DNA of 64,000 nucleotides from Aromatoleum buckelii (GTDB lineage: Bacteria > Pseudomonadota > Gammaproteobacteria > Burkholderiales > Rhodocyclaceae): positions 1,054,001 through 1,118,000 of the forward strand of contig NZ_WTVH02000010.1 in NCBI RefSeq assembly GCF_012910785.2, read 5' to 3'. Numbering within the stretch: position 1 is the first letter of the stretch; the number at the start of each line of letters is the position of its first letter. Positions 1 to 64,000 of this stretch are shown here, piece by piece. The notes beneath the pieces were generated by a model. The model did no database searches. It saw only the letters and a program-made list of their open reading frames with translations, and had not been told where the DNA came from. The position numbers were made by a program, and so were the translations under genes.

Positions 1-863
1 GGGTTGTAACCGAAGTGCTTCAGGTCCGAAAACATCATCAGCCAGTTGATCGGGTAGTTGCTGACGATCGGGTTTGCGTGGGAGCTGCGCTGCACCAGCC
101 CGAGCTCGGTCACCTTGCGAATCACCTGCTCCTGATCGTAGTCCCACGCGTGGTAAGGAGCGAGATAGCGCGGGAAGGGGGTGTTTTTCGGCAATTTGAG
201 CGGATTGTAGAAAGCCGCGAGTTCGTCGGCGGAAAATTCCCCGCTCTCGACGAGGTGCGGCGGCGTCCAGTCCTCGCTTCTGATCAGCGCGGGATCGAAC
301 TCGTAGAGCATGCGTTCGGGTTCGGGCTGGCCCGGCGAATAGCCTGCGAGAACGAGCGGGATATTTTTCTCCAGCGCCAGGCGGATTGCTGCGCCTTCAA
401 ACAGCGGTGCGTAGACATAGGAAACGGTGTACACCGCGCCCCGCGCTTCCTGGTTGCACAAGAGGTAGCGAAAGAGCTTTGTCAGGAACCCGTGCGCGGG
501 TCTGAAAACGACGTGATCGATGTCGAGCTTGCGCAGCGCAAGGCGGATGTTGTCCCATGCGACGGGCGGCAGGTCGATATCGCAGGTGAACGCGAGCACC
601 CGCAAACCGTAATCGACTTTCAAGCGGTGAAGGAGGTACAAACTGTCCTTCCCGCCGCTGAGCGGCACGACGCAGTCGTATTCGGAGCCGGGATGGTTGC
701 GCGCTGCTTTCAGGGTGGCTTCAAGGTTTTCGCGATACTTCAAAGCCGCGGAAGTCGCCTGAGTGTCGGGCGACCGGGCGCGGCAGAAGCTGCACTCTCC
801 GCTGGCGTCAATATCAGCTCCGGGTACGATGTCCGGCAGCAAGCATGTCCTGCATTTTTTCAT
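1..863 (-). CDS. N-acetyl sugar amidotransferase (WbpG/PseA-like), 3' end beyond the window
   Basis: Translating the minus strand from ATG 863 gives an open frame that runs off the left edge (about 287 codons present). It starts MKKCRTCLLPD and carries paired cysteines at residues 4, 7, 24 and 27, consistent with a small zinc knuckle. A PP-loop ATP-pyrophosphatase motif, SGGKDS, lies at residues 69-74. Family members use glutamine-derived ammonia to turn an acetamido group of a UDP-sugar into an acetamidino group during O-antigen or flagellin glycan synthesis, usually with HisH/HisF-like partners. Those partners would lie outside the window. The domain family is clear; the exact sugar cannot be read from this gene. 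Confidence 0.85.
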   Translation of the reverse strand, partial: MKKCRTCLLPDIVPGADIDASGECSFCRARSPDTQATSAALKYRENLEATLKAARNHPGSEYDCVVPLSGGKDSLYLLHRLKVDYGLRVLAFTCDIDLPPVAWDNIRLALRKLDIDHVVFRPAHGFLTKLFRYLLCNQEARGAVYTVSYVYAPLFEGAAIRLALEKNIPLVLAGYSPGQPEPERMLYEFDPALIRSEDWTPPHLVESGEFSADELAAFYNPLKLPKNTPFPRYLAPYHAWDYDQEQVIRKVTELGLVQRSSHANPIVSNYPINWLMMFSDLKHFGYN

Positions 864-1084
864 CCTGATTGATCCCCTGGGTCCGGCCGCTCGATGGGAG
901 TTCTGTCACCGCCTGCGGATGATTCATCGAAACGGGAGTTTCGCGGCTCCTTGAAGGCCTTCGTTCGCTACGGATCTGCCCCACAGTTTCGCGGTCCACC
1001 GAATGCGAAAGCAAGAGCCGGAGTGCGCCATTATCCGGCGTCCGCTAGATTCTAGCCATCGGACCACGGAAAGGATGCAGGATC

Positions 1085-1612
1085 ATGACGGCAAAACGTG
1101 AAACACGCGCAGCAGCAACCGCCCGGTTTGCGATCGGCGAATGTTCGCTGGGGGCGATTCTCGTCGCCGCGAGCACGCGGGGAGTGTGCGCGATCCTGAT
1201 CGGCGACGATCCGGAGCGGCTCGCGTGTGATCTGCAGGATCGCTTTCCGCGAGCCATGCTGAGTGGCGGTGACCCCGATTTCGAGCGAAGCGTCGCGACT
1301 GTGGTCGGGTTTGTCGAAGCTCCCGGGCTCGGGCTGGATCTGCCCCTCGACATTCGCGGCACGGCATTCCAGCAACGGGTGTGGCAGGCGTTGCAGGAGA
1401 TTCCGGCGGGCCAGACAGCGAGCTACGCCGAGATCGCGCGGCGAATCGGCGCGCCGAAGGCCGTCCGGGCGGTGGCGCGAGCGTGCGCCGCAAACCCGCT
1501 GGCCGTTGCGATTCCGTGTCATCGCGCCGTGCGCAACGACGGGCAGCTGTCGGGTTACCGCTGGGGGATCGAACGCAAGCGTGCGCTGCTCGATCGCGAG
1601 GCCGGGCGATGA
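1085..1612 (+). CDS. methylated-DNA--protein-cysteine methyltransferase (Ada C-terminal/Ogt type)
   Basis: This 175-residue protein is a suicide DNA-repair enzyme that moves the methyl group of O6-methylguanine (or O4-methylthymine) onto its own cysteine. The acceptor motif IPCHRAV is present with Cys145, followed by SGYRWGIERK, and the helix preceding it contains GTAFQQRVWQAL. The N-terminal stretch (LGAILVAASTRGVCAILIGDDP split over residues 20-43) resembles the C-terminal half of Ada more than stand-alone Ogt. The Ada zinc/AraC sensor half is absent, so it cannot be the transcriptional regulator. Its stop overlaps the start of alkA (ATGA), so the two genes form a translationally coupled repair pair. 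Confidence 0.92.
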   Translation: MTAKRETRAAATARFAIGECSLGAILVAASTRGVCAILIGDDPERLACDLQDRFPRAMLSGGDPDFERSVATVVGFVEAPGLGLDLPLDIRGTAFQQRVWQALQEIPAGQTASYAEIARRIGAPKAVRAVARACAANPLAVAIPCHRAVRNDGQLSGYRWGIERKRALLDREAGR

Positions 1613-2511
1613 CCGCGGTGCTGACTTGTGAAGTCGGGTTGCCGGCGGATTTCCGCACCGACGATGTGCTCGCTTTCCATCGCCGCGATCCGCTCGCGGT
1701 TGCAGAACGAGTCGAGGGGCAAACGCTGCAGAAAGGCGTCGCGTGGGAAGGCCGCCCGGCATGCCTGACGATCCGGTTCGACGACGCACAGGCGAGTGCC
1801 GAACTCACGCTCGACGGAGCGCCGAGCGCCGCTGCGCCTGCGGCGCTCGCACAGTTGCTGCCGCGCATGCTGGGCCTGACTCAGCACGTCGAGGTGTTCG
1901 AGCGGGCCTATCGCGACCATCCGCAACTGGGCCCGCTCATCGCCCGCCATCCCGGGCTGCGCGTGCCGCTGTCTGCGAGTCCGTTCGAAGCGCTCAGCTG
2001 GGCCATCACCGGACAGCAGATCAGCGTGCGCGCGGCGATCTCGCTACGACGCCGGCTGATCGAAGTTGCCGGGCTGCGCCATTCGGCCGGTCTCGCCTGC
2101 TATCCCGATGCGCAACGGCTTGCCGTGCTGAACGAGACGGATCTCCGGTCAGCCGGTTTCTCGCAGGCGAAGGCGCAGACGCTGATCAGGCTCGGCCGTC
2201 TCGTCGTGGAGGACGAGCTGCCGCTCGATACGTGGATCGCGACGCTGCCGGTCGACGAGATCCGCGAGCGCCTGATGGGAGTGCGCGGCATCGGGCCGTG
2301 GACGATCGATTACGCGCTGCTGCGGGGTTTCGGCTGGCTGGATGGATCGCTGCATGGCGACGTCGCGGTGCGCCGCAGCCTGCAGGCGGTGCTCGATTGC
2401 CCGGACAGCGTCACCGAAGGACAGACGAAACGCTGGCTTGCCGAATTCTCGCCATGGCGCGCCTTGATTGCGGCCCACCTTTGGGCCGTCGGGCTGGGGA
2501 AGCTCCCTTAG
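1609..2511 (+). CDS. alkA: DNA-3-methyladenine glycosylase II
   Basis: This 300-residue base-excision enzyme removes 3-methyladenine and other alkylated purines. It has the AlkA N-terminal domain followed by a helix-hairpin-helix GPD fold: the hairpin is GVRGIGPWT, and the catalytic aspartate is Asp251 in LHGDVAV. The later SPWRALIAAHLW stretch matches the conserved helix that follows in AlkA. ATG 1609 was chosen because it overlaps the upstream methyltransferase stop by four bases and gives the family N-terminus; longer in-frame extensions only read through the neighbouring gene. The pairing suggests joint expression against alkylation damage, although no Ada regulator is nearby. Confidence 0.93.
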   Translation: MTAVLTCEVGLPADFRTDDVLAFHRRDPLAVAERVEGQTLQKGVAWEGRPACLTIRFDDAQASAELTLDGAPSAAAPAALAQLLPRMLGLTQHVEVFERAYRDHPQLGPLIARHPGLRVPLSASPFEALSWAITGQQISVRAAISLRRRLIEVAGLRHSAGLACYPDAQRLAVLNETDLRSAGFSQAKAQTLIRLGRLVVEDELPLDTWIATLPVDEIRERLMGVRGIGPWTIDYALLRGFGWLDGSLHGDVAVRRSLQAVLDCPDSVTEGQTKRWLAEFSPWRALIAAHLWAVGLGKLP

Positions 2512-2557
2512 CATGCGGCCGGGCGTGCTTCCGGGAAGGGGGAGGTGGAACCAGCCG

Positions 2558-2655
2558 GACACAAAGAAATAGCCCCGCGTTATGGCCGATCTGCAATTAC
2601 GCTTGTCTTTCCGAAATACTACCTCCGAAAGACGTTGACCGACCACGCGGGGCAC
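2558..2655 (-). ncRNA. candidate small structured RNA between alkA and moaC
   Basis: On the minus strand, GCCCCGCGT (2653-2645) pairs with ACGCGGGGC (2580-2572). After a small bulge, GGTCGGTC (2644-2637) pairs with GATCGGCC (2591-2584), allowing two G-U pairs. Inside, GTCTTTC and GAAAGAC (2633-2627 with 2611-2605) close a 15-nt loop GGAGGTAGTATTTCG. The long stem is followed by a T-rich run TATTTCTTTG, like an intrinsic terminator, and preceded by a sigma70-like promoter. It does not match the signatures I know for 4.5S, 6S or tmRNA, or for common riboswitches. It is not in a 5' UTR, since moaC lies upstream on the same strand. Ends are estimated. Confidence 0.55.
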
Positions 2656-2661
2656 ACCCCT

Positions 2662-2689
2662 ATTCTAGTTCGCGATCGTCAACTTGCAA
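2662..2689 (-). promoter_or_regulatory. sigma70-like promoter for the candidate small RNA
   Basis: Reading the minus strand, TTGCAA (2689-2684) is followed by a 16-bp spacer and TAGAAT (2667-2662). The -10 matches five of six consensus bases. Initiation 7-8 bp later would fall at about 2655, right at the first base of the long stem. Confidence 0.5.
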
Positions 2690-2796
2690 GGTTCGATTAA
2701 GGGTTGCCGCAACTGCGGTCGAGGTGAAATCGGCTGTCCCCGGGGACGCGTCCTGGGGGAAGGGCGCACGTCGCCGCACGTGGCTGCAAGGATCCG

Positions 2797-3312
2797 CTAC
2801 CCGGGGCTCCCGGCGACCCAGTGCCCCGACTTGCCGCCGAGTTTCTCGACCAGCTGGATGCCGTCCATGCGCATGCCGCGGTCGACGGCCTTGCACATGT
2901 CGTAAATCGTCAGCAGCGCGACGCTGACCGCGGTGAGCGCTTCCATCTCGACACCGGTGCGTCCGACGGTCTCCGCGGTCACGCTGCAGGCGACCGCGCT
3001 CGCCGGGGCGTCGAGCGCGAACTCGACTGCGACCCGCGTCAGCGCAATCGGGTGGCACAGCGGGATCAGCTCGCTGGCGCGCTTCGAGGCCTGGATCGCG
3101 GCGATGCGGGCGATGCCGAGCACGTCGCCCTTTTTCGCGGTGCCGGACTGGATCATCGCGAAGGTCGCCGGCTGCATCGTGATCCGGCCTTGTGCGACCG
3201 CGACGCGACGGGTTTCGCGCTTGTCGCCGACATCCACCATGTGGGCCTGTCCGTCGGCGTCGAAATGGGTGAGGATCGGGGTGACGATCGGAGGCGTGCC
3301 GGGTTGGGTCAT
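2797..3312 (-). CDS. moaC: cyclic pyranopterin monophosphate synthase
   Basis: This 171-residue protein makes cyclic pyranopterin monophosphate from the MoaA product, the first committed stage of molybdenum cofactor synthesis. The expected catalytic residues are present: Lys61 in KKGDVLG, His87 in PLCHPIAL, and Asp138 with Lys141 in [11 protein letters not shown], all about ten residues later than in E. coli MoaC because of a longer N-terminus. ATG 3312 gives the family-like start MTQPGTPP; alternative upstream starts exist (around 3336-3348) but add residues not seen in MoaC. No other moa gene is adjacent. It is divergent from the bepA-like gene with 79 bp between them. Confidence 0.95.
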
Positions 3313-3391
3313 GAGCTCTGTGCGCGTCGCGGCCATAGCGCGATACATTCCGCGCGGAACGGTTGGAAGTGGATGGGTATCATAGCACCCG

Positions 3392-4831
3392 ATGATCAAA
3401 CGACTTTTTATCCTGCTGCTGTGCGTCGCGATGATGCCGCGCCTGAACGCGGCCGATCTGCCGGATCTCGGCGACGTCGCGGCGTCCGAGCTTTCTCCGC
3501 TCGCCGAGCGCAGGATCGGCGAATCGATCATTCGCGAGATCCGTTTCCGCGATGCCGCCTATCTCGACGACGCCGAAATCGAGGACTACATCGATCGCCT
3601 CGGGCGGCGGCTCGTGACGGCGAGTGCGGCGCCGTATCAGGAGTTCGACTTTTTCGTCATCCGTGATGCGACCCTCAATGCCTTCGCGCTGCCGGGAGGC
3701 TTCATCGGCGTGCATAGCGGGTTGATCCTGGCCGCCGAATCGGAATCCGAGCTCGCTTCGGTGCTGGGGCATGAAATCGCCCACGTGACGCAGCGCCATA
3801 TTGCCCAACTGGTCGGCAAGCAGAGCCAGTCGAGCATGGTGATGCTCGCGTCGCTGCTCGTCGCGGTGCTCGCGGCGCGCAGCAATTCGCAGATCAGCGA
3901 GGCGGCGATCGCTGCCGGGCAAGCCGGGGCGATCCAGTCGCAGCTCGGCTACACGCGCGACTTCGAACGCGAGGCCGACCGCCTAGGGCTGCAGACGCTC
4001 GAAGGCGCAGGCTACGACGTGCGCGGCATGCCGAGCTTTTTCGAGCGTCTGCAACGCGCGAGCCGTTTCTATGAAAACAATGCGCCGAGCTACCTGCGCA
4101 CCCACCCGCTGACCGGCGAGCGGATTTCGGACATGGGCAACCGTGTCGCACAGATGCGCTATCGGCAGGTGCCGGATTCGCAGGATTTCGGCTTCGTGCG
4201 GGCGAAGTTGCGCGTCACTGCGGTCGCGCCGCTCGACGCAGTGCGGGAATTCCAGTCGCGGGCGGCGAAACCCGAGGCCGACGCCGCGGCGCACTATGGT
4301 CTGGCGCGCGCGCTGCTCGCGGCCGGGCGGATCGATGAGGCGACCAAGGCGCTCGACGCGGTGCGGCGCCGCGCTCCCGCATCGCCGTTCATCGAATCTC
4401 TCGCGGCGGAGTTGCGGCTTGCCGCGCGTGAACCTGCCGCTGCAGTGAAAGTTCTCGAGGCGGCGCAGACGCGGTTTCCCGACAGCCGCGCGCTGCGCTA
4501 CGCGCTGATCGATGCCTTGCTGCAGGCCGGCCGCGCCGACGAGGCGGCCGCGATGGCGCGTGCGGACGCGCTGCGTCGCACTGACGATGACCGCATGTGG
4601 ACGCTCGTTGCGCGCTCGGAGGCGGCGCTTGGCCGCCGCACCGCGCAGCATCGCGCCCAGGCGGAAGTGTACGTGCTGCAGGGAAGTCTGCCGGCGGCGA
4701 TCGAGCAACTCGACCTCGCGCGTCGCGCGGGGGACGGCGACTTCTACGAACTTTCCGCCGTCGATGCGCGGGTGCGCGAACTGAAAGCCGAGGAACGCCA
4801 GCGCAGGCTCGACAGGCGCGAGGGGAATTGA
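3392..4831 (+). CDS. bepA: BepA-like periplasmic M48 metalloprotease with TPR tail
   Basis: This 479-residue protein resembles BepA (YfgC), a periplasmic protease and chaperone in outer-membrane protein and LptD quality control. A signal peptide covers about residues 1-20 ([15 protein letters not shown] then NAA). The zinc site is HEIAH (127-131) with a third ligand in EREAD (192-196). His238 in LRTHPL sits where BepA has its active-site switch histidine. From about residue 270 the protein is alanine-rich with helical repeats typical of the TPR domain that contacts the BAM complex. Its length is close to E. coli BepA (487). Function is inferred from the family; the motifs are directly visible. 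Confidence 0.88.
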
Positions 4832-4996
4832 GCGCCTCGGAGGCGGCTTTGCGGTTTTCGCCCCCCGAGAGGGGCAAAAAACTTGGCGCGGCCCGATGTT
4901 TTCTCGTGAGGCGCGCAGGTCGCCTTTCGCGAATGGGCGGCGAGCCTTTAGAATCCGGCGCTTGATCGATCGAGGAATGCGACGAGGAATGGACTG

Positions 4997-5227
4997 ATGG
5001 ATTTCGACAAGGAAGTCGATGCACGCGGGCTCACCTGCCCGTTGCCGATCCTGCGCGCGAAGAAAATGCTCGCGGAAATGACCCCCGGACAGGTGGTGCG
5101 CGTGCTCGCGACGGACCCCGGATCGGTGAAGGATTTCCAGGCGTTCGCGAAGCAGACCGGCAACGACCTGCTGCAGCAGGGCGAGACTGCCGACCAGGCT
5201 TTCGAATTTTTCCTGCGGCGCAAGTAG
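4997..5227 (+). CDS. TusA/SirA-family sulfurtransferase
   Basis: This 76-residue protein has the TusA fold signature. The conserved sulfur-carrying cysteine is Cys14 in RGLTCPLPILRAKK, followed by the typical DPGSVKDF stretch. Such proteins pass persulfide sulfur to partners in tRNA thiolation, molybdenum cofactor or other sulfur pathways. A GAGGA ribosome-binding site lies about ten bases before ATG 4997. Whether this is TusA proper or one of the paralogous carriers cannot be told here. No tusBCDE genes are adjacent. It is convergent with valS across a strong hairpin. Confidence 0.85.
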   Translation: MDFDKEVDARGLTCPLPILRAKKMLAEMTPGQVVRVLATDPGSVKDFQAFAKQTGNDLLQQGETADQAFEFFLRRK

Positions 5228-5269
5228 GATTCCGCCGCCCCTTTTTTATCGCTGCGCCTCGGCGCCATG

Positions 5270-5303
5270 AAAAAAGGGCCGCCCATCGACTGCGGGCGGC
5301 CCC
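5270..5303 (-). terminator. intrinsic terminator of valS
   Basis: The arms GGGCCGCCC (5276-5284) and GGGCGGCCC (5294-5302) form a nine-pair stem. On the minus strand the stem is followed immediately by six T residues, as expected for the end of valS. On the plus strand the following run is only CTTGCATT, so it is a weaker stop for the tusA-like gene. A second possible pairing, CCCTTTTTT (5239-5247) with AAAAAAGGG (5270-5278), overlaps it. Confidence 0.85.
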
Positions 5304-5324
5304 TTGCATTGTGCCGTTGCTAAG

Positions 5325-8171
5325 TCAGCGTGCGCCGAGTTTTTCCAGTTGCGGACGCAGTTTTTCGAGCGTGGCGCCGAAGCCGGCGAGGCGCTCGCGT
5401 TCCTGCTGCACGACTGTGGCCGGCGCGCGCGCGACGAAGCTCTCGTTGGCGAGCTTGCTCTCAGCCTTCGTCATTTCACCTTCGAGGCGGGCGATCTCTT
5501 TCGCGATGCGCTCGCGCTCTGCGGCAATGTCGATTTCGACGCGCAGCATCAGCTTGAAGCGGCCGGCGACGGCGACCGGAGCGAGTTCGTCGGTGCCGAT
5601 CTCGTCGACGACCGCGACGTCCGACAGCCGCGCAAGGCCGGCGAGATAGGGCGCATAGCTCTTGAGCGTCGTCGCGTCGCCCGCGGCGACGAGCGGCATG
5701 CGCTGGGCTGGCGAGATGTTCATCTCGCTGCGCAGGTTGCGGCAGGTGCCGACGATCGCCTTCAGCTCGGCAATCTTCGCCTCAGACGCTTCGTCGAGCC
5801 GTGACAGGTCGGCCTCCGGATAGCGGGCCAGCATGATGCTGTCGGTGTCCTTGCGCCCGGCGAGCGGCGCGACCGTCTGCCACAGCTCCTCGGTGATGAA
5901 CGGAATGAGCGGATGCGCGAGGCGCAGCACCGTCTCGAGCACGCGCAGCAAGGTGCGGCGCGTCGCACGCTGCTGGGCTTCAGTGCCGCCCTGGATCTGG
6001 ACTTTCGCGAGTTCGAGATACCAGTCGCAGTATTCGTCCCAGACGAATTCATACACCGCCTTCGAGACGAGATCGAAGCGGTAGTCCTTGAAGTGCTGTG
6101 CGACGTCGGCTTCGGTGCGCTGCAGCTTCGACACGATCCAGCGGTCGGCGAACGAGAAATCGAGGTTCGCGACGTTGCATGCGGCGCTGCCGGCCGCCGC
6201 ACCGATGCCGCAATCCTGGCCTTCGCAGTTCATCAGCACGAAGCGCGTCGCGTTCCACAGCTTGTTGCAGAAGTTGCGGTAGCCCTCGCAGCGCGACAGG
6301 TCGAACTTGATGTCGCGCCCCGGCGTCGCGAGCGACGCGAACGTGAAGCGCAGCGCGTCGGTGCCGAACGCCGGGATGCCTTCCGGGAATTCCTTGCGCG
6401 TCTTCTTCTCGATGCTCTGCGCCTGCTTCGGGTTCATCAGGCCGACGGTGCGTTTCTTCGCGAGCTCGTCGGCCGAGATGCCGTCGATGAGGTCGATCGG
6501 ATCGAGCACGTTCCCTTTCGATTTCGACATCTTCTGGCCTTCGGCGTCACGGATCAGGCCATGGACGTAGACGTCGCGGAACGGGATCCGGCCGATGATG
6601 TGTTTCGTCATCATCACCATGCGCGCGACCCAGAAGAAAATGATATCGAAGCCGGTGACGAGCACCGATGATGGCAGGTAGAGGTCGAGCGCGTCGTTCG
6701 ACTTTTCCGGCCACTCGGCGGTCCAGTCGAGCGTCGAAAACGGCCACAGCGCGGATGAATACCATGTGTCGAGGACGTCCTCGTCACGGCGCAGGCGGCC
6801 GGTGTAGCCGTCCTTCGCGGCAAGCGATTTTGCCTCGGCTTCGTCGTGCGCGACCCACACGCGTGCGTCGCCTTCGACGTCCGCGTACCACGCCGGAATC
6901 TGATGGCCCCACCACAGCTGGCGCGAGATGCACCAGTCCTGAATGTTGTTGAGCCACTGGTTGTAGGTGTTGATCCAGTTCTCCGGATAGAAGCGGATCT
7001 CGCCCGACGCGACGCATTCGAGCGCCTTCGCGGTGATGCTCCTGCCGTCCGCGCCAGGCTTCGTCATTGCGACGAACCACTGGTCGGTCAGCATCGGCTC
7101 GATGACCGCGCTCGTGCGGTCGCCGCGCGGCACCATCAGCTTGTGCGGCTTGATGCCGGCGAGCAGCCCTTGCGCCTCGAGATCCTGCACGATGATTTCG
7201 CGCGCGACGAAGCGATCCAGGCCGCGGTATTTCTCCGGCGCGTCGTCGCTGACGTGCGCGTCCAGGCGCAGGATGCTGATCATCGGAAGATTGTGGCGCA
7301 GCCCGACAGCGTAGTCGTTGAAGTCGTGCCCTGGCGTGACCTTGACGCAGCCGGTGCCGAACTCGCGGTCGACGTAGTCGTCGCCGATGATCGGGATGTC
7401 CCGGTCGCACAGCGGCAGGCGCACCGTCCTGCCGATCAGGTGGGCGTAGCGTTCGTCTTCCGGATGCACCATCACCGCGACGTCGCCGAGCATCGTCTCG
7501 GGCCGGGTCGTCGCGACGGTCAGGCCTTCCAATTCACCGACCGGCCCGTCGCTGAACGGATAGGTGATGTGCCACAGGAAGCCGTCTTCCTCCTCGGACA
7601 CCACTTCGAGGTCGGACACCGCGGTGCCGAGCTTCGGGTCCCAATTTACGAGCCGCTTGCCGCGGTAGATCAGGCCCTCGTTGTAGAGACGCACGAAAGT
7701 CTCGGTGACGGTGTTCGACAGGCCCTCGTCCATCGTGAAGCGCTCGCGCTTCCAGTCGGGCGACGTGCCGAGGCGGCGCATCTGCCGTGTGATCGTGCCG
7801 CCCGAGTATTCCTTCCACTCCCACACTTTCTCGACGAACTTCTCGCGGCCGAGGTCGTGGCGCGAAATGCCTTTCGCGTCGAGCTGGCGTTCGACGACGA
7901 TCTGCGTCGCGATGCCGGCGTGGTCGGTGCCGGGCTGCCACAGCGTGTTGAAGCCGCGCATGCGGTGGTAGCGGGTCAGCGCATCCATGATCGTCTGGTT
8001 GAAGCCGTGCCCCATGTGCAGCGTGCCGGTGACGTTTGGCGGCGGCAGCAGGATGCAGAACGCGTTCGGGTTCGACTTGTCGAGGCCGGCGTCGAAATGA
8101 CCGCGCGATTCCCATTCCGGGTACCAGCGGGCTTCGATCGCCGCGGGCTCAAAACTTTTGGCCAGTTCCAT
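5325..8171 (-). CDS. valS: valyl-tRNA synthetase
   Basis: This 948-residue class I aminoacyl-tRNA synthetase charges tRNA-Val with valine. The HIGH-type signature is HMGH (52-55) within [14 protein letters not shown], and the KMSKS signature lies at 547-551 in [12 protein letters not shown]. The large CP1 editing domain sits between them. The C-terminal about 70 residues form the usual charged coiled-coil arm ([16 protein letters not shown]). The length is almost the same as E. coli ValRS (951). ATG 8171 has a TATAAT box 33 bp upstream. In many proteobacteria valS follows pepA-holC; here the secretion module at 8490-12942 separates them. Confidence 0.98.
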
Positions 8172-8489
8172 GGTGTGCTCAGGGGCTTGAAGGCAAAAGG
8201 CGGATTATAGCGGATCGAGGGCGGGCTCCCGGAACGCGACAGATCGGTCAGGCAATCTGCATTGGAACGCAGAGACAGCGTCGTGCCCGTGCCTCGCCGA
8301 GTAGTTGTCCTCCGCTACTCCTGCTTACATTTTTCAGGCCGATCAGCGGGTTGCAGGGTCTGGACTGCTCATGTCTAATGTCTCGCCCCGTTGCGGGCAG
8401 AGTTGTGAACAACGCTTGAGTGTGGCACCAAAGGACCGCAGTGCCTGCACCATCCGAATCCTTGATCGAATAACACCAGGACAGTCCGC
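8172..8489. other. 318-bp divergent intergenic region between valS and the CAP/RTX gene
   Basis: The region holds the valS -10 box at 8204-8209. Near 8389-8400 there is a short hairpin (CCCG, TTG loop, CGGG). An AGGA about ten bases before ATG 8490 serves as the ribosome site of the exoprotein gene. I see no convincing promoter for the plus-strand gene, no further coding frame and no repeats at its ends that would mark an insertion boundary. Confidence 0.6.
8204..8209 (-). promoter_or_regulatory. -10 box of the valS promoter
   Basis: The minus strand reads TATAAT here, 33 bp before the valS start. A clear -35 hexamer is not visible at 16-18 bp, so only the -10 is called. Confidence 0.5.
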
Positions 8490-9755
8490 ATGTCGCAAGC
8501 CAATGCCTACGAGCAGTACATGCTCGAACTCATCAACAGCGAACGCGCCAAGGTGGGCGCGCAGCCGCTGGCCTTCGATGGCGATCTGAACGAATCGGCC
8601 GAGAGTCACAGTTCATGGATGATCGCGACCGACACTTTCTCGCATACCGGCGCAGGCGGATCGAGTCCAGGTGAGCGCATGAAGGCGGCGGGCTACGTGT
8701 TCAGCGGCTCGTGGGCGTGGGCCGAGAACATTGCCTGGATGAGCACGCGCGCTCCGGCAGGCCTGCAGGACGAAGTGCTGCAGCTTCACACCAACCTGAT
8801 GAACTCCTCCGGCCACCGCGCCAACCTCCTGAATGACACCTACCGCGAGATCGGCGTCGGTCTTGAAGTCGGCCAGTACGGTAGCTACGAGGGCGCGTTC
8901 GTCACGCAGAACTTCGCCCGTACCGCATCCAGCCCTTTCCTGACCGGGGTCGCCTTCGACGATCTGGACGGCGACCGACGTTACGACGTCGGCGAAGGCC
9001 TGGGCAGCTTCAACATCAGCGCCAGGAACAACAGCACCGGAGCGGTGACAACCACGACAACGACGGCAGCAGGGGGTTACGACATCGGGCTGGCCGCCGG
9101 CACCTACACGGTGACGTTTTCCGGTAGCGGATTCACCACGACGAGCCAGCAGGCCACGATCGGCACGCGGAACGTCAAACTCGACCTGGTGGACCCGATC
9201 GCCAGCGGTGGCACCGTGGCCTCGACAACGCAGCCCGGCACGATTACCGGCACGTCGGCGGGGAACACGCTGAGCGGAACGACCGGCAACGACGTGATCT
9301 TCGGTCTTGGCGGCGCCGACACATTGTACGGCCGGGCCGGCGCCGACCAGCTGTACGGCGGTAGCGGCAACGATCGGCTGTACGGCAGTACCGGTAACGA
9401 CCGGCTGTGGGGCGGAGCGGGCGCAGACGTGCTGAGCGGCGGGGCGGGAACCGACATCTTCGTGTTCGACTCGCCGTTTGTCGGCGCGGTCGACCGCATT
9501 ACCGACTTTTCGCCGGTGGACGATACGATCCGCCTGGAGAACGCGATCTACACCGGCCTGGTTACGGGCGGCCTGCGCACGTCTGCCTTCCATGCCGGTA
9601 CGAAAGCGCACGATGCGACGGATCGGGTGATCTACGATGCCGGGACAGGCGCGGTCTATTTTGACGCCGACGGTACGGGCGCGATGGCGGCGCAGCAGTT
9701 CGCTCAGTTGACGCCAGGACTCGCTGTCACCCAAGCGGACTTCTACGTCATTTGA
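8490..9755 (+). CDS. type I secreted CAP-domain exoprotein with RTX repeats
   Basis: This 421-residue protein has three visible parts. Residues about 5-150 form a CAP/SCP (cysteine-rich secretory protein, PR-1-like) domain with NSERAKVGAQPL, SHSSWM and SSGHRANLLN. Residues about 150-235 resemble a Cna-B/SdrD-type beta-sandwich (FDDLDGDRRYDVGEG, then AAGTYTVTFSG). Residues about 265-325 hold calcium-binding RTX nonapeptides (GGADTLYGR, GGSGNDRLYG, GGAGADVL) and continue into a serralysin-type C-terminal domain. There is no Sec signal peptide; the end DFYVI suits an uncleaved type I secretion signal. The ABC exporter and fusion protein follow on the same strand, so this is their likely substrate. 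Its biological activity is unknown. Confidence 0.85.
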   Translation: MSQANAYEQYMLELINSERAKVGAQPLAFDGDLNESAESHSSWMIATDTFSHTGAGGSSPGERMKAAGYVFSGSWAWAENIAWMSTRAPAGLQDEVLQLHTNLMNSSGHRANLLNDTYREIGVGLEVGQYGSYEGAFVTQNFARTASSPFLTGVAFDDLDGDRRYDVGEGLGSFNISARNNSTGAVTTTTTTAAGGYDIGLAAGTYTVTFSGSGFTTTSQQATIGTRNVKLDLVDPIASGGTVASTTQPGTITGTSAGNTLSGTTGNDVIFGLGGADTLYGRAGADQLYGGSGNDRLYGSTGNDRLWGGAGADVLSGGAGTDIFVFDSPFVGAVDRITDFSPVDDTIRLENAIYTGLVTGGLRTSAFHAGTKAHDATDRVIYDAGTGAVYFDADGTGAMAAQQFAQLTPGLAVTQADFYVI

Positions 9756-9926
9756 GCATGTCAGAGCGGAGCGGTCCCCGCTTCCCCCAGATCGCGCCGC
9801 CCGACATTCCCTGCATCCGCACGTCGGGTCGAGGCGGGCTTGCCCCTCCATCGCCCGCGCCCTGGACCCCTGCAGCGCTGCACAAATGCAGGCCCACGTG
9901 GCGGACTCTCCCCGCAACGTTCTTCG

Positions 9927-11651
9927 ATGATTAAATCGCTCGCGGCGTTGCTCCGCTCCCCCGCGCTCGCGGGCCTCGACCGTCGCTCGCTGGTGACCGT
10001 GGCTGTCGCCAGCATCGTCATCAACCTGCTCATCTTCGCGCTGCCGCTCTATTCGCTCCAGGTGTACGACCGGGTGTTGACCTCGCGCAGCCTCGATACC
10101 TTGTGGCTGCTGACGCTGATCGTCGCCGTCGCCCTGTCGCTGTCGGCGTTGATCGACACCTTGCGCGCCCGCATGCTGCTGCGCGTGGGGAATGCCTACG
10201 CGCTGGCGTTGGGGCCTCGCCTGATGGATGCGTCGATCGCCCATTCGGCGCGCCTGGCCGAACCCTCGGCGCAGGCGCTGCGCGATTTGCAGACGATGCG
10301 CTCGTTCCTGACCGGAGCGCACGGCCTGGTGAGCCTGATCGACGCACCGCTGGTCCCGGTCTTCCTGACAGGCGTGTATGCAATGCACGCGGGGCTGGGC
10401 AGCGTGATGCTGGCGGGCATGGTGAGCTTGGTGGCGCTCGCGCTGGCCACCGACGGCCTGACCGGCAAGCTGTTGCGCGCGGCCGGCGAGGCCGGTATCG
10501 ATGCTCAACGCCGCGTCGAGGGCGTGATGCAGAATGCCGAAGTCGTCGAGGCGATGGGGATGCGTACCGCGATGCGGGCATCCTGGCACGTCGCCCAGGC
10601 TGAATCGATGAGCCTGGCGAGCGCGGCAGCCGAGCGGGCTGCGCACCTGTCCGGGGTGGTGAAGGCGGTGCGCCTGCTGCTCAACCTGCTGCTTGCCGCT
10701 GCTGGTGCGTGGTACGTGATCCATGACGAAATCACCATCGGCGTAATGGTTGCAGCCGGCATCCTGGCGGCGCGGGGCCTGGCACCGCTGGAGGCGATGA
10801 TCGGGGCCTGGAAAGGCTTCGTATCGACGCGTGCCGCGCTCGACCGCATCAATACCGCCCTGGAGCACTTTCCCGGCACTGAATCGGCGATGTCGCTGCC
10901 CGTGCCGCGCGGCGAGCTCAGTGTCGAACGCCTGGTGTATGCGCCGCCCGGGGCCGTTCAGCCGACGATCAAGGGAGTCAGCTTCAGTCTCGAACCGGGC
11001 TGCTGGCTGGGGCTCATCGGCCCGTCCGCTGCCGGCAAGTCCACGCTGGGCAAGCTCATCTGCGGGGTGTGGCAACCCGCGTCCGGTTCGGTCCGCCTCG
11101 ACGGTGCGGACGTGTTCGCCTGGAACCGGGCGGAGTTCGGCCGGTACTGCGGTTACCTGCCGCAGGACGTCGAACTCTTCGCCGGCTCGATCCGCGACAA
11201 CATCGCGCGTTTCAGCCCGGCAGATGATGCCGAAGTGGTCGCAGCGGCGCAGATGGCGGGATGCCATCACATGATTCTTCGCTTCGCCGATGGCTACGAT
11301 ACACAGATCGGCACCGGCGGGGCGGTGCTGTCGGGCGGGCAGCGCCAGCGCATCGGGCTGGCCCGCGCGCTTTTCCGGCAGCCGCGGCTGATCGTCCTCG
11401 ATGAGCCCAACGCGAGCCTGGACCACGAAGGCGAAACGGCCTTGCTACAGGCGGTTGGCCGCGCGCGCCAAGGCGGTGCGACGATCGTCATGATCAGCCA
11501 TCGTCCCTCGGTGCTGGCCCATGTCGACATGCTGGCGGTGCTGGCGGACGGACAAGTGCAGCAGTTCGGGCCGCGCGAGGAGGTGCTCGCGCGCCTGCAA
11601 CTGCCGGCCGCAGCGCGGGCAGTCCCGGGGGGCAGACGTGTCGGCGTTTGA
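9927..11651 (+). CDS. type I secretion ABC transporter, PrtD family
   Basis: This 574-residue inner-membrane ABC half-transporter would power export of the adjacent RTX protein. The N-terminal membrane domain (about residues 20-300) begins with hydrophobic helices from VTVAVASIVINLLIF. The ATPase has Walker A GPSAAGKST, signature LSGGQRQR, Walker B LIVLDEPNASLD and the H-loop MISHRP. Length and layout match PrtD/AprD exporters of serralysin-type proteins. There is no C39 peptidase domain, as expected for RTX substrates. ATG 9927 starts MIKSLAALLRS; a longer upstream frame lacks family similarity. The stop overlaps the start of the fusion-protein gene. Confidence 0.93.
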   Translation: MIKSLAALLRSPALAGLDRRSLVTVAVASIVINLLIFALPLYSLQVYDRVLTSRSLDTLWLLTLIVAVALSLSALIDTLRARMLLRVGNAYALALGPRLMDASIAHSARLAEPSAQALRDLQTMRSFLTGAHGLVSLIDAPLVPVFLTGVYAMHAGLGSVMLAGMVSLVALALATDGLTGKLLRAAGEAGIDAQRRVEGVMQNAEVVEAMGMRTAMRASWHVAQAESMSLASAAAERAAHLSGVVKAVRLLLNLLLAAAGAWYVIHDEITIGVMVAAGILAARGLAPLEAMIGAWKGFVSTRAALDRINTALEHFPGTESAMSLPVPRGELSVERLVYAPPGAVQPTIKGVSFSLEPGCWLGLIGPSAAGKSTLGKLICGVWQPASGSVRLDGADVFAWNRAEFGRYCGYLPQDVELFAGSIRDNIARFSPADDAEVVAAAQMAGCHHMILRFADGYDTQIGTGGAVLSGGQRQRIGLARALFRQPRLIVLDEPNASLDHEGETALLQAVGRARQGGATIVMISHRPSVLAHVDMLAVLADGQVQQFGPREEVLARLQLPAAARAVPGGRRVGV

Positions 11652-12942
11652 CGGCGCGAATCGGGAGACGGCTGTCGTTCCGACCGATACCCGCTTCGAT
11701 ACGCGCGCTTTCTACGCGGTCGCGGGATGCTTCTTCGGATTTTTGCTGCTGTGGGGCTTTTTCGCCGAACTCGATTCCGGAGCCATTGCCAACGGCGAGG
11801 TGATTCCGGCGGGGCGGGTGAAGACCGTTCAGCATCTGGAAGGCGGCATCATCCAGGCAATCCTGGTGCGCGAAGGGGAATCCGTCAGAGCGGGCACGGA
11901 ACTGTTGCGGCTCGAGGACACCGAGGCACGCGCACAGCTCAGTATCGCGGAAACCGATCGTGCTGCGCAGGAGGCCCTGCTGCAGCGACTGGAGGCCGAG
12001 CGTGACGGCCGTCCCTACCGTCCTGCGCCCGACGTGGCGGCTTCCTCGAGCGTGATGGCGCAGGTGCGCCTATTCGAGTCGCGCCAGGACGCGCTGAGAA
12101 AGGAAGAGGCCGGCCTGAACGTGCGCCTCGACGGTATCCGCCGCGAGCTGCAGAGCTGGGAAGGCAAGGGAGCCGCACTGGTCGAACTGCAGGCGAATGC
12201 CGAAGAGGAGAGCCGGCTGAACCAGCGGCTGTTCGACAAGAACTTCATCTCGCGCCCGCGCCTGCTGCAGCTGCAGGGTCAGCAGGCCGAAAGCGTCGCC
12301 CGGCTCTCGGAAAACTCGGCTGAAATCGCGCGATCGCGCCAGCGTCTGGCCGATACCGAGGTGGCGATCGCAAAGCTGAAGAATGACTGGATGAGCACGC
12401 TGCTGGAAGAACTGCGCCGTGCCCAGGAGGCCGCGGCGGCGGCGCGCGAGCGAGTGACGGTGACGCGCGACCGCCTGGCGCGCACGCGTCTCGTGGCGCC
12501 GCAGGATGGCGTCGTCAACGATCTGCGTTATACGACGATAGGCGGCGTCGTGCCGCCGGGAGGCGCGGTGCTGGATGTGGTGCCGGTCGCTGAACGCCTG
12601 GTCGTGGAGGCGCGTGTCCTGCCCGATGACATCGATGTTGTGCGGACGGGGCTGGAGGCGCGGGTGCGGCTGACAGCGTACAAGGCGCGCTCGCATATCA
12701 GCCTCGTCGGCACGGTGACCCATGTATCGGGCAGCACCTTCCGCGACGAACATGCGCAGGGTCGCCCCTTCTACAAGACTCGGGTCGAGATCGATGCGAA
12801 GGAACTGGACAAGGTGGAGCGCGGCCTGCTGATTCCGGGCATGCTCGCTCAGGTCGAAATCGTGGCGGGCAAGCGCAGCGCCATGCGCTACCTTTTCGAC
12901 CCGATCATCGACAGCATCAACCGCGCCTTCAAGGAGAGCTGA
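11638..12942 (+). CDS. type I secretion membrane-fusion protein, HlyD/PrtE family
   Basis: This 434-residue periplasmic adaptor links the ABC exporter to a TolC-type outer-membrane channel. It has one membrane anchor (about residues 25-45, AVAGCFFGFLLLWGFF), a biotinyl-lipoyl half-domain with VQHLEGGIIQAI, a long coiled-coil hairpin (about 95-285) and a C-terminal beta-barrel. GTG 11638 was chosen: it overlaps the exporter stop, a G-rich ribosome site precedes it, and no ATG occurs before the membrane anchor. No outer-membrane component is encoded here, so the system presumably borrows a TolC encoded elsewhere. Confidence 0.92.
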   Translation: MSAFDGANRETAVVPTDTRFDTRAFYAVAGCFFGFLLLWGFFAELDSGAIANGEVIPAGRVKTVQHLEGGIIQAILVREGESVRAGTELLRLEDTEARAQLSIAETDRAAQEALLQRLEAERDGRPYRPAPDVAASSSVMAQVRLFESRQDALRKEEAGLNVRLDGIRRELQSWEGKGAALVELQANAEEESRLNQRLFDKNFISRPRLLQLQGQQAESVARLSENSAEIARSRQRLADTEVAIAKLKNDWMSTLLEELRRAQEAAAAARERVTVTRDRLARTRLVAPQDGVVNDLRYTTIGGVVPPGGAVLDVVPVAERLVVEARVLPDDIDVVRTGLEARVRLTAYKARSHISLVGTVTHVSGSTFRDEHAQGRPFYKTRVEIDAKELDKVERGLLIPGMLAQVEIVAGKRSAMRYLFDPIIDSINRAFKES

Positions 12943-13027
12943 GTTTTGCCCCTCACGCGCAAGCGCTCGGCGGACTGGAGAAATTCCGGTCCGGCTCGGG
13001 GTGCCCGCGAGCGCCGAGATGCCGTCT

Positions 13028-13540
13028 CTATTTGTCGCGCGAGATCGTGCGAGATCCGGAGTCGTTGCCCGGACCTCCTTCCAGGCTGCGCGAGATGCGC
13101 TCCGACAAGGCCGGCAGCAGGGTCGCGCGCAGGTGGGCGAGCGTTTCGACCCGCAGGCGATCGGCGAGTTTGTCGAGTTCGCGCGACAGCAGTTGCGGCA
13201 GTTCGGTGGCGAACCAGGTTTCGACTTCACGTGAAATTGTGGCGTCGAGGCTGACGAGTTGTTCGGCGAGTTCGCTCGCCGCGATCGGGACGGGTTCGTC
13301 CGGCACCACCGCTGCTGCAGGTCGGGGTTCGGCCAGCTCCAGCCTTTCCAGTTCGGACGGGTCGACGATGTCGGTCAAAACCGGCAGTTCGTCGTCGTCG
13401 AGCACGACGAATTCGTCGGGTTCCGGAAGCTCCGCGCCCTTGTGCCGGCGCAGCAGCGCATCGGCCTTGTCGAGGAGTTCGTCGGCAGCTTTCAGGTCGT
13501 CGTCCTGATCGATCCGCAGTGGCTCGCCCCGGCTGCTCAT
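13028..13540 (-). CDS. uncharacterised acidic protein coupled to holC
   Basis: I do not recognise this 170-residue protein. The first 95 residues are very acidic (DQDDDLKAADELLDKADALL, then VVLDDDELPVLTDIVD). The second half (about 100-155) is predicted amphipathic helix, REVETWFATELPQLL then LDKLADRLRVETLAH, and could form a coiled coil. It has no signal peptide or membrane segment. ATG 13540 overlaps the holC stop (ATGA) and has a strong GGGAGG site. It lies in the pepA-holC order directly after holC, where valS would normally be next. A role linked to replication or translation would be guesswork. Confidence 0.75.
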   Translation of the reverse strand: MSSRGEPLRIDQDDDLKAADELLDKADALLRRHKGAELPEPDEFVVLDDDELPVLTDIVDPSELERLELAEPRPAAAVVPDEPVPIAASELAEQLVSLDATISREVETWFATELPQLLSRELDKLADRLRVETLAHLRATLLPALSERISRSLEGGPGNDSGSRTISRDK

Positions 13541-13974
13541 ATCGCCTCCCGCCGTACCGCATCGAACGCCTGCAGCGGCAGTTCGCGCTGCTTGTAGTAT
13601 GCCCAACGCGCCCGTGCCGGGAGCTTCAGCGCTTCGCTCTGGCCGACGATCTCGACGAGCAGGCGAAAGCGCTCGAAATCCGGCGGGATATCGTCGGCAA
13701 GATTGAACAGCAACTCGGCATGCGGCCAGGGGATCGTCCGGGCAGCATCGCCGATGACGATCGGAGTGCGGGCTGCCAAGGGCGCGTCCGCCATCGCGTG
13801 GGGGACGAACAACAGCGGATCGAAGGTCCACAGCAGTTGATCGAGCTCGCGTGCCGCGGCTGCGCCCGGTACCCGCACCGCAACCCGGCGCCCCCCCGCG
13901 TAGGCGCGGGCCGCCAGTTCGCACGCCAGCGCGAGAGGGTTCTCGGCGTTGTGATAGAACTGCACCCGCGTCAT
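13537..13974 (-). CDS. holC: DNA polymerase III chi subunit
   Basis: This 145-residue protein is the clamp-loader accessory subunit that binds single-strand-binding protein and, with psi, stabilises the polymerase III holoenzyme. It begins MTRVQFYHN and has the family features ELDQLLWTFDPLLFVPH, PIVIGDAA and RARWAYYKQR near the C-terminus. Its length matches E. coli chi (147). It starts 17 bp after pepA and overlaps the next gene by four bases, so pepA, holC and the acidic gene are one transcription unit. Confidence 0.92.
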   Translation of the reverse strand: MTRVQFYHNAENPLALACELAARAYAGGRRVAVRVPGAAAARELDQLLWTFDPLLFVPHAMADAPLAARTPIVIGDAARTIPWPHAELLFNLADDIPPDFERFRLLVEIVGQSEALKLPARARWAYYKQRELPLQAFDAVRREAI

Positions 13975-13991
13975 GAGCGTCGACGCCGCGT

Positions 13992-15497
13992 TCAGCTCGG
14001 CGTCCCTTGGCTGCGGCCGATCAGGAACTCGGCGAGCAGCGGCACCGGCCGCCCCGTTGCGCCCTTGGCGTCGCCCGACACCCATGCGGTACCGGCGATA
14101 TCGAGGTGCGCCCACTTGTACGCCTTCGTGAAGCGCGCGAGGAAGCATGCTGCCGTGATCGTGCCGCCGAAACGCCCGCCGATGTTGCCCATGTCGGCGA
14201 AATTGCTCTTCAGCAACTCCTGGTATTCGTCCCACAGCGGCAGTTGCCACGCGCGGTCGCCGGAGAGGGTGCCGCAGTCGAGCAGTTCGCGCGCGAGCGC
14301 GTCGTCGTTCGCCAGCAGTCCGCTCGGGATCTTGCCGAGCGCGATGACGCAGGCGCCGGTGAGCGTTGCGATATCGACGACGCAGACGGGCTTGAAGCGT
14401 TCGGCGTAAGTCAGCGCGTCGCACAGGATCAGCCGGCCTTCGGCGTCGGTGTTGAGGATCTCGATCGTCTGCCCGCTCATCGACGTGACGACGTCGCCCG
14501 GTTTCGTCGCGCCGCCGCCCGGCATGTTCTCGGTCGTCGGGATCAGGCCAACGACGTTGATAGGCAGCGCCATGCGCGCGAGGGCCTTGAACGTGCCGAG
14601 CACGCTCGCCGCGCCGCACATGTCGAACTTCATCTCGTCCATTTCCGCGCCGGGCTTCAGCGAAATGCCCCCGGTATCGAAAGTGATGCCTTTGCCGACC
14701 AGCACGACCGGCTTGTCCTTGGATTTGCCGCCCTTGTAGTGCATGACGATGAACTTGGGCGGCTGGTGCGAGCCGCGCGCGACCGACAGCAGCGAGCCCA
14801 TGCCGAGCTTTTCCATGTCGTCGCGGTCGAGCACTTCGACCTTGAGCTTGTACTGCTTGCCGAGCGCAACCGCGGTGTCCGCGAGATAGCTCGGCGTGCA
14901 GAAATTGCCGGGGAGGTTGCCCAGGTCCTTCGCCAGCGCCATGCCTTCTGCAATCGCCTGGCCGCGCTGGACCGCCACCTCCATGCTCGCCGTGATCTTC
15001 TCGCGCGTCAGCAGCACGACCTTGCCCGCGCCGCGCCGCTTCGAGTCCTTGTTCTTGTCCTTGCTCTTCGTCGCGTCGAAGCGGTAGGCGCCATCCGCGA
15101 TCGCGCGGACGAGCTGCTGCAGCGCCCAGTCGATGTCGCGCCCGGGTACTGGAGTGTCGGCGAGGCATACGGCGACATCGTTCGCCGCCCCCGCAGCGAG
15201 AGCCTTGCCGACGGCGGCGAGCGCATCGCGCCACGCCTTGTCGCCGAACTCGTCCCGCTTGCCGAGGCTCACGGCCAGCACGCGTTCGCAGGCGCTGCCG
15301 GGCAGGTCGTGGATCGCGAGCACCGAGCCGGCCTTGTCTTCCAGATCGCCACGGCCGAGGAGCGCCGCGAATTTCCCCTTCGAAGCCTTGTCGAGGGCGG
15401 CTGCAGCGTCGCTGAGCTGTCCGTCGGCAAAGACGCCGACCACCGCGCTGCCGGTCTTCAGTTTTTCCGGCGTCCCGGTCTTTATGGTAAATTCCAC
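13992..15497 (-). CDS. pepA: leucyl aminopeptidase (M17 family)
   Basis: This 501-residue cytosolic aminopeptidase removes N-terminal residues from peptides. The M17 di-metal site is visible in GKGITFDTGGISLKP and MKFDMCGAASV, and the family signature is NTDAEGRLIL. Its length equals that of E. coli PepA (503), which also acts as a DNA-binding accessory in Xer recombination and carAB control. Whether that holds here cannot be seen. The start is GTG 15497 (GTG GAA TTT ACC), with AAAGGAG seven bases upstream. It is divergent from lptF. Confidence 0.96.
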   Translation of the reverse strand: MEFTIKTGTPEKLKTGSAVVGVFADGQLSDAAAALDKASKGKFAALLGRGDLEDKAGSVLAIHDLPGSACERVLAVSLGKRDEFGDKAWRDALAAVGKALAAGAANDVAVCLADTPVPGRDIDWALQQLVRAIADGAYRFDATKSKDKNKDSKRRGAGKVVLLTREKITASMEVAVQRGQAIAEGMALAKDLGNLPGNFCTPSYLADTAVALGKQYKLKVEVLDRDDMEKLGMGSLLSVARGSHQPPKFIVMHYKGGKSKDKPVVLVGKGITFDTGGISLKPGAEMDEMKFDMCGAASVLGTFKALARMALPINVVGLIPTTENMPGGGATKPGDVVTSMSGQTIEILNTDAEGRLILCDALTYAERFKPVCVVDIATLTGACVIALGKIPSGLLANDDALARELLDCGTLSGDRAWQLPLWDEYQELLKSNFADMGNIGGRFGGTITAACFLARFTKAYKWAHLDIAGTAWVSGDAKGATGRPVPLLAEFLIGRSQGTPS

Positions 15498-15606
15498 GCA
15501 CAGCTCCTTTGATAGACGCGACGTTCCGATTGCCGCCGATTATGGCCCGTCCCCGGCGAATGCGTCAAAAGTCACTTTCCCCAACGCATATCGAATCCTT
15601 CGCGCG

Positions 15607-16686
15607 ATGATTTTCAGCCGCGCTCTTCAGCGTGAGTTCTTCCAGTCGGCCGCCGGTGTGTTCGTGGCGCTGTTCGCCATTCTGATCACCGTGGTGCTGA
15701 TTCGCCTGCTCGGTCAGGCTGCCGGCGGGCGCCTGCCGTCCGATGCGGTGGTCGCACTGATCGGTTTCGGTTCGTTGAGCCGCCTGCCGATCGTGCTGTC
15801 GCTGACGGTTTTCATCGCGGTGCTGCTGTCCCTGTCGCGCTCGTACCGCGATTCCGAGATGGTCGTCTGGTTCGCCTCCGGGCTGCCGCTGACCGCGTTC
15901 ATCCGTCCCGTGCTGCGCTTTGCGTTGCCGGTCGTGTTCACGATCGCGGCGGTGACGTTGTTCGTCGCGCCGTGGGCGCAGATGAAGAGCGCGCAATACC
16001 AGGCGCGAATCGATGCGCGCAACGACGCCTCGCGCATTGCGCCCGGGGTGTTCCGGGAGTCGGTCGGCGCGCAGCGGGTGTTCTTCGTCGAGACGGGAGC
16101 GGGCGAGGATGGCAAGGTTCGCAACGTCTTCGTCAGCACCGAGAAGGATGGACGGCTCGATATCATCGTGTCGGCCGAAGGGTCGTTGCGCACCGACGCG
16201 GAGGGCGACCGTTTCGTCGTCCTCGAGAAGGGCCGGCGCTACGAGGGCGAGCCCGGTTCGCCCGAATACCGTGTGCTCGAGTTCGACCGCTACAGTGTTC
16301 TCGTCGAGGAACGCGAAGCGGCAGGCCCGGCCTCGCGCGCCAGCACCACTCCGACGCTGGAACTGCTGACCGACCCGACGCCCCGCAAGCTCGGCGAACT
16401 GCTCGGCCGTATCGGCATGCCGGTCGCCGCGCTGCTGCTGGCGCTGATGGCGATCCCGCTGTCGTTTGTCAATCCTCGTGCCGGGCGCGCGAACAACCTG
16501 CTGTTCGCGATCCTGACGTATCTGGTCTACAGCAATGCGATCAGCGTGTTCCAGGCCTGGGTATCGCAGGGACGGCTGCGGTTCGAGCTGGCGGTCTGGC
16601 TGCCGCATGTCGTCGTCCTCGCGGTTCTTGCGCTGATGTTCTACCGGCGGTTGGCGATTTCCCCGTTCTGGCGAGCCCGCGCATGA
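15607..16686 (+). CDS. lptF: LPS export permease LptF
   Basis: This 359-residue inner-membrane protein pairs with LptG and the LptB ATPase to extract lipopolysaccharide from the inner membrane. It has three N-terminal helices (starting FQSAAGVFVALFAILI), a periplasmic beta-jellyroll domain (about 125-265) and three C-terminal helices (starting GMPVAALLLALMAIP). The motif PLSFVNPRAGRANN after helix 4 is typical of LptF. ATG 15607 gives the family N-terminus MIFSRALQREF; longer upstream frames run into the pepA promoter region. The stop overlaps lptG by four bases. Confidence 0.93.
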   Translation: MIFSRALQREFFQSAAGVFVALFAILITVVLIRLLGQAAGGRLPSDAVVALIGFGSLSRLPIVLSLTVFIAVLLSLSRSYRDSEMVVWFASGLPLTAFIRPVLRFALPVVFTIAAVTLFVAPWAQMKSAQYQARIDARNDASRIAPGVFRESVGAQRVFFVETGAGEDGKVRNVFVSTEKDGRLDIIVSAEGSLRTDAEGDRFVVLEKGRRYEGEPGSPEYRVLEFDRYSVLVEEREAAGPASRASTTPTLELLTDPTPRKLGELLGRIGMPVAALLLALMAIPLSFVNPRAGRANNLLFAILTYLVYSNAISVFQAWVSQGRLRFELAVWLPHVVVLAVLALMFYRRLAISPFWRARA

Positions 16687-17762
16687 ACCGCGTGCTGACC
16701 CGCTATCTCGCGCGGGAAATCCTCGGCGCGACGGCGATGGTGCTGCTGGCCTTCCTCGGCCTGTTCGTGTTCTTCGACTTCATCAACGAGCTCGATGTGG
16801 TCGGCAAGGACGGCTACGAACTGCACCAGGCGCTGATTTTCGTCGTGATGCTCATCCCGGGCCGGGTGTACGAACTGCTGCCGGTCGCAGTGCTGATCGG
16901 CACGCTGTACGCGCTGACGACGCTCGCGCGCCACTCCGAAATCACCGTCATGCGAGTCTCCGGAATGTCGACGCCAGCGATGCTGCGCGCGCTGGGGGGG
17001 ATCGGCGTGATCTTCGTCGTGCTGACGTTCGTCATCGGCGAATACGTCGCACCGCCTGCCGAGCAGGCGGCGCAGCAGTGGCGGCTCACGGCGACGCATT
17101 CGGCAGTGTCGAACCAGTTGCGCTCCGGGCTGTGGGTCAAGGATGGTCCGCGCGTCGTGAATGTGCGCACAGTGCTGCCCGACCGCAGCATGGAAAAGGT
17201 GCGGATCTACGATTTCGATGCGCAACACGCGCTGCTGTCGATCAGCGAGGCAGCAACCGGGCGTTACGACGCCGCGCAGCAGGGGTGGCGGCTCGAAGGG
17301 GTGCGGCAGACGAGATTCCTCGGCGACCACACCGACGTCGTCGATCTGGCGGAGCTCACGTGGCGTTCGGACCTGACGCCGCAAGTCCTGAGCGTGCTGA
17401 TGGTCGTTCCGGAACGCATGTCGGTGACGACTCTCTTCGCGTACATCACCCACCTGCGCGAGAATCGCCAGAACGCCGACCGTTATGAAATCGCGCTGTG
17501 GAAGAAGCTCGTCTATCCGTTCGCGGCGCTCGTCATGATGGCGCTGGCGCTGCCGTTTTCCTTCACCCACGACCGCATGGGCGGAGTCAGCATGAAAGTG
17601 TTCCTCGGCGTCATGCTCGGTATCGGCTTTCATTTGCTGAATGGCCTCTTTTCGAGCCTCGGCGTGATCAACAGCTGGCAACCTGCGCTGGCGGCGCTGA
17701 CGCCGAGCGCGCTGTTCCTCGCCGCCGCAGCGGGGATGCTGGTCTGGGTCGAACGGCGCTGA
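16683..17762 (+). CDS. lptG: LPS export permease LptG
   Basis: This 359-residue protein is the partner of LptF in the LptB2FG transporter. It has the same topology, three transmembrane helices, a periplasmic jellyroll and three more helices, with RYLAREILGATAMVLL at the start and HDRMGGVSMKVFLGVMLG before the last helices, a sequence typical of LptG. The start ATG 16683 overlaps the lptF stop. Transcription ends convergently with the rplS operon. Confidence 0.95.
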   Translation: MNRVLTRYLAREILGATAMVLLAFLGLFVFFDFINELDVVGKDGYELHQALIFVVMLIPGRVYELLPVAVLIGTLYALTTLARHSEITVMRVSGMSTPAMLRALGGIGVIFVVLTFVIGEYVAPPAEQAAQQWRLTATHSAVSNQLRSGLWVKDGPRVVNVRTVLPDRSMEKVRIYDFDAQHALLSISEAATGRYDAAQQGWRLEGVRQTRFLGDHTDVVDLAELTWRSDLTPQVLSVLMVVPERMSVTTLFAYITHLRENRQNADRYEIALWKKLVYPFAALVMMALALPFSFTHDRMGGVSMKVFLGVMLGIGFHLLNGLFSSLGVINSWQPALAALTPSALFLAAAAGMLVWVERR

Positions 17763-17810
17763 CGTAACGCCGGGCGGCGGCGGAAGCCCGCCCAGCGGTG
17801 AAGTCGAGCG

Positions 17811-17834
17811 GTGAGGTGGACAGTGAGGTGGACA
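17811..17834 (+). repeat. 12-bp perfect tandem duplication
   Basis: GTGAGGTGGACA occurs twice in direct succession (17811-17822 and 17823-17834), just outside the rplS terminator. It looks like a small slippage duplication; no function is evident. Confidence 0.9.
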
Positions 17835-17862
17835 AAAAAACGGGCCTCGCAAGGCCCGTTTC
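17834..17862 (-). terminator. intrinsic terminator of the rpsP-rimM-trmD-rplS operon
   Basis: ACGGGCCT (17840-17847) and AGGCCCGT (17852-17859) form an eight-pair stem with loop CGCA. On the minus strand the stem is followed by a run of seven T, a strong terminator 24 bp after rplS. On the plus strand only TTT follows. Confidence 0.9.
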
Positions 17863-17883
17863 CAGCTACTGATCGACGTCCGC

Positions 17884-18270
17884 TCAAGCTTTCTTCGCGG
17901 CCGGCGCCTTGTAGTTGAGCTTTTCCTTGATCCGTGCCGACTTGCCCGAGCGCTCGCGCAGGTAGTACAGCTTGGCGCGGCGCACGTCGCCGCGGCGCTT
18001 CACCTCGATGCTGTCGACCAGCGGTGAGTAGGTCTGGAACGTGCGTTCTACGCCTTCGCCCGAGGAGATCTTGCGGACGATGAAGTTGGAGTTCAGGCCG
18101 CGATTGCGCTTCGCGATCACGACGCCTTCGTAGGCCTGCAGACGTTCGCGCGTGCCTTCCTTGACTTTCACCTGCACGATCACGGTGTCACCGGGAGCGA
18201 ACGCGGGGATGGTCTTGTTCTGCGTGAGGCGGGCGATTTCTTCCTGTTCGAGCTGCTGAATCAGGTTCAT
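17884..18270 (-). CDS. rplS: 50S ribosomal protein L19
   Basis: This 128-residue large-subunit protein lies at the interface with the 30S subunit. The sequence [46 protein letters not shown] and [14 protein letters not shown] is characteristic of L19. An AGGAG site precedes ATG 18270. It is the last gene of the ribosomal and tRNA-modification operon and is followed by a strong terminator. An alanine/lysine tail (KAPAAKKA) extends the C-terminus. Confidence 0.98.
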
Positions 18271-18355
18271 TTGCGACTCCTGTCGTTTCAATGGCACTTG
18301 GCCTTGCAAGCAGAGCAGGCTAGAAGCCTGATGCATGCGGTTTGTATGCGGGCCT

Positions 18356-19147
18356 TCAGGCGATGTCGCCTTCGACCCCTTCTTGTTCGTGCCTGAATTC
18401 TCCAAGCAGCGACAATTCTTCCTTGCTCAGCGTGCGCCCCTGCAGCAGGTCGGGGCGCCGTCGCCAGGTCGTGCCCAGCGCCTGCTTGAGCCGCCAGCGA
18501 CGGATCGCGGCGTGATTGCCGGAGAGCAGCACCTGCGGTACGCGCTCCCCTTCGTAAATCTCGGGTCTCGTGTAGTGGGGGCAGTCGAGCAGGCCATCCA
18601 CAAACGAGTCCTCCTGCGCCGAGTCCGCATCGTTCAGCGCCCCGGGCAGCTGGCGTACGATCGCGTCGAGCAGCACCATCGCCGGCAGTTCGCCGCCCGA
18701 AAGGACGAAATCCCCGAGCGATAGTTCTTCGTCGACGCAGCGATCGATCAGCCGTTGATCGACCCCTTCGTACCGTCCGCACAGCAGCGTCAGCGCCGGC
18801 AGAGCAGTCAGCTCCACGACCTTGGCATGATCCAGCGGTCGGCCTTGCGGTGACAAGTAAATCACGCGTCCCGCGGCGCCGAGCGCCTGCTCCTGCGCCG
18901 TTTTTGCCCTGCCGATCGCTTTTTCGAGCGGTTCGGCCAGCATCACCATCCCCGGCCCGCCGCCATACGGGCGGTCATCCACCGTGCGGTGCGGGTCGGA
19001 GACGAAATCCCGCGGGCTGTGGAAGGCGATCTCGTAGAGACCGCGCTCCAGCGCTCGCCGCGTGATGCCACTCGCCGTCAGCGCTGCGAACATCTCCGGG
19101 AACAGCGTGATCACATCGAAGCGCCTTGCGGTCGCCGGGGTGTTCAC
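18356..19147 (-). CDS. trmD: tRNA (guanine-N1-)-methyltransferase
   Basis: This enzyme methylates G37 next to the anticodon using S-adenosylmethionine. The knotted-fold motifs are present: [11 protein letters not shown] at the start, [27 protein letters not shown] and [15 protein letters not shown] 19147 (263 residues) was chosen because GAAGG lies a few bases upstream and it starts eight bases after the rimM stop. A second GTG at 19180 would overlap rimM by 26 bp and add eleven non-conserved residues. It lies between rimM and rplS in the canonical operon order. Confidence 0.96.
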
Positions 19148-19154
19148 GCTGCCT

Positions 19155-19661
19155 TCACCAGTCCTTTTGCCAATCGACACGGATCGTCCGCGCTGCGAGA
19201 TCCACGTCGAGCACGTAGGCCGCGACGAACGGAATCAGCCGTTCATCGTCCCCGTCACGCACCTGCAATACGTCGTGGGCGCCTGTCGACATCAGGGCTT
19301 CGACCGTGCCGAGTGCTTCGTCGGCCTGGTTGACGACCGCCAGTCCGATGAGGTCACCCCAGTAGTATTCGTCCGCGTCGGGTTTGGGGAGCGCTTCGCG
19401 CGGCGCGCCGATGAAGCGGCCCTGAAGCGCTTCGGCTGCATTGCGATCGTCGTGGCCGACGAAGGCTGCGACCAGTCCGGCGCCGTGCTCCTTGAAGCCC
19501 GCGAGCCTGACCGGTTGCCACGCCGATTCGGGCGCGTCGGCGTCGCCCGCGAGCCACCACTGCGGCATCTCGCCCCAGGACAGCGGATCATCCCCGAAAG
19601 GATGAACCCTGACCCATCCTTTGACGCCAAAAGGGGCGACAATGCGCCCCAGTACGATCAT
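19155..19661 (-). CDS. rimM: ribosome maturation factor RimM
   Basis: This 168-residue protein binds S19 and assists late maturation of the 30S head. It opens with [17 protein letters not shown] and has the C-terminal PRC-barrel with [14 protein letters not shown] and the ending [14 protein letters not shown]. Its length is typical of RimM. It lies 21 bp after rpsP and directly before trmD. Confidence 0.96.
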
Positions 19662-19682
19662 GTCGGCAAGCCGCCGGAACGA

Positions 19683-19934
19683 TCAGGCAGCGGCTTTCGC
19701 TGCTTGCTTGGCCAGACGGAGCACCGTCGGCGACAGCTGCGCGCCGTGCTGCTTCCAGTATTCCAGGCGCTCGGCGTTGACGACCAGGCCCTTTTCGGAC
19801 TCGGAAGCCATCGGATTGTAGAAACCAACGCGCTCGATGAAGCGCCCATCGCGACGGTTGCGCGAATCGGCGGCGACGATGTTGTAGAACGGGCGCTTTT
19901 TGGCGCCACCACGGGCAAGGCGAATGACGACCAT
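19683..19934 (-). CDS. rpsP: 30S ribosomal protein S16
   Basis: This 83-residue small-subunit protein is recognised by [37 protein letters not shown] and [17 protein letters not shown] 19934 has AGGA upstream; longer frames lack similarity. It is the first gene of the operon and sits 37 bp below a well-formed sigma70-like promoter. Confidence 0.98.
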
Positions 19935-19970
19935 TTGGGTGTCCTGATCAGTAGGTGCGAAAAGCCGACG

Positions 19971-19999
19971 ATTGTAGGGCATATGCGTGACGGGGACAA
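19971..19999 (-). promoter_or_regulatory. sigma70-like promoter of the rpsP operon
   Basis: On the minus strand TTGTCC (19999-19994), a 17-bp spacer and TACAAT (19976-19971) match the consensus at four and five positions. Transcription would start about 30 bp before the rpsP ATG. Confidence 0.7.
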
Positions 20000-20124
20000 G
20001 GGCCGTCTTCGTCGTGATGCATTTCACGCGCGGTCAATGTTCCCGGATATGGAGACCGTGCAAGGAGCGCGGCGCCGTGATTCTTGAATAGAATGTCCGG
20101 TCCTTTGGACGGAACCCCATCCGC

Positions 20125-21635
20125 ATGACTTTCCCCGAACCCGTTCCGGTTTGCATCGCCGCGGCACTTGCGTGGCTCGACGCGGAGCCGGCCGACGACC
20201 CGGTCGTGGACCTGGAAAGGCTGCGCGCCCATTTCACCGCACTTTCGGCGCTGTCGGTCGGCAACGCGCGGTTCCTGCAGTGCGTCGAACAGTTCGAAGC
20301 GCGGGTGCTCGATGTCTGCGAACGTTTCAAGTCCCGGCTTCTCGCCGCGGCGCTGCCGGTGCCGCGCAGCCAGCACGCCGCGGCAGCCGAACTGACCGTC
20401 GCGCTGCTGGAGATCGCCGGAAGTCTGCAGCGGGTGATGGCGGTCGTGCGTGACGGGGGAGTACGGACATGCAGCGATCCGGACGTCTACTGCGCACGAG
20501 CGTTGCGGCTGGTGGAGGAAGCCTGCCTGGTCGCGATGATGTGCGGCAGACCGGCTCCGGGCGAGTTGTGGCGCCTCGCTTGCGAACTCGTTGTCGCCGG
20601 CGACAATGCGGACCGAAATGGGGATGCGCTTGCCGGCACCGCTGCAGCGGACGTGGCGCTGCAGTTCAAGCGTCTCCTGGCGCTCGCCGCGCTGCAACCG
20701 GAAACCCTGACCGCCCGGGAAGTCGTGTGGGCGCACGATTTCCTCGGACAGGCGGCAGTCGCGGCGGAGTTTTCGCGCGTGCCACTCCTGCCGCTCTCGG
20801 CCGCATTCTGGATCGACCAGGCGACGGGGGCCCCGCCGGTGGCGATGGCGCGCGGCAAGCCGCCCCTGTCGGACAAGCTGCTGTATTTCTCCGCTTACGG
20901 CGTCGCCCGTGCGCTTTTGCCGAAGCTCGAATGGCTCAGGGCGGGCATTTCTCCCGAGGAGTCGGTGGGGTTTGCGCCGGACAGTGAGGCGTTCGGCGTG
21001 GAAGGGCCGGGACTGCCGGTCGGGCTGACTCCGGACGAGGCGCTGTCGCTGCTCGGGCGGATGCGCGAGCGCTGGATGTCTCCGCCGAGCCGCACCGAGG
21101 TGCGGCGCTCCGGCCGATATCCCGTGCAGGTGTGTGTCGGGCTGCAGGTGATCCGGGATGTGAGCGGCGATGCTGCCGACGCTGCGGGCGTTGTCGAATG
21201 GACCGTGATCAACGAGAGTTCGGGTGGGTACGCGATCATCGCGGTGTCGGGTGTGACGGGCAGTGTGGCGGCGGGGATGCCGCTGGCACTGCGCCGGGAT
21301 CCCGCCGAGGCCTGGACGCTGTGCCTCGTGCGCTGGATTCGCAACGACAGCCCGGATCGGGTCGAGCTCGGGCTGCAGGTGATCGCATCCGGGTGGAGCG
21401 CCGTCTCGGTGGGATTTGGCGGCGGCGACACGAATGCGATGGTCCCAGCGCTGCGGTTGGCGCCGGTGCCCCCCTTGCGCCGCCATCCGGCGCTCGTCGC
21501 CCCGGCTGGCACCTGCACGTCGCGCGCGTTCAGCCTCGTGCAGGAGAGCGATCACCTGTATGTCGCGCAGGCGCGAGTCCTCGGTCTGGACATGCAGACG
21601 GCGAGCGTGGAAATCTTCCAGTACGAAATCGATCT

Positions 21636-21648
<13 letters not shown>
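20125..21648 (+). CDS. PilZ-like c-di-GMP effector with uncharacterised N-terminal region
   Basis: This is a 507-residue soluble protein. Around residues 320-345, EVRRSGRYPVQV supplies the RxxxR half of a PilZ c-di-GMP binding motif, and NESSGGYAI (about 368) supplies the N-x-S-x-x-G half. The flanking strands fit a PilZ barrel. The first 300 residues are alpha-helical and alanine/leucine-rich without a domain I recognise. There is no signal peptide or transmembrane helix. c-di-GMP binding is inferred from the motif; the output is unknown. Its 3' end overlaps the convergent yihY-family gene by 13 bp. Confidence 0.7.
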
Positions 21649-23521
<1,873 letters not shown>

Positions 23522-23522
<1 letters not shown>

Positions 23523-23881
23523 TGACGCTGCGCGCATTGAACCTCGCATCGAGCGTCCTGCTCGTCGCCCTGATCGCGCTGTGCCTGCTGTGGGAAATCC
23601 GGCTCGCGCCGCTGCGGCCGGGCGGCTCGTGGATGATGCTGAAGGTGTTGCCGTTGATGCCGGCGCTGTTCGGCGTGTTGAAAGGGCGGCGGTACACTTA
23701 CCAGTGGCTGTCGATGCTGGTGCTGCTGTATCTCGTCGAAGGGGTCGTGCGCACGAGTGATTCCGGCCTGGCCGGAGCCCTCGCGATCGCCGAAGCGGTC
23801 CTCGCGATGCTGCTGTTTGCGAGCGCCGTGCTGTATGCACGGCTCTCGGCCCCGTCGCGCCAGCGGCAGTCGAACGCGTGA
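23522..23881 (+). CDS. DUF2069 membrane protein
   Basis: This 119-residue protein has about four predicted membrane helices (SSVLLVALIALCLLWEI, LKVLPLMPALFGVL, WLSMLVLLYLVEGVV, LAMLLFASAVLYAR). It matches the DUF2069 family, often encoded after wrbA in proteobacteria. The overlapping start ties its translation to wrbA. The biochemical role is unknown. Confidence 0.85.
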
Positions 23882-23919
23882 CGGTGGCTGCCGGCGTCAT
23901 CGCTGGCGGCCACCGTGGT

Positions 23920-25455
23920 TCACAACTGCGGGTTCAGCCGCTCGAGCTTGCTGTGCAGCTTGTTCAGCGCGTTGAGATAGGCTTTCGCCGATGCGACGAT
24001 GATATCGGTATCGGCTCCCTGGCCGTTGACGACCTTGCCTTCTCGGGCCAGGCGAACGGTGACTTCGCCCTGCGCATCGGTGCCGGTGGTGATCGCATTG
24101 ACCGAATACAGCAGCAGCTCGGTGCCGCTGCTGGCGATCGCCTCGATCGCCTTGAACGCGGCATCGACAGGGCCGGATCCTTCTGCTGAAGTCCGCGTCT
24201 CCTGGCCGTCGACGGACAGCGTAAGGTCGGCCCGCGGCGTCTCGCCGGTTTCGGAATGGAAGCGCGAGGCGACGAGGCGGTAGTGCTCCTGGTCGGGAGT
24301 GACGACCTCGTCGCTCATCAGCGCCTGGATATCCTCGTCGAAAATCTCGTGCTTCTTGTCGGCGAGTTCCTTGAAGCGTGCGAACGCGTGGTTCAGGTGT
24401 TCCTCCGACGCCACGACGATGCCGATTTCCTGCAGGCGGCTGCGGAACGCGTTGCGTCCGGAATGCTTGCCGAGCACGAGCTTGTTCGCCCCCCAGCCGA
24501 CGTCTTCTGCGCGCATGATCTCGTAGGTCTCGCGGTGCTTGAGCACGCCGTCCTGGTGAATGCCGGATTCATGGGCGAAGGCGTTCGCGCCGACGATCGC
24601 CTTGTTCGGCTGGACCGGAAAGCCGGTGACGCCCGACACCAGCTTCGACGCGGGCACGATCTGCGTGGCGTCGATGCGCGTGTCGCACGGAAACACGTCC
24701 TGGCGCGTGCGCACCGCCATCACCAGTTCCTCAAGGGCCGCGTTGCCGGCCCGTTCGCCGAGGCCGTTGAGCGTGCATTCGACCTGGCGCGCGCCGGCCA
24801 TGACCGCAGCGAGCGAATTCGCGACGGCAAGACCGAGGTCGTTGTGACAATGCACCGACCAGACGACCTTGTCGGCACCAGGCACGCGCTCGATCAGCGT
24901 GCGGATGGTCTGCGCATATTGCTCGGGGACGTTGTAGCCGACGGTGTCGGGCACGTTGATCGTCTTCGCGCCGGCCTTGATGACAGCTTCGAAGATGCGA
25001 CAGAGAAAGTCGATCTCCGAGCGGCCGGCATCCTCGGCCGAGAATTCGATGTCGTCGGTGTATTCTTTCGCCCAGCCGATCGCGCGCACCGCCTGCTCGA
25101 CGACCTGGTCGGGCGACATCCGCAGCTTCATTTCCATGTGGATCGGGCTGGTCGCGATGAAGGTGTGGATGCGCCCGCGCACAGCAGGAGCGATCGCCTC
25201 GCCGGCGCGGCGGATGTCGGCTTCATTTGCGCGCGCGAGGCCACACACCGTCGATTCTCTGATCGCCTCGGCAATCGCGCGTACAGACTCGAAGTCGCCA
25301 TTGGAGGCGGCAGGAAAACCGGCTTCGATGACGTCGACGCGCATCCGCTCCAGTTGCCGGGCGATGCGCAGTTTCTCGTCGCGGGTCATCGACGCTCCGG
25401 GGCTTTGTTCGCCGTCACGCAAAGTGGTATCGAATACGATCAAGTGGTCTTTCAT
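23920..25455 (-). CDS. leuA: 2-isopropylmalate synthase
   Basis: This 511-residue enzyme condenses acetyl-CoA with 2-oxoisovalerate, the first committed step of leucine synthesis. The active-site motif is [12 protein letters not shown], and the metal-binding [13 protein letters not shown] and [11 protein letters not shown] are present. The C-terminal domain from about residue 390 is the leucine-responding regulatory domain, so feedback inhibition is expected. An AGGAG precedes ATG 25455. About 100 bp upstream lies a leucine-rich leader frame with hairpins, pointing to transcription attenuation as a second level of control. In many betaproteobacteria leuA follows pssA; here an accessory block separates them. 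Confidence 0.97.
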
Positions 25456-25500
25456 CGTCGGCTCCTGGGGAAATGGGATAGCGAAAGCGGATATGACAAG

Positions 25501-25522
25501 TGCCGGCGCTTTCACGCCGGCA
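25501..25522 (-). promoter_or_regulatory. attenuator-like hairpin in the leuA leader
   Basis: CGCCGGCA (25515-25522) and TGCCGGCG (25501-25508) form an eight-pair stem with loop CTTTCA, 35 bp after the leader stop. The arm sequence TGCCGGCG recurs inside the leader frame, so mutually exclusive pairings are possible. The run after the stem on the minus strand (CTTGTCAT) is poor in T, so termination may need help. Confidence 0.5.
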
Positions 25523-25556
25523 GCAGGCAAACAACACGAAGGGAGGGGGAATATAT

Positions 25557-25646
25557 TTAGCGCGCGGGGCGCAGCAGCGGGCCGAGCAGCAGGCCCGCCG
25601 GCAGAAGGCGAAGCGACAGGAGGGAGGGGTCGCGTTCGAAAGTCAT
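25557..25646 (-). CDS. leuL: leucine-rich leader peptide of leuA
   Basis: This 29-codon frame starts at ATG 25646 and ends with TAA. Ten of its codons are leucine, including the clusters LL, LRLL, GLLLG and PLLR; the peptide begins [12 protein letters not shown]. Such leader peptides let ribosome stalling at leucine codons decide whether downstream hairpins terminate leuA transcription. A second hairpin, CGGGCC with GGCCCG (25578-25583 and 25592-25597), lies inside the frame. The promoter -10 ends only seven bases before the ATG, so the message would be leaderless or nearly so. Confidence 0.7.
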
Positions 25647-25653
25647 GCTCAGG

Positions 25654-25683
25654 ACTATAAAACAGGGGCCGGAAATTGCGCAA
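25654..25683 (-). promoter_or_regulatory. sigma70-like promoter of the leuL-leuA unit
   Basis: On the minus strand TTGCGC (25683-25678), an 18-bp spacer and TATAGT (25659-25654) match the consensus at about four and five positions. The predicted start falls at or within a base or two of the leader-peptide ATG. Confidence 0.6.
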
Positions 25684-25729
25684 GCGCGAGGCCGATTGTT
25701 TTTGTCGATCTTCGCGATTGCGTCCGGCT

Positions 25730-27049
25730 TCAGCGCATTTCGAACGCCTCCTGGTGAAACCGGACTCGCCCCATGCCCAAACCACGCAGTCCGCTGCGCA
25801 GTGCCTGGGCAAAAGCCCGTGGTCCGCAGAACCAGATTTCCGGCTGGCGCTCACCGGCGTGACGGGCATGCAGCGCTTCGGCGGTCAGCGGCCGGTCGCG
25901 GTCGGTGCTGACGACATGCAGGCGGATCGTCGGCAGCGCGGCGCACAGCGATTCGAGGCGTGCAACGAACGGGTCGTCGTCGCGCTGGCGCGTGCAATAG
26001 TAAAAGTGAGCAGCCGGGGCTTCGGCCGGCGCTTCCTGCAGCGACTCGAGCCACGCGAGAAAAGGCGTGACGCCGATGCCGCCGGCGATCCACACCTGTT
26101 CCGATTTGCGCGTGCCGCGGCGATAGTCGAAGCGGCCGTACGGTCCTTCGACCTTTACCGGCTGGCCGGCGGCGAGCCGTGCCGCCAGGCCCTGCGTATA
26201 GTCGCCCAGGGCCTTGATCTGGAACGTGATGCGCCGGTCGCCGCGGTCGGCGCAGGCGATCGTGAAGGGGTGGGCGCCTTCGACGTGATCGAACGTGACG
26301 AACGCGAACTGCCCGGGCTGATGGCCGCGCCAGCTGTCCTCGAGGTGGCAGACGACCTCCGTCAGGCCGGACGCCTGTTCGCGCACGACCTCGATATTGC
26401 CTTCGACCTGGCGCGCCCGCCCGATGCGTCCGGACAGCGAGCGCAAGCCCGAAACGGTGCCGGCGGCGATGAACAGGGCGAGCAGGGCACCGATCGCGCT
26501 CGTCCAGTAGTCGAGGGGCGCGAGGAACCCGGCGTGGATCGCGAGCATGCCGTACAGCATCGGCATCGCATGGTGCAGGTAGCGCCACAGCCGGTATGGC
26601 AGGCGCTTCCACAGCGTCAGCACGAGCATCGCGATCAGCGCGTAGATCGCCCATTCGCCGAAATCCTCGGCAACGTCGCGCATGATTTCGAGAAAGCCGC
26701 CTTCGTGCTCTTTCGGCAACCGGCCTTCGCGGCCGACCACAGACTTGATGACGCCGTCGGACATTTCGATGAGCCAGTGCAACGCAGCGAAGCTGATCGC
26801 GAGGATGCCCGACCATTTGTGCACGCGGTAGATCCGGTCCATGCCGCCCAGCGGCTGCTCGAGCCACGCCGGCCGCGTCGCCAGCACGATCGCCAGCGAC
26901 ATCAGCGAAAACGCCCACAGCCCGGTGAGGTACAACGCCTCCTGCCGCACGGCCCAGGGCAGCGAGGCCCCCTCGGCGGGGCTCGATGACGAAGTGATTG
27001 CCCAGGCGAGGGTCACGAGCGCGAGGAAGCTGGCGAGTAGAGTCTTCAT
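25730..27049 (-). CDS. ferric reductase-like cytochrome b / FAD-NAD(P)H oxidoreductase
   Basis: This 439-residue protein fuses a membrane heme domain to a ferredoxin-reductase-like domain. About six helices span residues 1-205, with histidines suited to heme b in [17 protein letters not shown] and [18 protein letters not shown]. From about 220 there is an FAD-binding barrel with HPFTIACAD, then the NAD(P) domain with [13 protein letters not shown] and a C-terminal CGP. It should carry electrons from NAD(P)H through flavin and heme across the membrane. It lies downstream of the DHC/SHP cytochrome genes and is the plausible b-type partner of that cluster. A terminator-like hairpin separates it from the PepSY gene. 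Confidence 0.85.
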
Positions 27050-27075
27050 GGCCGTGTCCGCGTGACGGGGGGCGG

Positions 27076-27112
27076 AAAAGGGCCCGGCGGCGGCATTGGC
27101 CGAACCGGGCCG
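27076..27112 (-). terminator. terminator after the PepSY gene
   Basis: CCGGGCC (27105-27111) and GGCCCGG (27081-27087) form a stem; on the minus strand it is followed by CTTTT. It lies 6 bp after the PepSY stop and would partly insulate the reductase gene. Confidence 0.65.
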
Positions 27113-27117
27113 TTCAC

Positions 27118-27603
27118 TCAGACCCCCAGGCCGGGGCGGGTCAGCCGGGCGCTGGGGTCGAACTCGGAGTTACGTTCGGTGCCGCGCTCCGCCTCGCGGC
27201 CGTCCTCGCGCCGGTTGTCGCGCTCCGTGTCGCGGTCGGAGTCGCTCGTCGATCGGGCTCCGGAGTCATCGCCACGGCGCCCGTCGCGCCCCTTGCGATC
27301 GGCGCGGACGAGGTCGCCGTTCGTCGGATCGACGACGAGTTTCACCTTGCGTCCGTCGCGGTCGATGGCCTTGACTTCGTATGCGTTGTCTTCGCGTTCG
27401 ATTTCGCTGATGTCGCGATAACCTGCGGCGACGACCTTGTCGTGGATCTGCGGAATCGACAGCCAGTTGCCCCGTTCGGCGGTGCTGGCGGTGGCGGCGC
27501 TGTCGATGGGGGCGTTCTGGGCGAATGCCGGGGCGATCGTGACGCCCGTGGCGAGCAGGCCGGCGCTGAGGGCGATGGCGGTGACGAGGTGTGAAGTGCG
27601 CAT
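27118..27603 (-). CDS. exported PepSY-domain protein with charged tail
   Basis: This 161-residue protein has a signal peptide (about residues 1-29, ending APAFAQ) and a PepSY-like domain at about 45-100 (WLSIPQIHDKVVAAGYRDI, then YEVKAIDRDGRKVKLVVDP). The tail of about 60 residues is rich in Arg, Asp and Glu and probably disordered. PepSY domains are small periplasmic modules thought to inhibit or sense. A perfect AAGGAG site precedes ATG 27603. One of two copies of a 38-bp operator-like sequence lies 70 bp upstream, so it is probably controlled by the adjacent two-component system. Confidence 0.8.
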   Translation of the reverse strand: MRTSHLVTAIALSAGLLATGVTIAPAFAQNAPIDSAATASTAERGNWLSIPQIHDKVVAAGYRDISEIEREDNAYEVKAIDRDGRKVKLVVDPTNGDLVRADRKGRDGRRGDDSGARSTSDSDRDTERDNRREDGREAERGTERNSEFDPSARLTRPGLGV

Positions 27604-27673
27604 GGTTGGATCTCCTTGTGTTTCTCGGTTGTCGGTCGGGGTGTGACCGTGACGTCATTGTGCGAGGGGGGTG

Positions 27674-27711
27674 CTGAACGAAGCCTGAAGCGCGTGTTCA
27701 TGCTGCATTCA
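27674..27711. promoter_or_regulatory. operator-like site A (response-regulator box pair)
   Basis: CTGAA occurs at 27674 and 27685, and TTCA at 27697 and 27708, each pair with an 11-bp period and seven bases between the two pairs. The geometry, CTGAA-N6-CTGAA-N7-TTCA-N7-TTCA, is repeated exactly at 28794-28831. The 11-bp period is typical of tandem OmpR-family binding sites. It lies 70 bp before the PepSY start. Confidence 0.65.
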
Positions 27712-27726
27712 TCGTCCGGGCATTGG

Positions 27727-28221
27727 TCAGTCGTCCTCGAAATAGCCGTCGTTGGCGTCCACGTGGCATGCGGGACAGTTGGCCTTCGAGCCGACGTCCT
27801 TGTGCTGCCATTCGCTGCGGGATACCTCGTCATGCTCGCGGACCCATTTCGGCAGTTCGGTGATGCGCTGCGGAGAAGCCCCCGCCGGCACGCCTTTCAT
27901 CAGCTTGCGTCCGTAGCGGCGCCCACCGGCGTCGGCGGCGTTATCGACGAGATAGCGTGTGACATGAGCGGCGGTCTGGGGGTCGAGGCTGGCGTTGTCA
28001 CCGAAATGGTCGTCGAGCTCGACCATCATGCGTTGCCAGGATGCGGCCGGCAGCATCGCCGGCGGAAACGCCATGTGACAGCTGCCGCATTCGTCGACAG
28101 TGGGTTTGTCCTTGACGGGCGGGAAATAATCGTCGCCGCCGGCACGGGCCTTGGTCAGCACCGCGGCGGTCAGGCCGATGACGAGCAGGCCGGCGACGAC
28201 CGAACGTATGGGAATGTTCAT
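27727..28221 (-). CDS. diheme cytochrome c (DHC family)
   Basis: This 164-residue protein has an N-terminal signal/anchor (about 1-26) and two heme c attachment sites, CGSCH at about residue 45 and CPACH near residue 150. It matches the DHC family, which in Rhodobacter and Shewanella donates electrons to the oxygen-binding cytochrome SHP. The SHP-like gene lies immediately upstream on the same strand and a cytochrome b/flavin reductase lies downstream, so the local set is complete. GGAAAGGAG precedes ATG 28221. The protein is expected in the periplasm. Confidence 0.88.
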   Translation of the reverse strand: MNIPIRSVVAGLLVIGLTAAVLTKARAGGDDYFPPVKDKPTVDECGSCHMAFPPAMLPAASWQRMMVELDDHFGDNASLDPQTAAHVTRYLVDNAADAGGRRYGRKLMKGVPAGASPQRITELPKWVREHDEVSRSEWQHKDVGSKANCPACHVDANDGYFEDD

Positions 28222-28284
28222 GTGATTCTCCTTTCCTTGCAGGCAAAACGGTTCGGAAGGGCGTGGAAGGGTGGGGAAGGGCGA

Positions 28285-28701
28285 TCACTGGTTCATCATG
28301 TAGGCGAGCCAGTCCCCTTTTTCGAGCGAGGTGCATTCGCGCCCCAGCACTTCGTCGCAGTTGCGTTTGAACCACTTTTCGACTTTCGCGGCGTCCTTGT
28401 AACGCTCCGGCGAAACTGACAGCGCCATCGGCTCGATCGGCTTGCGGGTGCGGGTGCGGCCGGCGCTGAGGGCGTCGTTTCCGTGGCAGGACGTGCAGGC
28501 CGGGGTGTCGGCCTTGCCCGTGTTGTGTTGCGTACGGTGCAGGGTTTCGCCGCGGGCGGCCGAAAACCCGGAAAAACCGGGATCGGCGGCCTTCGCCGCC
28601 GCCGCATAGCGATCGATCAGGGTTTCCCGCGGGCCGCCGATTGCCGTCGATGCGAGGCCGAAGGCGCAAAGGAAACCGATTGCATAGCGTGTGGGGGTCA
28701 T
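28285..28701 (-). CDS. SHP-like monoheme cytochrome c (DUF1924)
   Basis: This 138-residue protein has a signal peptide (about 1-22) and one heme site, CTSCH (69-73). In the known SHP (sphaeroides heme protein) the sixth heme ligand is an asparagine next to a disulfide, and it leaves when O2 or NO binds. Here Asn114 is followed directly by Cys115, with a second cysteine at 123, which fits that arrangement. ATG 28701 was chosen because it starts the signal peptide; a longer frame lacks one. It is the first gene of the SHP-DHC-PepSY unit and is divergent from the second PepSY/two-component operon. Confidence 0.8.
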   Translation of the reverse strand: MTPTRYAIGFLCAFGLASTAIGGPRETLIDRYAAAAKAADPGFSGFSAARGETLHRTQHNTGKADTPACTSCHGNDALSAGRTRTRKPIEPMALSVSPERYKDAAKVEKWFKRNCDEVLGRECTSLEKGDWLAYMMNQ

Positions 28702-28793
28702 GTTTCCATCCTTGTCGTGGCGGCACTGTGGTTCCGGGCGAGAGGGCTGGTGAGGGCCATTGCGAACCGTGACTGCAGTGTGGAAAGACCTAC

Positions 28794-28831
28794 CTGAACC
28801 GAAGCTGAAGCAGCCGTTCACGGTGCGTTCA
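28794..28831. promoter_or_regulatory. operator-like site B (response-regulator box pair)
   Basis: CTGAA occurs at 28794 and 28805, and TTCA at 28817 and 28828. Periods and gaps are the same as at 27674-27711, and several intervening bases are shared (CTGAAGC, GTTCA, TGC). It lies 68 bp before the PepSY-regulator-kinase operon and in the divergent region shared with the SHP gene, suggesting autoregulation. Confidence 0.65.
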
Positions 28832-28898
28832 TGGCGACGCTGCTAAAAACGGGGCTGCCGGAACACTCGCAGCAGATCGCTACAACCAGGAGTCACTC

Positions 28899-29234
28899 GT
28901 GCGCTTCGTTTCCCTCATTGCCGTCATCGTGTCGTCCGTCCTTGCCTTGGGACCGTCTGCTCTTCTCGCCGATGACGAGCACGACCACGATCGCGCCCGC
29001 CGCGCGGTCGAGCAGGGCGAGGTGATGCCGCTGCAACGGATACTCGACAACGTCGAGCGCGATCACCCGGGACAGGTCATCGAAGTCGAGCTCGAACAGG
29101 AAAAGGGCCGCTGGATATACGAAATCAAGGTGCTGAAGGCGGGCGGGGCGCTCGTCAAACTGGAGATCGACGCACGCGACGGAGTCGTCCTGCGTGATCG
29201 CGAACGTGCACCGGGAACAGGGGGAAAGCGCTGA
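28899..29234 (+). CDS. small exported PepSY-domain protein
   Basis: This 111-residue protein starts at GTG 28899, with AGGAG a few bases upstream. A signal peptide covers about residues 1-24 (LIAVIVSSVLALGPSALLA). The rest is a PepSY unit: GEVMPLQRILDNVERD, then WIYEIKVLKAGG and LEIDARDGVVL. It overlaps the response-regulator start (TGATG). Small PepSY proteins often precede QseBC/PhoPQ-like systems and may modulate the kinase periplasmic domain; that role is inference. Confidence 0.85.
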   Translation: MRFVSLIAVIVSSVLALGPSALLADDEHDHDRARRAVEQGEVMPLQRILDNVERDHPGQVIEVELEQEKGRWIYEIKVLKAGGALVKLEIDARDGVVLRDRERAPGTGGKR

Positions 29235-29896
29235 TGCATATCCTGGTCGTCGAAGACGAACCGACACTCGCCGCGCAGCTTGTCGAAGCGCTCGCCGCTG
29301 CCGGCTACGCGGTCGACCGTGCCGACAACGGGCGGGATGCCCACTTCATCGGCGACGTGGAGCCGCTCGATGCGGTGGTGCTCGATCTCGGCCTGCCGCT
29401 GATGGACGGGATCACGGTGCTGAAGAAATGGCGCGCGGCCGGACGCACGATGCCCGTGCTGATCCTCACCGCACGCGACAACTGGCATGAAAAAGTCGCC
29501 GGGATCGATGCCGGCGCCGACGATTACCTCACCAAGCCGTTCCACATGGAAGAGCTTCTCGCGCGCCTGCGGGCACTGATCCGGCGCGCCGGCGGCCACG
29601 CCAGCGCCGAGCTCGCCTGCGGTCCGGTATTGCTCGACACGCGCGCCGGACGCGTCAGCGTGAATGGCCAGGCGGTGAACCTGACCAGCCACGAGCTGCG
29701 CGTGCTGGATTACCTGATGCACCACCAGGGCGAGATCGTGTCGCGCAGCGATCTCACCGAGCACATCTACGCCCAGGATTTCGACCGCGATTCGAATACC
29801 ATCGAAGTCTTTATCGGTCGTCTGCGCAAGAAGCTTCCCGCCGGGATGATCGAAACAGTCAGAGGCCTCGGCTACCGCATGGTTTGTCCCGCGTGA
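29234..29896 (+). CDS. OmpR-family response regulator
   Basis: This 220-residue DNA-binding regulator has a receiver domain with the acidic pocket in VVEDEP, phospho-acceptor Asp51 in VVLDLGLPLMDG and Lys101 in DYLTKPF. The C-terminal winged helix includes LTSHELRVLDYLM, SRSDLTEHIY and DSNTIEVFIGRLRKKL. It is closest in style to QseB/PmrA/PhoP regulators. Tandem 11-bp-period repeats upstream of its own operon and of the other PepSY gene are its likely targets. Confidence 0.93.
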   Translation: MHILVVEDEPTLAAQLVEALAAAGYAVDRADNGRDAHFIGDVEPLDAVVLDLGLPLMDGITVLKKWRAAGRTMPVLILTARDNWHEKVAGIDAGADDYLTKPFHMEELLARLRALIRRAGGHASAELACGPVLLDTRAGRVSVNGQAVNLTSHELRVLDYLMHHQGEIVSRSDLTEHIYAQDFDRDSNTIEVFIGRLRKKLPAGMIETVRGLGYRMVCPA

Positions 29897-31263
29897 ACAT
29901 GTTCGGCGCACCGCCCGGTTCGCTGCGCGTGCGGCTGCTCGCGGGCAGCCTGGTGTGGATCCTCGGGACGCTGACGGTGACCGGATTCGTTCTCGCCGAT
30001 CTTTTCCGGCGCCATGCCGCGGAGCGGTTCGAAGCCGAACTGCGCATCCATCTCGACCAGCTCACCGCGAATCTCGATTTCGCCATCGACGGCACCCCGC
30101 GATTGCGCGCCGAACTGAGCGACCCGCGGCTGCAGAAGCCGTATTCCGGACTCTACTGGCAGATCGACCGCGCTGCGAACGGGGGGCAGCCCGCGGTGCT
30201 GCGTTCGCGTTCACTGTGGGACACGACGCTCCGCGTGCCCGCGGATAGCCCGGCCGACGGCGAACTCCACGTCCACCGCATCGCCGGACCGGATCGTGCC
30301 CAAGTGGTGATGATGGAGCGTGTAGTCCGCCCGGCCGCTTTCCCAGACCAGCCGCTGCGCCTTATCGTCGCCGCGGACGAGCGCGTCATGACGGACCCGG
30401 TGCGCGAGTTCGTCGGCCTGCTTGCGATCGCCCTCGGCGTGCTGGCGGCCGGTCTCGTCGCCGCGGTGGTGCTCCAGGTATCGGTCGGGCTTGCGCCGCT
30501 GCGCCGGCTGCGCAGTGCGCTCGGCGAAGTGCGCGACGGGCGCACGCGGCGCCTGAACGGCGCCTATCCGAACGAAGTGCAGCCGCTCGTCGACGAACTC
30601 AACGCGTTGCTGCAGCACGACGCCGAAGTGGTTACCCGCGCGCGTACCCAGGCAGGCAATCTCGCCCACGCCGTCAAGACGCCGCTGGCGGTGCTCGGCA
30701 ACGCTGCGGCGCGCGAGGACGGCCCGCTCGCCCGTCTCGTCTCCGAGCAGGTCGCGACCGCCCAGCGTCAGGTCGACTACCATCTGGCGCGCGCGCGCGC
30801 TGCCGCCGCGGTGCAAGTGCCCGGAATGCGCACGACAGTCCTTCCGCTGGTCGAATCGCTGGTGCGGGTGATGAAGCGCGTGCATGCGGAACGCGACCTC
30901 GAGATTGTGATCGAAGCCTGCGCCGGCGAACCCGCTTTTCGCGGCGAAGAGCAGGATTTCCAGGAAATGCTTGGAAACCTCGTCGACAACGCGTGCAAAT
31001 GGGCGCGCCGCCGTGTCGAGATCCGCGTGGCGGTCGAGCGCAGCCAGCTCGTGATCGTCGTCGACGATGACGGCCCCGGGCTTGCGGCGCCGGAACGCGA
31101 ATCCGTGTTCGGGCGCGGCGTGCGCGCCGACGAACGCACGCCCGGCTCTGGGCTCGGGTTGGCGATCGTGCGTGACCTCGCGCAACTTTATGGCGGCGAC
31201 GTGCGGCTCGACGCGGCCTCGACCGGCGGCCTGCGCGTCGTGCTCACGCTGCCGGCGGCGTAG
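29893..31263 (+). CDS. PhoQ-like sensor histidine kinase
   Basis: This 456-residue membrane kinase is cognate to the preceding regulator. It has a first helix at about 15-37, a periplasmic domain to about 175, a second helix (LLAIALGVLAAGLVAAVVL) and a HAMP-like linker. The H box is unusual, NLAHAVKTPLAVL with His259, and resembles the PhoQ type rather than the common HELRTPL. The N box is NLVDNACKWA (from Asn362), with G boxes DDGPGL and GSGLGLAI. GTG 29893 overlaps the regulator stop; ATG 29899 is an equally possible start. The signal sensed is unknown. Confidence 0.9.
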   Translation: MNMFGAPPGSLRVRLLAGSLVWILGTLTVTGFVLADLFRRHAAERFEAELRIHLDQLTANLDFAIDGTPRLRAELSDPRLQKPYSGLYWQIDRAANGGQPAVLRSRSLWDTTLRVPADSPADGELHVHRIAGPDRAQVVMMERVVRPAAFPDQPLRLIVAADERVMTDPVREFVGLLAIALGVLAAGLVAAVVLQVSVGLAPLRRLRSALGEVRDGRTRRLNGAYPNEVQPLVDELNALLQHDAEVVTRARTQAGNLAHAVKTPLAVLGNAAAREDGPLARLVSEQVATAQRQVDYHLARARAAAAVQVPGMRTTVLPLVESLVRVMKRVHAERDLEIVIEACAGEPAFRGEEQDFQEMLGNLVDNACKWARRRVEIRVAVERSQLVIVVDDDGPGLAAPERESVFGRGVRADERTPGSGLGLAIVRDLAQLYGGDVRLDAASTGGLRVVLTLPAA

Positions 31264-31316
31264 GTTTCGCCGCAATGTCGGCCCTCGAATTTTCCAACGT
31301 ACCGTGAGAGACAGCA

Positions 31317-32249
31317 ATGAATCCAGAACAGACCCGCTCCCTGATCACCATCTGCCTGATGGCGGCGTTCGCCGATGGACACCAGGACCCGCGCGAGCGC
31401 GAGCACGTCCGCCGCGTTGCCGAGTCGCTGTCGGCGCAAGCCGGCATCGACTTCATGCCGCTGTATCAGGACGTGCTGCTCAAGCGCATCAGCCTCGAGC
31501 AGGCGGTCGAAGCGCTCGGCAGTCCGGAACTGCGCCAGCTCGCGTTCGAGATGGCGGTCGGCGTGTGTGACGCGGACGGCGTGCATGATGCCGGCGAAAC
31601 TGCTTTTCTCGACCGGCTCAGCGGCGTGCTCGGACTGGCGCGGGCCGCGTCGGCAGCCATCGTGCGCGATGCCGATGCGCTTGCCGAGGCGCCGGTCGAC
31701 AAGCCGATCACCGAAATACCCGCCGCCACCGGACCCGACCAGGCCGAACTCGACAAGATGATCCTCAACGCCGCGATCCTGAACGGCGCGCTGGAATTGC
31801 TGCCCGAGTCGCTGGCGTCGATGGCGATCATCCCGCTGCAGACGCGGCTCGTGTATCGCGTCGGCAAGGCGCACGGCTTCGAACTGGACCGGCGGCACAT
31901 CGCCGATTTTCTCGCGACCGTCGGAGTCGGCCTGACGTCACAGTACGTCGAGCAGTTCGGCCGCAAGCTCGTCGGCGGACTGCTCGGCAAGATGCTGGGC
32001 GGCGCGGGCCGGACGATCGGTAGCGAGGCGACGGGCTCGGTGTTCTCGTTCGCGACGACTTATGCGCTCGGACATGTCGCGAAGCGCTATTACGCGGACG
32101 GGCGCAAGCTCGACGCCGCGGCGCTGAAGACGAGTTTCGCCCAACTCACCGACAGCGCGCGCGGGCTACAGGACCGTTACGCGCCGGAAATCGCCCAGCG
32201 TGCCCGCACGCTCGACCTGAAGCGCTTGACTGCGGAACTGCGCGCCTGA
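31317..32249 (+). CDS. TerB-like/DUF697 two-domain protein
   Basis: This 310-residue protein has an N-terminal TerB-like helical domain (about 5-115; ITICLMAAFADGHQDPRE, MAVGVCDADGVHDAGE), whose paired acidic loops resemble metal-binding sites in tellurite-resistance TerB. From about 150 to 270 it matches DUF697 (AIIPLQTRLVYRVGKAHG, FLATVGVGLTSQYVEQ, SFATTYALGHVAKRYY), a glycine-rich membrane-associating domain found in YcjF-type proteins. It follows the kinase by 53 bp and may share its transcript. Function is unknown; membrane-stress work is one possibility. Confidence 0.72.
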   Translation: MNPEQTRSLITICLMAAFADGHQDPREREHVRRVAESLSAQAGIDFMPLYQDVLLKRISLEQAVEALGSPELRQLAFEMAVGVCDADGVHDAGETAFLDRLSGVLGLARAASAAIVRDADALAEAPVDKPITEIPAATGPDQAELDKMILNAAILNGALELLPESLASMAIIPLQTRLVYRVGKAHGFELDRRHIADFLATVGVGLTSQYVEQFGRKLVGGLLGKMLGGAGRTIGSEATGSVFSFATTYALGHVAKRYYADGRKLDAAALKTSFAQLTDSARGLQDRYAPEIAQRARTLDLKRLTAELRA

Positions 32250-32370
32250 AGAGCGGCCTGCGCGGGCGAATCCTCAGGGGTGGTGCAGTTCCGCAGGGAA
32301 CTCGCCGCTCCCAGAGCGTGGGGCGGGCTCGCCTCCCGGCCTTGCGCTGCGCGCCTCTTGCAGGCGGGGC

Positions 32371-33144
32371 TCAGGGGGCGGATTCGTCGTCTCGCGGTCC
32401 GACGGCCGCTTCTTGCATGCGCCGCCGCTGCATGAAGCGCCAGATGTAGACCACGTAGCCGGAGATGGCATAGCCGAGGAAAAGCGCAAACAGTACCCCC
32501 GGCGGGTAACTCGATACCAGTGCGAAGGCCAGCACCAGCGCGATGACGACGATGAACGGCACGCTCTTGCGCAGGTTGATGCTCTTGCCGCTCCAGAACA
32601 GTACGTTGCTAACCATCGACAGGCCGCTGAAGATCGTCAGCGCCGCGGCGAACCAGCGCACGTCTTCGCCCGTCAGGCCGTTGTCGATGACGACCCACAC
32701 CAATCCCGCAATCAACGCCGCGGCCGCAGGGCTTGGGAGTCCCTGGAAGTAGCGCTTGTCGATGACGTCGATGTTGGTGTTGAAGCGCGCCAGTCGCAGC
32801 GCCGCGCCGGCGCAATAGATGAACGCCGCGATCCAGCCGAGTTTCCCCATGTCCTTGAGCGCCCACTCGTACATCACTAGCGCCGGGGCCGCGCCGAACG
32901 AAACCATGTCGGAAAGCGAATCATATTCGGCGCCGAATTCGCTCTGGGTGTGGGTCAGGCGTGCGACGCGGCCATCCAGGCCGTCGAGGACCATCGCGAC
33001 GAAGATCGCCACCGCCGCATGTTCGAAACGCAGGTTCATCGCCTGCACGATCGCGTAGAAACCTGCGAACAGCGCCGCGGTGGTGAAAAGGTTCGGCAGT
33101 ATGTAGATGCCGCGCCGGCGTTTCTCGGGGGAGATCATGGGCAT
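32371..33144 (-). CDS. pssA: CDP-diacylglycerol--serine O-phosphatidyltransferase
   Basis: This 257-residue membrane enzyme makes phosphatidylserine from CDP-diacylglycerol and serine. The CDP-alcohol phosphotransferase signature is complete across residues 54-81 (DGLDGRVARL, then SEFGAEYDSLSDMVSFG). About seven or eight membrane helices follow the Bacillus-type PssA pattern rather than the E. coli PLD-like enzyme. It lies 83 bp downstream of psd, which uses its product. A second ATG two codons later is also possible as the start. Confidence 0.95.
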   Translation of the reverse strand: MPMISPEKRRRGIYILPNLFTTAALFAGFYAIVQAMNLRFEHAAVAIFVAMVLDGLDGRVARLTHTQSEFGAEYDSLSDMVSFGAAPALVMYEWALKDMGKLGWIAAFIYCAGAALRLARFNTNIDVIDKRYFQGLPSPAAAALIAGLVWVVIDNGLTGEDVRWFAAALTIFSGLSMVSNVLFWSGKSINLRKSVPFIVVIALVLAFALVSSYPPGVLFALFLGYAISGYVVYIWRFMQRRRMQEAAVGPRDDESAP

Positions 33145-33227
33145 GAAGAGGCGTGTTCCGCTATGGGCCGGGATGCCGAATGACGATTCTAGCGCAGCCC
33201 CGGGATGTCATGACATGCCCCGCGCAA

Positions 33228-33875
33228 TCAGGGCAGCTCGGCCAGGATCGTGCTCGATGCCGAAACCTTGTCGCCGATCGTCACCCGAGCGCGGCTGCCT
33301 GGGGGCAGGTAGACATCGACGCGGGAGCCGAAACGGATGAAGCCGTAGCGCTGTCCACGGGCAAGCGACGCTCCCGCTTCGACATAGCACAGAATGCGCC
33401 GTGCGATCAGGCCGGCGACCTGCACGCAGGTGACGTTGTGCCCGTCCCGGGTGCGCAGGTGCAGCGCGTTGCGTTCGTTCTCCACCGAGGCCTTGTCGAG
33501 CGCGGCATTGACGAAACGGCCGGCGTTGTACCAGCGTGCGACGACTTCGCCATCGACGGGGCTGCGATTCGAGTGAACGTTGAACACGTTCATGAACACG
33601 CTGATCTTGACGCTGTCCCGGTCGAGATACGGATCGCGTACCGGCTCGATCGCGACGATGCGACCGTCGGCAGGCGACAGCACGTCCTTCGCGCCCTGCG
33701 GGATCGGCCGCGGCGGATCGCGGAAGAACTGCACGACGAAGATGAACAGCAGCCAGAACGGCAGCGCCCAGCCGAAGCCGGCCGCGCCGTTGATGACCAG
33801 CGCGACTGCGAGCGCGATCGCGATGAAAGGCCAGCCTTCGCGGGCGAGGAGCGGGTGGGGATAATTGTTGGGCAT
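33228..33875 (-). CDS. psd: phosphatidylserine decarboxylase (short form)
   Basis: This 215-residue enzyme converts phosphatidylserine to phosphatidylethanolamine. It is the short type, with one or two N-terminal helices ([28 protein letters not shown]). It has the conserved [26 protein letters not shown] and [12 protein letters not shown]. The pyruvoyl group is expected from self-cleavage at Gly183-Ser184 in [13 protein letters not shown]. It sits between pssA and ilvC in the order common to betaproteobacteria, with a strong ilvC terminator just upstream of it. Confidence 0.95.
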
Positions 33876-33888
33876 GATGTACTCGAGA

Positions 33889-33930
33889 TAAAAAAAGGCC
33901 GGGTTCCGGCAAGACGCGGAACCCGGCCTG
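33889..33930 (-). terminator. intrinsic terminator of ilvC
   Basis: A 13-bp perfect stem (33917-33929 with 33896-33908; GGCCGGGTTCCG arm) closes a small loop and is followed on the minus strand by TTTTTTTATC. It lies 15 bp after ilvC and overlaps the region just before psd, so psd and pssA probably need read-through or their own promoter. Confidence 0.9.
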
Positions 33931-33944
33931 CTGTCCGAGACAGC

Positions 33945-34961
33945 TCAGTTTTTCGACTGATCGACGAGCTTGTTCTTCTTGATCCACGGCATCATGTCGC
34001 GCAGCTGGCTGCCGACCTGTTCGATCGGATGCGCTGCGTTGAGGCGCCGGCGCGCCGTCATCGACGGATAGTTCGTGCGGCCTTCCTGGATGAACATCTT
34101 CGCGTACTCGCCGGTCTGGATGCGCTTCAGCGCGGCGCGCATCGCTTCGCGCGACTGCTCGTTGATGACTTCCGGGCCGGTCACGTACTCGCCGTACTCG
34201 GCGTTGTTCGAGATCGAGTAGTTCATGTTCGCGATGCCGCCTTCGTACATCAGGTCGACGATCAGCTTGAGCTCGTGCAGGCACTCGAAGTAGGCCATCT
34301 CCGGTGCATAGCCGGCTTCAGTCAGCGTCTCGAAGCCCATCTTCACAAGCTCGACGGCCCCGCCGCACAGCACCGCCTGTTCGCCGAAGAGATCGGTCTC
34401 GGTTTCTTCGCGGAAGTTCGTCTCGATGACGCCGCCCTTGGTGCCGCCATTGGCCGCGGCGTACGACAACGCGATGTCCTTGGCCTTGCCGGAGCGGTCC
34501 TGATGCACCGCGATCAGCGACGGTACGCCACCGCCCTTGAGGTATTCCGAACGCACGGTGTGGCCGGGGCCTTTCGGCGCGACCATGATGACGTCGAGAT
34601 CGTCGCGCGGCACGACCTGGTTGTAATGCACATTGAAACCGTGCGCGAACGCGAGCGTCGCGCCCTGCTTGATGTTCGGCTCGACGTCGTTGTAATACAC
34701 CGCGGGGATGTTCTCGTCGGGCAGCAGGATCATGACGATGTCGGCGCTGCTGACCGCTTCGGCGACTTCCCGGACGTCGAGGCCGGCCGCTTCGGCCTTC
34801 TTCCACGAGGCACCGCTCTTGCGCAGACCCACCGTGACCTTGCAGCCGGAATCCTTCAGGTTCTGCGCGTGCGCATGGCCCTGCGAACCGTAGCCGACGA
34901 TGGTGATCTGCTTGCCCTTGATCAGGGAGAGGTCGGCGTCCTTGTCGTAATAGACTTTCAT
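33945..34961 (-). CDS. ilvC: ketol-acid reductoisomerase (NADP+), class I
   Basis: This 338-residue enzyme carries out isomerisation and NADPH-dependent reduction of acetolactate and acetohydroxybutyrate in valine and isoleucine synthesis. It has the NADPH motif [15 protein letters not shown], the metal/active-site region [19 protein letters not shown] and [17 protein letters not shown]. The short class I length fits. An AAGGA site precedes ATG 34961. It follows ilvN by about 100 bp, completing the ilvB-ilvN-ilvC set. Confidence 0.97.
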
Positions 34962-35061
34962 GTTGTTCCTTTCAACTTTCGATGGGAGTGCTTCCGGCGC
35001 TCGCCATGGTAGCGGCGCTCGCACCGGTCGCAAATGGCTAGTTCGGCAGGTGAGTTCGCCG

Positions 35062-35553
35062 TCAGACTTTCAGGATGCGGTCGCCACGGCCGATGCCGCA
35101 TACGCCGGAGCGGACAATTTCGAGGATCAGCGCCGGATCGATGGCATCGATGAAGGCATCGAGCTTCGACTGGCTGCCGGTGAGCTCAATCACGTAAGAG
35201 GTGTCGGTCACGTCGATGACGCGGGCGCGAAAGATGTCCGCCATGCGCTTCATCTCGTCGCGGTCCTTGCCGGTTGCGCGGACTTTCGTGATCATCAGCT
35301 CGCGCTCGATATGCGCCGATTCGGAAATGTCGACGACCTTGATCACTTCGACCAGCTTGTTGAGCTGCTTGGTAATCTGCTCGATGATGTCGTCGGACCC
35401 GGAGGTGACGATGGTCATGCGTGACATCGAGGCGTCTTCGGTCGGCGCCACGGTCAGCGATTCGATGTTGTAGCCGCGCGCCGAGAACAGCCCCGAGACA
35501 CGCGACAGCGCGCCGGATTCGTTCTCGATCAGCAGGGAGATGACGTGTCTCAT
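35062..35553 (-). CDS. ilvN: acetolactate synthase small (regulatory) subunit
   Basis: This 163-residue subunit confers valine feedback inhibition on the catalytic subunit. It has an N-terminal ACT domain ([23 protein letters not shown] and [14 protein letters not shown]) and a C-terminal half of IlvH/IlvN type ([19 protein letters not shown]). Length and sequence are of the IlvH type (E. coli IlvH 163). The gap to ilvB contains a long imperfect hairpin. Confidence 0.96.
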
Positions 35554-35590
35554 GATGTTCTCTTTCGAGGTCTACGATTGAACCGTGCTC

Positions 35591-35626
35591 CCGCGGATAC
35601 GGACTGCCGGAGGCCGGCATCCGCGG
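35591..35626. repeat. inverted repeat in the ilvB-ilvN intergenic region
   Basis: CCGCGGAT (35591-35598) pairs with ATCCGCGG (35619-35626), and TGCCGG (35605-35610) with CCGGCA (35614-35619) inside. No T-run follows on either strand, so it is not a classical terminator; it may slow decay or process the operon transcript. Nearby, GGCGCGCC occurs twice, 12 bp apart. Confidence 0.6.
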
Positions 35627-35702
35627 CGACGGGAGCCGGTAAGCGCCCCGTCGCGCGGCGCGCCGTGGGTTGTGTCGGCGCGCCCCGCGAAACGAACGGT
35701 GA

Positions 35703-37427
35703 TTACAGGTCTTCGGCGGACAGGATCATCTCGGTGAGACCCTTGCCGCCCTGGACCATGGGGTAAACGTTTTCGGTCTGGTCGATCTGGAAGTCGAGGA
35801 ACACCAGGTCGTTCTTGCGGCCGAACGCTTCACGCAGCGCGCCTTCGACGTCGGCCGGCTTTTCGATCTTGAAGCCGACGTGACCGTAGGATTCGGCGAG
35901 TTTCGCGAAATCCGGCAGCGAATCCATGTACGACTCGGAGTAGCGCTCGCCGTGGAAGAGCTGCTGCCACTGGCGCACCATGCCGAGATAGCGGTTGTTG
36001 AGGTTCACGATCTTGATCGGCAACCGGAACTGCTTGCACGTCGACAGTTCCTGGATGTTCATCTGGATCGAGGCTTCGCCCGTGACGCACGCGACCGGCG
36101 AGCCGGGGTGCGCGAGCTGCGCCCCCATCGCGTAGGGCAGGCCGACGCCCATCGTGCCGAGGCCGCCGGAGTTGAGCCAGCGGCGCGGCTTGTCGAAGCG
36201 GTAGTACTGCGAGGCCCACATCTGATGCTGGCCGACGTCGGACGTGACGAAGGCCTCACCACCGGTCACTTCCCACAGCTTCTGGATCACGAACTGCGGC
36301 TTGATGATCTCGTCCGAGTTCTTGAACTTCATGCAGTCGCGGCGGCGCCATTCGTCGACCTGCTTCCACCACGTGCCGACGTTCTCGGCATCCGGGCGGG
36401 CGGACGAGGCTTCGATCTGCCGGATCATCTCTTCGAGCACTTCCTTGACGTCGCCGACGATCGGGACATCGACGCGGACGCGCTTCGAGATCGACGACGG
36501 GTCGATGTCGACGTGGATGATCTTGCGCGGCTCTTCGGCGAAATTGGCCGGGTCGCCGATGACGCGGTCGTCGAAGCGCGCGCCGATGGCGAGCAGCACG
36601 TCGCTGTAATGCATCGCCATGTTGGCTTCGTACGTGCCGTGCATGCCGGGCATGCCGAGGTACTGGCGGTCGCTCGCCGGGTAACCGCCGAGGCCCATCA
36701 GCGTGTTGGTGATCGGGAACCCGAGCAGGCGGGTGAGTTTGGTGAGCTGTTCGGCGGCATCCGACAGCACGACGCCGCCGCCGGTGTAGATCATCGGGCG
36801 CTTGGCTTCGAGCAGCAGCTGCACGGCTTTGCGGATCTGCCCCTGGTGGCCCTTGACGACCGGGTTGTACGAACGCATCGAGACCTCTTGCGGGTACTCG
36901 AATTCGCACTTGTGCATCGAGACATCCTTGGGGATGTCGACCAGCACGGGCCCCGGACGGCCGGTCTTGGCGAGGTAGAACGCCTTCTTGATCGTCGTCG
37001 CGATGTCGCGGACATCCTTGACGAGGAAGTTGTGCTTGACGCACGGGCGGGTGATGCCGACGGTGTCGACTTCCTGGAACGCGTCCTGGCCGATCGCGGC
37101 GGTCGGAACCTGGCCGCTGATGATCACCATCGGGATCGAGTCGCAGTAGGCGGTGGCGATGCCGGTGATGGCGTTGGTCGCGCCCGGGCCGGAAGTTACC
37201 AGCGCGACGCCTACGGTTTCGGTGCTGCGCGCAAAGCCGTCGGCCGCGTGCACTGCGGCCTGTTCGTGGCGCACCAGTACGTGGCGTACCTTGTCCTGGT
37301 TGAAGAGTGCGTCGTAGATGAAGAGGACGGCGCCGCCAGGGTAGCCGAACACATATTCGACCTTTTCTTCCTGAAGACACCTGATTACAATTTCCGCACC
37401 AGTCAGCACCATTACAAACTCGCTCAT
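35703..37427 (-). CDS. ilvB: acetolactate synthase large (catalytic) subunit
   Basis: This 574-residue thiamine-diphosphate enzyme makes acetolactate or acetohydroxybutyrate. The catalytic glutamate lies in RHEQAAVHAADGFAR near residue 55. The central domain includes GLGGYPASDRQYLGMPGMHG, and the ThDP-binding region includes TSDVGQHQMWASQYY and NLNNRYLGMVRQWQ. Length is typical (E. coli IlvI 574). ATG 37427 gives MSEFVMVLTGAE; a promoter-like pair lies about 20 bp upstream. It is the first gene of ilvB-ilvN-ilvC. Confidence 0.97.
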   Translation of the reverse strand: MSEFVMVLTGAEIVIRCLQEEKVEYVFGYPGGAVLFIYDALFNQDKVRHVLVRHEQAAVHAADGFARSTETVGVALVTSGPGATNAITGIATAYCDSIPMVIISGQVPTAAIGQDAFQEVDTVGITRPCVKHNFLVKDVRDIATTIKKAFYLAKTGRPGPVLVDIPKDVSMHKCEFEYPQEVSMRSYNPVVKGHQGQIRKAVQLLLEAKRPMIYTGGGVVLSDAAEQLTKLTRLLGFPITNTLMGLGGYPASDRQYLGMPGMHGTYEANMAMHYSDVLLAIGARFDDRVIGDPANFAEEPRKIIHVDIDPSSISKRVRVDVPIVGDVKEVLEEMIRQIEASSARPDAENVGTWWKQVDEWRRRDCMKFKNSDEIIKPQFVIQKLWEVTGGEAFVTSDVGQHQMWASQYYRFDKPRRWLNSGGLGTMGVGLPYAMGAQLAHPGSPVACVTGEASIQMNIQELSTCKQFRLPIKIVNLNNRYLGMVRQWQQLFHGERYSESYMDSLPDFAKLAESYGHVGFKIEKPADVEGALREAFGRKNDLVFLDFQIDQTENVYPMVQGGKGLTEMILSAEDL

Positions 37428-37447
37428 TGTTACGTTCTAAACAGCGA

Positions 37448-37476
37448 ACGTTACCGGTCACTCGACATTTGGTCAA
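37448..37476 (-). promoter_or_regulatory. possible promoter of ilvB
   Basis: On the minus strand TTGACC (37476-37471), a 17-bp spacer and TAACGT (37453-37448). The -35 is good and the -10 poor. The spacing and position, about 20 bp before the ATG, are plausible. Confidence 0.4.
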
Positions 37477-37533
37477 GGCTGCCGCCGCGTTGCAGCAAAC
37501 CACTGAACAGTCGGGCTTCTGAAGGACTCACAG

Positions 37534-38094
37534 CTGGCTTCCCGGGTAGAACTCTCGACCTTCCTCGAAGGCGTCGAAAAGCGTGCGTTCAAGCAGGCCG
37601 TGTACGCGCTGAGGACCGACGAGGCGGCGCTCGATGCGGTGCAGGACGCGATGCTCAAGCTCTCGGTCAGCTACGCCGACCGTCCGCCCGCCGAACTCCC
37701 GCTGCTGTTCCAGCGCATCCTGCAGAACGTGATCTACGACGCGCTGCGGCGGCAGAAGGTGCGTAACGCGTGGACGACGCTGCTGTCGTCATTCACGTCG
37801 GGCGACGACGATGCGGATCCCCTCGATACGCTGACTGCCGACTCCGATGCCGCTCACGCCGGCACGCCGCACGCGCAGTTCGAACGCGCGAGGACGATGG
37901 CGGCGATCGAACGGGAAATCGCCCGCCTGCCCAATCGTCAACGCGAAGCCTTCCTGCTGCGTTACTGGGAGGAAATGGATATTTCCGAAACCGCCGCTGC
38001 GATGGGGTGTTCGGAAGGGAGCGTGAAGACCCACTGTTCGCGCGCCACGCAAACGTTGGCGGCAGCCCTCAAGGCAAAGGGGATCGTGTTATGA
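37534..38094 (+). CDS. ECF-type RNA polymerase sigma factor, apparent CTG start
   Basis: This is a sigma70-family factor with region 2 (RAFKQAVYALRTDEAALDAVQDAMLKL, in two parts around residues 20-46) and region 4 (LPNRQREAFLLRYWEE, then GCSEGSVKTHCSRA). The first conventional start, GTG 37600, would cut off conserved residues LSTFLEGVEKRAFKQA. An in-frame CTG at 37534 lies seven bases after GAAGGA and gives a 186-residue protein with the family N-terminus. It may be a rare CTG start or a base change from ATG. The stop overlaps the DUF3619 gene, a layout typical of sigma/anti-sigma pairs. Confidence 0.85.
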   Translation: MASRVELSTFLEGVEKRAFKQAVYALRTDEAALDAVQDAMLKLSVSYADRPPAELPLLFQRILQNVIYDALRRQKVRNAWTTLLSSFTSGDDDADPLDTLTADSDAAHAGTPHAQFERARTMAAIEREIARLPNRQREAFLLRYWEEMDISETAAAMGCSEGSVKTHCSRATQTLAAALKAKGIVL

Positions 38095-38465
38095 ACGAAC
38101 AGGAGTTCGGGCACAAGCTCGCGGTTCATCTTTCGGCCGCAACCCGCGAAATCGACGGCGAGCTCGCTTGCCGGCTGCGCAGTGCACGCGAAGAGGCGCT
38201 TCGGGCGAGTTCCCGGGCCGGAAAGTCTGGACGGTTTTTCGGCCGGAAGCTTCGTTTTCGCCTGATGCTTCCTGCCGTGCTCAGGCCTGCCGTACTGGTG
38301 TTCGCGGTCCTCGCGACGGTGCTTGCCGGCGATTACTGGGTGACTTGGTCGCGCGTCAACTCCCTTCAGGAAGTGGATACGGCGTTGTTGATCGACGACC
38401 TGCCGATCGACGCTTACCTCGACGCGGATTTCAAGGCATGGCTGCAGCAAGACTCGCAATCCTGA
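38091..38465 (+). CDS. DUF3619 single-pass membrane protein, candidate anti-sigma factor
   Basis: This 124-residue protein has a cytoplasmic N-terminus (MNEQEFGHKLAVHLSAATREI), one transmembrane helix at about 61-82 (LPAVLRPAVLVFAVLATVLAG, in the middle) and a short periplasmic tail rich in acidic residues (LIDDLPIDAYLDADFKAWL). It overlaps the sigma gene by four bases. The topology and coupling fit an anti-sigma factor, but there is no ZAS motif and the family is uncharacterised. That role is inference. Confidence 0.75.
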   Translation: MNEQEFGHKLAVHLSAATREIDGELACRLRSAREEALRASSRAGKSGRFFGRKLRFRLMLPAVLRPAVLVFAVLATVLAGDYWVTWSRVNSLQEVDTALLIDDLPIDAYLDADFKAWLQQDSQS

Positions 38466-38890
38466 TCGCAACGCTGGTTTTCGCCGGTGCTGCGGGAGCG
38501 GTGACGCCGATCGGAGCGCCCGGATGGCGCGATTTGAACGCCGAACAGAGGCAAATCCTCGCGCCGCTCGCTGACGACTGGAACAGCCTGAGCGAGCCCC
38601 ACCGGCAGAAATGGATCGGCATTGCCAACAGCTATGGCCGGCTCACGCGCGAGGAGCAGGAGCGCATCCGCGCCCGCATGAAGGCGTGGGCCGATCTCCA
38701 GCCCGAACAGCGCGAACGGGCGCGCGACCAGTACCGGACCTTGCGCAACATTCCCCCCGACAAGCGGGAGTCGCTGCCCGAGCTGTGGCAGCGCTACCGC
38801 AGCATCCCGCCGGAAGAACGCCAGCCGCAGCACGACAGGCGCGATCGCCGCTCCGAGCCGCGCTCGCCGTTGCGCGCGGACGACAAATGA
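38438..38890 (+). CDS. exported DUF3106 protein
   Basis: This 150-residue protein has a signal peptide (about 1-21, LAILIATLVFAGAAGA). It then has repeats of the type LSEPHRQKWIGIANSYGRLT, MKAWADLQPEQRER and IPPDKRESLPELWQRY, in which PxxxR spacing recurs, typical of DUF3106. The tail is Arg/Asp/Pro-rich. It overlaps the DUF3619 gene by 28 bp. The repeats resemble Spy/CpxP-like LTxxQ helices, so a periplasmic stress or metal-binding role is possible but unproven. Confidence 0.8.
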   Translation: MAAARLAILIATLVFAGAAGAVTPIGAPGWRDLNAEQRQILAPLADDWNSLSEPHRQKWIGIANSYGRLTREEQERIRARMKAWADLQPEQRERARDQYRTLRNIPPDKRESLPELWQRYRSIPPEERQPQHDRRDRRSEPRSPLRADDK

Positions 38891-38915
38891 AACTCTAGCC
38901 AGACTGGATCTTCGA

Positions 38916-39362
38916 TTGAACACCCCTTTGCCGCAGCGCCCCCGCGTCGAACTGGCCGGCCTGCGTCGCCGCCTCGCCAGCATGCTGTACGAATCACTGC
39001 TCCTGCTCGGTGTCCTCGGGTTGACGTTCATGGTCCCGTATCTTGTGCTCGGCGTCGTCCTGAACGTCGCTCCCGCGGGATGGTTCGCGTGGCTGCATGT
39101 GTATCTGGTGCTGGGAGCGTACTTCGTCTGGTACTGGCGGCGGCACGGCCAGACGCTGGCGATGCAGACCTGGCGCCTGCAGCTCGTGACGGCGACGGAC
39201 GGACGCGCGCTGCCGCTCGCGACAGCCTGGCTGCGCTACACGCTCGCGTGGCCTTCCGTGCTGTGCTTCGGTCTGGGGTTGGCGTGGGCGCTCGTGGACC
39301 GCGACCGCCAGTTCCTGCATGACCGGCTCGCCGGAACGCGCGTCGTGTTTCGGCCAGCCTGA
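38916..39362 (+). CDS. RDD-family membrane protein
   Basis: This 148-residue protein has three predicted helices and the RDD pattern: arginine in LRRRLASMLYESLLLLG, tryptophan-rich WYWRRHGQTLAMQTWRLQL and aspartates in DRDRQFLHDRLAGTRVV. The start is TTG 38916; the next ATG lies inside the first conserved helix. It lies 25 bp after the DUF3106 gene and probably shares the sigma-factor transcript. Substrate unknown. Confidence 0.85.
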   Translation: MNTPLPQRPRVELAGLRRRLASMLYESLLLLGVLGLTFMVPYLVLGVVLNVAPAGWFAWLHVYLVLGAYFVWYWRRHGQTLAMQTWRLQLVTATDGRALPLATAWLRYTLAWPSVLCFGLGLAWALVDRDRQFLHDRLAGTRVVFRPA

Positions 39363-39494
39363 CCCCGCGCCGCGTCGGACTTACGCAGCTGGTGCCGCTT
39401 GCGGCGGCAGCGAAGCGGCCTTCTGCGTCGTGACGCGAACCGTCGTTGGTCTTCCCCCCTCCGCGCGGCGCATTCGTCCCTCCCAAATCCTGCG

Positions 39495-39500
39495 TATACT
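39495..39500 (+). promoter_or_regulatory. -10 box upstream of pepN
   Basis: TATACT lies 42 bp before the pepN ATG. The best -35 (TTCGTC) is weak. The rest of the 179-bp gap shows no coding frame of note. Confidence 0.4.
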
Positions 39501-39541
39501 TTGAATTTGCCTGAAGGGATCCGGTTCGACCGGAGACGACA

Positions 39542-42250
39542 ATGAAAACGGAAAACGCCCCCAGCATTCTTCGCTCCGCCTATGTGCCCCTCGCGTGGCG
39601 GATCGACCACCTCGACCTGCACTTCAACCTCGATCCGGTGGCGACGATCGTCAAAAGCCGTCTGCGCTGCGTACGCAACGCGCTCGCGCCCGCGGCCCCG
39701 CTGCGGCTCTTCGGCGAAGACATCGAGCTGCTCGACTTGACGGTCAACGGAGCGCAACCGGCGCCCGATGCAATGACGCGGACCGCTGACGGAATCGAGA
39801 TCGCGCTGGCGGGAGAAAGCGCGGAAATCGAAATCGCCACCCGCATCGACCCGTCGGCGAACACCACGCTTTCGGGTCTCTACCTGTCTCGCGGCGGCTT
39901 CTTCACCCAATGCGAAGCGGAAGGTTTTCGCCGCATAACTTTCTTTCCCGACCGGCCTGACGCGATGACGCGTTTCACCGTCACGCTGGAGGCGGACGCA
40001 GCGACGTGCCCGGTCTTGTTGTCGAACGGCAACCTGATCGAACAGGGACCGCTCGACGGGGGCCGACACTACGCCAGGTGGGAGGATCCGTTTCCGAAGC
40101 CGTCATATCTCTTCGCGCTCGTCGCGGCGAATCTGGTGTCGCTCGAACGGCGGGTGAACACCGCGTCCGGGCGCGAGGTGCTACTGCAGGTATGGGTCGA
40201 AGACGGCAATCTCGACCGCAGCGGGCACGCGATGGATTCGCTGATCCATTCGATGCGCTGGGACGAAGAGACTTTCGGCCTCGAACTCGATCTTGACCGC
40301 TTCATGATTGTCGCCGTGAGCGACTTCAACATGGGCGCAATGGAGAACAAGGGCCTCAACATCTTCAACTCGAAGTACGTGCTGGCGAAGCCCGACACGG
40401 CCACCGACGTCGATTACGAGAATATCGAAAGCGTCGTCGCGCACGAGTACTTCCACAACTGGACCGGCAACCGCGTGACCTGCCGCGACTGGTTCCAGCT
40501 CACACTCAAAGAAGGGCTGACGGTATTCCGCGACCAGCAGTTCTCCGCTGACATGCTCGGACGCATGGCCGAGGCGGGAGGCGAGGCCGCTGCCGCGTCG
40601 GCGCGCGCGGTGAAGCGGATCGACGACGTGCGCGTGCTGCGCACCGCGCAGTTTGCCGAGGATGCGGGGCCGATGGCGCACCCGATCCGCCCGGATAGCT
40701 ATCAGGAAATCAACAACTTCTACACCGCGACAGTGTACGAGAAGGGCGCCGAAGTCATCCGCATGCTGCACACGCTGCTGGGAGCGGAAGGGTTTCGCAA
40801 CGGCATGGACCTGTATTTCAGCTATCACGACGGGCAGGCGGTGACTTGCGACGATTTCGTCGACTGCATGGCCGAAGCGAACGGCCGCGACCTCGACCAG
40901 TTCATGCGCTGGTACGGCCAGGCCGGCACGCCGCGAGTCACGGCGCAAGGGCGCTACGACGCCGAAAGCCGCAGCTACACGCTGACGCTGACGCTGACAC
41001 AGCACACTCCACCGACGCCGGGCCAGCCTGAAAAGCTGCCGCTCGTGATACCGGTCGCGGTAGGCCTGATCGGGCCGGACGGCACCGACCTGCCGCTGCG
41101 GCTGCAGGCCGACAACCACGGCGCGACGACGAAACTGGTCGAGCTGACCGAAGCGGAGCAAAGCTTCCAGTTCACGGACCTCGACTTCGAGCCCGTTCCT
41201 TCGCTGCTGCGCGGTTTTTCCGCCCCGGTGATTCTCGAGCTCGACGAGGACGACGCGCGCCTCGCGTTCCGCATGGCCCACGACTCCGATGCGTTCAACC
41301 GCTGGGACGCGGCGCAGCGCTATGCGGAACGGGTTGTCCTTGCGCTCGCTGCCGACGCTGCCGCAGGCCGTCCGCTGGCGGTGCCGGACGCTTTCGTCAG
41401 CGCCTTCCGCGCCCTGCTGACGAACGACGCGCTCGACCCCGCCTTCAGGGCCCAGGCGGCTGCGCTACCGGCCGAAGCCTATCTGCTCGAACGGATGGCG
41501 GTCGCCGATCCGGCGCCGCTGCGCGCGGCGCTGATGGCGCTGATGCGCGAACTGGGCGGGGCGCTCAGCGACGAGTGGCTGACGCTTTACCGCAAGCATG
41601 AAGTGAGCGGGCCGTACCGCTATCACCCCGCCGATGCGGGACGACGCGCGCTGCGCAACCTCGCGCTGAAGTATCTCGCTGCCGCCGGAGTCGGCGAAGG
41701 TCTCGAGCGGGCGCACGCGCAGTTCGAGCGTTTCGACAACATGACGGAAGGCTTCGGCGCGCTCGCCGCGCTGGTCAACAGCGCAAGTCCGGCGCGCGAG
41801 GCGGCGCTCGACGCGTTTCACCGCCGCTACCGTGACGACGCGCTCGTGCTCGACAAGTGGTTCGCGCTGCAGGCCGGCGCGTGGCGTTGGGATGCCGAAG
41901 CGGCGCCGGTGCTCGAACGAGTGCGCATGCTGATGGACGATCCGGGGTTCAGCATCGAGAATCCGAACAAGGTCTATGCGCTGCTCGGGAGTTTTTTCCG
42001 CGCCAACCCTGCAGAGTTCCATCTGCCGGACGGCAGCGGCTACGTGTTCTGGGCCGACCAGGTGCGGGCGCTCGACCGGCGCAACCCCCAGGTCGCGTCG
42101 CGCGTCGCGCGGGCGCTCGAGAGCTGGCGCCGGTTCACTCCGGAAATCCGGGATCGTGTCGGCGTGCAGCTCGAGCGCGTGCGTAGTGTCACCGGACTGT
42201 CACCCGACGTCGCGGAGATCATCGACAAGGCGCTGCAGGACGGTCGCTAG
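39542..42250 (+). CDS. pepN: aminopeptidase N (M1 family)
   Basis: This 902-residue zinc aminopeptidase has broad cytosolic activity. The substrate-anchoring GAMEN is at 265-269. The zinc site is HEYFH (301-305) with Glu324 in LTLKEGLTV, the exact HExxH-18-E spacing. The C-terminal domain (DUF3458 type, from about 445) is complete and ends ALQDGR. Length is close to E. coli PepN (870). Methionine at 39542 begins MKTENAPSILRSAYV. The gene is apparently monocistronic and convergent with the CBS gene. Confidence 0.97.
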   Translation: MKTENAPSILRSAYVPLAWRIDHLDLHFNLDPVATIVKSRLRCVRNALAPAAPLRLFGEDIELLDLTVNGAQPAPDAMTRTADGIEIALAGESAEIEIATRIDPSANTTLSGLYLSRGGFFTQCEAEGFRRITFFPDRPDAMTRFTVTLEADAATCPVLLSNGNLIEQGPLDGGRHYARWEDPFPKPSYLFALVAANLVSLERRVNTASGREVLLQVWVEDGNLDRSGHAMDSLIHSMRWDEETFGLELDLDRFMIVAVSDFNMGAMENKGLNIFNSKYVLAKPDTATDVDYENIESVVAHEYFHNWTGNRVTCRDWFQLTLKEGLTVFRDQQFSADMLGRMAEAGGEAAAASARAVKRIDDVRVLRTAQFAEDAGPMAHPIRPDSYQEINNFYTATVYEKGAEVIRMLHTLLGAEGFRNGMDLYFSYHDGQAVTCDDFVDCMAEANGRDLDQFMRWYGQAGTPRVTAQGRYDAESRSYTLTLTLTQHTPPTPGQPEKLPLVIPVAVGLIGPDGTDLPLRLQADNHGATTKLVELTEAEQSFQFTDLDFEPVPSLLRGFSAPVILELDEDDARLAFRMAHDSDAFNRWDAAQRYAERVVLALAADAAAGRPLAVPDAFVSAFRALLTNDALDPAFRAQAAALPAEAYLLERMAVADPAPLRAALMALMRELGGALSDEWLTLYRKHEVSGPYRYHPADAGRRALRNLALKYLAAAGVGEGLERAHAQFERFDNMTEGFGALAALVNSASPAREAALDAFHRRYRDDALVLDKWFALQAGAWRWDAEAAPVLERVRMLMDDPGFSIENPNKVYALLGSFFRANPAEFHLPDGSGYVFWADQVRALDRRNPQVASRVARALESWRRFTPEIRDRVGVQLERVRSVTGLSPDVAEIIDKALQDGR

Positions 42251-42360
42251 CGGGACGCTGGCGCAGCCAGCCGGAATCGGAAGACGAGGTGAGCAGGGCC
42301 GGGTGCAGTGTGCTCCGCGGCCCGCGCAGCCGGTCCTGCAGACTGCGTCGCCGCTGCCCC

Positions 42361-42807
42361 TCAGTTCGTGATGTCGCCGGCGATGTAGCTCGACAGGTGG
42401 CTGATCGTCTCTTCCTGCTGGACGATGATCGACTTGACGACGTCGCCGATCGTCACGATGCCAACGATCTTGCCGCGCTCGACGACCGGCAGGTGACGAA
42501 AGCGGTTCTCGGTCATGATGTTCATGACCTCATCGACGGTGTGCGATGGCGTGATCGTGCAGACGTTCGGCGTCATCAGCTCGCCAACCGTCGCCTCTTT
42601 CGAACTGAGGCCTTTCAGCACCAGTTTCCGCGCGTAGTCCCGTTCGGTGAATATCCCCGTGAGGTGATCGTTTTCCGTCACCAGCACGGCGCCGATGTCG
42701 TGCTTGGCCATGACTGCCAGCGCATCGAACACGCTGACGGCCGGTGACACCGCGTGCGCGCCCGCGCCTTTCGTTTCCAGAATCTGCCGCACTGTCGTGG
42801 TGGTCAT
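42361..42807 (-). CDS. CBS-domain pair protein
   Basis: This 148-residue protein consists of two CBS motifs (about 12-70 and 78-135), with VFDALAVMAKHDIGAVLV and VVERGKIVGIVTIGDVVKS. Such stand-alone pairs bind adenine nucleotides and regulate partner enzymes or channels. ATG 42807 with GAGG upstream was taken rather than a longer frame. It lies downstream of panC on the same strand with a 136-bp gap. The partner is unknown. Confidence 0.9.
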   Translation of the reverse strand: MTTTTVRQILETKGAGAHAVSPAVSVFDALAVMAKHDIGAVLVTENDHLTGIFTERDYARKLVLKGLSSKEATVGELMTPNVCTITPSHTVDEVMNIMTENRFRHLPVVERGKIVGIVTIGDVVKSIIVQQEETISHLSSYIAGDITN

Positions 42808-42943
42808 TGCTGCTTCCCTCCTCTTGTCGCTGGCTGCCGTGCCGGGTGGCACCGATGAACACGTCGTCATAGCTTGAATCGACTTCGGCGCGGACGCAAG
42901 CGCCACCTGCGCGGGCAAGCGGGCGGGCGGCGCCCGATTCAGT

Positions 42944-43804
<861 letters not shown>

Positions 43805-44620
43805 TCAATAACAGTGTTCGGGGGCGGGAAAACTGCCGTCCCTGACCGCTCGGACGTAGCTCGCGACGGCTTCGTCGATGCCTGTCTTCCCGGTCATGAA
43901 ATTCCTGACGAAGCGCGCTTTCTTGCCCGGATAGACGCCGATCATGTCGTGCAGCACGAGCACCTGGCCGTCGCAGTCCGGTCCCGCGCCGATGCCGATC
44001 GTCGCCATCGAGGCGAGGCTGGCCGTGATTTCCCGAGCGAGCGCGGCGGGAACCATTTCCATGACCATCAGCGCGGCGCCGGCCTGTTGCAGCGCCAGCG
44101 CATCGGCCTTCAACTGCGCCGCTGCGGCCTCGCTGCGCCCCTGCACGCGATAACCTCCCAACTGGTGCACGGACTGCGGCGTGAGCCCGATGTGGGCGCA
44201 TACCGGTATGCCGCGTTCGACGAGGAAGCGGACGGTTTCGGCCATGAAGGCGCCGCCTTCGAGCTTGACCATTTGCGCGCCGGCGGCGAGCAGGCGGGCA
44301 GCGTTGCGCATCGCCTGCGACGAGCTCTCGTGACACGAACCGAACGGCATGTCGGTGACGATGAACGGGCGGGTCGCACCGCGCACGACACATTCGGTGT
44401 GATAGATCATGTGCTCCAGCGTCACCGGCAGCGTGGACTTCTGTCCCTGCACGACGTTGCCGAGCGAGTCACCGACGAGGAGGATGTCGACCCCGGCGCG
44501 CTCGAGCAGCGACGCGAAGCTCGCGTCATAGCAGGTGAGCATGCTGATCTTGCGCCCTTCGGCGCGCATCTTGCCAATTTCGAACAGGGTGACGGGTTTG
44601 TCGTCCTGGAGGTAGCTCAT
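43805..44620 (-). CDS. panB: 3-methyl-2-oxobutanoate hydroxymethyltransferase
   Basis: This 271-residue enzyme makes ketopantoate from 2-oxoisovalerate and methylene-tetrahydrofolate. It has [45 protein letters not shown] and [19 protein letters not shown], all diagnostic. AGGAG precedes ATG 44620. Its substrate comes from the valine pathway, encoded about 9 kb away (ilvB-ilvN-ilvC). Confidence 0.97.
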
Positions 44621-44720
44621 GGGGGACTCCTGAGGAGAGCCGGAGTTTTCCGCAAAATGTCGCGGCGCACAAGTGGGTCTGCGAAAAGCGGGTTGCGAAA
44701 AGCTCCGGGCGAGGAGGCGG

Positions 44721-45362
44721 TCAGCCGGCGTAGCCGAAGAACTCGCGGTACCCGCGCATGTTGCGCAGCCGGTCGAGCAGGAGCTCGAAGTCATCGTCCT
44801 GCTCGACCGGGTTGAGGATCTCGGCGTCGACGACGAACAGCGGCGCCGCTTCGTAATCGTAGAAGAACCGCGCGTAGCGCTCGGCGACCTGTTCCAGGTA
44901 ACGTTCCGTGATGCGGCGTTCGCTTTCCACGCCGCGGCGCCGGATACGCTCGATCAGCGTCTCGGGTTTCGCCTGGAGATAGATCACGAGGTCGGGGTGC
45001 CGTACCGCGGCCGGCTGCATGCTCTCGAAGATCCGGCGGTAGAGCGCCAGTTCGTCATCGGCGAGGTTGAGCGCTGCGAACAGCTGATCCTTGTCGAGAA
45101 CGAAGTCCGACACGACGCGCGGGTGCGCATCGGCGCGTTCGGCGAGCGCGGCGAGCTGGTCGACGCGCTGGAACAGGAATGACAGCTGGGTCGGCAGCGC
45201 CCAGCGTTGCGGGTCCTGATAGAAACGCCCGAGAAACGGGTTTCGCTCCGGCTGCTCGAACACCGTCTCGGCCTCGAGCCGCTCCGCGAGCCGGCGCGCG
45301 AGGGAGGTCTTGCCGGCGCCGATCGGCCCTTCGATGACGATGTAGCGCGCCTTGTCGAGCAT
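44721..45362 (-). CDS. deoxynucleoside kinase
   Basis: This 213-residue P-loop kinase of the dCK/dGK family has [15 protein letters not shown] at the N-terminus, then the acidic/arginine motifs [11 protein letters not shown] and [12 protein letters not shown]-like [13 protein letters not shown], and a lid arginine cluster [12 protein letters not shown]. It salvages deoxynucleosides to monophosphates; base preference cannot be read from sequence. It lies between panB and folK, a common betaproteobacterial position. Confidence 0.9.
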
Positions 45363-45377
45363 GTGCCGGACCCGTCT

Positions 45378-45740
45378 CTAGTTGCGGAAAATGAAATATA
45401 CCGCACCCAGCATACACAACGCGGCCCAAAGGTAATCAAGCTTCATCGGCTGCTTCATGTAAAGCACGACGAACGGTATGAACACGAGCAGCGTGATGAC
45501 TTCCTGCAGGATCTTGAGCTGCGCAAGGCTGAACTGCGTCGCGCCGATGCGATTCGCCGGCACCTGCAGCAGGTATTCGAACAGCGCGATGCCCCAGCTC
45601 ACGATCGCCGCGATGAACCAGGCTTTCGACTGCATGTTCCTGAGGTGCCCGTACCACGCGAACGTCATGAACACGTTCGACGCGGCGAGGAGCAGCGCAG
45701 TCTGAAGCCATACCGGAATCGTCTGCAGCCACGCAGGCAT
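45378..45740 (-). CDS. DMT-superfamily DUF486 membrane protein
   Basis: This 120-residue protein has four predicted helices (LLLAASNVFMTFAWYGHL, FIAAIVSWGIALFEYLLQ, VITLLVFIPFVVLYM, LWAALCMLGAVYFIF). The sequence VPANRIGATQFSLAQLKILQE is typical of DUF486. Its small size is like the small multidrug/DMT transporters, but the substrate is unknown. It lies 8 bp after folK and 15 bp before the kinase gene. Confidence 0.85.
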   Translation of the reverse strand: MPAWLQTIPVWLQTALLLAASNVFMTFAWYGHLRNMQSKAWFIAAIVSWGIALFEYLLQVPANRIGATQFSLAQLKILQEVITLLVFIPFVVLYMKQPMKLDYLWAALCMLGAVYFIFRN

Positions 45741-45748
45741 CGGAGGGG

Positions 45749-46273
45749 TCAGTCCGGCAGCCTTTCGACTGCCTGGTCACGCACTTCCGACAGGAGGTCG
45801 GCGACGCGCCCGCGGCCGGGGATCGTCGCCGCCGGAGCGATTTCCGCGAGCGGGACGAGCACGAAGGCGCGTAGGTGCATGCGCGGATGCGGGATTTGGA
45901 GTCCGGGTTCATCGACGCAGTCGTCGCCGTAGAGCAGCAGGTCGAGATCAAGCGTTCTTGGCGCCTGAGGATACGCGCGGGTGCGGCCGAGGCGCGCTTC
46001 GATGTCAAACAAGGCGTCGAGCAGCGTCCGTGCGGGCAGCGTCGTCTCGAGCGCGGCGACCGCGTTGAAGAAGTCCGGCTGCCCGCGCACACCCACCGGG
46101 GCTGTGCGGTACAGCGCCGAGCGCGCGACAACATGCGTGTCGGGCAACTTGTCGAGGGCTTCGAACGCGGTCCGGAGCGTCGCGACCGACTGGCCGAGGT
46201 TCGCGCCCAGCGCGACGAAGGCGCGCACAGGAGCGTGCGGGGCGCCGGTCCGGCCGGGGCCGGATCGTTTCAT
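45749..46273 (-). CDS. folK: 2-amino-4-hydroxy-6-hydroxymethyldihydropteridine pyrophosphokinase
   Basis: This 174-residue enzyme (HPPK) activates the pterin before joining to p-aminobenzoate in folate synthesis. It has FVALGANLGQSVATL, SALYRTAPVGVRGQPDFFNAV (in two parts), APRTLDLDLLLYGD and IPHPRMHLRAFVL, the full family signature. The first 16 residues (GPGRTGAPHAPVR) extend beyond E. coli FolK. ATG 46273 overlaps the pcnB stop, and the order pcnB-folK is common. Confidence 0.96.
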   Translation of the reverse strand: MKRSGPGRTGAPHAPVRAFVALGANLGQSVATLRTAFEALDKLPDTHVVARSALYRTAPVGVRGQPDFFNAVAALETTLPARTLLDALFDIEARLGRTRAYPQAPRTLDLDLLLYGDDCVDEPGLQIPHPRMHLRAFVLVPLAEIAPAATIPGRGRVADLLSEVRDQAVERLPD

Positions 46274-47628
46274 GACGCGTCGACGGCGGCGGTGTCGGCC
46301 TCGGCCGGCTTGCGCCGGCGGCGGCGCCGCTTGCGCTCGGGCGCTTCGCCGCGGCCGGCTGCCTCGGCAAGCAGCGCTTCGCGCGCGTCGTGACCGGCGT
46401 GTGCGAACCGGTCCCACCACTCGGGGAGCGCCAGGTCGATTTCGCCCGACTGCGCGCGCAAACGCAGGAAGTCCCATGCGGCGCGGTAACGCGGCTGTTC
46501 GATGAGGCGGTAGGGCGTCTTGCCGCTGCACTTGTCGAAGCGCGGTTGCAGCGCCCAGATTTCCTTGATGTCCCCGACGATGCGCCGCGTAATCGCGAGC
46601 TTGCCGGCCTGCGCTTCGAGCACGTCGTCCATCGCCGCGAACAACGCGGGCTGGGTGTGCTCGCCGTTGCGCTTGCGCGTTTCCCACGCGGCGAGCACTT
46701 CGTGCCACAGCAGCGTCGCGAACAGGAAGCCCGGCGACACCGACTTGTCCTGGCGCACGCGCTCGTCGGTATTCTCGAGGGCCAGCCTGACGAAGCGTTC
46801 GCCCATCGGCTGTTCAAGGATCACGTCGAGCAGCGGCAGCAGGCCGTGGTGCAGGCCTTCCTCGCGCAGCTGCTCAAGGCATTTCAGCGCGTAGCCGGAG
46901 AACAGCAGCTTCAGCATCTCGTCGAAGAGCCGCGCGGCCGGCACGTTTTCGAGCAGCGATGCCATTTCGCGAATCGGGTTGCGCGCGGCAGGGTCGAGCG
47001 TCAGCCCGAGCTTGGCGCCGAGTCGTACGCCGCGCAACATCCGCACCGGGTCTTCGCGGTAACGCGCGCGCGGGTCGCCGATGATGCGCAGCGTCTTCTG
47101 CTTCAGGTCGGCGACGCCGTGGTGGTAATCGACGATCTGCTCGGTCGTCGGATCGTAATACAGCGCGTTGACGGTGAAGTCGCGCCGGGTTGCGTCCTCG
47201 GCCTGCGAGCCGAAGACGTTGTCGCGCAGCACCCGGCCGTGTTCGTCGGTTTCAGTGCTCTCCGCCACCTGGCTCGCGCGAAACGTCGACACTTCGATCG
47301 TCTCCGGACCGCTCATGACATGAACGATCTTGAAGCGGCGACCGATGATGCGCGAGCGGCGGAACAGCGCACGGACTTCCTCGGGCGTCGCGCTCGTCGC
47401 GACGTCGTAGTCTTTCGGCGGGTGGCCGACCAGGAGGTCGCGCACTGCGCCGCCGACGACGAAGGCCTTGTGGCCGTGTTCCTGCAGCACGGTGCAGACC
47501 TTGCGCGCGACCGGCGAGATCTGTTCGCGGCGAACGCCATGCTGAGCGACGGGAATCAGCGCGGGTTCGGTATTCACGACTGGCAGCGCGGCGCGCTGGA
47601 AGACTTTGCGCAGCAGCTTGCGGATCAT
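46270..47628 (-). CDS. pcnB: poly(A) polymerase I
   Basis: This 452-residue enzyme adds 3' poly(A) tails that promote RNA decay. The nucleotidyltransferase core has FVVGGAVRDLLVGHPPKDYD with the catalytic DxD, RRSRIIGRRFKIVHV and TRRDFTVNALYYD. The C-terminus is basic (RKRRRRRRKPAEAD), as in PcnB, which separates it from CCA-adding enzymes. ATG 47628 (MIRKLLRKVFQRA) was preferred over TTG 47664, which adds twelve non-conserved residues. Confidence 0.93.
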   Translation of the reverse strand: MIRKLLRKVFQRAALPVVNTEPALIPVAQHGVRREQISPVARKVCTVLQEHGHKAFVVGGAVRDLLVGHPPKDYDVATSATPEEVRALFRRSRIIGRRFKIVHVMSGPETIEVSTFRASQVAESTETDEHGRVLRDNVFGSQAEDATRRDFTVNALYYDPTTEQIVDYHHGVADLKQKTLRIIGDPRARYREDPVRMLRGVRLGAKLGLTLDPAARNPIREMASLLENVPAARLFDEMLKLLFSGYALKCLEQLREEGLHHGLLPLLDVILEQPMGERFVRLALENTDERVRQDKSVSPGFLFATLLWHEVLAAWETRKRNGEHTQPALFAAMDDVLEAQAGKLAITRRIVGDIKEIWALQPRFDKCSGKTPYRLIEQPRYRAAWDFLRLRAQSGEIDLALPEWWDRFAHAGHDAREALLAEAAGRGEAPERKRRRRRRKPAEADTAAVDAS

Positions 47629-47705
47629 TGGAAAGAGGGCGGAGCGGTCAACATAAGCGTGCAATCATAACCGATGCGCAGGGGTTGCAGGGCACTGCTG
47701 CCACC

Positions 47706-48368
47706 TTACCGCAGCGAGATGACCGGCCAGCCGTTGGCGAGCGCCTGCGCGCGCAGCGTGTCGTCGGGGTCGACGGCGACCGGATCGGTGACGCGCGCCA
47801 TCAGCGGCAGGTCGTTGTGCGAGTCGCTGTAGAACCACGAGCGCGAGAAGCTGCCGTGATACAGGCCGAGCGACTCGAGCCAGCTGTCGACACGCTCGAT
47901 CTTGCCCGCCTTGAACGCCGGCGTGCCGCGCGGCTTGCCGGTGAAGGCGCCGTGTTCCTGCGCCGGGACCGTCGCGACGAGATGGGGAATGCCGAATTCG
48001 CGCACGATCGGGCCGGTGACGAAGCTGTTCGTCGCCGTGACCACTGCGACCAGCGCGCCGCGGTCGAGCTGTTCGCGCACGAGCCGGCGGGCCTTGTCGG
48101 TGATCATCGGCGCGACGGCGGTCGCCATGAATTCGCGGTGCCACGCATCGAGCTGCGCGCGCGGATGGCGCGCGAGCGGGGCGAGCTGAAAGTCGAGGAA
48201 CTCGAAGATGTCGAGCGTGCCGGCCTTGTACTGCTCGTAGAAGCCGATGTTCTTCGCTTCCTGCACTTCGCGGTCGAGCACGCCCTTGGCGATGAGGAAC
48301 TGCGCCCACGCGAAATCGGAGTCGCCGTCGAGCAGCGTGTTGTCGAGGTCGAAGAGTACGAGGTCCAA
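47706..48368 (-). CDS. HAD-superfamily phosphatase (subclass IB)
   Basis: This 220-residue SerB-like hydrolase has motif I FDLDNTLLDGDSD, motif II in VVTATNSFVTGP, a lysine in TPAFKAGKIE and motif III SDSHNDLPLM. The family includes phosphoserine and histidinol phosphatases, so the substrate is open. TTG 48368 has AAGGA about eight bases upstream and starts right at the conserved strand. An ATG at 48449, overlapping the hda stop, would add 27 proline-rich residues and is the alternative. It lies downstream of hda and before pcnB. Confidence 0.88.
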   Translation of the reverse strand: MDLVLFDLDNTLLDGDSDFAWAQFLIAKGVLDREVQEAKNIGFYEQYKAGTLDIFEFLDFQLAPLARHPRAQLDAWHREFMATAVAPMITDKARRLVREQLDRGALVAVVTATNSFVTGPIVREFGIPHLVATVPAQEHGAFTGKPRGTPAFKAGKIERVDSWLESLGLYHGSFSRSWFYSDSHNDLPLMARVTDPVAVDPDDTLRAQALANGWPVISLR

Positions 48369-48445
48369 GCTGGTTTCCTTGAAGGGGAGGGGGTAGTTCG
48401 GGGCAGCAGGCGTGCCGGGCGCGATGCGAGGATGGGGGCCCGCGC

Positions 48446-49117
48446 TCATATGTCGAGACCGGCCTGGATCATCTCGCGCAACAGCGGCAGCGTGACCGCG
48501 CGCTTGCGTTCGAGCGACGCGGAGTCGAGCGCATCGAGCACCGCGAGCAGGCTCGGCAGGTCGCGACGGCCGTGGCGCAGCAGGAAATCGGTCACTTCGT
48601 CGGCGAGCGGCAGGCCGCGCCGTTCGGCGAGCGTGCGCAGGATCGCCGCGCGCGCTTCATCGTCGAGCGGGCGGACTTCATAGACCAGGCACTGTCCGAC
48701 GCGCGTGCGCAGATCCTCGCGCACCGCAAGCTGCAGCGGAGCGGTCGCACCAGCGAGGAGCAGCGTCTGGCCGTTGCCGCGCGCGCGGTTGAACGCGTTG
48801 AACAGCGCGACCTGCGCCGCGGCGTCGAGCGCGTCGACGTCGTCGACCGCGAGCAGCGCGCCGCCGGTCTGCGACAGCTCGTCACCCGCCTCGGCGGCCG
48901 GGATGTAGAGAGCCGGCCGCCCTGCGGCGAGCGCGCCGGCGACCGCCGCACGCAACAGATGGCTGCGACCGCTGCCTGCGGGGCCCCAAAGATACAGGTG
49001 AGCGGCGTGGGGTCCGATCGCGTCGAGCGCGGCGACCAGTTCGTCGTTGCTGCCGACGACGAAGTTGTCGAGCGTCGGCGGCGCATCGGGGCGGATGTCG
49101 AGCACGAGCTGTTTCAC
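48446..49117 (-). CDS. hda: DnaA regulatory inactivator Hda
   Basis: This 223-residue AAA+ protein is related to DnaA domain III. With the sliding clamp it stimulates ATP hydrolysis by DnaA and so prevents over-initiation. The start [10 protein letters not shown] holds the clamp-binding QL motif. The P-loop is WGPAGSGRSHLL, with arginine where most AAA+ proteins have lysine, as in E. coli Hda. Walker B is LLAVDDVDAL. GTG 49117 overlaps the permease stop and has GAGGAG upstream. Confidence 0.93.
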   Translation of the reverse strand: MKQLVLDIRPDAPPTLDNFVVGSNDELVAALDAIGPHAAHLYLWGPAGSGRSHLLRAAVAGALAAGRPALYIPAAEAGDELSQTGGALLAVDDVDALDAAAQVALFNAFNRARGNGQTLLLAGATAPLQLAVREDLRTRVGQCLVYEVRPLDDEARAAILRTLAERRGLPLADEVTDFLLRHGRRDLPSLLAVLDALDSASLERKRAVTLPLLREMIQAGLDI

Positions 49118-50211
49118 TTGCCGATCTCCTCGATGCGCGATTCGTTGTCGCCCTGGTAGAGGCGGCTCGCGACCCACGCGGTACGCAGTTCGCGCAAGCC
49201 GACGAGGATCGCTGCACTCGCCGGCAGCGCGACGAGCACGCCGACGAAGCCGAACAGCTGGCCGAACGCCATCAGCGCAAAGATCACCGCAACCGGATGC
49301 AGGCCGATGCGCTCGCCGACGAGGTAGGGCGTCAGCACGAAGCTCTCGATTGCCTGCCCGAGGCTATACACGATCGCGACGCCGATCAGCGGCGACCAGC
49401 CGTCGGCCTGCAGCAGTGCAGTGAGGATCGCGAGGATCAGGCCGCCGCCGAAGCCGACGTACGGGATGAAAACGAGCAGGCCGGTGATGACGCCGACCGG
49501 CAGCGCGAACTTCAGTCCGGCCAGCCACAGGCCGACGCTGTAGAACACCGCGAGCAGCAGCATCACGGAGAGCTGGCCGCGCAGGAACTGCGACAGCACC
49601 GAGTCGATGTCGTTGAAGATGCGCAACGTGCGCGGCAGCATCGGGCGCGGGATGATGGCCTGCACGTTCGCGACCAGGTGCGGCCAGTCCTGCAGCAGGT
49701 AGAACATCACGACCGGGATCAGCAGCACGAGCGCCGCGAGGCCGACCAGCGCGCTGCCGCCTTCGCGGAGGTGGCCGAGGATGACCGGCACCAGGTCCTG
49801 CGCAGTGCTCCAGTTCTCGGTGATCCAGGTGCGCACGAACGCCGTATCGAGCTGCACGTCGATGCCGAAGCGCTCCAGCAGTCGCGGCGCGACGCGCGAA
49901 TTGAGCAGCTCGATCAGATCCGGCAGACGGCCGACGAGCGCGATCGCCTCGCGATAGATCATCGGCGCGAGGATCAGCAGCAGCAGCAGCAACATCGCGC
50001 CCAGGCCGAGGATCACCAGCAGCACTGCGAGGGGGCGTGGGATGCGGCGTCGGACCATCCAGCGCACCGCCGGGTCGCAGATGTATGCGAACACCGCCGC
50101 GATCACGAACGGCGCGAGGATCGGCCCGAGCGCGTAGAGCAGCGCGACGAGCGCAAGCGCTACGCCTACCCACACGGCGGATTGCAGACGGTCGGCGCGG
50201 GATTGGGTCAT
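49114..50211 (-). CDS. AI-2E/PerM-family membrane permease
   Basis: This 365-residue protein has about eight helices, including [38 protein letters not shown] and the C-terminal [18 protein letters not shown]. It has the family segment [19 protein letters not shown]. The PerM/YbaE-type family includes putative exporters and Na+/H+ antiporters; the AI-2 label is historical. ATG 50211 precedes [11 protein letters not shown]. It is coupled to hda and divergent from purM, an order widely conserved in betaproteobacteria. Confidence 0.92.
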
Positions 50212-50363
50212 TTCGAGTAAAATCGCGAGCTTGGCGCGGATGCCCGGCAAGTGCCGGAGTGACCCGCGAAACCCGTAAATGTAGCCACTTGGCGTTGCGG
50301 CCTCAAGTTTCCCGCTCGCCAGGTCCGGCCGACCCCCGCATTCCGCACGCTAGAGGAACCCAC

Positions 50364-51410
50364 TTGAGCTCCCCGAAACCTTCGCTTTCCTACCGCGACG
50401 CCGGTGTCGATATCGATGCCGGCGACGCGCTCGTCGACCGCATCAAGCCGCTCGCCAAACGCACCATGCGCCCTGAAGTGCTGGGCGGCATCGGCGGCTT
50501 CGGCGCGCTGTTCGAGCTGTCGAAAAAGTACCGCGAGCCGGTGCTGGTGTCGGGCACCGACGGCGTCGGCACGAAACTCAAGCTCGCGTTCCAGCTGAAC
50601 AGGCACGACACCGTCGGCCAGGATCTGGTCGCGATGAGCGTCAACGACATTCTCGTCCAGGGCGCCGAACCGCTGTTCTTTCTCGACTACTTCGCCTGCG
50701 GCAAGCTCGATGTCGATACTGCGGCAGCGGTCGTCGGCGGCATTGCGCGCGGCTGCGAGCTGTCCGGCTGCGCGCTGATCGGCGGCGAGACCGCCGAGAT
50801 GCCGGGGATGTACCCCGACGGCGAATACGACCTGGCCGGCTTCGCGGTCGGCGCAGTCGAGAAGTCCGAGATCATCGACGGCTCGCGGATCGTCCCCGGC
50901 GACGTCGTCCTCGGCCTCGCGTCGAGCGGCGCGCATTCGAACGGCTATTCGCTGATCCGCAAGATCATCGACCTTGCCAAGCCCGACCTCGACGCCGACT
51001 TCCACGGCCGTCCGCTGCGCGACGTGATCCTCGAGCCGACGCGCCTGTACGTGAAGCCGATGCTCGGCCTGATGCAGGCGATCCCCGGCGTCGTCAAGGG
51101 CATGGCGCACATCACCGGCGGCGGCCTGCTCGAGAACGTGCCGCGCATCCTCGGCGAGACGCTCACGGCGCGGCTGGAGGCGTCGTCGTGGACGCTGCCG
51201 CCGCTGTTCCAATGGCTCAGGGACGCCGGCAACGTCGACGCGCAGGAAATGTATCGCGTCTTCAACTGCGGCGTCGGCATGGTCGTTATCGTATCGGCGG
51301 CGCAGGCCGACGTGGCCGTGCAGAACCTCGAGGCCGCGGGCGAAACCGTCTATCGGCTCGGCCGGATCGAGTCGCGGGCCGAAGGCGCGGCGCAGACGAC
51401 AGTCGGCTGA
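50364..51410 (+). CDS. purM: phosphoribosylformylglycinamidine cyclo-ligase
   Basis: This 348-residue enzyme closes the imidazole ring (AIR synthesis) in purine synthesis. It has [57 protein letters not shown] (two halves) and [11 protein letters not shown], all diagnostic. The start is TTG 50364, supported by AGAGGAA seven bases upstream and the family length. A longer upstream frame lacks similarity. Confidence 0.97.
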
Positions 51411-51566
51411 GTTCGGCCGGATGTGCGGTCCGTTGCGCGGGTGCCTCTCCGCGCCGCGGCGCGCGCGGCAAACGCCAGGGGCGCGCCGACATCCGATGCG
51501 CGCGGTTTTTCCGAACTTTCGCCAGTCCCGTCGCGGGCAGGTCCGTCACCAGAGCCTCCGTCCTTC

Positions 51567-52727
51567 ATGCCCGCCCCTCGTCGCCTGATCGTCGCCCTCA
51601 GCCTCGTCGGCCTCGCCGCGCTTGCGAGCTACGCGTATTACGCGAACCGCAGCCCGGCGATACCGCAGCCGCCCGGCGCGGCGCCTGTGGCCGAGCGAGG
51701 CAGTGGCGGCGCAGCCGGTGCTGCGGCCAATGCGGTGCCGGTCAGTGTCGAGACCGTCACCGTGACGTCCGAGACCGTCGCCGACGACGTCACTGCGGTC
51801 GGCACGCTGCGCTCGAACGAATCGGTCGTGCTGCGGCCCGAAGTCGCCGGCCGCATCGCCGCGATCCGGTTCCGCGAAGGCGGGCCGGTACGACGCGGCG
51901 AAGTGCTGATCGAACTCGACGCAGCGGTGCAGCAGGCCGAAGTGCAGCAGGCGAAAGCGAACCTCGCGCTCGCGGAGGCGAATTACGGCCGCACTGACGA
52001 TCTCTTCAAGCGCAAGTTCCTTAGCCACACCGCGCGCGACGAAGCCGCTTCGCAGCTCGAAGTCGCGCGCGCGAACATGGCGCTCGCCCAGGCCCATCTC
52101 GAGCGCATGCGTATCCGCGCGCCGTTCGCGGGCGTCGTCGGGATCCGCAACGTCAGCGTCGGCGACTACGTCAAGGAAGGCGACGACCTGGTCAATCTCG
52201 AGGACATCGCGACGCTGAAAGTCGATTTCCGCCTGCCGGAAAACTATCTCGCGCGCGTGCGCCCCGGGCAGACGCTCGAACTCACCTCCGACGCGATTCC
52301 CGATCAGCGCTTCGAAGCGCGGGTCGCCGCGATCGACCCGCTCGTCGATGAACAGGGGCGCTCCGTCGTGATGCGCGCGACGTTGCCGAACGAAGGACTG
52401 CGGCTGCGCCCGGGGATGTTTGCGCGCGTGCGGCTGATCCTGCAGCAGCGCGCTGACGTCGCGATCCTGCCCGAGGAGGCGCTGGTGTCGGCGCCCGGCA
52501 ACGTGCAGTTCGTCTATCGCGTCGTCGACGGCAAGGCGCAGCGCGTCGAGGTGTCGACCGGGGTGCGGCGCGGCACCCGCGTCGAAGTCGTGCGCGGCCT
52601 GCAGGCCGGCGACGTCGTCGTGACGGCGGGCCAGCTCAAGCTGCGCGACGGGGCGCCGGTGCGCGTCGTGCGCGCGGACGGGACCGGCGAGGTGCCTTCG
52701 GCAGGCGTCGCCGGCGGAGCCGGTTGA
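51567..52727 (+). CDS. RND efflux membrane-fusion protein
   Basis: This 386-residue periplasmic adaptor has an N-terminal helix (about 8-25, LIVALSLVGLAALASYAYY), a low-complexity linker, a lipoyl domain (GTLRSNESVVLRPEVAGRI), an alpha-hairpin with AQAHLERMRIRAPFAGVVG and a beta-barrel with the typical LRPGMFARVRLIL. It starts at ATG 51567 and is followed 13 bp later by the pump gene. The style is MexE/AcrA; no lipobox cysteine is evident. Confidence 0.92.
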   Translation: MPAPRRLIVALSLVGLAALASYAYYANRSPAIPQPPGAAPVAERGSGGAAGAAANAVPVSVETVTVTSETVADDVTAVGTLRSNESVVLRPEVAGRIAAIRFREGGPVRRGEVLIELDAAVQQAEVQQAKANLALAEANYGRTDDLFKRKFLSHTARDEAASQLEVARANMALAQAHLERMRIRAPFAGVVGIRNVSVGDYVKEGDDLVNLEDIATLKVDFRLPENYLARVRPGQTLELTSDAIPDQRFEARVAAIDPLVDEQGRSVVMRATLPNEGLRLRPGMFARVRLILQQRADVAILPEEALVSAPGNVQFVYRVVDGKAQRVEVSTGVRRGTRVEVVRGLQAGDVVVTAGQLKLRDGAPVRVVRADGTGEVPSAGVAGGAG

Positions 52728-52740
52728 CCGGAGACGCGCG

Positions 52741-55700
52741 ATGATCCTGTCCGAAATCTGCATCAAGCGTCCGGTGTTCGCGACGGTGCTGTCGCTGCTG
52801 GTGCTGCTCGTCGGGCTGATGTCGTATTCGCGCCTGACGGTGCGCGAATACCCGAACATCGACGAGCCGGTCGTCACCGTCGATACGACCTACACCGGCG
52901 CGAGCGCCGAGATTGTCGAATCGCAGGTCACGAAGCCGCTCGAGGATTCGCTCGCCGGCATCGAAGGCGTCGACGTGATCCAGTCGATCAGCCGCCAGGA
53001 GCGCAGCCAGATCACGATCCGCTTTCGCATCGAGCGCGACGCCGACAGCGCCGCGGCCGACGTACGCGACCGTGTGTCCCGCGCGCGGCGCCAGCTGCCC
53101 GACGACATCGACGAGCCGGTGATCGCAAAAGTCGAGGCCGACGCGAGCCCGATCATCTGGATCGCGTTCTCGTCGGATCGCCACTCGTCGCTCGAACTGA
53201 GCGACATCGCCAGCCGCATCGTCAAGCCGCGGCTGCAGACGCTCTCCGGCGCCGCCGACGCGCGCGTGTTCGGCGAGCGCCGCTATTCGATGCGCATCTG
53301 GCTCGATCGCGACCGGCTGGCGGCGTTCAACCTCACGCCGCAGGACGTCGAGGACGCGATCCGGCGCCAGAACGTCGAGCTGCCGGCCGGGCGCATCGAA
53401 AGCCGCGAGCGCGAATTCGCTGTCGTCGCGCAGACCGATCTCGACGAGCCGCAGGAGTTCGAGGCGATCGTCGTGCGCGAACCCGGGACGGCCGATGGGC
53501 GCCCGGTCCGTATCCGCGACATCGGTCGCGTCGAAGTCGCCGCGCAGAGCGAGCGCACGCTGGTGCGCTTCATGGGCAAGCCGGCGGTGTCGCTCGGCCT
53601 GATCAAGCAGTCGGTCGCGAACCCGCTCGACCTCAAGCGCGGGCTCGTCGAGATGATGCCGGTGCTCGAAGCCGAGCTGCCCGAAGGCATGACGATGAGC
53701 ATCGCGAACGACACGACCGTGTTCATCGAACGCTCGATCGCATCGGTGTTCGCGACGATCTGGGAGGCCGTGCTGCTGGTCGCGATGATCTGCTTCTTCT
53801 TCCTGCGCAACTGGCGCGCGATGCTGGTGCCGCTGGTGACGATTCCGGTGTCGCTCGTCGGCGCGTTCACGCTGATGCTGGTGTTCGGCTTCTCGATCAA
53901 CACGCTGACCTTGCTCGCGCTGGTGCTCGCGATCGGCCTCGTCGTCGACGACGCCATCGTCGTGCTCGAGAACATCTACCGGCATGTCGAGGACGGCATG
54001 GAGCCCGTCCAGGCGGCTTTTCGGGGCGCGCGCGAGATCGGCTTCGCTGTCGTCGCGATGACGATCACGCTCGCCGCGGTGTATGCGCCGGTCGCGTTCA
54101 TGACCGGACGCACCGGCAAGCTGTTCACCGAGTTCGCGCTGACGCTCGCCGGCGCGGTGATCGTGTCGGGCTTCGTCGCGCTGACGCTGTCGCCGATGAT
54201 GTGCTCGAAGCTGCTGCGCCACGAGCAGCGGCACGGCCGCTTCTACAACGCGATCGAGCGGTTCCTCGGCGGGCTGACCAACGGCTACCGCCGCGCGCTG
54301 ATCGCCGCGCTGCAACTGCGCTGGGCCGTGGTGCTCGCGTTCATCGTCGTCGCCGGCTTGTCGCTGGTGCTGCTCAAGACGTTGAAGACGGAACTCGCGC
54401 CGGTCGAGGACCGCGGCCGCGTCGTCGGCATCTTTTCGGGGCCGGAAGGCGCGACGATCGACTTCATGGGGCGCTACGCCGAACAGGTCGAGGCGATTTT
54501 CGCCCAGACGCCGGAAGTCGACCGCTACCTCGTCATTTCCGGCAACCCGACGGTGTCCCAAGGGATCTCGTTCGCCGGCTTCACCGACTGGGCCGAGCGC
54601 GAGCGCAGCGCCGCCGAGATCGCGGGCGAGCTGCGGCCGAAGCTCTCGGCGGTACCGGGGCTGCTCGCGTTCCCCGTGCTGCCCGCCGCGTTTGGGCAGA
54701 GCTCCCGCTCGCGTCCGGTCAGCTTCGTCATCACAACGTCGGAGTCGTATGACGAACTCGCACGCCACACCGAGCGGATGCTCGACGAGCTGCGCGCCCA
54801 TCCGGGCTTCGTGTCGCCGGACACCGACCTGAAGCTGACGAAGCCGGAACTCGCCGTCGACGTCGACCGCGACCGCGCCGCCGACCTCGGAATTCCCGTC
54901 GACGTGATCGGCCGCACGCTCGAGACGATGCTCGGCGGGCGGCAGGTTACGCGCTACAAGAAGGACGCCGAGCAGTACGACGTGATCGTGCAGGTCGAGG
55001 CGGCAAGCCGCGCCATTGCGCGCGACATCCGCGAGATCTACGTGCGCGGCAAAAGCGGCGAGATGGTGCCGCTCGCGAACCTCGTGCAGGTGCGCGAGAC
55101 GGTCAGCCCGCGCGAGCTCAACCACTTCGGCCAGCGGCGGTCGGTGACGATCTCGGCAAACCTCGCGCCGGATCTTGCGCTCGGCGAAGCGCTGGCGTTT
55201 CTCGAACAGACGGCGGCGCGAGTGCTGCCCGCCGGCTACGCGATCGACTACGACGGCCAGTCGCGCGAATTCAAGACCAGCTCGGCGAGCCTCGCGCTGA
55301 CTTTCGTGCTTGCGCTGGCGTTCATCTACCTCGTGCTCGCGGCGCAGTTCGAGAGCTTCCGCGACCCGTTCATCATCATGCTGACGGTGCCGCTGTCGAT
55401 GACCGGCGCGCTCGCGGCGCTGTATTTCACCGGCGGCACGCTGAACGTGTATAGCCAGATCGGGCTCGTCACGCTCGTCGGCTTGATCACGAAGCACGGC
55501 ATCCTGATCGTCGAGTTCGCGAACCAGCTGCGCGACGAGGGCGCTGCGCTGCGCGATGCGGTCATCGCCGCGTCGGTGCTGCGGCTGCGCCCGATCCTGA
55601 TGACGACCGGGGCGATGGTGCTCGGCTCGATCCCGCTCGCGCTCGCGACCGGCGCCGGCGCCGAGAGCCGGCAGCAGATCGGCTGGGTCATCGTCGGCGG

Positions 55701-55815
55701 CCTGCTGCTCGGCACGGTGTTCACGCTGTTCGTCGTGCCGACCGTCTATACGCTCCTCGCACGCCGCGAGCGCACCCGCATCGAGGCCGAACAGCCGGTC
55801 GCGGCGACAGAATAA
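52741..55815 (+). CDS. RND multidrug efflux pump (HAE1 type)
   Basis: This 1024-residue inner-membrane proton-driven transporter has twelve helices and two large periplasmic loops. It starts MILSEICIKRPVFATVLS. Helix 4 carries the proton-relay pair Asp403-Asp404 in GLVVDDAIVVLENIYRH, typical of drug (HAE1) rather than metal pumps. The C-terminal half has YLVLAAQFESFRDPF and GLITKHGILIVEFAN. GGAG precedes the ATG. The operon has no outer-membrane channel. Drug range cannot be predicted. Confidence 0.94.
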   Translation: MILSEICIKRPVFATVLSLLVLLVGLMSYSRLTVREYPNIDEPVVTVDTTYTGASAEIVESQVTKPLEDSLAGIEGVDVIQSISRQERSQITIRFRIERDADSAAADVRDRVSRARRQLPDDIDEPVIAKVEADASPIIWIAFSSDRHSSLELSDIASRIVKPRLQTLSGAADARVFGERRYSMRIWLDRDRLAAFNLTPQDVEDAIRRQNVELPAGRIESREREFAVVAQTDLDEPQEFEAIVVREPGTADGRPVRIRDIGRVEVAAQSERTLVRFMGKPAVSLGLIKQSVANPLDLKRGLVEMMPVLEAELPEGMTMSIANDTTVFIERSIASVFATIWEAVLLVAMICFFFLRNWRAMLVPLVTIPVSLVGAFTLMLVFGFSINTLTLLALVLAIGLVVDDAIVVLENIYRHVEDGMEPVQAAFRGAREIGFAVVAMTITLAAVYAPVAFMTGRTGKLFTEFALTLAGAVIVSGFVALTLSPMMCSKLLRHEQRHGRFYNAIERFLGGLTNGYRRALIAALQLRWAVVLAFIVVAGLSLVLLKTLKTELAPVEDRGRVVGIFSGPEGATIDFMGRYAEQVEAIFAQTPEVDRYLVISGNPTVSQGISFAGFTDWAERERSAAEIAGELRPKLSAVPGLLAFPVLPAAFGQSSRSRPVSFVITTSESYDELARHTERMLDELRAHPGFVSPDTDLKLTKPELAVDVDRDRAADLGIPVDVIGRTLETMLGGRQVTRYKKDAEQYDVIVQVEAASRAIARDIREIYVRGKSGEMVPLANLVQVRETVSPRELNHFGQRRSVTISANLAPDLALGEALAFLEQTAARVLPAGYAIDYDGQSREFKTSSASLALTFVLALAFIYLVLAAQFESFRDPFIIMLTVPLSMTGALAALYFTGGTLNVYSQIGLVTLVGLITKHGILIVEFANQLRDEGAALRDAVIAASVLRLRPILMTTGAMVLGSIPLALATGAGAESRQQIGWVIVGGLLLGTVFTLFVVPTVYTLLARRERTRIEAEQPVAATE

Positions 55816-57147
55816 GTGCCGCATTCGCAGCCTCAACAAGTCCTTTCGCGGCCGCGTTCGGCTCTCGCCGCGTGGCTGATGATGGCGCTGGTGCTGCTGT
55901 CGCTCGCGTACGGTGCGCGCACCGGCGTTCCGGCCTGGCCCGCCGGCCTCGCCGCGTGGGGTGCGGCAATCGCGCTGTGGCCGCGCCTCGACCACAAGCA
56001 GCACCGCTTCGCGATCATCCTTTCCGGGCTCGGCGCCGTCGCGCTCGCGGTTGCGCTGTGGCGCGACCAGAGCCCTTCGTGGAGCGGCCTGCTGACGAAG
56101 AACACGCCGCTGCTCGGAATGCTCGCCGCGGTGAGCTTTCTGCAGCTCGTCGGCATGGGGAGCGACGACGACCGACCCCTTCCGCGCGGGCGACGCGCGT
56201 TGTGGCAGACGATGGCCGGCGTGCACGTTTTCGGCGCCGTGATCAACATGTCGGTGATTTTCATCGTCGCCGAGCGGCTTGCGCAGGCCGGGCGGCTGTC
56301 GCCGCGACAGGCCGCCGCGATCGCGCGCCCCTTCATGCTCGCGGCGCTGTGGTCGCCGTTCTTCGGCGCCATGGCGGTCGCGCTGACGTATGCGCCCCAG
56401 GCCCGCCTTGCCGACGTAGCGCTTGCCGGCGCCCCGCTGGCAGCGGTACTGGTGTGGGTCGCGGGGCGGACGCTGCCGCCGGCGGCAGCGGGCGAGGATC
56501 CCGACTTCGTCGGTTTTCCGATGCGCCTGTCGGCGCTGTGGCTGCCGCTCGCGCTGACGGGCATCGTGAGCGCGGGTCATTTCCTGCTGCCCGCGTGGTC
56601 GTCGCTCGCGATCATCACCGGTGCGGCGCTGGCGATCAGCGTGACCGCAGTGTTTGTGCGCAGCGGGCCGGGCGACGGCCTCGAACGCATCATCGATCAC
56701 GCCCAGCGGCGCCTGCCGGCGATGTCCGGCGAGCTGATGCTGTTCCTCGCCGCAGGCGTGCTCGCGACCGGCCTGCAGGCGCTGATGCAGACCGATTCCG
56801 GCTGGCTGCCGTTCGAGCGATTCGGCCCGCTCCAGGCGGCGCTCGTGCTCGGGCTGATGATTGCGCTGTCGGCGATCGGCGTGCATGCGGTGGTGACGAT
56901 CGTCATCGCGTCGGCGTGGCTCGCGCCGCTCGCGCCCGACCCGCTGCTGCTCGCGCTGATGTTCCTGATGAGCTGGGGCATCGGCCTTGCGCTCAATCCG
57001 ATGTCCGGCGTGCATCTGTCGCTGCAAGGGCGCTTCGCGCTGCCGGCGCTCGGGCTCGCGCGTGCGAACCTGCGCTACTGCATCGCGGCCTACGCGCTCG
57101 CGGTCGTGTGGCTGTTCGGCGTCGCGCTAGTGCGCGGCGTCCCGTGA
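55816..57147 (+). CDS. uncharacterised polytopic membrane protein at the end of the RND operon
   Basis: I do not recognise this 443-residue protein. It has about ten to twelve predicted helices ([80 protein letters not shown]). The segment [16 protein letters not shown] and inverted-repeat-like halves recall ion-transporter superfamily carriers, but no defined family motif is seen. GTG 55816 follows the pump stop with no gap, so translation is coupled. The 3' end overlaps convergent miaA by 21 bp. Confidence 0.75.
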
Positions 57148-58089
57148 GGCGGCGAGCAGGCGCGTTGCGGCTGCGCCGACGGCATCGGTCAGGTCCGCGC
57201 GCAGGCAGTCGAGCTCGACGAGCCCGGGCCAGCTGTCGCGGAACTGGCGTTGCCACGTGAGCTGCCGCTTGGCGAGCTGGCGCGTCGCGGCGATGCCCTT
57301 GAAGCGCATCGTGTCGTAATCGTCGCGGCCGTCGAGATATTCCCATACCTGCCGGTAGCCGACGCAGCGCATCGACGGCAGCGCCGCGTCGAGCGTGTAG
57401 CGCGCGCGCAGCGCACGCAGCTCGTCGACGAGGCCGGCCGCGAGCATCTGGTCGAAGCGCTGCTCGATGCGCGCATGCAGCACCGCGCGATCCGACGGCA
57501 CGAGCGCGATCGGCAGCATGCGGAACGGCAGCGCTGCGGCCTCGCGCCGGGCGTAGCTCTCGGCAAGCGGGCGTCCGGTCAAGCGCACGATCTCGAGCGC
57601 GCGCTGGATGCGCTGCGCGTCGGCCGGGTCGAGCCGCGCGGCGGCGTCCGGATCGAGCTGTGCGAGTTGCGCATGCAGGGCGGGCCAGCCGAGGCGCGCC
57701 GCGGCGGCATCGATGTCCGCGCGCAGGTCGGCGTCGGCAGCGGGCAGGTCCGACAGCCCGTCGCGCAGCGCCTTGAAGTACAGCATCGTGCCGCCGGCGA
57801 GCAGCGGGATGCGCCCGCGCGCGTGGATCTCGCCGATCAGCCGCAGCGCGTCGCGACGAAAGTGGGCTGCCGAGTAGCTTTCTTCGGGCGACACGATGTC
57901 GATCAGGTGGTGCGGGCAGGCGGCGCGTTCCGCTGCGGTCGGCTTCGCGGTGCCGATGTCCATGTCGTGATAGACGAGGGCCGAATCGACACTGACGATC
58001 TCGATCGGCAGCACGCGCGCCAGTGCCAGTGCGGAAGCGGTCTTGCCGCTGGCAGTGGGGCCGAGCAGGAGGAGGACGGAGGGCTGCAT
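57127..58089 (-). CDS. miaA: tRNA dimethylallyltransferase
   Basis: This 320-residue enzyme isopentenylates A37 of tRNAs reading codons that start with U. The P-loop is [34 protein letters not shown] and [18 protein letters not shown] follow, and [13 protein letters not shown] and [13 protein letters not shown] near the end bind tRNA. ATG 58089 gives the family N-terminus; a longer frame lacks similarity. No hfq or mutL is adjacent, unlike in enterobacteria. Confidence 0.96.
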
Positions 58090-58289
58090 CGGGGGCTGGG
58101 CGGTGGCGGGGAGCGGTGGCGGAGAATCCGGGAAGGAATTGTAGCGGCGAAGCGCGATCGGCGTCCCGCGCGTTCCCGTAGGCCGCGCAAAGGGACGAGG
58201 TCCCAAAGCGTTGGGCGCCGATCGCGGTGCTGTCACGCGCGAAAGGCCGTAAAATGCCAATCGCATCACAACCCGGAGGCCCGCGCCCG

Positions 58290-59204
58290 ATGAGCCCATT
58301 CTCGCTGTCGCTTTCCCGTTTTCGCCGCATCGGTCGAGTCAGCCGCGAAAACGGCGTCCGGCCGCAGGTCCTTGCGACGCTTCTTTCCGTCGTGCTGCTC
58401 GCGTCGCCGCTGCCGGCGGCTGCCGATACCGCGAGCGGACCTGCCGCGACGCTCGCAATGGTGTATCGCGACGACGTCGATCCGGCGGCATACTGGGTCA
58501 GCGAAAAGCTCGACGGCGTGAGGGCACTGTGGGACGGGCGGATGTTGCGCTTTCGCAGCGGGCAGCCGATCGCGGCACCGCAATGGTTCCTGGACGGCTT
58601 GCCGCGGGAGGCGCTCGACGGCGAGTTGTGGATCGGCCGGCGCAGCTTCGAGCAGCTGTCGGGCGTGGTGCGCAAGCAGCAACCGGTCGACGACGAATGG
58701 CGGCAGGTACGTTACATGGTGTTCGAGATGCCGGAAGCACCCGGCAGCTTCACCGCGCGCATCGCCAGGATCAGGGCAGTCACGGCCGGCGGGCCGCCGT
58801 GGCTGGAGGCGGTCGAGCAGTTTCGTGTCGCCAACGCGGCAGCGCTGCAGCGCCGCTTCGAGCGTGTCGTCGCTGCCGGGGGAGAAGGCCTTATGCTGCA
58901 TCGCGCCGATGCGCAGTGGGTTGCCGGGCGCAGCGACGTGCTGCTGAAGCTGACGCCCTGGCTGGACGCCGAAGCGCGCGTCGTGGCGCATCGGCCCGGC
59001 AAGGGCCGGCTCCAGGGCATGCTCGGGGCGCTCGAAGTCGAAACGCCCGACGGACGCCGCTTTCGCATCGGCAGCGGATTCTCCGACGCGCAACGGCGCG
59101 CTCCTCCGCCCATTGGCGCGACCGTGACCTACCGTTACCGCGAACTCACCGCGAAAGGCCTGCCGCGCTTTCCCCGTTACCTGCGGGTGCGCGAACTGCC
59201 GTGA
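58290..59204 (+). CDS. exported minimal ATP-dependent DNA ligase (LigE type)
   Basis: This 304-residue protein has the adenylation site Lys73 in [13 protein letters not shown], motif III region YMVFEMP, motif IV GEGLMLH and motif [11 protein letters not shown] short OB-fold follows, ending [10 protein letters not shown] signal-like segment ([19 protein letters not shown], about 27-45) precedes the catalytic domain, so it should act in the periplasm, as proposed for LigE during DNA uptake. It lacks the extra domains of eukaryotic ligases. ATG 58290 has GGAGG ten bases upstream; ATG 58254 is the alternative. Confidence 0.87.
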
Positions 59205-59312
59205 TTCGGCCGTGATTCGTCGCGGCGCATGCAGGTGGACAGATTCTAAGCCGTGTCCGGGCCGACCCTGTCAGGGACCGGCCGGGGGACCACCATCGGT
59301 GCGGGCAGCCGG

Positions 59313-59318
59313 TATAAT
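59313..59318 (+). promoter_or_regulatory. -10 box upstream of the small ORF/mipA unit
   Basis: TATAAT lies 39 bp before the small ORF. The -35 is not recognisable. The rest of the gap after the ligase gene (59205-59312) shows no coding frame of interest. Confidence 0.5.
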
Positions 59319-59356
59319 TCCGCGCGATCAGCGAAATGAAGATTCATCCGGGAGGC

Positions 59357-59455
59357 ATGATGGCAGGTGTGGAGTTCGGTCGGGTTTCGGCCCGGTCGAT
59401 CACGGCGACAAGCGGCCCGGACTCGGGAGCGTACGTTCTGGCCGTGGCCGAATGA
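59357..59455 (+). CDS. small ORF translationally coupled to mipA
   Basis: This 32-codon frame starts ATGATG, with a near-perfect GGGAGG site one base upstream of the first ATG and four bases upstream of the second, and a TATAAT box 40 bp before. The peptide (MAGVEFGRVSARSI, then SGPDSGAYVLAVAE) has no feature I recognise. Its stop overlaps the mipA ATG as ATGA, and mipA has no ribosome site of its own. It may be a real small protein or a leader that controls mipA translation. Confidence 0.5.
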   Translation: MMAGVEFGRVSARSITATSGPDSGAYVLAVAE

Positions 59456-60315
59456 CCGCCGTGCGCCGGAGTTGCCTGCCGAGGCGGGCACGCGCAGTCG
59501 TCATGGCAGGCATGCTCGTGGCGGCCGGAGCGTGCATCGCTGCAGACGATGAAAAACCGCTGTGGGAACTCGGTGCGGGAGTCGGCGTGCTGCAGTTTCC
59601 GGCGTATCGCGGCTCGGACGAGAACCGGGTGTTCGTGCTTCCCGTGCCATACGTGATCTACCGCGGCGAATTCCTGAAAGCGGACCGGCGCGGCCTGCGC
59701 GGCACGTTCTTCGACTCCGAGCGGGTCGAGCTCAGTCTGAGCCTCGCCGCGTCGCCCCCGGCCAGCAGTGAGGACGTGGACGTGCGCGCCGGCATGGACG
59801 ATCTCGAGCCGACGGTCGAGATCGGACCCTCGCTGGACGTGCGCTTGTGGCAGAGCGCCGACGAGCGCCGGAAGCTGCGCGTACGCTTGCCGCTGCGCGT
59901 CGGGGTGACGGTCGAAAGCCATCCCGAATCGACCGGGTGGCAGTTCACGCCGCAGCTCAACCTCGACTGGCGTGACCCTCCCGGGATGGACGGCTGGACG
60001 CTCGGGCTCGTCGCTGGCCCGGTGTTCGGCGACCGCCGCCAGCACCGTTATTTCTATGGCGTCGATGTGCGCGATGCGACCGCCGCCCGACCCGTATACG
60101 ACGCGCAAGGCGGCTATGCCGGCACGCAGTTCCTCGCAGCGCTGTCGAAGCGGTTTGCAGGTGGGTGGGCCGGCGCTTTCGTCCGCTACGACACGCTGGC
60201 CGGCGCGGTATTCCTCGACAGCCCGCTTGTGACGAGCCGCAATTACTTCGCCGCGGGCTTTGCCGTGACCTGGCTGATCGGCGAATCCTCGCAGCGGGTG
60301 CTGGCCGATGAGTGA
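59452..60315 (+). CDS. MipA/OmpV-family outer-membrane protein
   Basis: This 287-residue protein has a signal peptide (about 1-30, VVMAGMLVAAGACIAA) and a beta-barrel of alternating hydrophobic strands. It has the family start WELGAGVGVLQFPAYRGSDE, VPYVIYRGEFLKADRRGL and the ending FAAGFAVTWLI. MipA can scaffold murein enzymes and OmpV members act as porins, so the role is open. The start overlaps the small upstream ORF, and the end overlaps the acyltransferase gene by 8 bp. Confidence 0.87.
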   Translation: MTAVRRSCLPRRARAVVMAGMLVAAGACIAADDEKPLWELGAGVGVLQFPAYRGSDENRVFVLPVPYVIYRGEFLKADRRGLRGTFFDSERVELSLSLAASPPASSEDVDVRAGMDDLEPTVEIGPSLDVRLWQSADERRKLRVRLPLRVGVTVESHPESTGWQFTPQLNLDWRDPPGMDGWTLGLVAGPVFGDRRQHRYFYGVDVRDATAARPVYDAQGGYAGTQFLAALSKRFAGGWAGAFVRYDTLAGAVFLDSPLVTSRNYFAAGFAVTWLIGESSQRVLADE

Positions 60316-61138
60316 GCCCGCAATCCGGCGTAGCTGGCTGCGCGTCGCGCACGAAACCGTGCTGCTGCACCTCGGCCTCTTCTACCTCGGGACGGTGTGC
60401 CTGCTGTGGACGCCGTTCGCAATGGCGCTGCAGCCGCTGCTGCCAGGCTCGCTCGGGCGGCAGCTCGGGCGTCGCGTGATCAGCTGGAACTTCCACGGCT
60501 ATCTGCGCTTCCTGACCTTGATCGGCGCGTGCCGCTTCGATCTGCGCGAACTCGATGCGCTGCGTGGGCAAGGGCCGCTGATCCTCGCGCCGAATCATCC
60601 GTGCCTGCTCGACGCCGTGATGGTGATTTCGCGCCTGCCCGACGTCGCGTGCATCATGAAGGCGGGGCTGATGGACAACGTTTTCCTCGGCGCAGGCGCA
60701 CGCCTTGCCCGTTACATCCGCAACGATTCACCGCTGCGCATGGTCATGCGCGCGACCGAAGACTTGGCCGCTGGAAGTCACCTGCTGGTCTTTCCGGAAG
60801 GGACGCGCACGACTAGACTGCCTATGAACCCATTGATGAGCAGTGTCGGGTTGATCGCACGCCGCGCGAAAGTGCCGGTGCAGACGATCTTCATCGAAAC
60901 CGCGTCGCCGTACCTGTGCAAGGGCTGGCCGCTGTTCCGCCGGCCTGAAATGCCGGTCACCTACCACGTGCGGCTCGGCAAACGCTTCGAGCCGGCACGC
61001 AATGTGCAGGAATTCATGCGGGAACTCGAACACTACTTTGCGTCGGAACTCCAGCATGCAACGCTTCCCGACTTTCCGGCATCCGCAGCGTCGCCCCGAC
61101 GGCACGACGACGCCGCAGCCAGCGCCGAGCGCGGCTGA
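60308..61138 (+). CDS. PlsC-like lysophospholipid/acyl-chain acyltransferase
   Basis: This 276-residue membrane acyltransferase has one or two N-terminal helices (LLHLGLFYLGTVCLLW), the catalytic NHPCLLDAV (NHx4D) near residue 98 and LLVFPEGTRTTR near 163. It resembles 1-acyl-glycerol-3-phosphate acyltransferases, but similar enzymes occur in aryl-polyene clusters, where they attach the pigment to a lipid. The position next to a GT2 gene and facing polyketide-type genes favours the latter. It overlaps mipA and the next gene. Confidence 0.85.
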   Translation: MSEPAIRRSWLRVAHETVLLHLGLFYLGTVCLLWTPFAMALQPLLPGSLGRQLGRRVISWNFHGYLRFLTLIGACRFDLRELDALRGQGPLILAPNHPCLLDAVMVISRLPDVACIMKAGLMDNVFLGAGARLARYIRNDSPLRMVMRATEDLAAGSHLLVFPEGTRTTRLPMNPLMSSVGLIARRAKVPVQTIFIETASPYLCKGWPLFRRPEMPVTYHVRLGKRFEPARNVQEFMRELEHYFASELQHATLPDFPASAASPRRHDDAAASAERG

Positions 61139-61919
61139 ATCCGCTTCCACTCACCTGCTGCTGATCCCGAGCTACAACCCGGGAAGCAAGGTTTTCGACA
61201 CCGTGCGCGCGGCGCGCCGGGAATGGCTGCCGGTGTGGGTCGTCGTCGACGGCAGCACCGACGGCACGACCGAGGCTCTGCGGGCGATGGCGGACGACGA
61301 TCCGGGGCTGCGAGTCATCGTGCTGCCGAAAAACCTCGGCAAGGGCGCGGCGGTGCTCCACGGTATCGAGCTCGCTGCGGGCGAAGGCTTCACGCACGTG
61401 CTGACGATGGATTCGGACGGCCAGCACCCGGCCGAGCTGATTTCGGACTTCATGGCGGCGTCGCAGGCGCGGCCCGAAGCGATGATTCTTGGTGTGCCGG
61501 TGTTCGACGCCGGTGCTCCGGCGCTGCGCGTGCGGGGCCGGCGCGTGTCGAACTGGTGGGCGAACCTCGAAACCTTGTGGACGGGAATCGGCGATTCGCT
61601 GTTCGGCTTCCGCGTCTATCCGATCGCGCCGCTTGCGCGCGTGATGCGCGGGCAGCGCTGGATGCGCCGTTTCGATTTCGACCCCGAAGCGGTCGTGCGG
61701 ATGAGTTGGGCCGGCGTGCCGCCGGTGAACCTGCCGGCGCCGGTGCGATACTTCGCGCCCGACGAAGGCGGCGTATCGCATTTCAACTACCTGCGCGACA
61801 ACCTGCTGCTGACGTGGATGCACACGCGGCTGTTCTTCGGCTTCCTGCTGCGCCTGCCGTTGCTCGCCGCGCGGCGCTACGCTTCCGGCCGCGGCAAGCG
61901 CGCCGAGCGTCAGAGTTAG
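61056..61919 (+). CDS. family 2 glycosyltransferase
   Basis: This 287-residue GT-A-fold enzyme has LLLIPSYNPG, VVVDGSTDGTTEAL, NLGKGAAVLHG and the metal-binding DSDGQHP, typical of GT2 polyprenol-type transferases. The C-terminal part has WMHTRLFFGFLLRLPLL, suggesting membrane contact. ATG 61056 lies inside the acyltransferase gene (83-bp overlap); the first conserved strand begins only at about residue 32. It ends convergently with fabG (4-bp overlap). Sugar unknown. Confidence 0.87.
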   Translation: MQRFPTFRHPQRRPDGTTTPQPAPSAAESASTHLLLIPSYNPGSKVFDTVRAARREWLPVWVVVDGSTDGTTEALRAMADDDPGLRVIVLPKNLGKGAAVLHGIELAAGEGFTHVLTMDSDGQHPAELISDFMAASQARPEAMILGVPVFDAGAPALRVRGRRVSNWWANLETLWTGIGDSLFGFRVYPIAPLARVMRGQRWMRRFDFDPEAVVRMSWAGVPPVNLPAPVRYFAPDEGGVSHFNYLRDNLLLTWMHTRLFFGFLLRLPLLAARRYASGRGKRAERQS

Positions 61920-62635
61920 ATCATCCCGCCGTTGATCGAGATCACCTGGCCGCTGATGTACGCGGCCTGGTCGGACGCGAGGAAACCGACCAGGTCGGCG
62001 ACTTCCGCCGGGCGGCCGGCACGTTTCATCGGCACCAGCCGGGCGATCGCGGCCGCGTCGAACGTGTCTTCGCTCATCGCCGTGTCGATGATTCCCGGTG
62101 CGACGACATTGACGGTAATGCCGCGGCTCGCGAGTTCCTGCGACAACGAGCGGCTCGCCGAATGCAGCGCCCCTTTCGCCGCAGCGTAGTTCGTCTGGCC
62201 GCGGTTGCCGGTGATCGCCGCAACCGACGAGATCGTGATGATGCGCCCCCAACGAGTGCGGATCATCGGCATCGTCAGCGGCTGCGTGACATTGAAGAAC
62301 CCGTTCAGTGACACGTCGATGACGCGCTGCCACTGCTGCGCGCGCATCCCCGGGAACACCGCGTCGTCGTGGATGCCGGCATTGTTCACGAGGATCTGGA
62401 TTGGCGCTTCGGCGAGCAGGGTCTCGAGCGTGGCCGATGTTGCGGCGGCATCGGTGACATCGAACCCGACTGGCGTTGCGCTGCCGCCGCCCGCCAGGAT
62501 GTCGTCGACGAGCGCGCGCGCCTGGTCGAGGTTGCGATGAGCATGGACGAAGACGTGGCAGCCGTCGGCTGCGAGGCGGCGGCAGATCGCGGCGCCGATG
62601 CCGCCGCTGCCGCCGGTGACCAGGGCGCGTTTCAA
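61916..62635 (-). CDS. 3-oxoacyl-ACP reductase (FabG/ApeQ-like)
   Basis: This 239-residue short-chain dehydrogenase has the Rossmann motif VTGGSGGIGAAI, NNAGI, and the catalytic Ser in ITISSVAAITG with YAAAK. It ends in VISINGGMI, typical of FabG. The start is TTG 62635, which overlaps the dehydratase stop and has GGAG upstream. It would reduce beta-ketoacyl-ACP in fatty-acid or aryl-polyene elongation; the neighbouring genes favour the aryl-polyene role. Confidence 0.92.
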   Translation of the reverse strand: MKRALVTGGSGGIGAAICRRLAADGCHVFVHAHRNLDQARALVDDILAGGGSATPVGFDVTDAAATSATLETLLAEAPIQILVNNAGIHDDAVFPGMRAQQWQRVIDVSLNGFFNVTQPLTMPMIRTRWGRIITISSVAAITGNRGQTNYAAAKGALHSASRSLSQELASRGITVNVVAPGIIDTAMSEDTFDAAAIARLVPMKRAGRPAEVADLVGFLASDQAAYISGQVISINGGMI

Positions 62636-63111
62636 GGGAGACTCCGGGAAAGGCCGGCGCCGGGCGCGGCCGCATCGAGAATCACTGCGGCACGCCCCGA
62701 AACGAGCGTCGTGCCTGCGGCGCAGACGGTGAAACCGTACAGCACCTGGCTGTCGTTGCCGGTTAGCCGCTCCGCACGGACTTCGAGTTCACCGGCAATG
62801 GTGTCGAGCTGCGCCACGGCGAGCTCGACGCTGCGCACGCTGGCGAGGTAACCCGCACGCGGCGTGCCATCGGCTGGTGCGAGCAGCGCGCCGTGGACCG
62901 CCATCGCCTGCGCCGCATATTCGATTGCGGCAGTCGCTGGCAGGCCACGCGTATCGCGTAGCGGATTGGCCCGATCACGGTGGCTGGTCGCCCGGCAGCG
63001 GATCGATTCGGCGTCCCACGCATCGACCCTGTCGAGCAGGCACATCGAGCCGTGATGCGGAATGCGCGCGGCGATCGCGGCGCGGTCCAGTGGCGCCGGT
63101 TGCGAGGTCAT
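62632..63111 (-). CDS. ApeP-like 3-hydroxyacyl-ACP dehydratase
   Basis: This 159-residue hotdog-fold protein has IPHHGSMCLLDRVDAWD, SHRDRANPLRD and LPATAAIEYAAQAMAVHG. That pattern is that of the ApeP family of dehydratases in aryl-polyene clusters, and differs from FabZ and FabA. It overlaps both neighbours by about four bases, so four genes (ketosynthase, chain-length-factor-like, dehydratase, reductase) form a tight operon. Confidence 0.87.
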   Translation of the reverse strand: MTSQPAPLDRAAIAARIPHHGSMCLLDRVDAWDAESIRCRATSHRDRANPLRDTRGLPATAAIEYAAQAMAVHGALLAPADGTPRAGYLASVRSVELAVAQLDTIAGELEVRAERLTGNDSQVLYGFTVCAAGTTLVSGRAAVILDAAAPGAGLSRSLP

Positions 63112-63917
63112 GCGCTGAAGTCGACCGCGACGCGGGCATGGTCGAGATAGTCGAGCACGATCCGCCCCGCTTCGCCGCGCGCGATCGCGGCGAGCAGCGG
63201 TAGGCTGCGGGCAGCGGGAATCGCGCGGCGCAACGTGTCGAGGGCCGGATCGGCGAGCGCGTCGGCCGCGGCAGTCGTCAGCCCGGCACGGATGCGGCCG
63301 AAGTGAGTCGCGCCCGGCTCCGGCGTCAGCAGCAGCGCCGTGCCGAACGCATCGGGCACCGGGCGCGCCGCGCGTAGCGGTTCCGGGTAGTCGGCATCGT
63401 AGGCGATCAGCAGGCTCGGCACGCGCTCGACGCTGACCTGCACCAGCGCTTCGAGGAGTCCCGCGGCGAAGCTGCCGTCGAACGCGCACAGCACGGCTGC
63501 CGGAGCCGTCGCGCCGGTTGCGATGCCCCAGTAGCCGGCAGCGGCGTTATGCACCGAGTTGTGAAAACGGGTCGGCGAGACCTGGCGATCGTCGGATGCC
63601 AGCGCTTCGCAGATCAGGTGGCAGTTGTGGCCGTCGCCGCCGGACGAACTGAACACCGTTGCGAGAGCCGATGCGTCGGCTCCGGCGGCCGTCACGGCTT
63701 CGAGGCCGACGGTCAGCGCGAGCTTGACGACGCGCACCGAACGGCGCCGTTCGGCCGCGGGCAGCTGTTCCGGCGCGCTGAGCACGGTATCGGCCGGCAC
63801 CCAGAGGGCCTCGCCGGCGAGGATCGCGGCGGCGCCGGGCCAGTCGCGCAGGCCCGGGCCGAGCAGGCCGATGCCGCTGATCCACGCGCCGGGCAGCGAA
63901 CGGGTCGGGCCGGTCAT
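63108..63917 (-). CDS. ketosynthase-like chain-length-factor protein (ApeC-like)
   Basis: This 269-residue protein has the fold of a beta-ketoacyl synthase N-terminal half (SGIGLLGPGLRDWP, VFSSSGGDGHNCHLICEAL). It lacks the catalytic cysteine context and much of the C-terminal half; the region SPTRFHNSVHNAAAGYW is typical of the Ketoacyl-synt_2 family. In aryl-polyene systems ApeC-type proteins pair with ApeO as a chain-length factor. It overlaps the partial ketosynthase upstream by four bases. Family assignment is firm; partner role is inferred. Confidence 0.85.
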   Translation of the reverse strand: MTGPTRSLPGAWISGIGLLGPGLRDWPGAAAILAGEALWVPADTVLSAPEQLPAAERRRSVRVVKLALTVGLEAVTAAGADASALATVFSSSGGDGHNCHLICEALASDDRQVSPTRFHNSVHNAAAGYWGIATGATAPAAVLCAFDGSFAAGLLEALVQVSVERVPSLLIAYDADYPEPLRAARPVPDAFGTALLLTPEPGATHFGRIRAGLTTAAADALADPALDTLRRAIPAARSLPLLAAIARGEAGRIVLDYLDHARVAVDFSA

Positions 63918-64000
63918 TGCGCGCGGCCGATCACGAGGCTGCAGTTCGTGCCGCCGAAGCCGAACGAGTTGCTGAGCACGCGCCGGACGCGTGCCGGGCG
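63914..64000 (-). CDS. beta-ketoacyl-ACP synthase, C-terminal end only
   Basis: The minus strand at the right edge encodes the last 28 residues of a ketosynthase, with the diagnostic NSFGFGGTNCSLVIG near the C-terminus (Asn and Phe-Gly-Gly-Thr loop near the active site), and stops at TGA 63914-63916, overlapping the next start. The rest, including the catalytic cysteine and histidines, lies outside the window. It is probably the ApeO/ApeR-like partner of the chain-length factor. Confidence 0.85.
   Translation of the reverse strand, partial: RPARVRRVLSNSFGFGGTNCSLVIGRAQ

Follow-up and report, generated by a model that had tools for sequence, protein, structure and literature searches.

To decide which protein would read a symmetric element that recurs in two intergenic regions of Aromatoleum buckelii, and which of the adjoining promoters it would serve, the stretch of 64,000 nucleotides presented above (the window) was analyzed together with genomes of relatives (Table 1). 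The element adjoins the gene for SHP, a haem protein that binds oxygen; neither its role nor its signal is settled, and its regulators were inferred from gene order in a 2010 survey (PMC2909971). A first-pass annotation had reported CTGAA-N6-CTGAA-N7-TTCA-N7-TTCA at 27674-27711 and 28794-28831, and both copies proved exact and identically spaced. Judged from its sequence, the element is a real conserved operator in which an ordinary unit, a FeuP-type box, is set in an unusual, back-to-back arrangement and tied to an SK1 kinase and redox genes.

Two exact copies of a rare symmetric element

The symmetric core, TGAA-N7-TGAA-N7-TTCA-N7-TTCA, occupies 37 bp at 27675-27711 and 28795-28831, with every step measuring 11 bp. 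The size of 38 bp given earlier overstates this core, while its leading C is indeed conserved, on one face only: it is the G of TTCAG in 29/33 sites read from the SHP side and 22/22 read from the PepSY2 side, and is found in 23/42 on the PepSY1 side. In the second CTGAA, the C lacks such conservation (33/70). Likewise, the reported gap of 70 bp between site and start codon was correct for PepSY2 (ATG at 27603), and that for PepSY1 is 67 bp (GTG at 28899) rather than 68. At site 1, the half closer to PepSY2 faces this gene, leftwards; the position is retained in the close relatives G100 and G137, and sites lie before PepSY2 in other genera too. The opposed box of site 2 was present 7 bp away, with at most one mismatch, at 52 of 59 family loci.

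With up to three mismatches allowed, a scan of the window returned four matches (the two sites, each counted on both strands), compared with a mean of 0.02 in 100 dinucleotide shuffles, none of which reached four. The same search of the whole genome (4.16 Mb) gave nine matches, namely three places on both strands and three copies of one repeated sequence, each with three mismatches, and a reversed control pattern gave none. The first-pass annotation had named abundance throughout the genome and lack of conservation as objections to its reading; the pattern is rare across the 4.16 Mb and is kept in the orthologous regions of relatives. Mobile-element ends or a genome-wide repeat were rejected as an origin, only three places being found besides the repeat copies. 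The third place is an exact double site (G000:C2:165364-165400; L010 4865-4901, G000 being the A. buckelii genome) before an EAL-domain gene (PF00563), flanked by this gene and by a patatin-like gene (label by eye), and in G100 and G137 the EAL gene is also adjoined by an exact double site. The double site before an EAL gene suggests a cyclic-di-GMP link.

Table 1. Boxes, predicted promoter elements and genes at the locus (window coordinates)
Feature	Position	Strand	Remark
Site 1, double box	27675..27711	.	Exact match; between DHC stop codon and PepSY2
Site 2, double box	28795..28831	.	Exact match; between divergent SHP and PepSY1 operons
Predicted −10, PepSY2 promoter (CACAAT)	27657..27662	-	12 bp from site 1
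Predicted −10, SHP-DHC promoter (CACACT)	28777..28782	-	12 bp from site 2
Predicted −10, PepSY1-regulator-kinase promoter (TAAAAA)	28844..28849	+	12 bp from site 2
Conserved TCACGGTC past PepSY2 −10, at expected transcription start	27645..27652	-	Columns 23-30 after site
TCACGGTT at predicted SHP transcription start	28765-28772	-	Counterpart of TCACGGTC
Ferric-reductase-like flavocytochrome, behind PepSY2	25730..27049	-	Ferric_reduct, FAD- and NAD-binding domains
PepSY2 (PepSY_2 protein), behind site 1	27118..27603	-	PF13670, E 6e-14
Dihaem cytochrome c (DHC)	27727..28221	-	PF09626, E 1.1e-42
SHP-like c-type haem protein (DUF1924)	28285..28704	-	PF09086, E 1.8e-37
PepSY1, small PepSY protein, first in regulator operon	28899..29234	+	PF03413, E 3.5e-12
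OmpR/PhoB-type response regulator, likely box ligand	29234..29896	+	PF00072 and PF00486
Histidine kinase (ATPase domain by Pfam)	29893..31263	+	SK1 signatures SGLYWQ, RSRSLWD

Gene order (PepSY1-regulator-kinase) and Pfam domains agree with the earlier statement that the operon following site 2 encodes the regulator; there, PepSY1 takes an Orf1- or FeuN-like position. The regulator and its counterpart in Aromatoleum anaerobium (L178, Rhodocyclaceae) share 98% sequence identity; assignment to PhoP or PmrA was not supported, the scores being 195 bits (cut-off 336) and 207 bits (cut-off 330), respectively, and the half-site being TTCA. The two SK1 signatures lie in the kinase sensor, SGLYWQ at residue 85 and RSRSLWD at residue 104, and PhoQ was the top NCBIfam score of the kinase, yet far under its cut-off. 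DUF1924 is presumably the SHP family. For the flavocytochrome, no other cytochrome b family was found by Pfam at E 0.001.

One box and a −10-like hexamer as the probable unit

The first-pass annotation had treated the 38-bp element as the elementary unit; the unit is instead one half, TTCA-N7-TTCA with a −10 hexamer 12 bp downstream, and the tandem OmpR-type half-sites with an 11-bp period that it had proposed appear well founded on the sequence. When the flanks of sites retrieved by the full double pattern were aligned by site, a −10-like hexamer was seen to begin at the 13th base past the outer TTCA, with A at its position 2 in 41/42 PepSY1-oriented, 31/33 SHP-oriented and 22/22 PepSY2-oriented sequences. 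Position 1 is T in 39/42 PepSY1-oriented sites and C in 30/33 on the SHP side and 16/22 on the PepSY2 side, hexamers with this C being weak matches to TATAAT. The faces differ, with −10s that begin with TA on the PepSY1 face and boxes closed by TTCAG on the other two.

Of the 202 sides of 101 distinct full sites, 131 have a hexamer that obeys the rule [TC]A---T or [TC]A-AA- at an offset of precisely 12 bp, compared with an average of 3.8 at offsets outside 11-13. Both sides carry one at 44 sites, one side at 43 and neither at 14, the EAL site among them; several of these 14 have near forms, AAGAAT (the EAL site), GAGAAT or GACAAT, or a hexamer one base nearer. Offset 23 gives a further, smaller peak (34 sides), for which there is only a partial explanation. 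TTGACA is absent from the −35 place, where 106 of 131 hexamers match at zero or one of six positions (∼77 expected from shuffling); assuming a 17-bp spacer, the −35 would coincide with the six bases separating the two half-sites. At the locus itself, no −10 was found on the DHC side of site 1, which reads TGGTCA. The earlier suggestion that site 2 could also act on the divergent SHP gene gains support from CACACT on the SHP side at the same 12-bp distance. The columns of TCACGGTC are each conserved in 15 to 20 of 22 PepSY2-oriented sequences and are kept across genera; this motif and TCACGGTT are possibly an initial-transcribed or second regulatory element.

The box accompanies the regulator across genomes

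Exact full sites were present in 49 of 199 family genomes, and the reversed control in none. A regulator ortholog of at least 63% identity was found in 46 of the 49 site-bearing genomes vs 12 of the 150 genomes without an exact site (Fisher p 3.6e-30, with no correction for phylogeny). Among site-bearing genomes, G015 and G076 have a diverged regulator (53% and 49%) directly beside the site, and the best regulator of G103 among the matches listed has 53% identity. Of the 12 genomes with the regulator and without an exact site, six have a double site with one mismatch, two a single box and three separated boxes; the twelfth is unreadable, its contig beginning at the gene. In an order-wide sample of 300 genomes, including A. 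buckelii and eight other family members, a slightly stricter pattern occurred in seven, A. buckelii among them.

Two sets of loci were picked by regulator rather than by motif. Upstream of the family orthologs (60 places listed, 59 with readable upstream DNA), TTCA-N7-TTCA was exact at 52 of 59, with one mismatch at six and two mismatches at one. In the named set, the best 80 of 584 candidates less one with too little upstream DNA, the repeat was exact at 75 of 79 loci, Rhizobium and Mesorhizobium included; boxes of Rhizobiales, many of them in this set, often read ATTCATTTGCCATTCA or GTTCATTTCACGTTCA. The window regulator and that of the Rhizobium leguminosarum locus L255 are reciprocal best matches (67% identity), the latter gene having the same box, and we take the L255 regulator to be FeuP; in a profile search, no PepSY domain was detected in the small proteins encoded at L255 and L226. 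One mismatch in this 8-base box would be found by chance in about one-third of 900-bp regions (an estimate), and one-mismatch boxes are thus weak evidence alone, so that the main claim rests on the exact counts. Moreover, among 14 more distant paralogs of the regulator (49-54% identity), seven have an exact box upstream, in two cases as part of a double box, and related regulators may therefore share the box, although this set is reported here and not relied on.

Single, separated and back-to-back boxes

Most of the Rhizobiales loci have a single box, as do further promoters in this genus. Three relatives have their boxes separated, by 36 bp (L113), 38 bp (L114) and 26 bp (L115), with a −10-like hexamer still 12 bp from each box: the left-hand one is CAGACT throughout, and the right-hand ones are CACACT, CACGCT and CATCCT, respectively. 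The divergent gene of L113 is of the BOF family (YgiW-like; Pfam, L113 alone) and sits in the usual place of SHP, and those of L114 and L115 resemble it by eye. Single, separated and back-to-back boxes form a natural series in which the combined action of activator sites at divergent promoters could be studied.

Box type and divergent partner were compared at 140 loci (59 family, 79 named, L032 and L033), leaving out two loci too close to an end and three in which no box was clear (one of these has SHP). A divergent SHP, DHC or PepSY2 gene accompanied 73 of 78 double-box loci vs 0 of 57 with single or spaced boxes, a contrast confounded with that between beta- and alphaproteobacteria. The double boxes without such a partner face a divergent PepSY_2, EF-hand or 17-kDa-antigen-like gene (L208, L217 and L247) or no recognised partner (L111 and L225). 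A far-side hexamer beginning with [TC]A was present at 61 of 77 loci with an opposed box vs 5 of 58 without. On a tree of 151 regulators, double and single boxes cluster strongly (10 changes each, vs 50.4 and 48.2 in shuffles), and lineage is thus confounded with gene order. A known divergent partner is also missing from seven betaproteobacterial loci, four with a single box (L066, L109, L112 and L196) and the three spaced ones.

PepSY2 promoters complicate this correspondence. Among 36 PepSY2 upstream regions, 15 have both boxes and no recognised divergent gene (a same-strand gene in nine, an unrecognised one in six), and the far −10 place is without [TC]A in every one of these, whereas 11 of 12 regions with a divergent gene have it; nine of the 36 lack one or both boxes. 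Many PepSY2 loci were retrieved by the full pattern, and the share of one-way double sites is thus biased; such sites before PepSY2 nevertheless occur in several genera. Since the opposed box of site 1 is kept without a facing promoter, one box for each promoter is not the whole explanation. One-sided double sites also face the gene of a 45-aa membrane peptide and the EAL gene with its off-rule hexamer AAGAAT.

Several further arrangements were observed. At L040, L084, L085 and L087, double sites face a gene for a 45-aa hydrophobic peptide, with GAGAAT or CAGTAT on that side; a cytochrome c peroxidase was rejected as the target at L084, the −10-like hexamer facing the peptide gene instead. G421 and G479, from another family of the order, have four and two double sites per genome, and those of L147, L148, L151, L152, L155 and L156 precede small hydrophobic-protein genes with the hexamer one base nearer.

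A putative regulon wider than the locus

The two sites had been said to define a local regulon, a description too narrow for a genome with a third double site and five single boxes elsewhere. A first half-box pattern (G in both half-sites, A and T of the −10 fixed), searched in 17 genomes of the genus, was discarded after missing site 2, and a looser single-box pattern was then run on G000, G100 and G137. In G000 it found six places, compared with none for the control, and these were site 2, two PepSY_2 genes, one flavocytochrome gene and two genes of unknown family, one of which is followed by a flavocytochrome gene, so that four of the five single boxes lead to PepSY or flavocytochrome genes. 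Each of the three genomes has three flavocytochrome matches (E 1e-80 or better), all nine with a box upstream. Across the family, within 1.3 kb upstream of 90 flavocytochrome loci (the first 91 in rank less one, of 110 listed), a double box was present at 30, a single box at 15 and neither at 45, and the control repeat ACTT-N7-ACTT at 0 of 90. The G100 region G100:C1:1906718-1919664 (L160-L174) holds six single boxes in 13 kb, near PepSY-like and flavocytochrome genes and also near apparent ApbE-like genes (label by eye). Overall, SHP, PepSY and flavocytochrome genes are linked through the box to a single sensor system, with predictions at the level of single bases for boxes, −10s and targets.

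Proposed mechanism and alternatives

Set beside the observed sequence, conservation and spacing of the boxes, their −10-like hexamers and their association with the regulator and divergent targets, the mechanism that we infer covers regulator binding, promoter activation, the signal and PepSY1 function. With considerable confidence, we propose that the sites are back-to-back boxes for the regulator encoded at 29234-29896, which would activate divergent and one-way promoters in the manner of PhoP. Each site would consist of two OmpR-type boxes, one TTCA-N7-TTCA direct repeat binding a head-to-tail regulator dimer, and the box would replace the −35 element, its last half-site lying 12 bp before the −10 hexamer. 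From this position, the regulator in its phosphorylated form would bring RNA polymerase to the promoter. The pair of boxes at 28795-28831 would serve the PepSY1-regulator-kinase operon (autoregulation) and the divergent SHP-DHC operon; at 27675-27711, one box would serve PepSY2-flavocytochrome, the opposed box, which has no −10, being accessory or inherited. The kinase fits the SK1 type and is probably modulated by PepSY1 on the periplasmic side, by analogy with FeuN and DbfQ.

The far box of one-way sites may be an enhancer or a remnant. A tentative extension, which we consider possible while leaning against it, is that two dimers meet in the middle of the site on one DNA face and bind cooperatively, both promoters firing where both have a −10 and the reversed box elsewhere acting as an enhancer 34 nt before the −10 (PepSY2, the 45-aa peptide and EAL). 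If such a cooperative two-way module exists, it would have spread with SHP and flavocytochrome operons. The four half-sites at 11-bp steps, which place them on one DNA face, would also suit an indivisible 37-bp operator bound by a regulator tetramer and needing both boxes even in one direction, and one-way promoters (PepSY2, the 45-aa peptide and probably EAL) do keep both boxes with a hexamer on one side. We regard this as unlikely: a lone box with its −10-like hexamer is the norm at the Rhizobiales loci and is found at five promoters of A. buckelii itself, boxes 26-38 bp apart exist, and the one-way double sites, mostly retrieved by the full pattern, are a biased sample.

Departures from the activator model altogether are less probable still. 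The overlap of box and −35 region could mean that the regulator represses, shutting these promoters by occupying that region, but the −35 consensus is absent, leaving RNA polymerase nothing to use alone, and the geometry is that of PhoP-activated promoters (PMC3335776); repression thus seems improbable. Slightly more so is the notion that another regulator binds the sites and the adjoining two-component system is unrelated. Eleven regulator genes of the OmpR type match in the genome, which leaves candidates, whereas from beta- to alphaproteobacteria the box lies upstream of this very regulator, 46 of 49 genomes with exact sites carry it, as described above, and none of the five single boxes is just upstream of another regulator gene among the matches listed. 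The near-palindrome also raised the idea of an RNA hairpin or attenuator, which we reject almost entirely: the spacer bases are barely complementary beyond column composition (top excesses, 52 vs 40 and 42 vs 33; n = 101), three spacer pairs fall far under expectation, and the element, lying upstream of the predicted −10s, should be absent from transcripts.

Comparison with known systems

Several elements of the activator model have counterparts among described OmpR-family systems. The PhoP box of Salmonella is a direct repeat with an 11-bp period that takes the −35 place and works 12 nt upstream of what is, by context, the −10 (PMC3335776), so that repeat period, place and the ∼12-nt geometry are shared with the boxes here; the half-site differs, being (T/G)GTTTA rather than TTCA. 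Two-box PhoP promoters are common, also with a reversed box, and reverse boxes lie 30-58 nt upstream of the −10, a range that includes the 34 nt of the reversed far box here; a symmetric back-to-back pair does not appear in the available text of that study (PMC3335776). Similarly, the activator BqsR of Pseudomonas has the operator TTAAG-N6-TTAAG, a pentamer repeat with the same 11-bp period and a different half-site sequence (PMC4682146). A literature search, with most subscription journals outside its scope, found no description of the back-to-back form or of a symmetric OmpR-family operator.

A close counterpart of the box is the candidate site of FeuP. In Sinorhizobium meliloti, TTCA-N7-TTCA (Motif 3) precedes 12 genes, five of them FeuP dependent, and was proposed as the FeuP site; repeat and spacing of this candidate box are the same as here (PMC3616915). 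Two traits of a FeuP-type box recur in the window: the repeat lies upstream of a predicted start at both halves of both sites, with a −10 at 12 bp on three of four faces, and an operon of small periplasmic protein, regulator and kinase (PepSY1-regulator-kinase) follows site 2. Unlike the S. meliloti box, those here stand back to back in pairs at divergent promoters, and whereas the FeuP regulon includes the cyclic-glucan exporter gene ndvA, the targets here are PepSY, SHP-DHC and flavocytochrome genes (PMC3616915). As for the small protein, FeuN acts as a negative regulator of FeuQ, to which it binds (as related in PMC12486126), and in the DbfQRS module a PepSY protein, DbfQ, is encoded beside a two-component system, as here, and interacts with DbfS (PMC12714742).

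The gene neighborhood, in turn, matches that described by Meyer et al. in 2010, who found SHP operons accompanied by Orf1, a regulator and an SK1 kinase, the last recognised by variants of SGVYWQ and RSRSLWD, and who suggested a divergent promoter from gene order for two Rhodospirillaceae (PMC2909971). Like those operons, the locus combines SHP and DHC with a periplasmic accessory protein, a regulator and an SK1 kinase; the window kinase carries both signatures, and PepSY1-regulator-kinase is divergent from SHP-DHC. Orf1, we infer, is a PepSY protein. The membrane partner in the surveyed operons is a dihaem cytochrome b, in place of which a ferric-reductase-like flavocytochrome occurs here, and the available text of the survey gives no operator for the SK1-Orf1 SHP operons (PMC2909971). 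The box itself was thus already a candidate, while the link between FeuP box and SK1-SHP systems, the back-to-back form and the wider regulon look new, and the box joins two literatures that have been separate, on FeuP in rhizobia and on SK1 at SHP operons.
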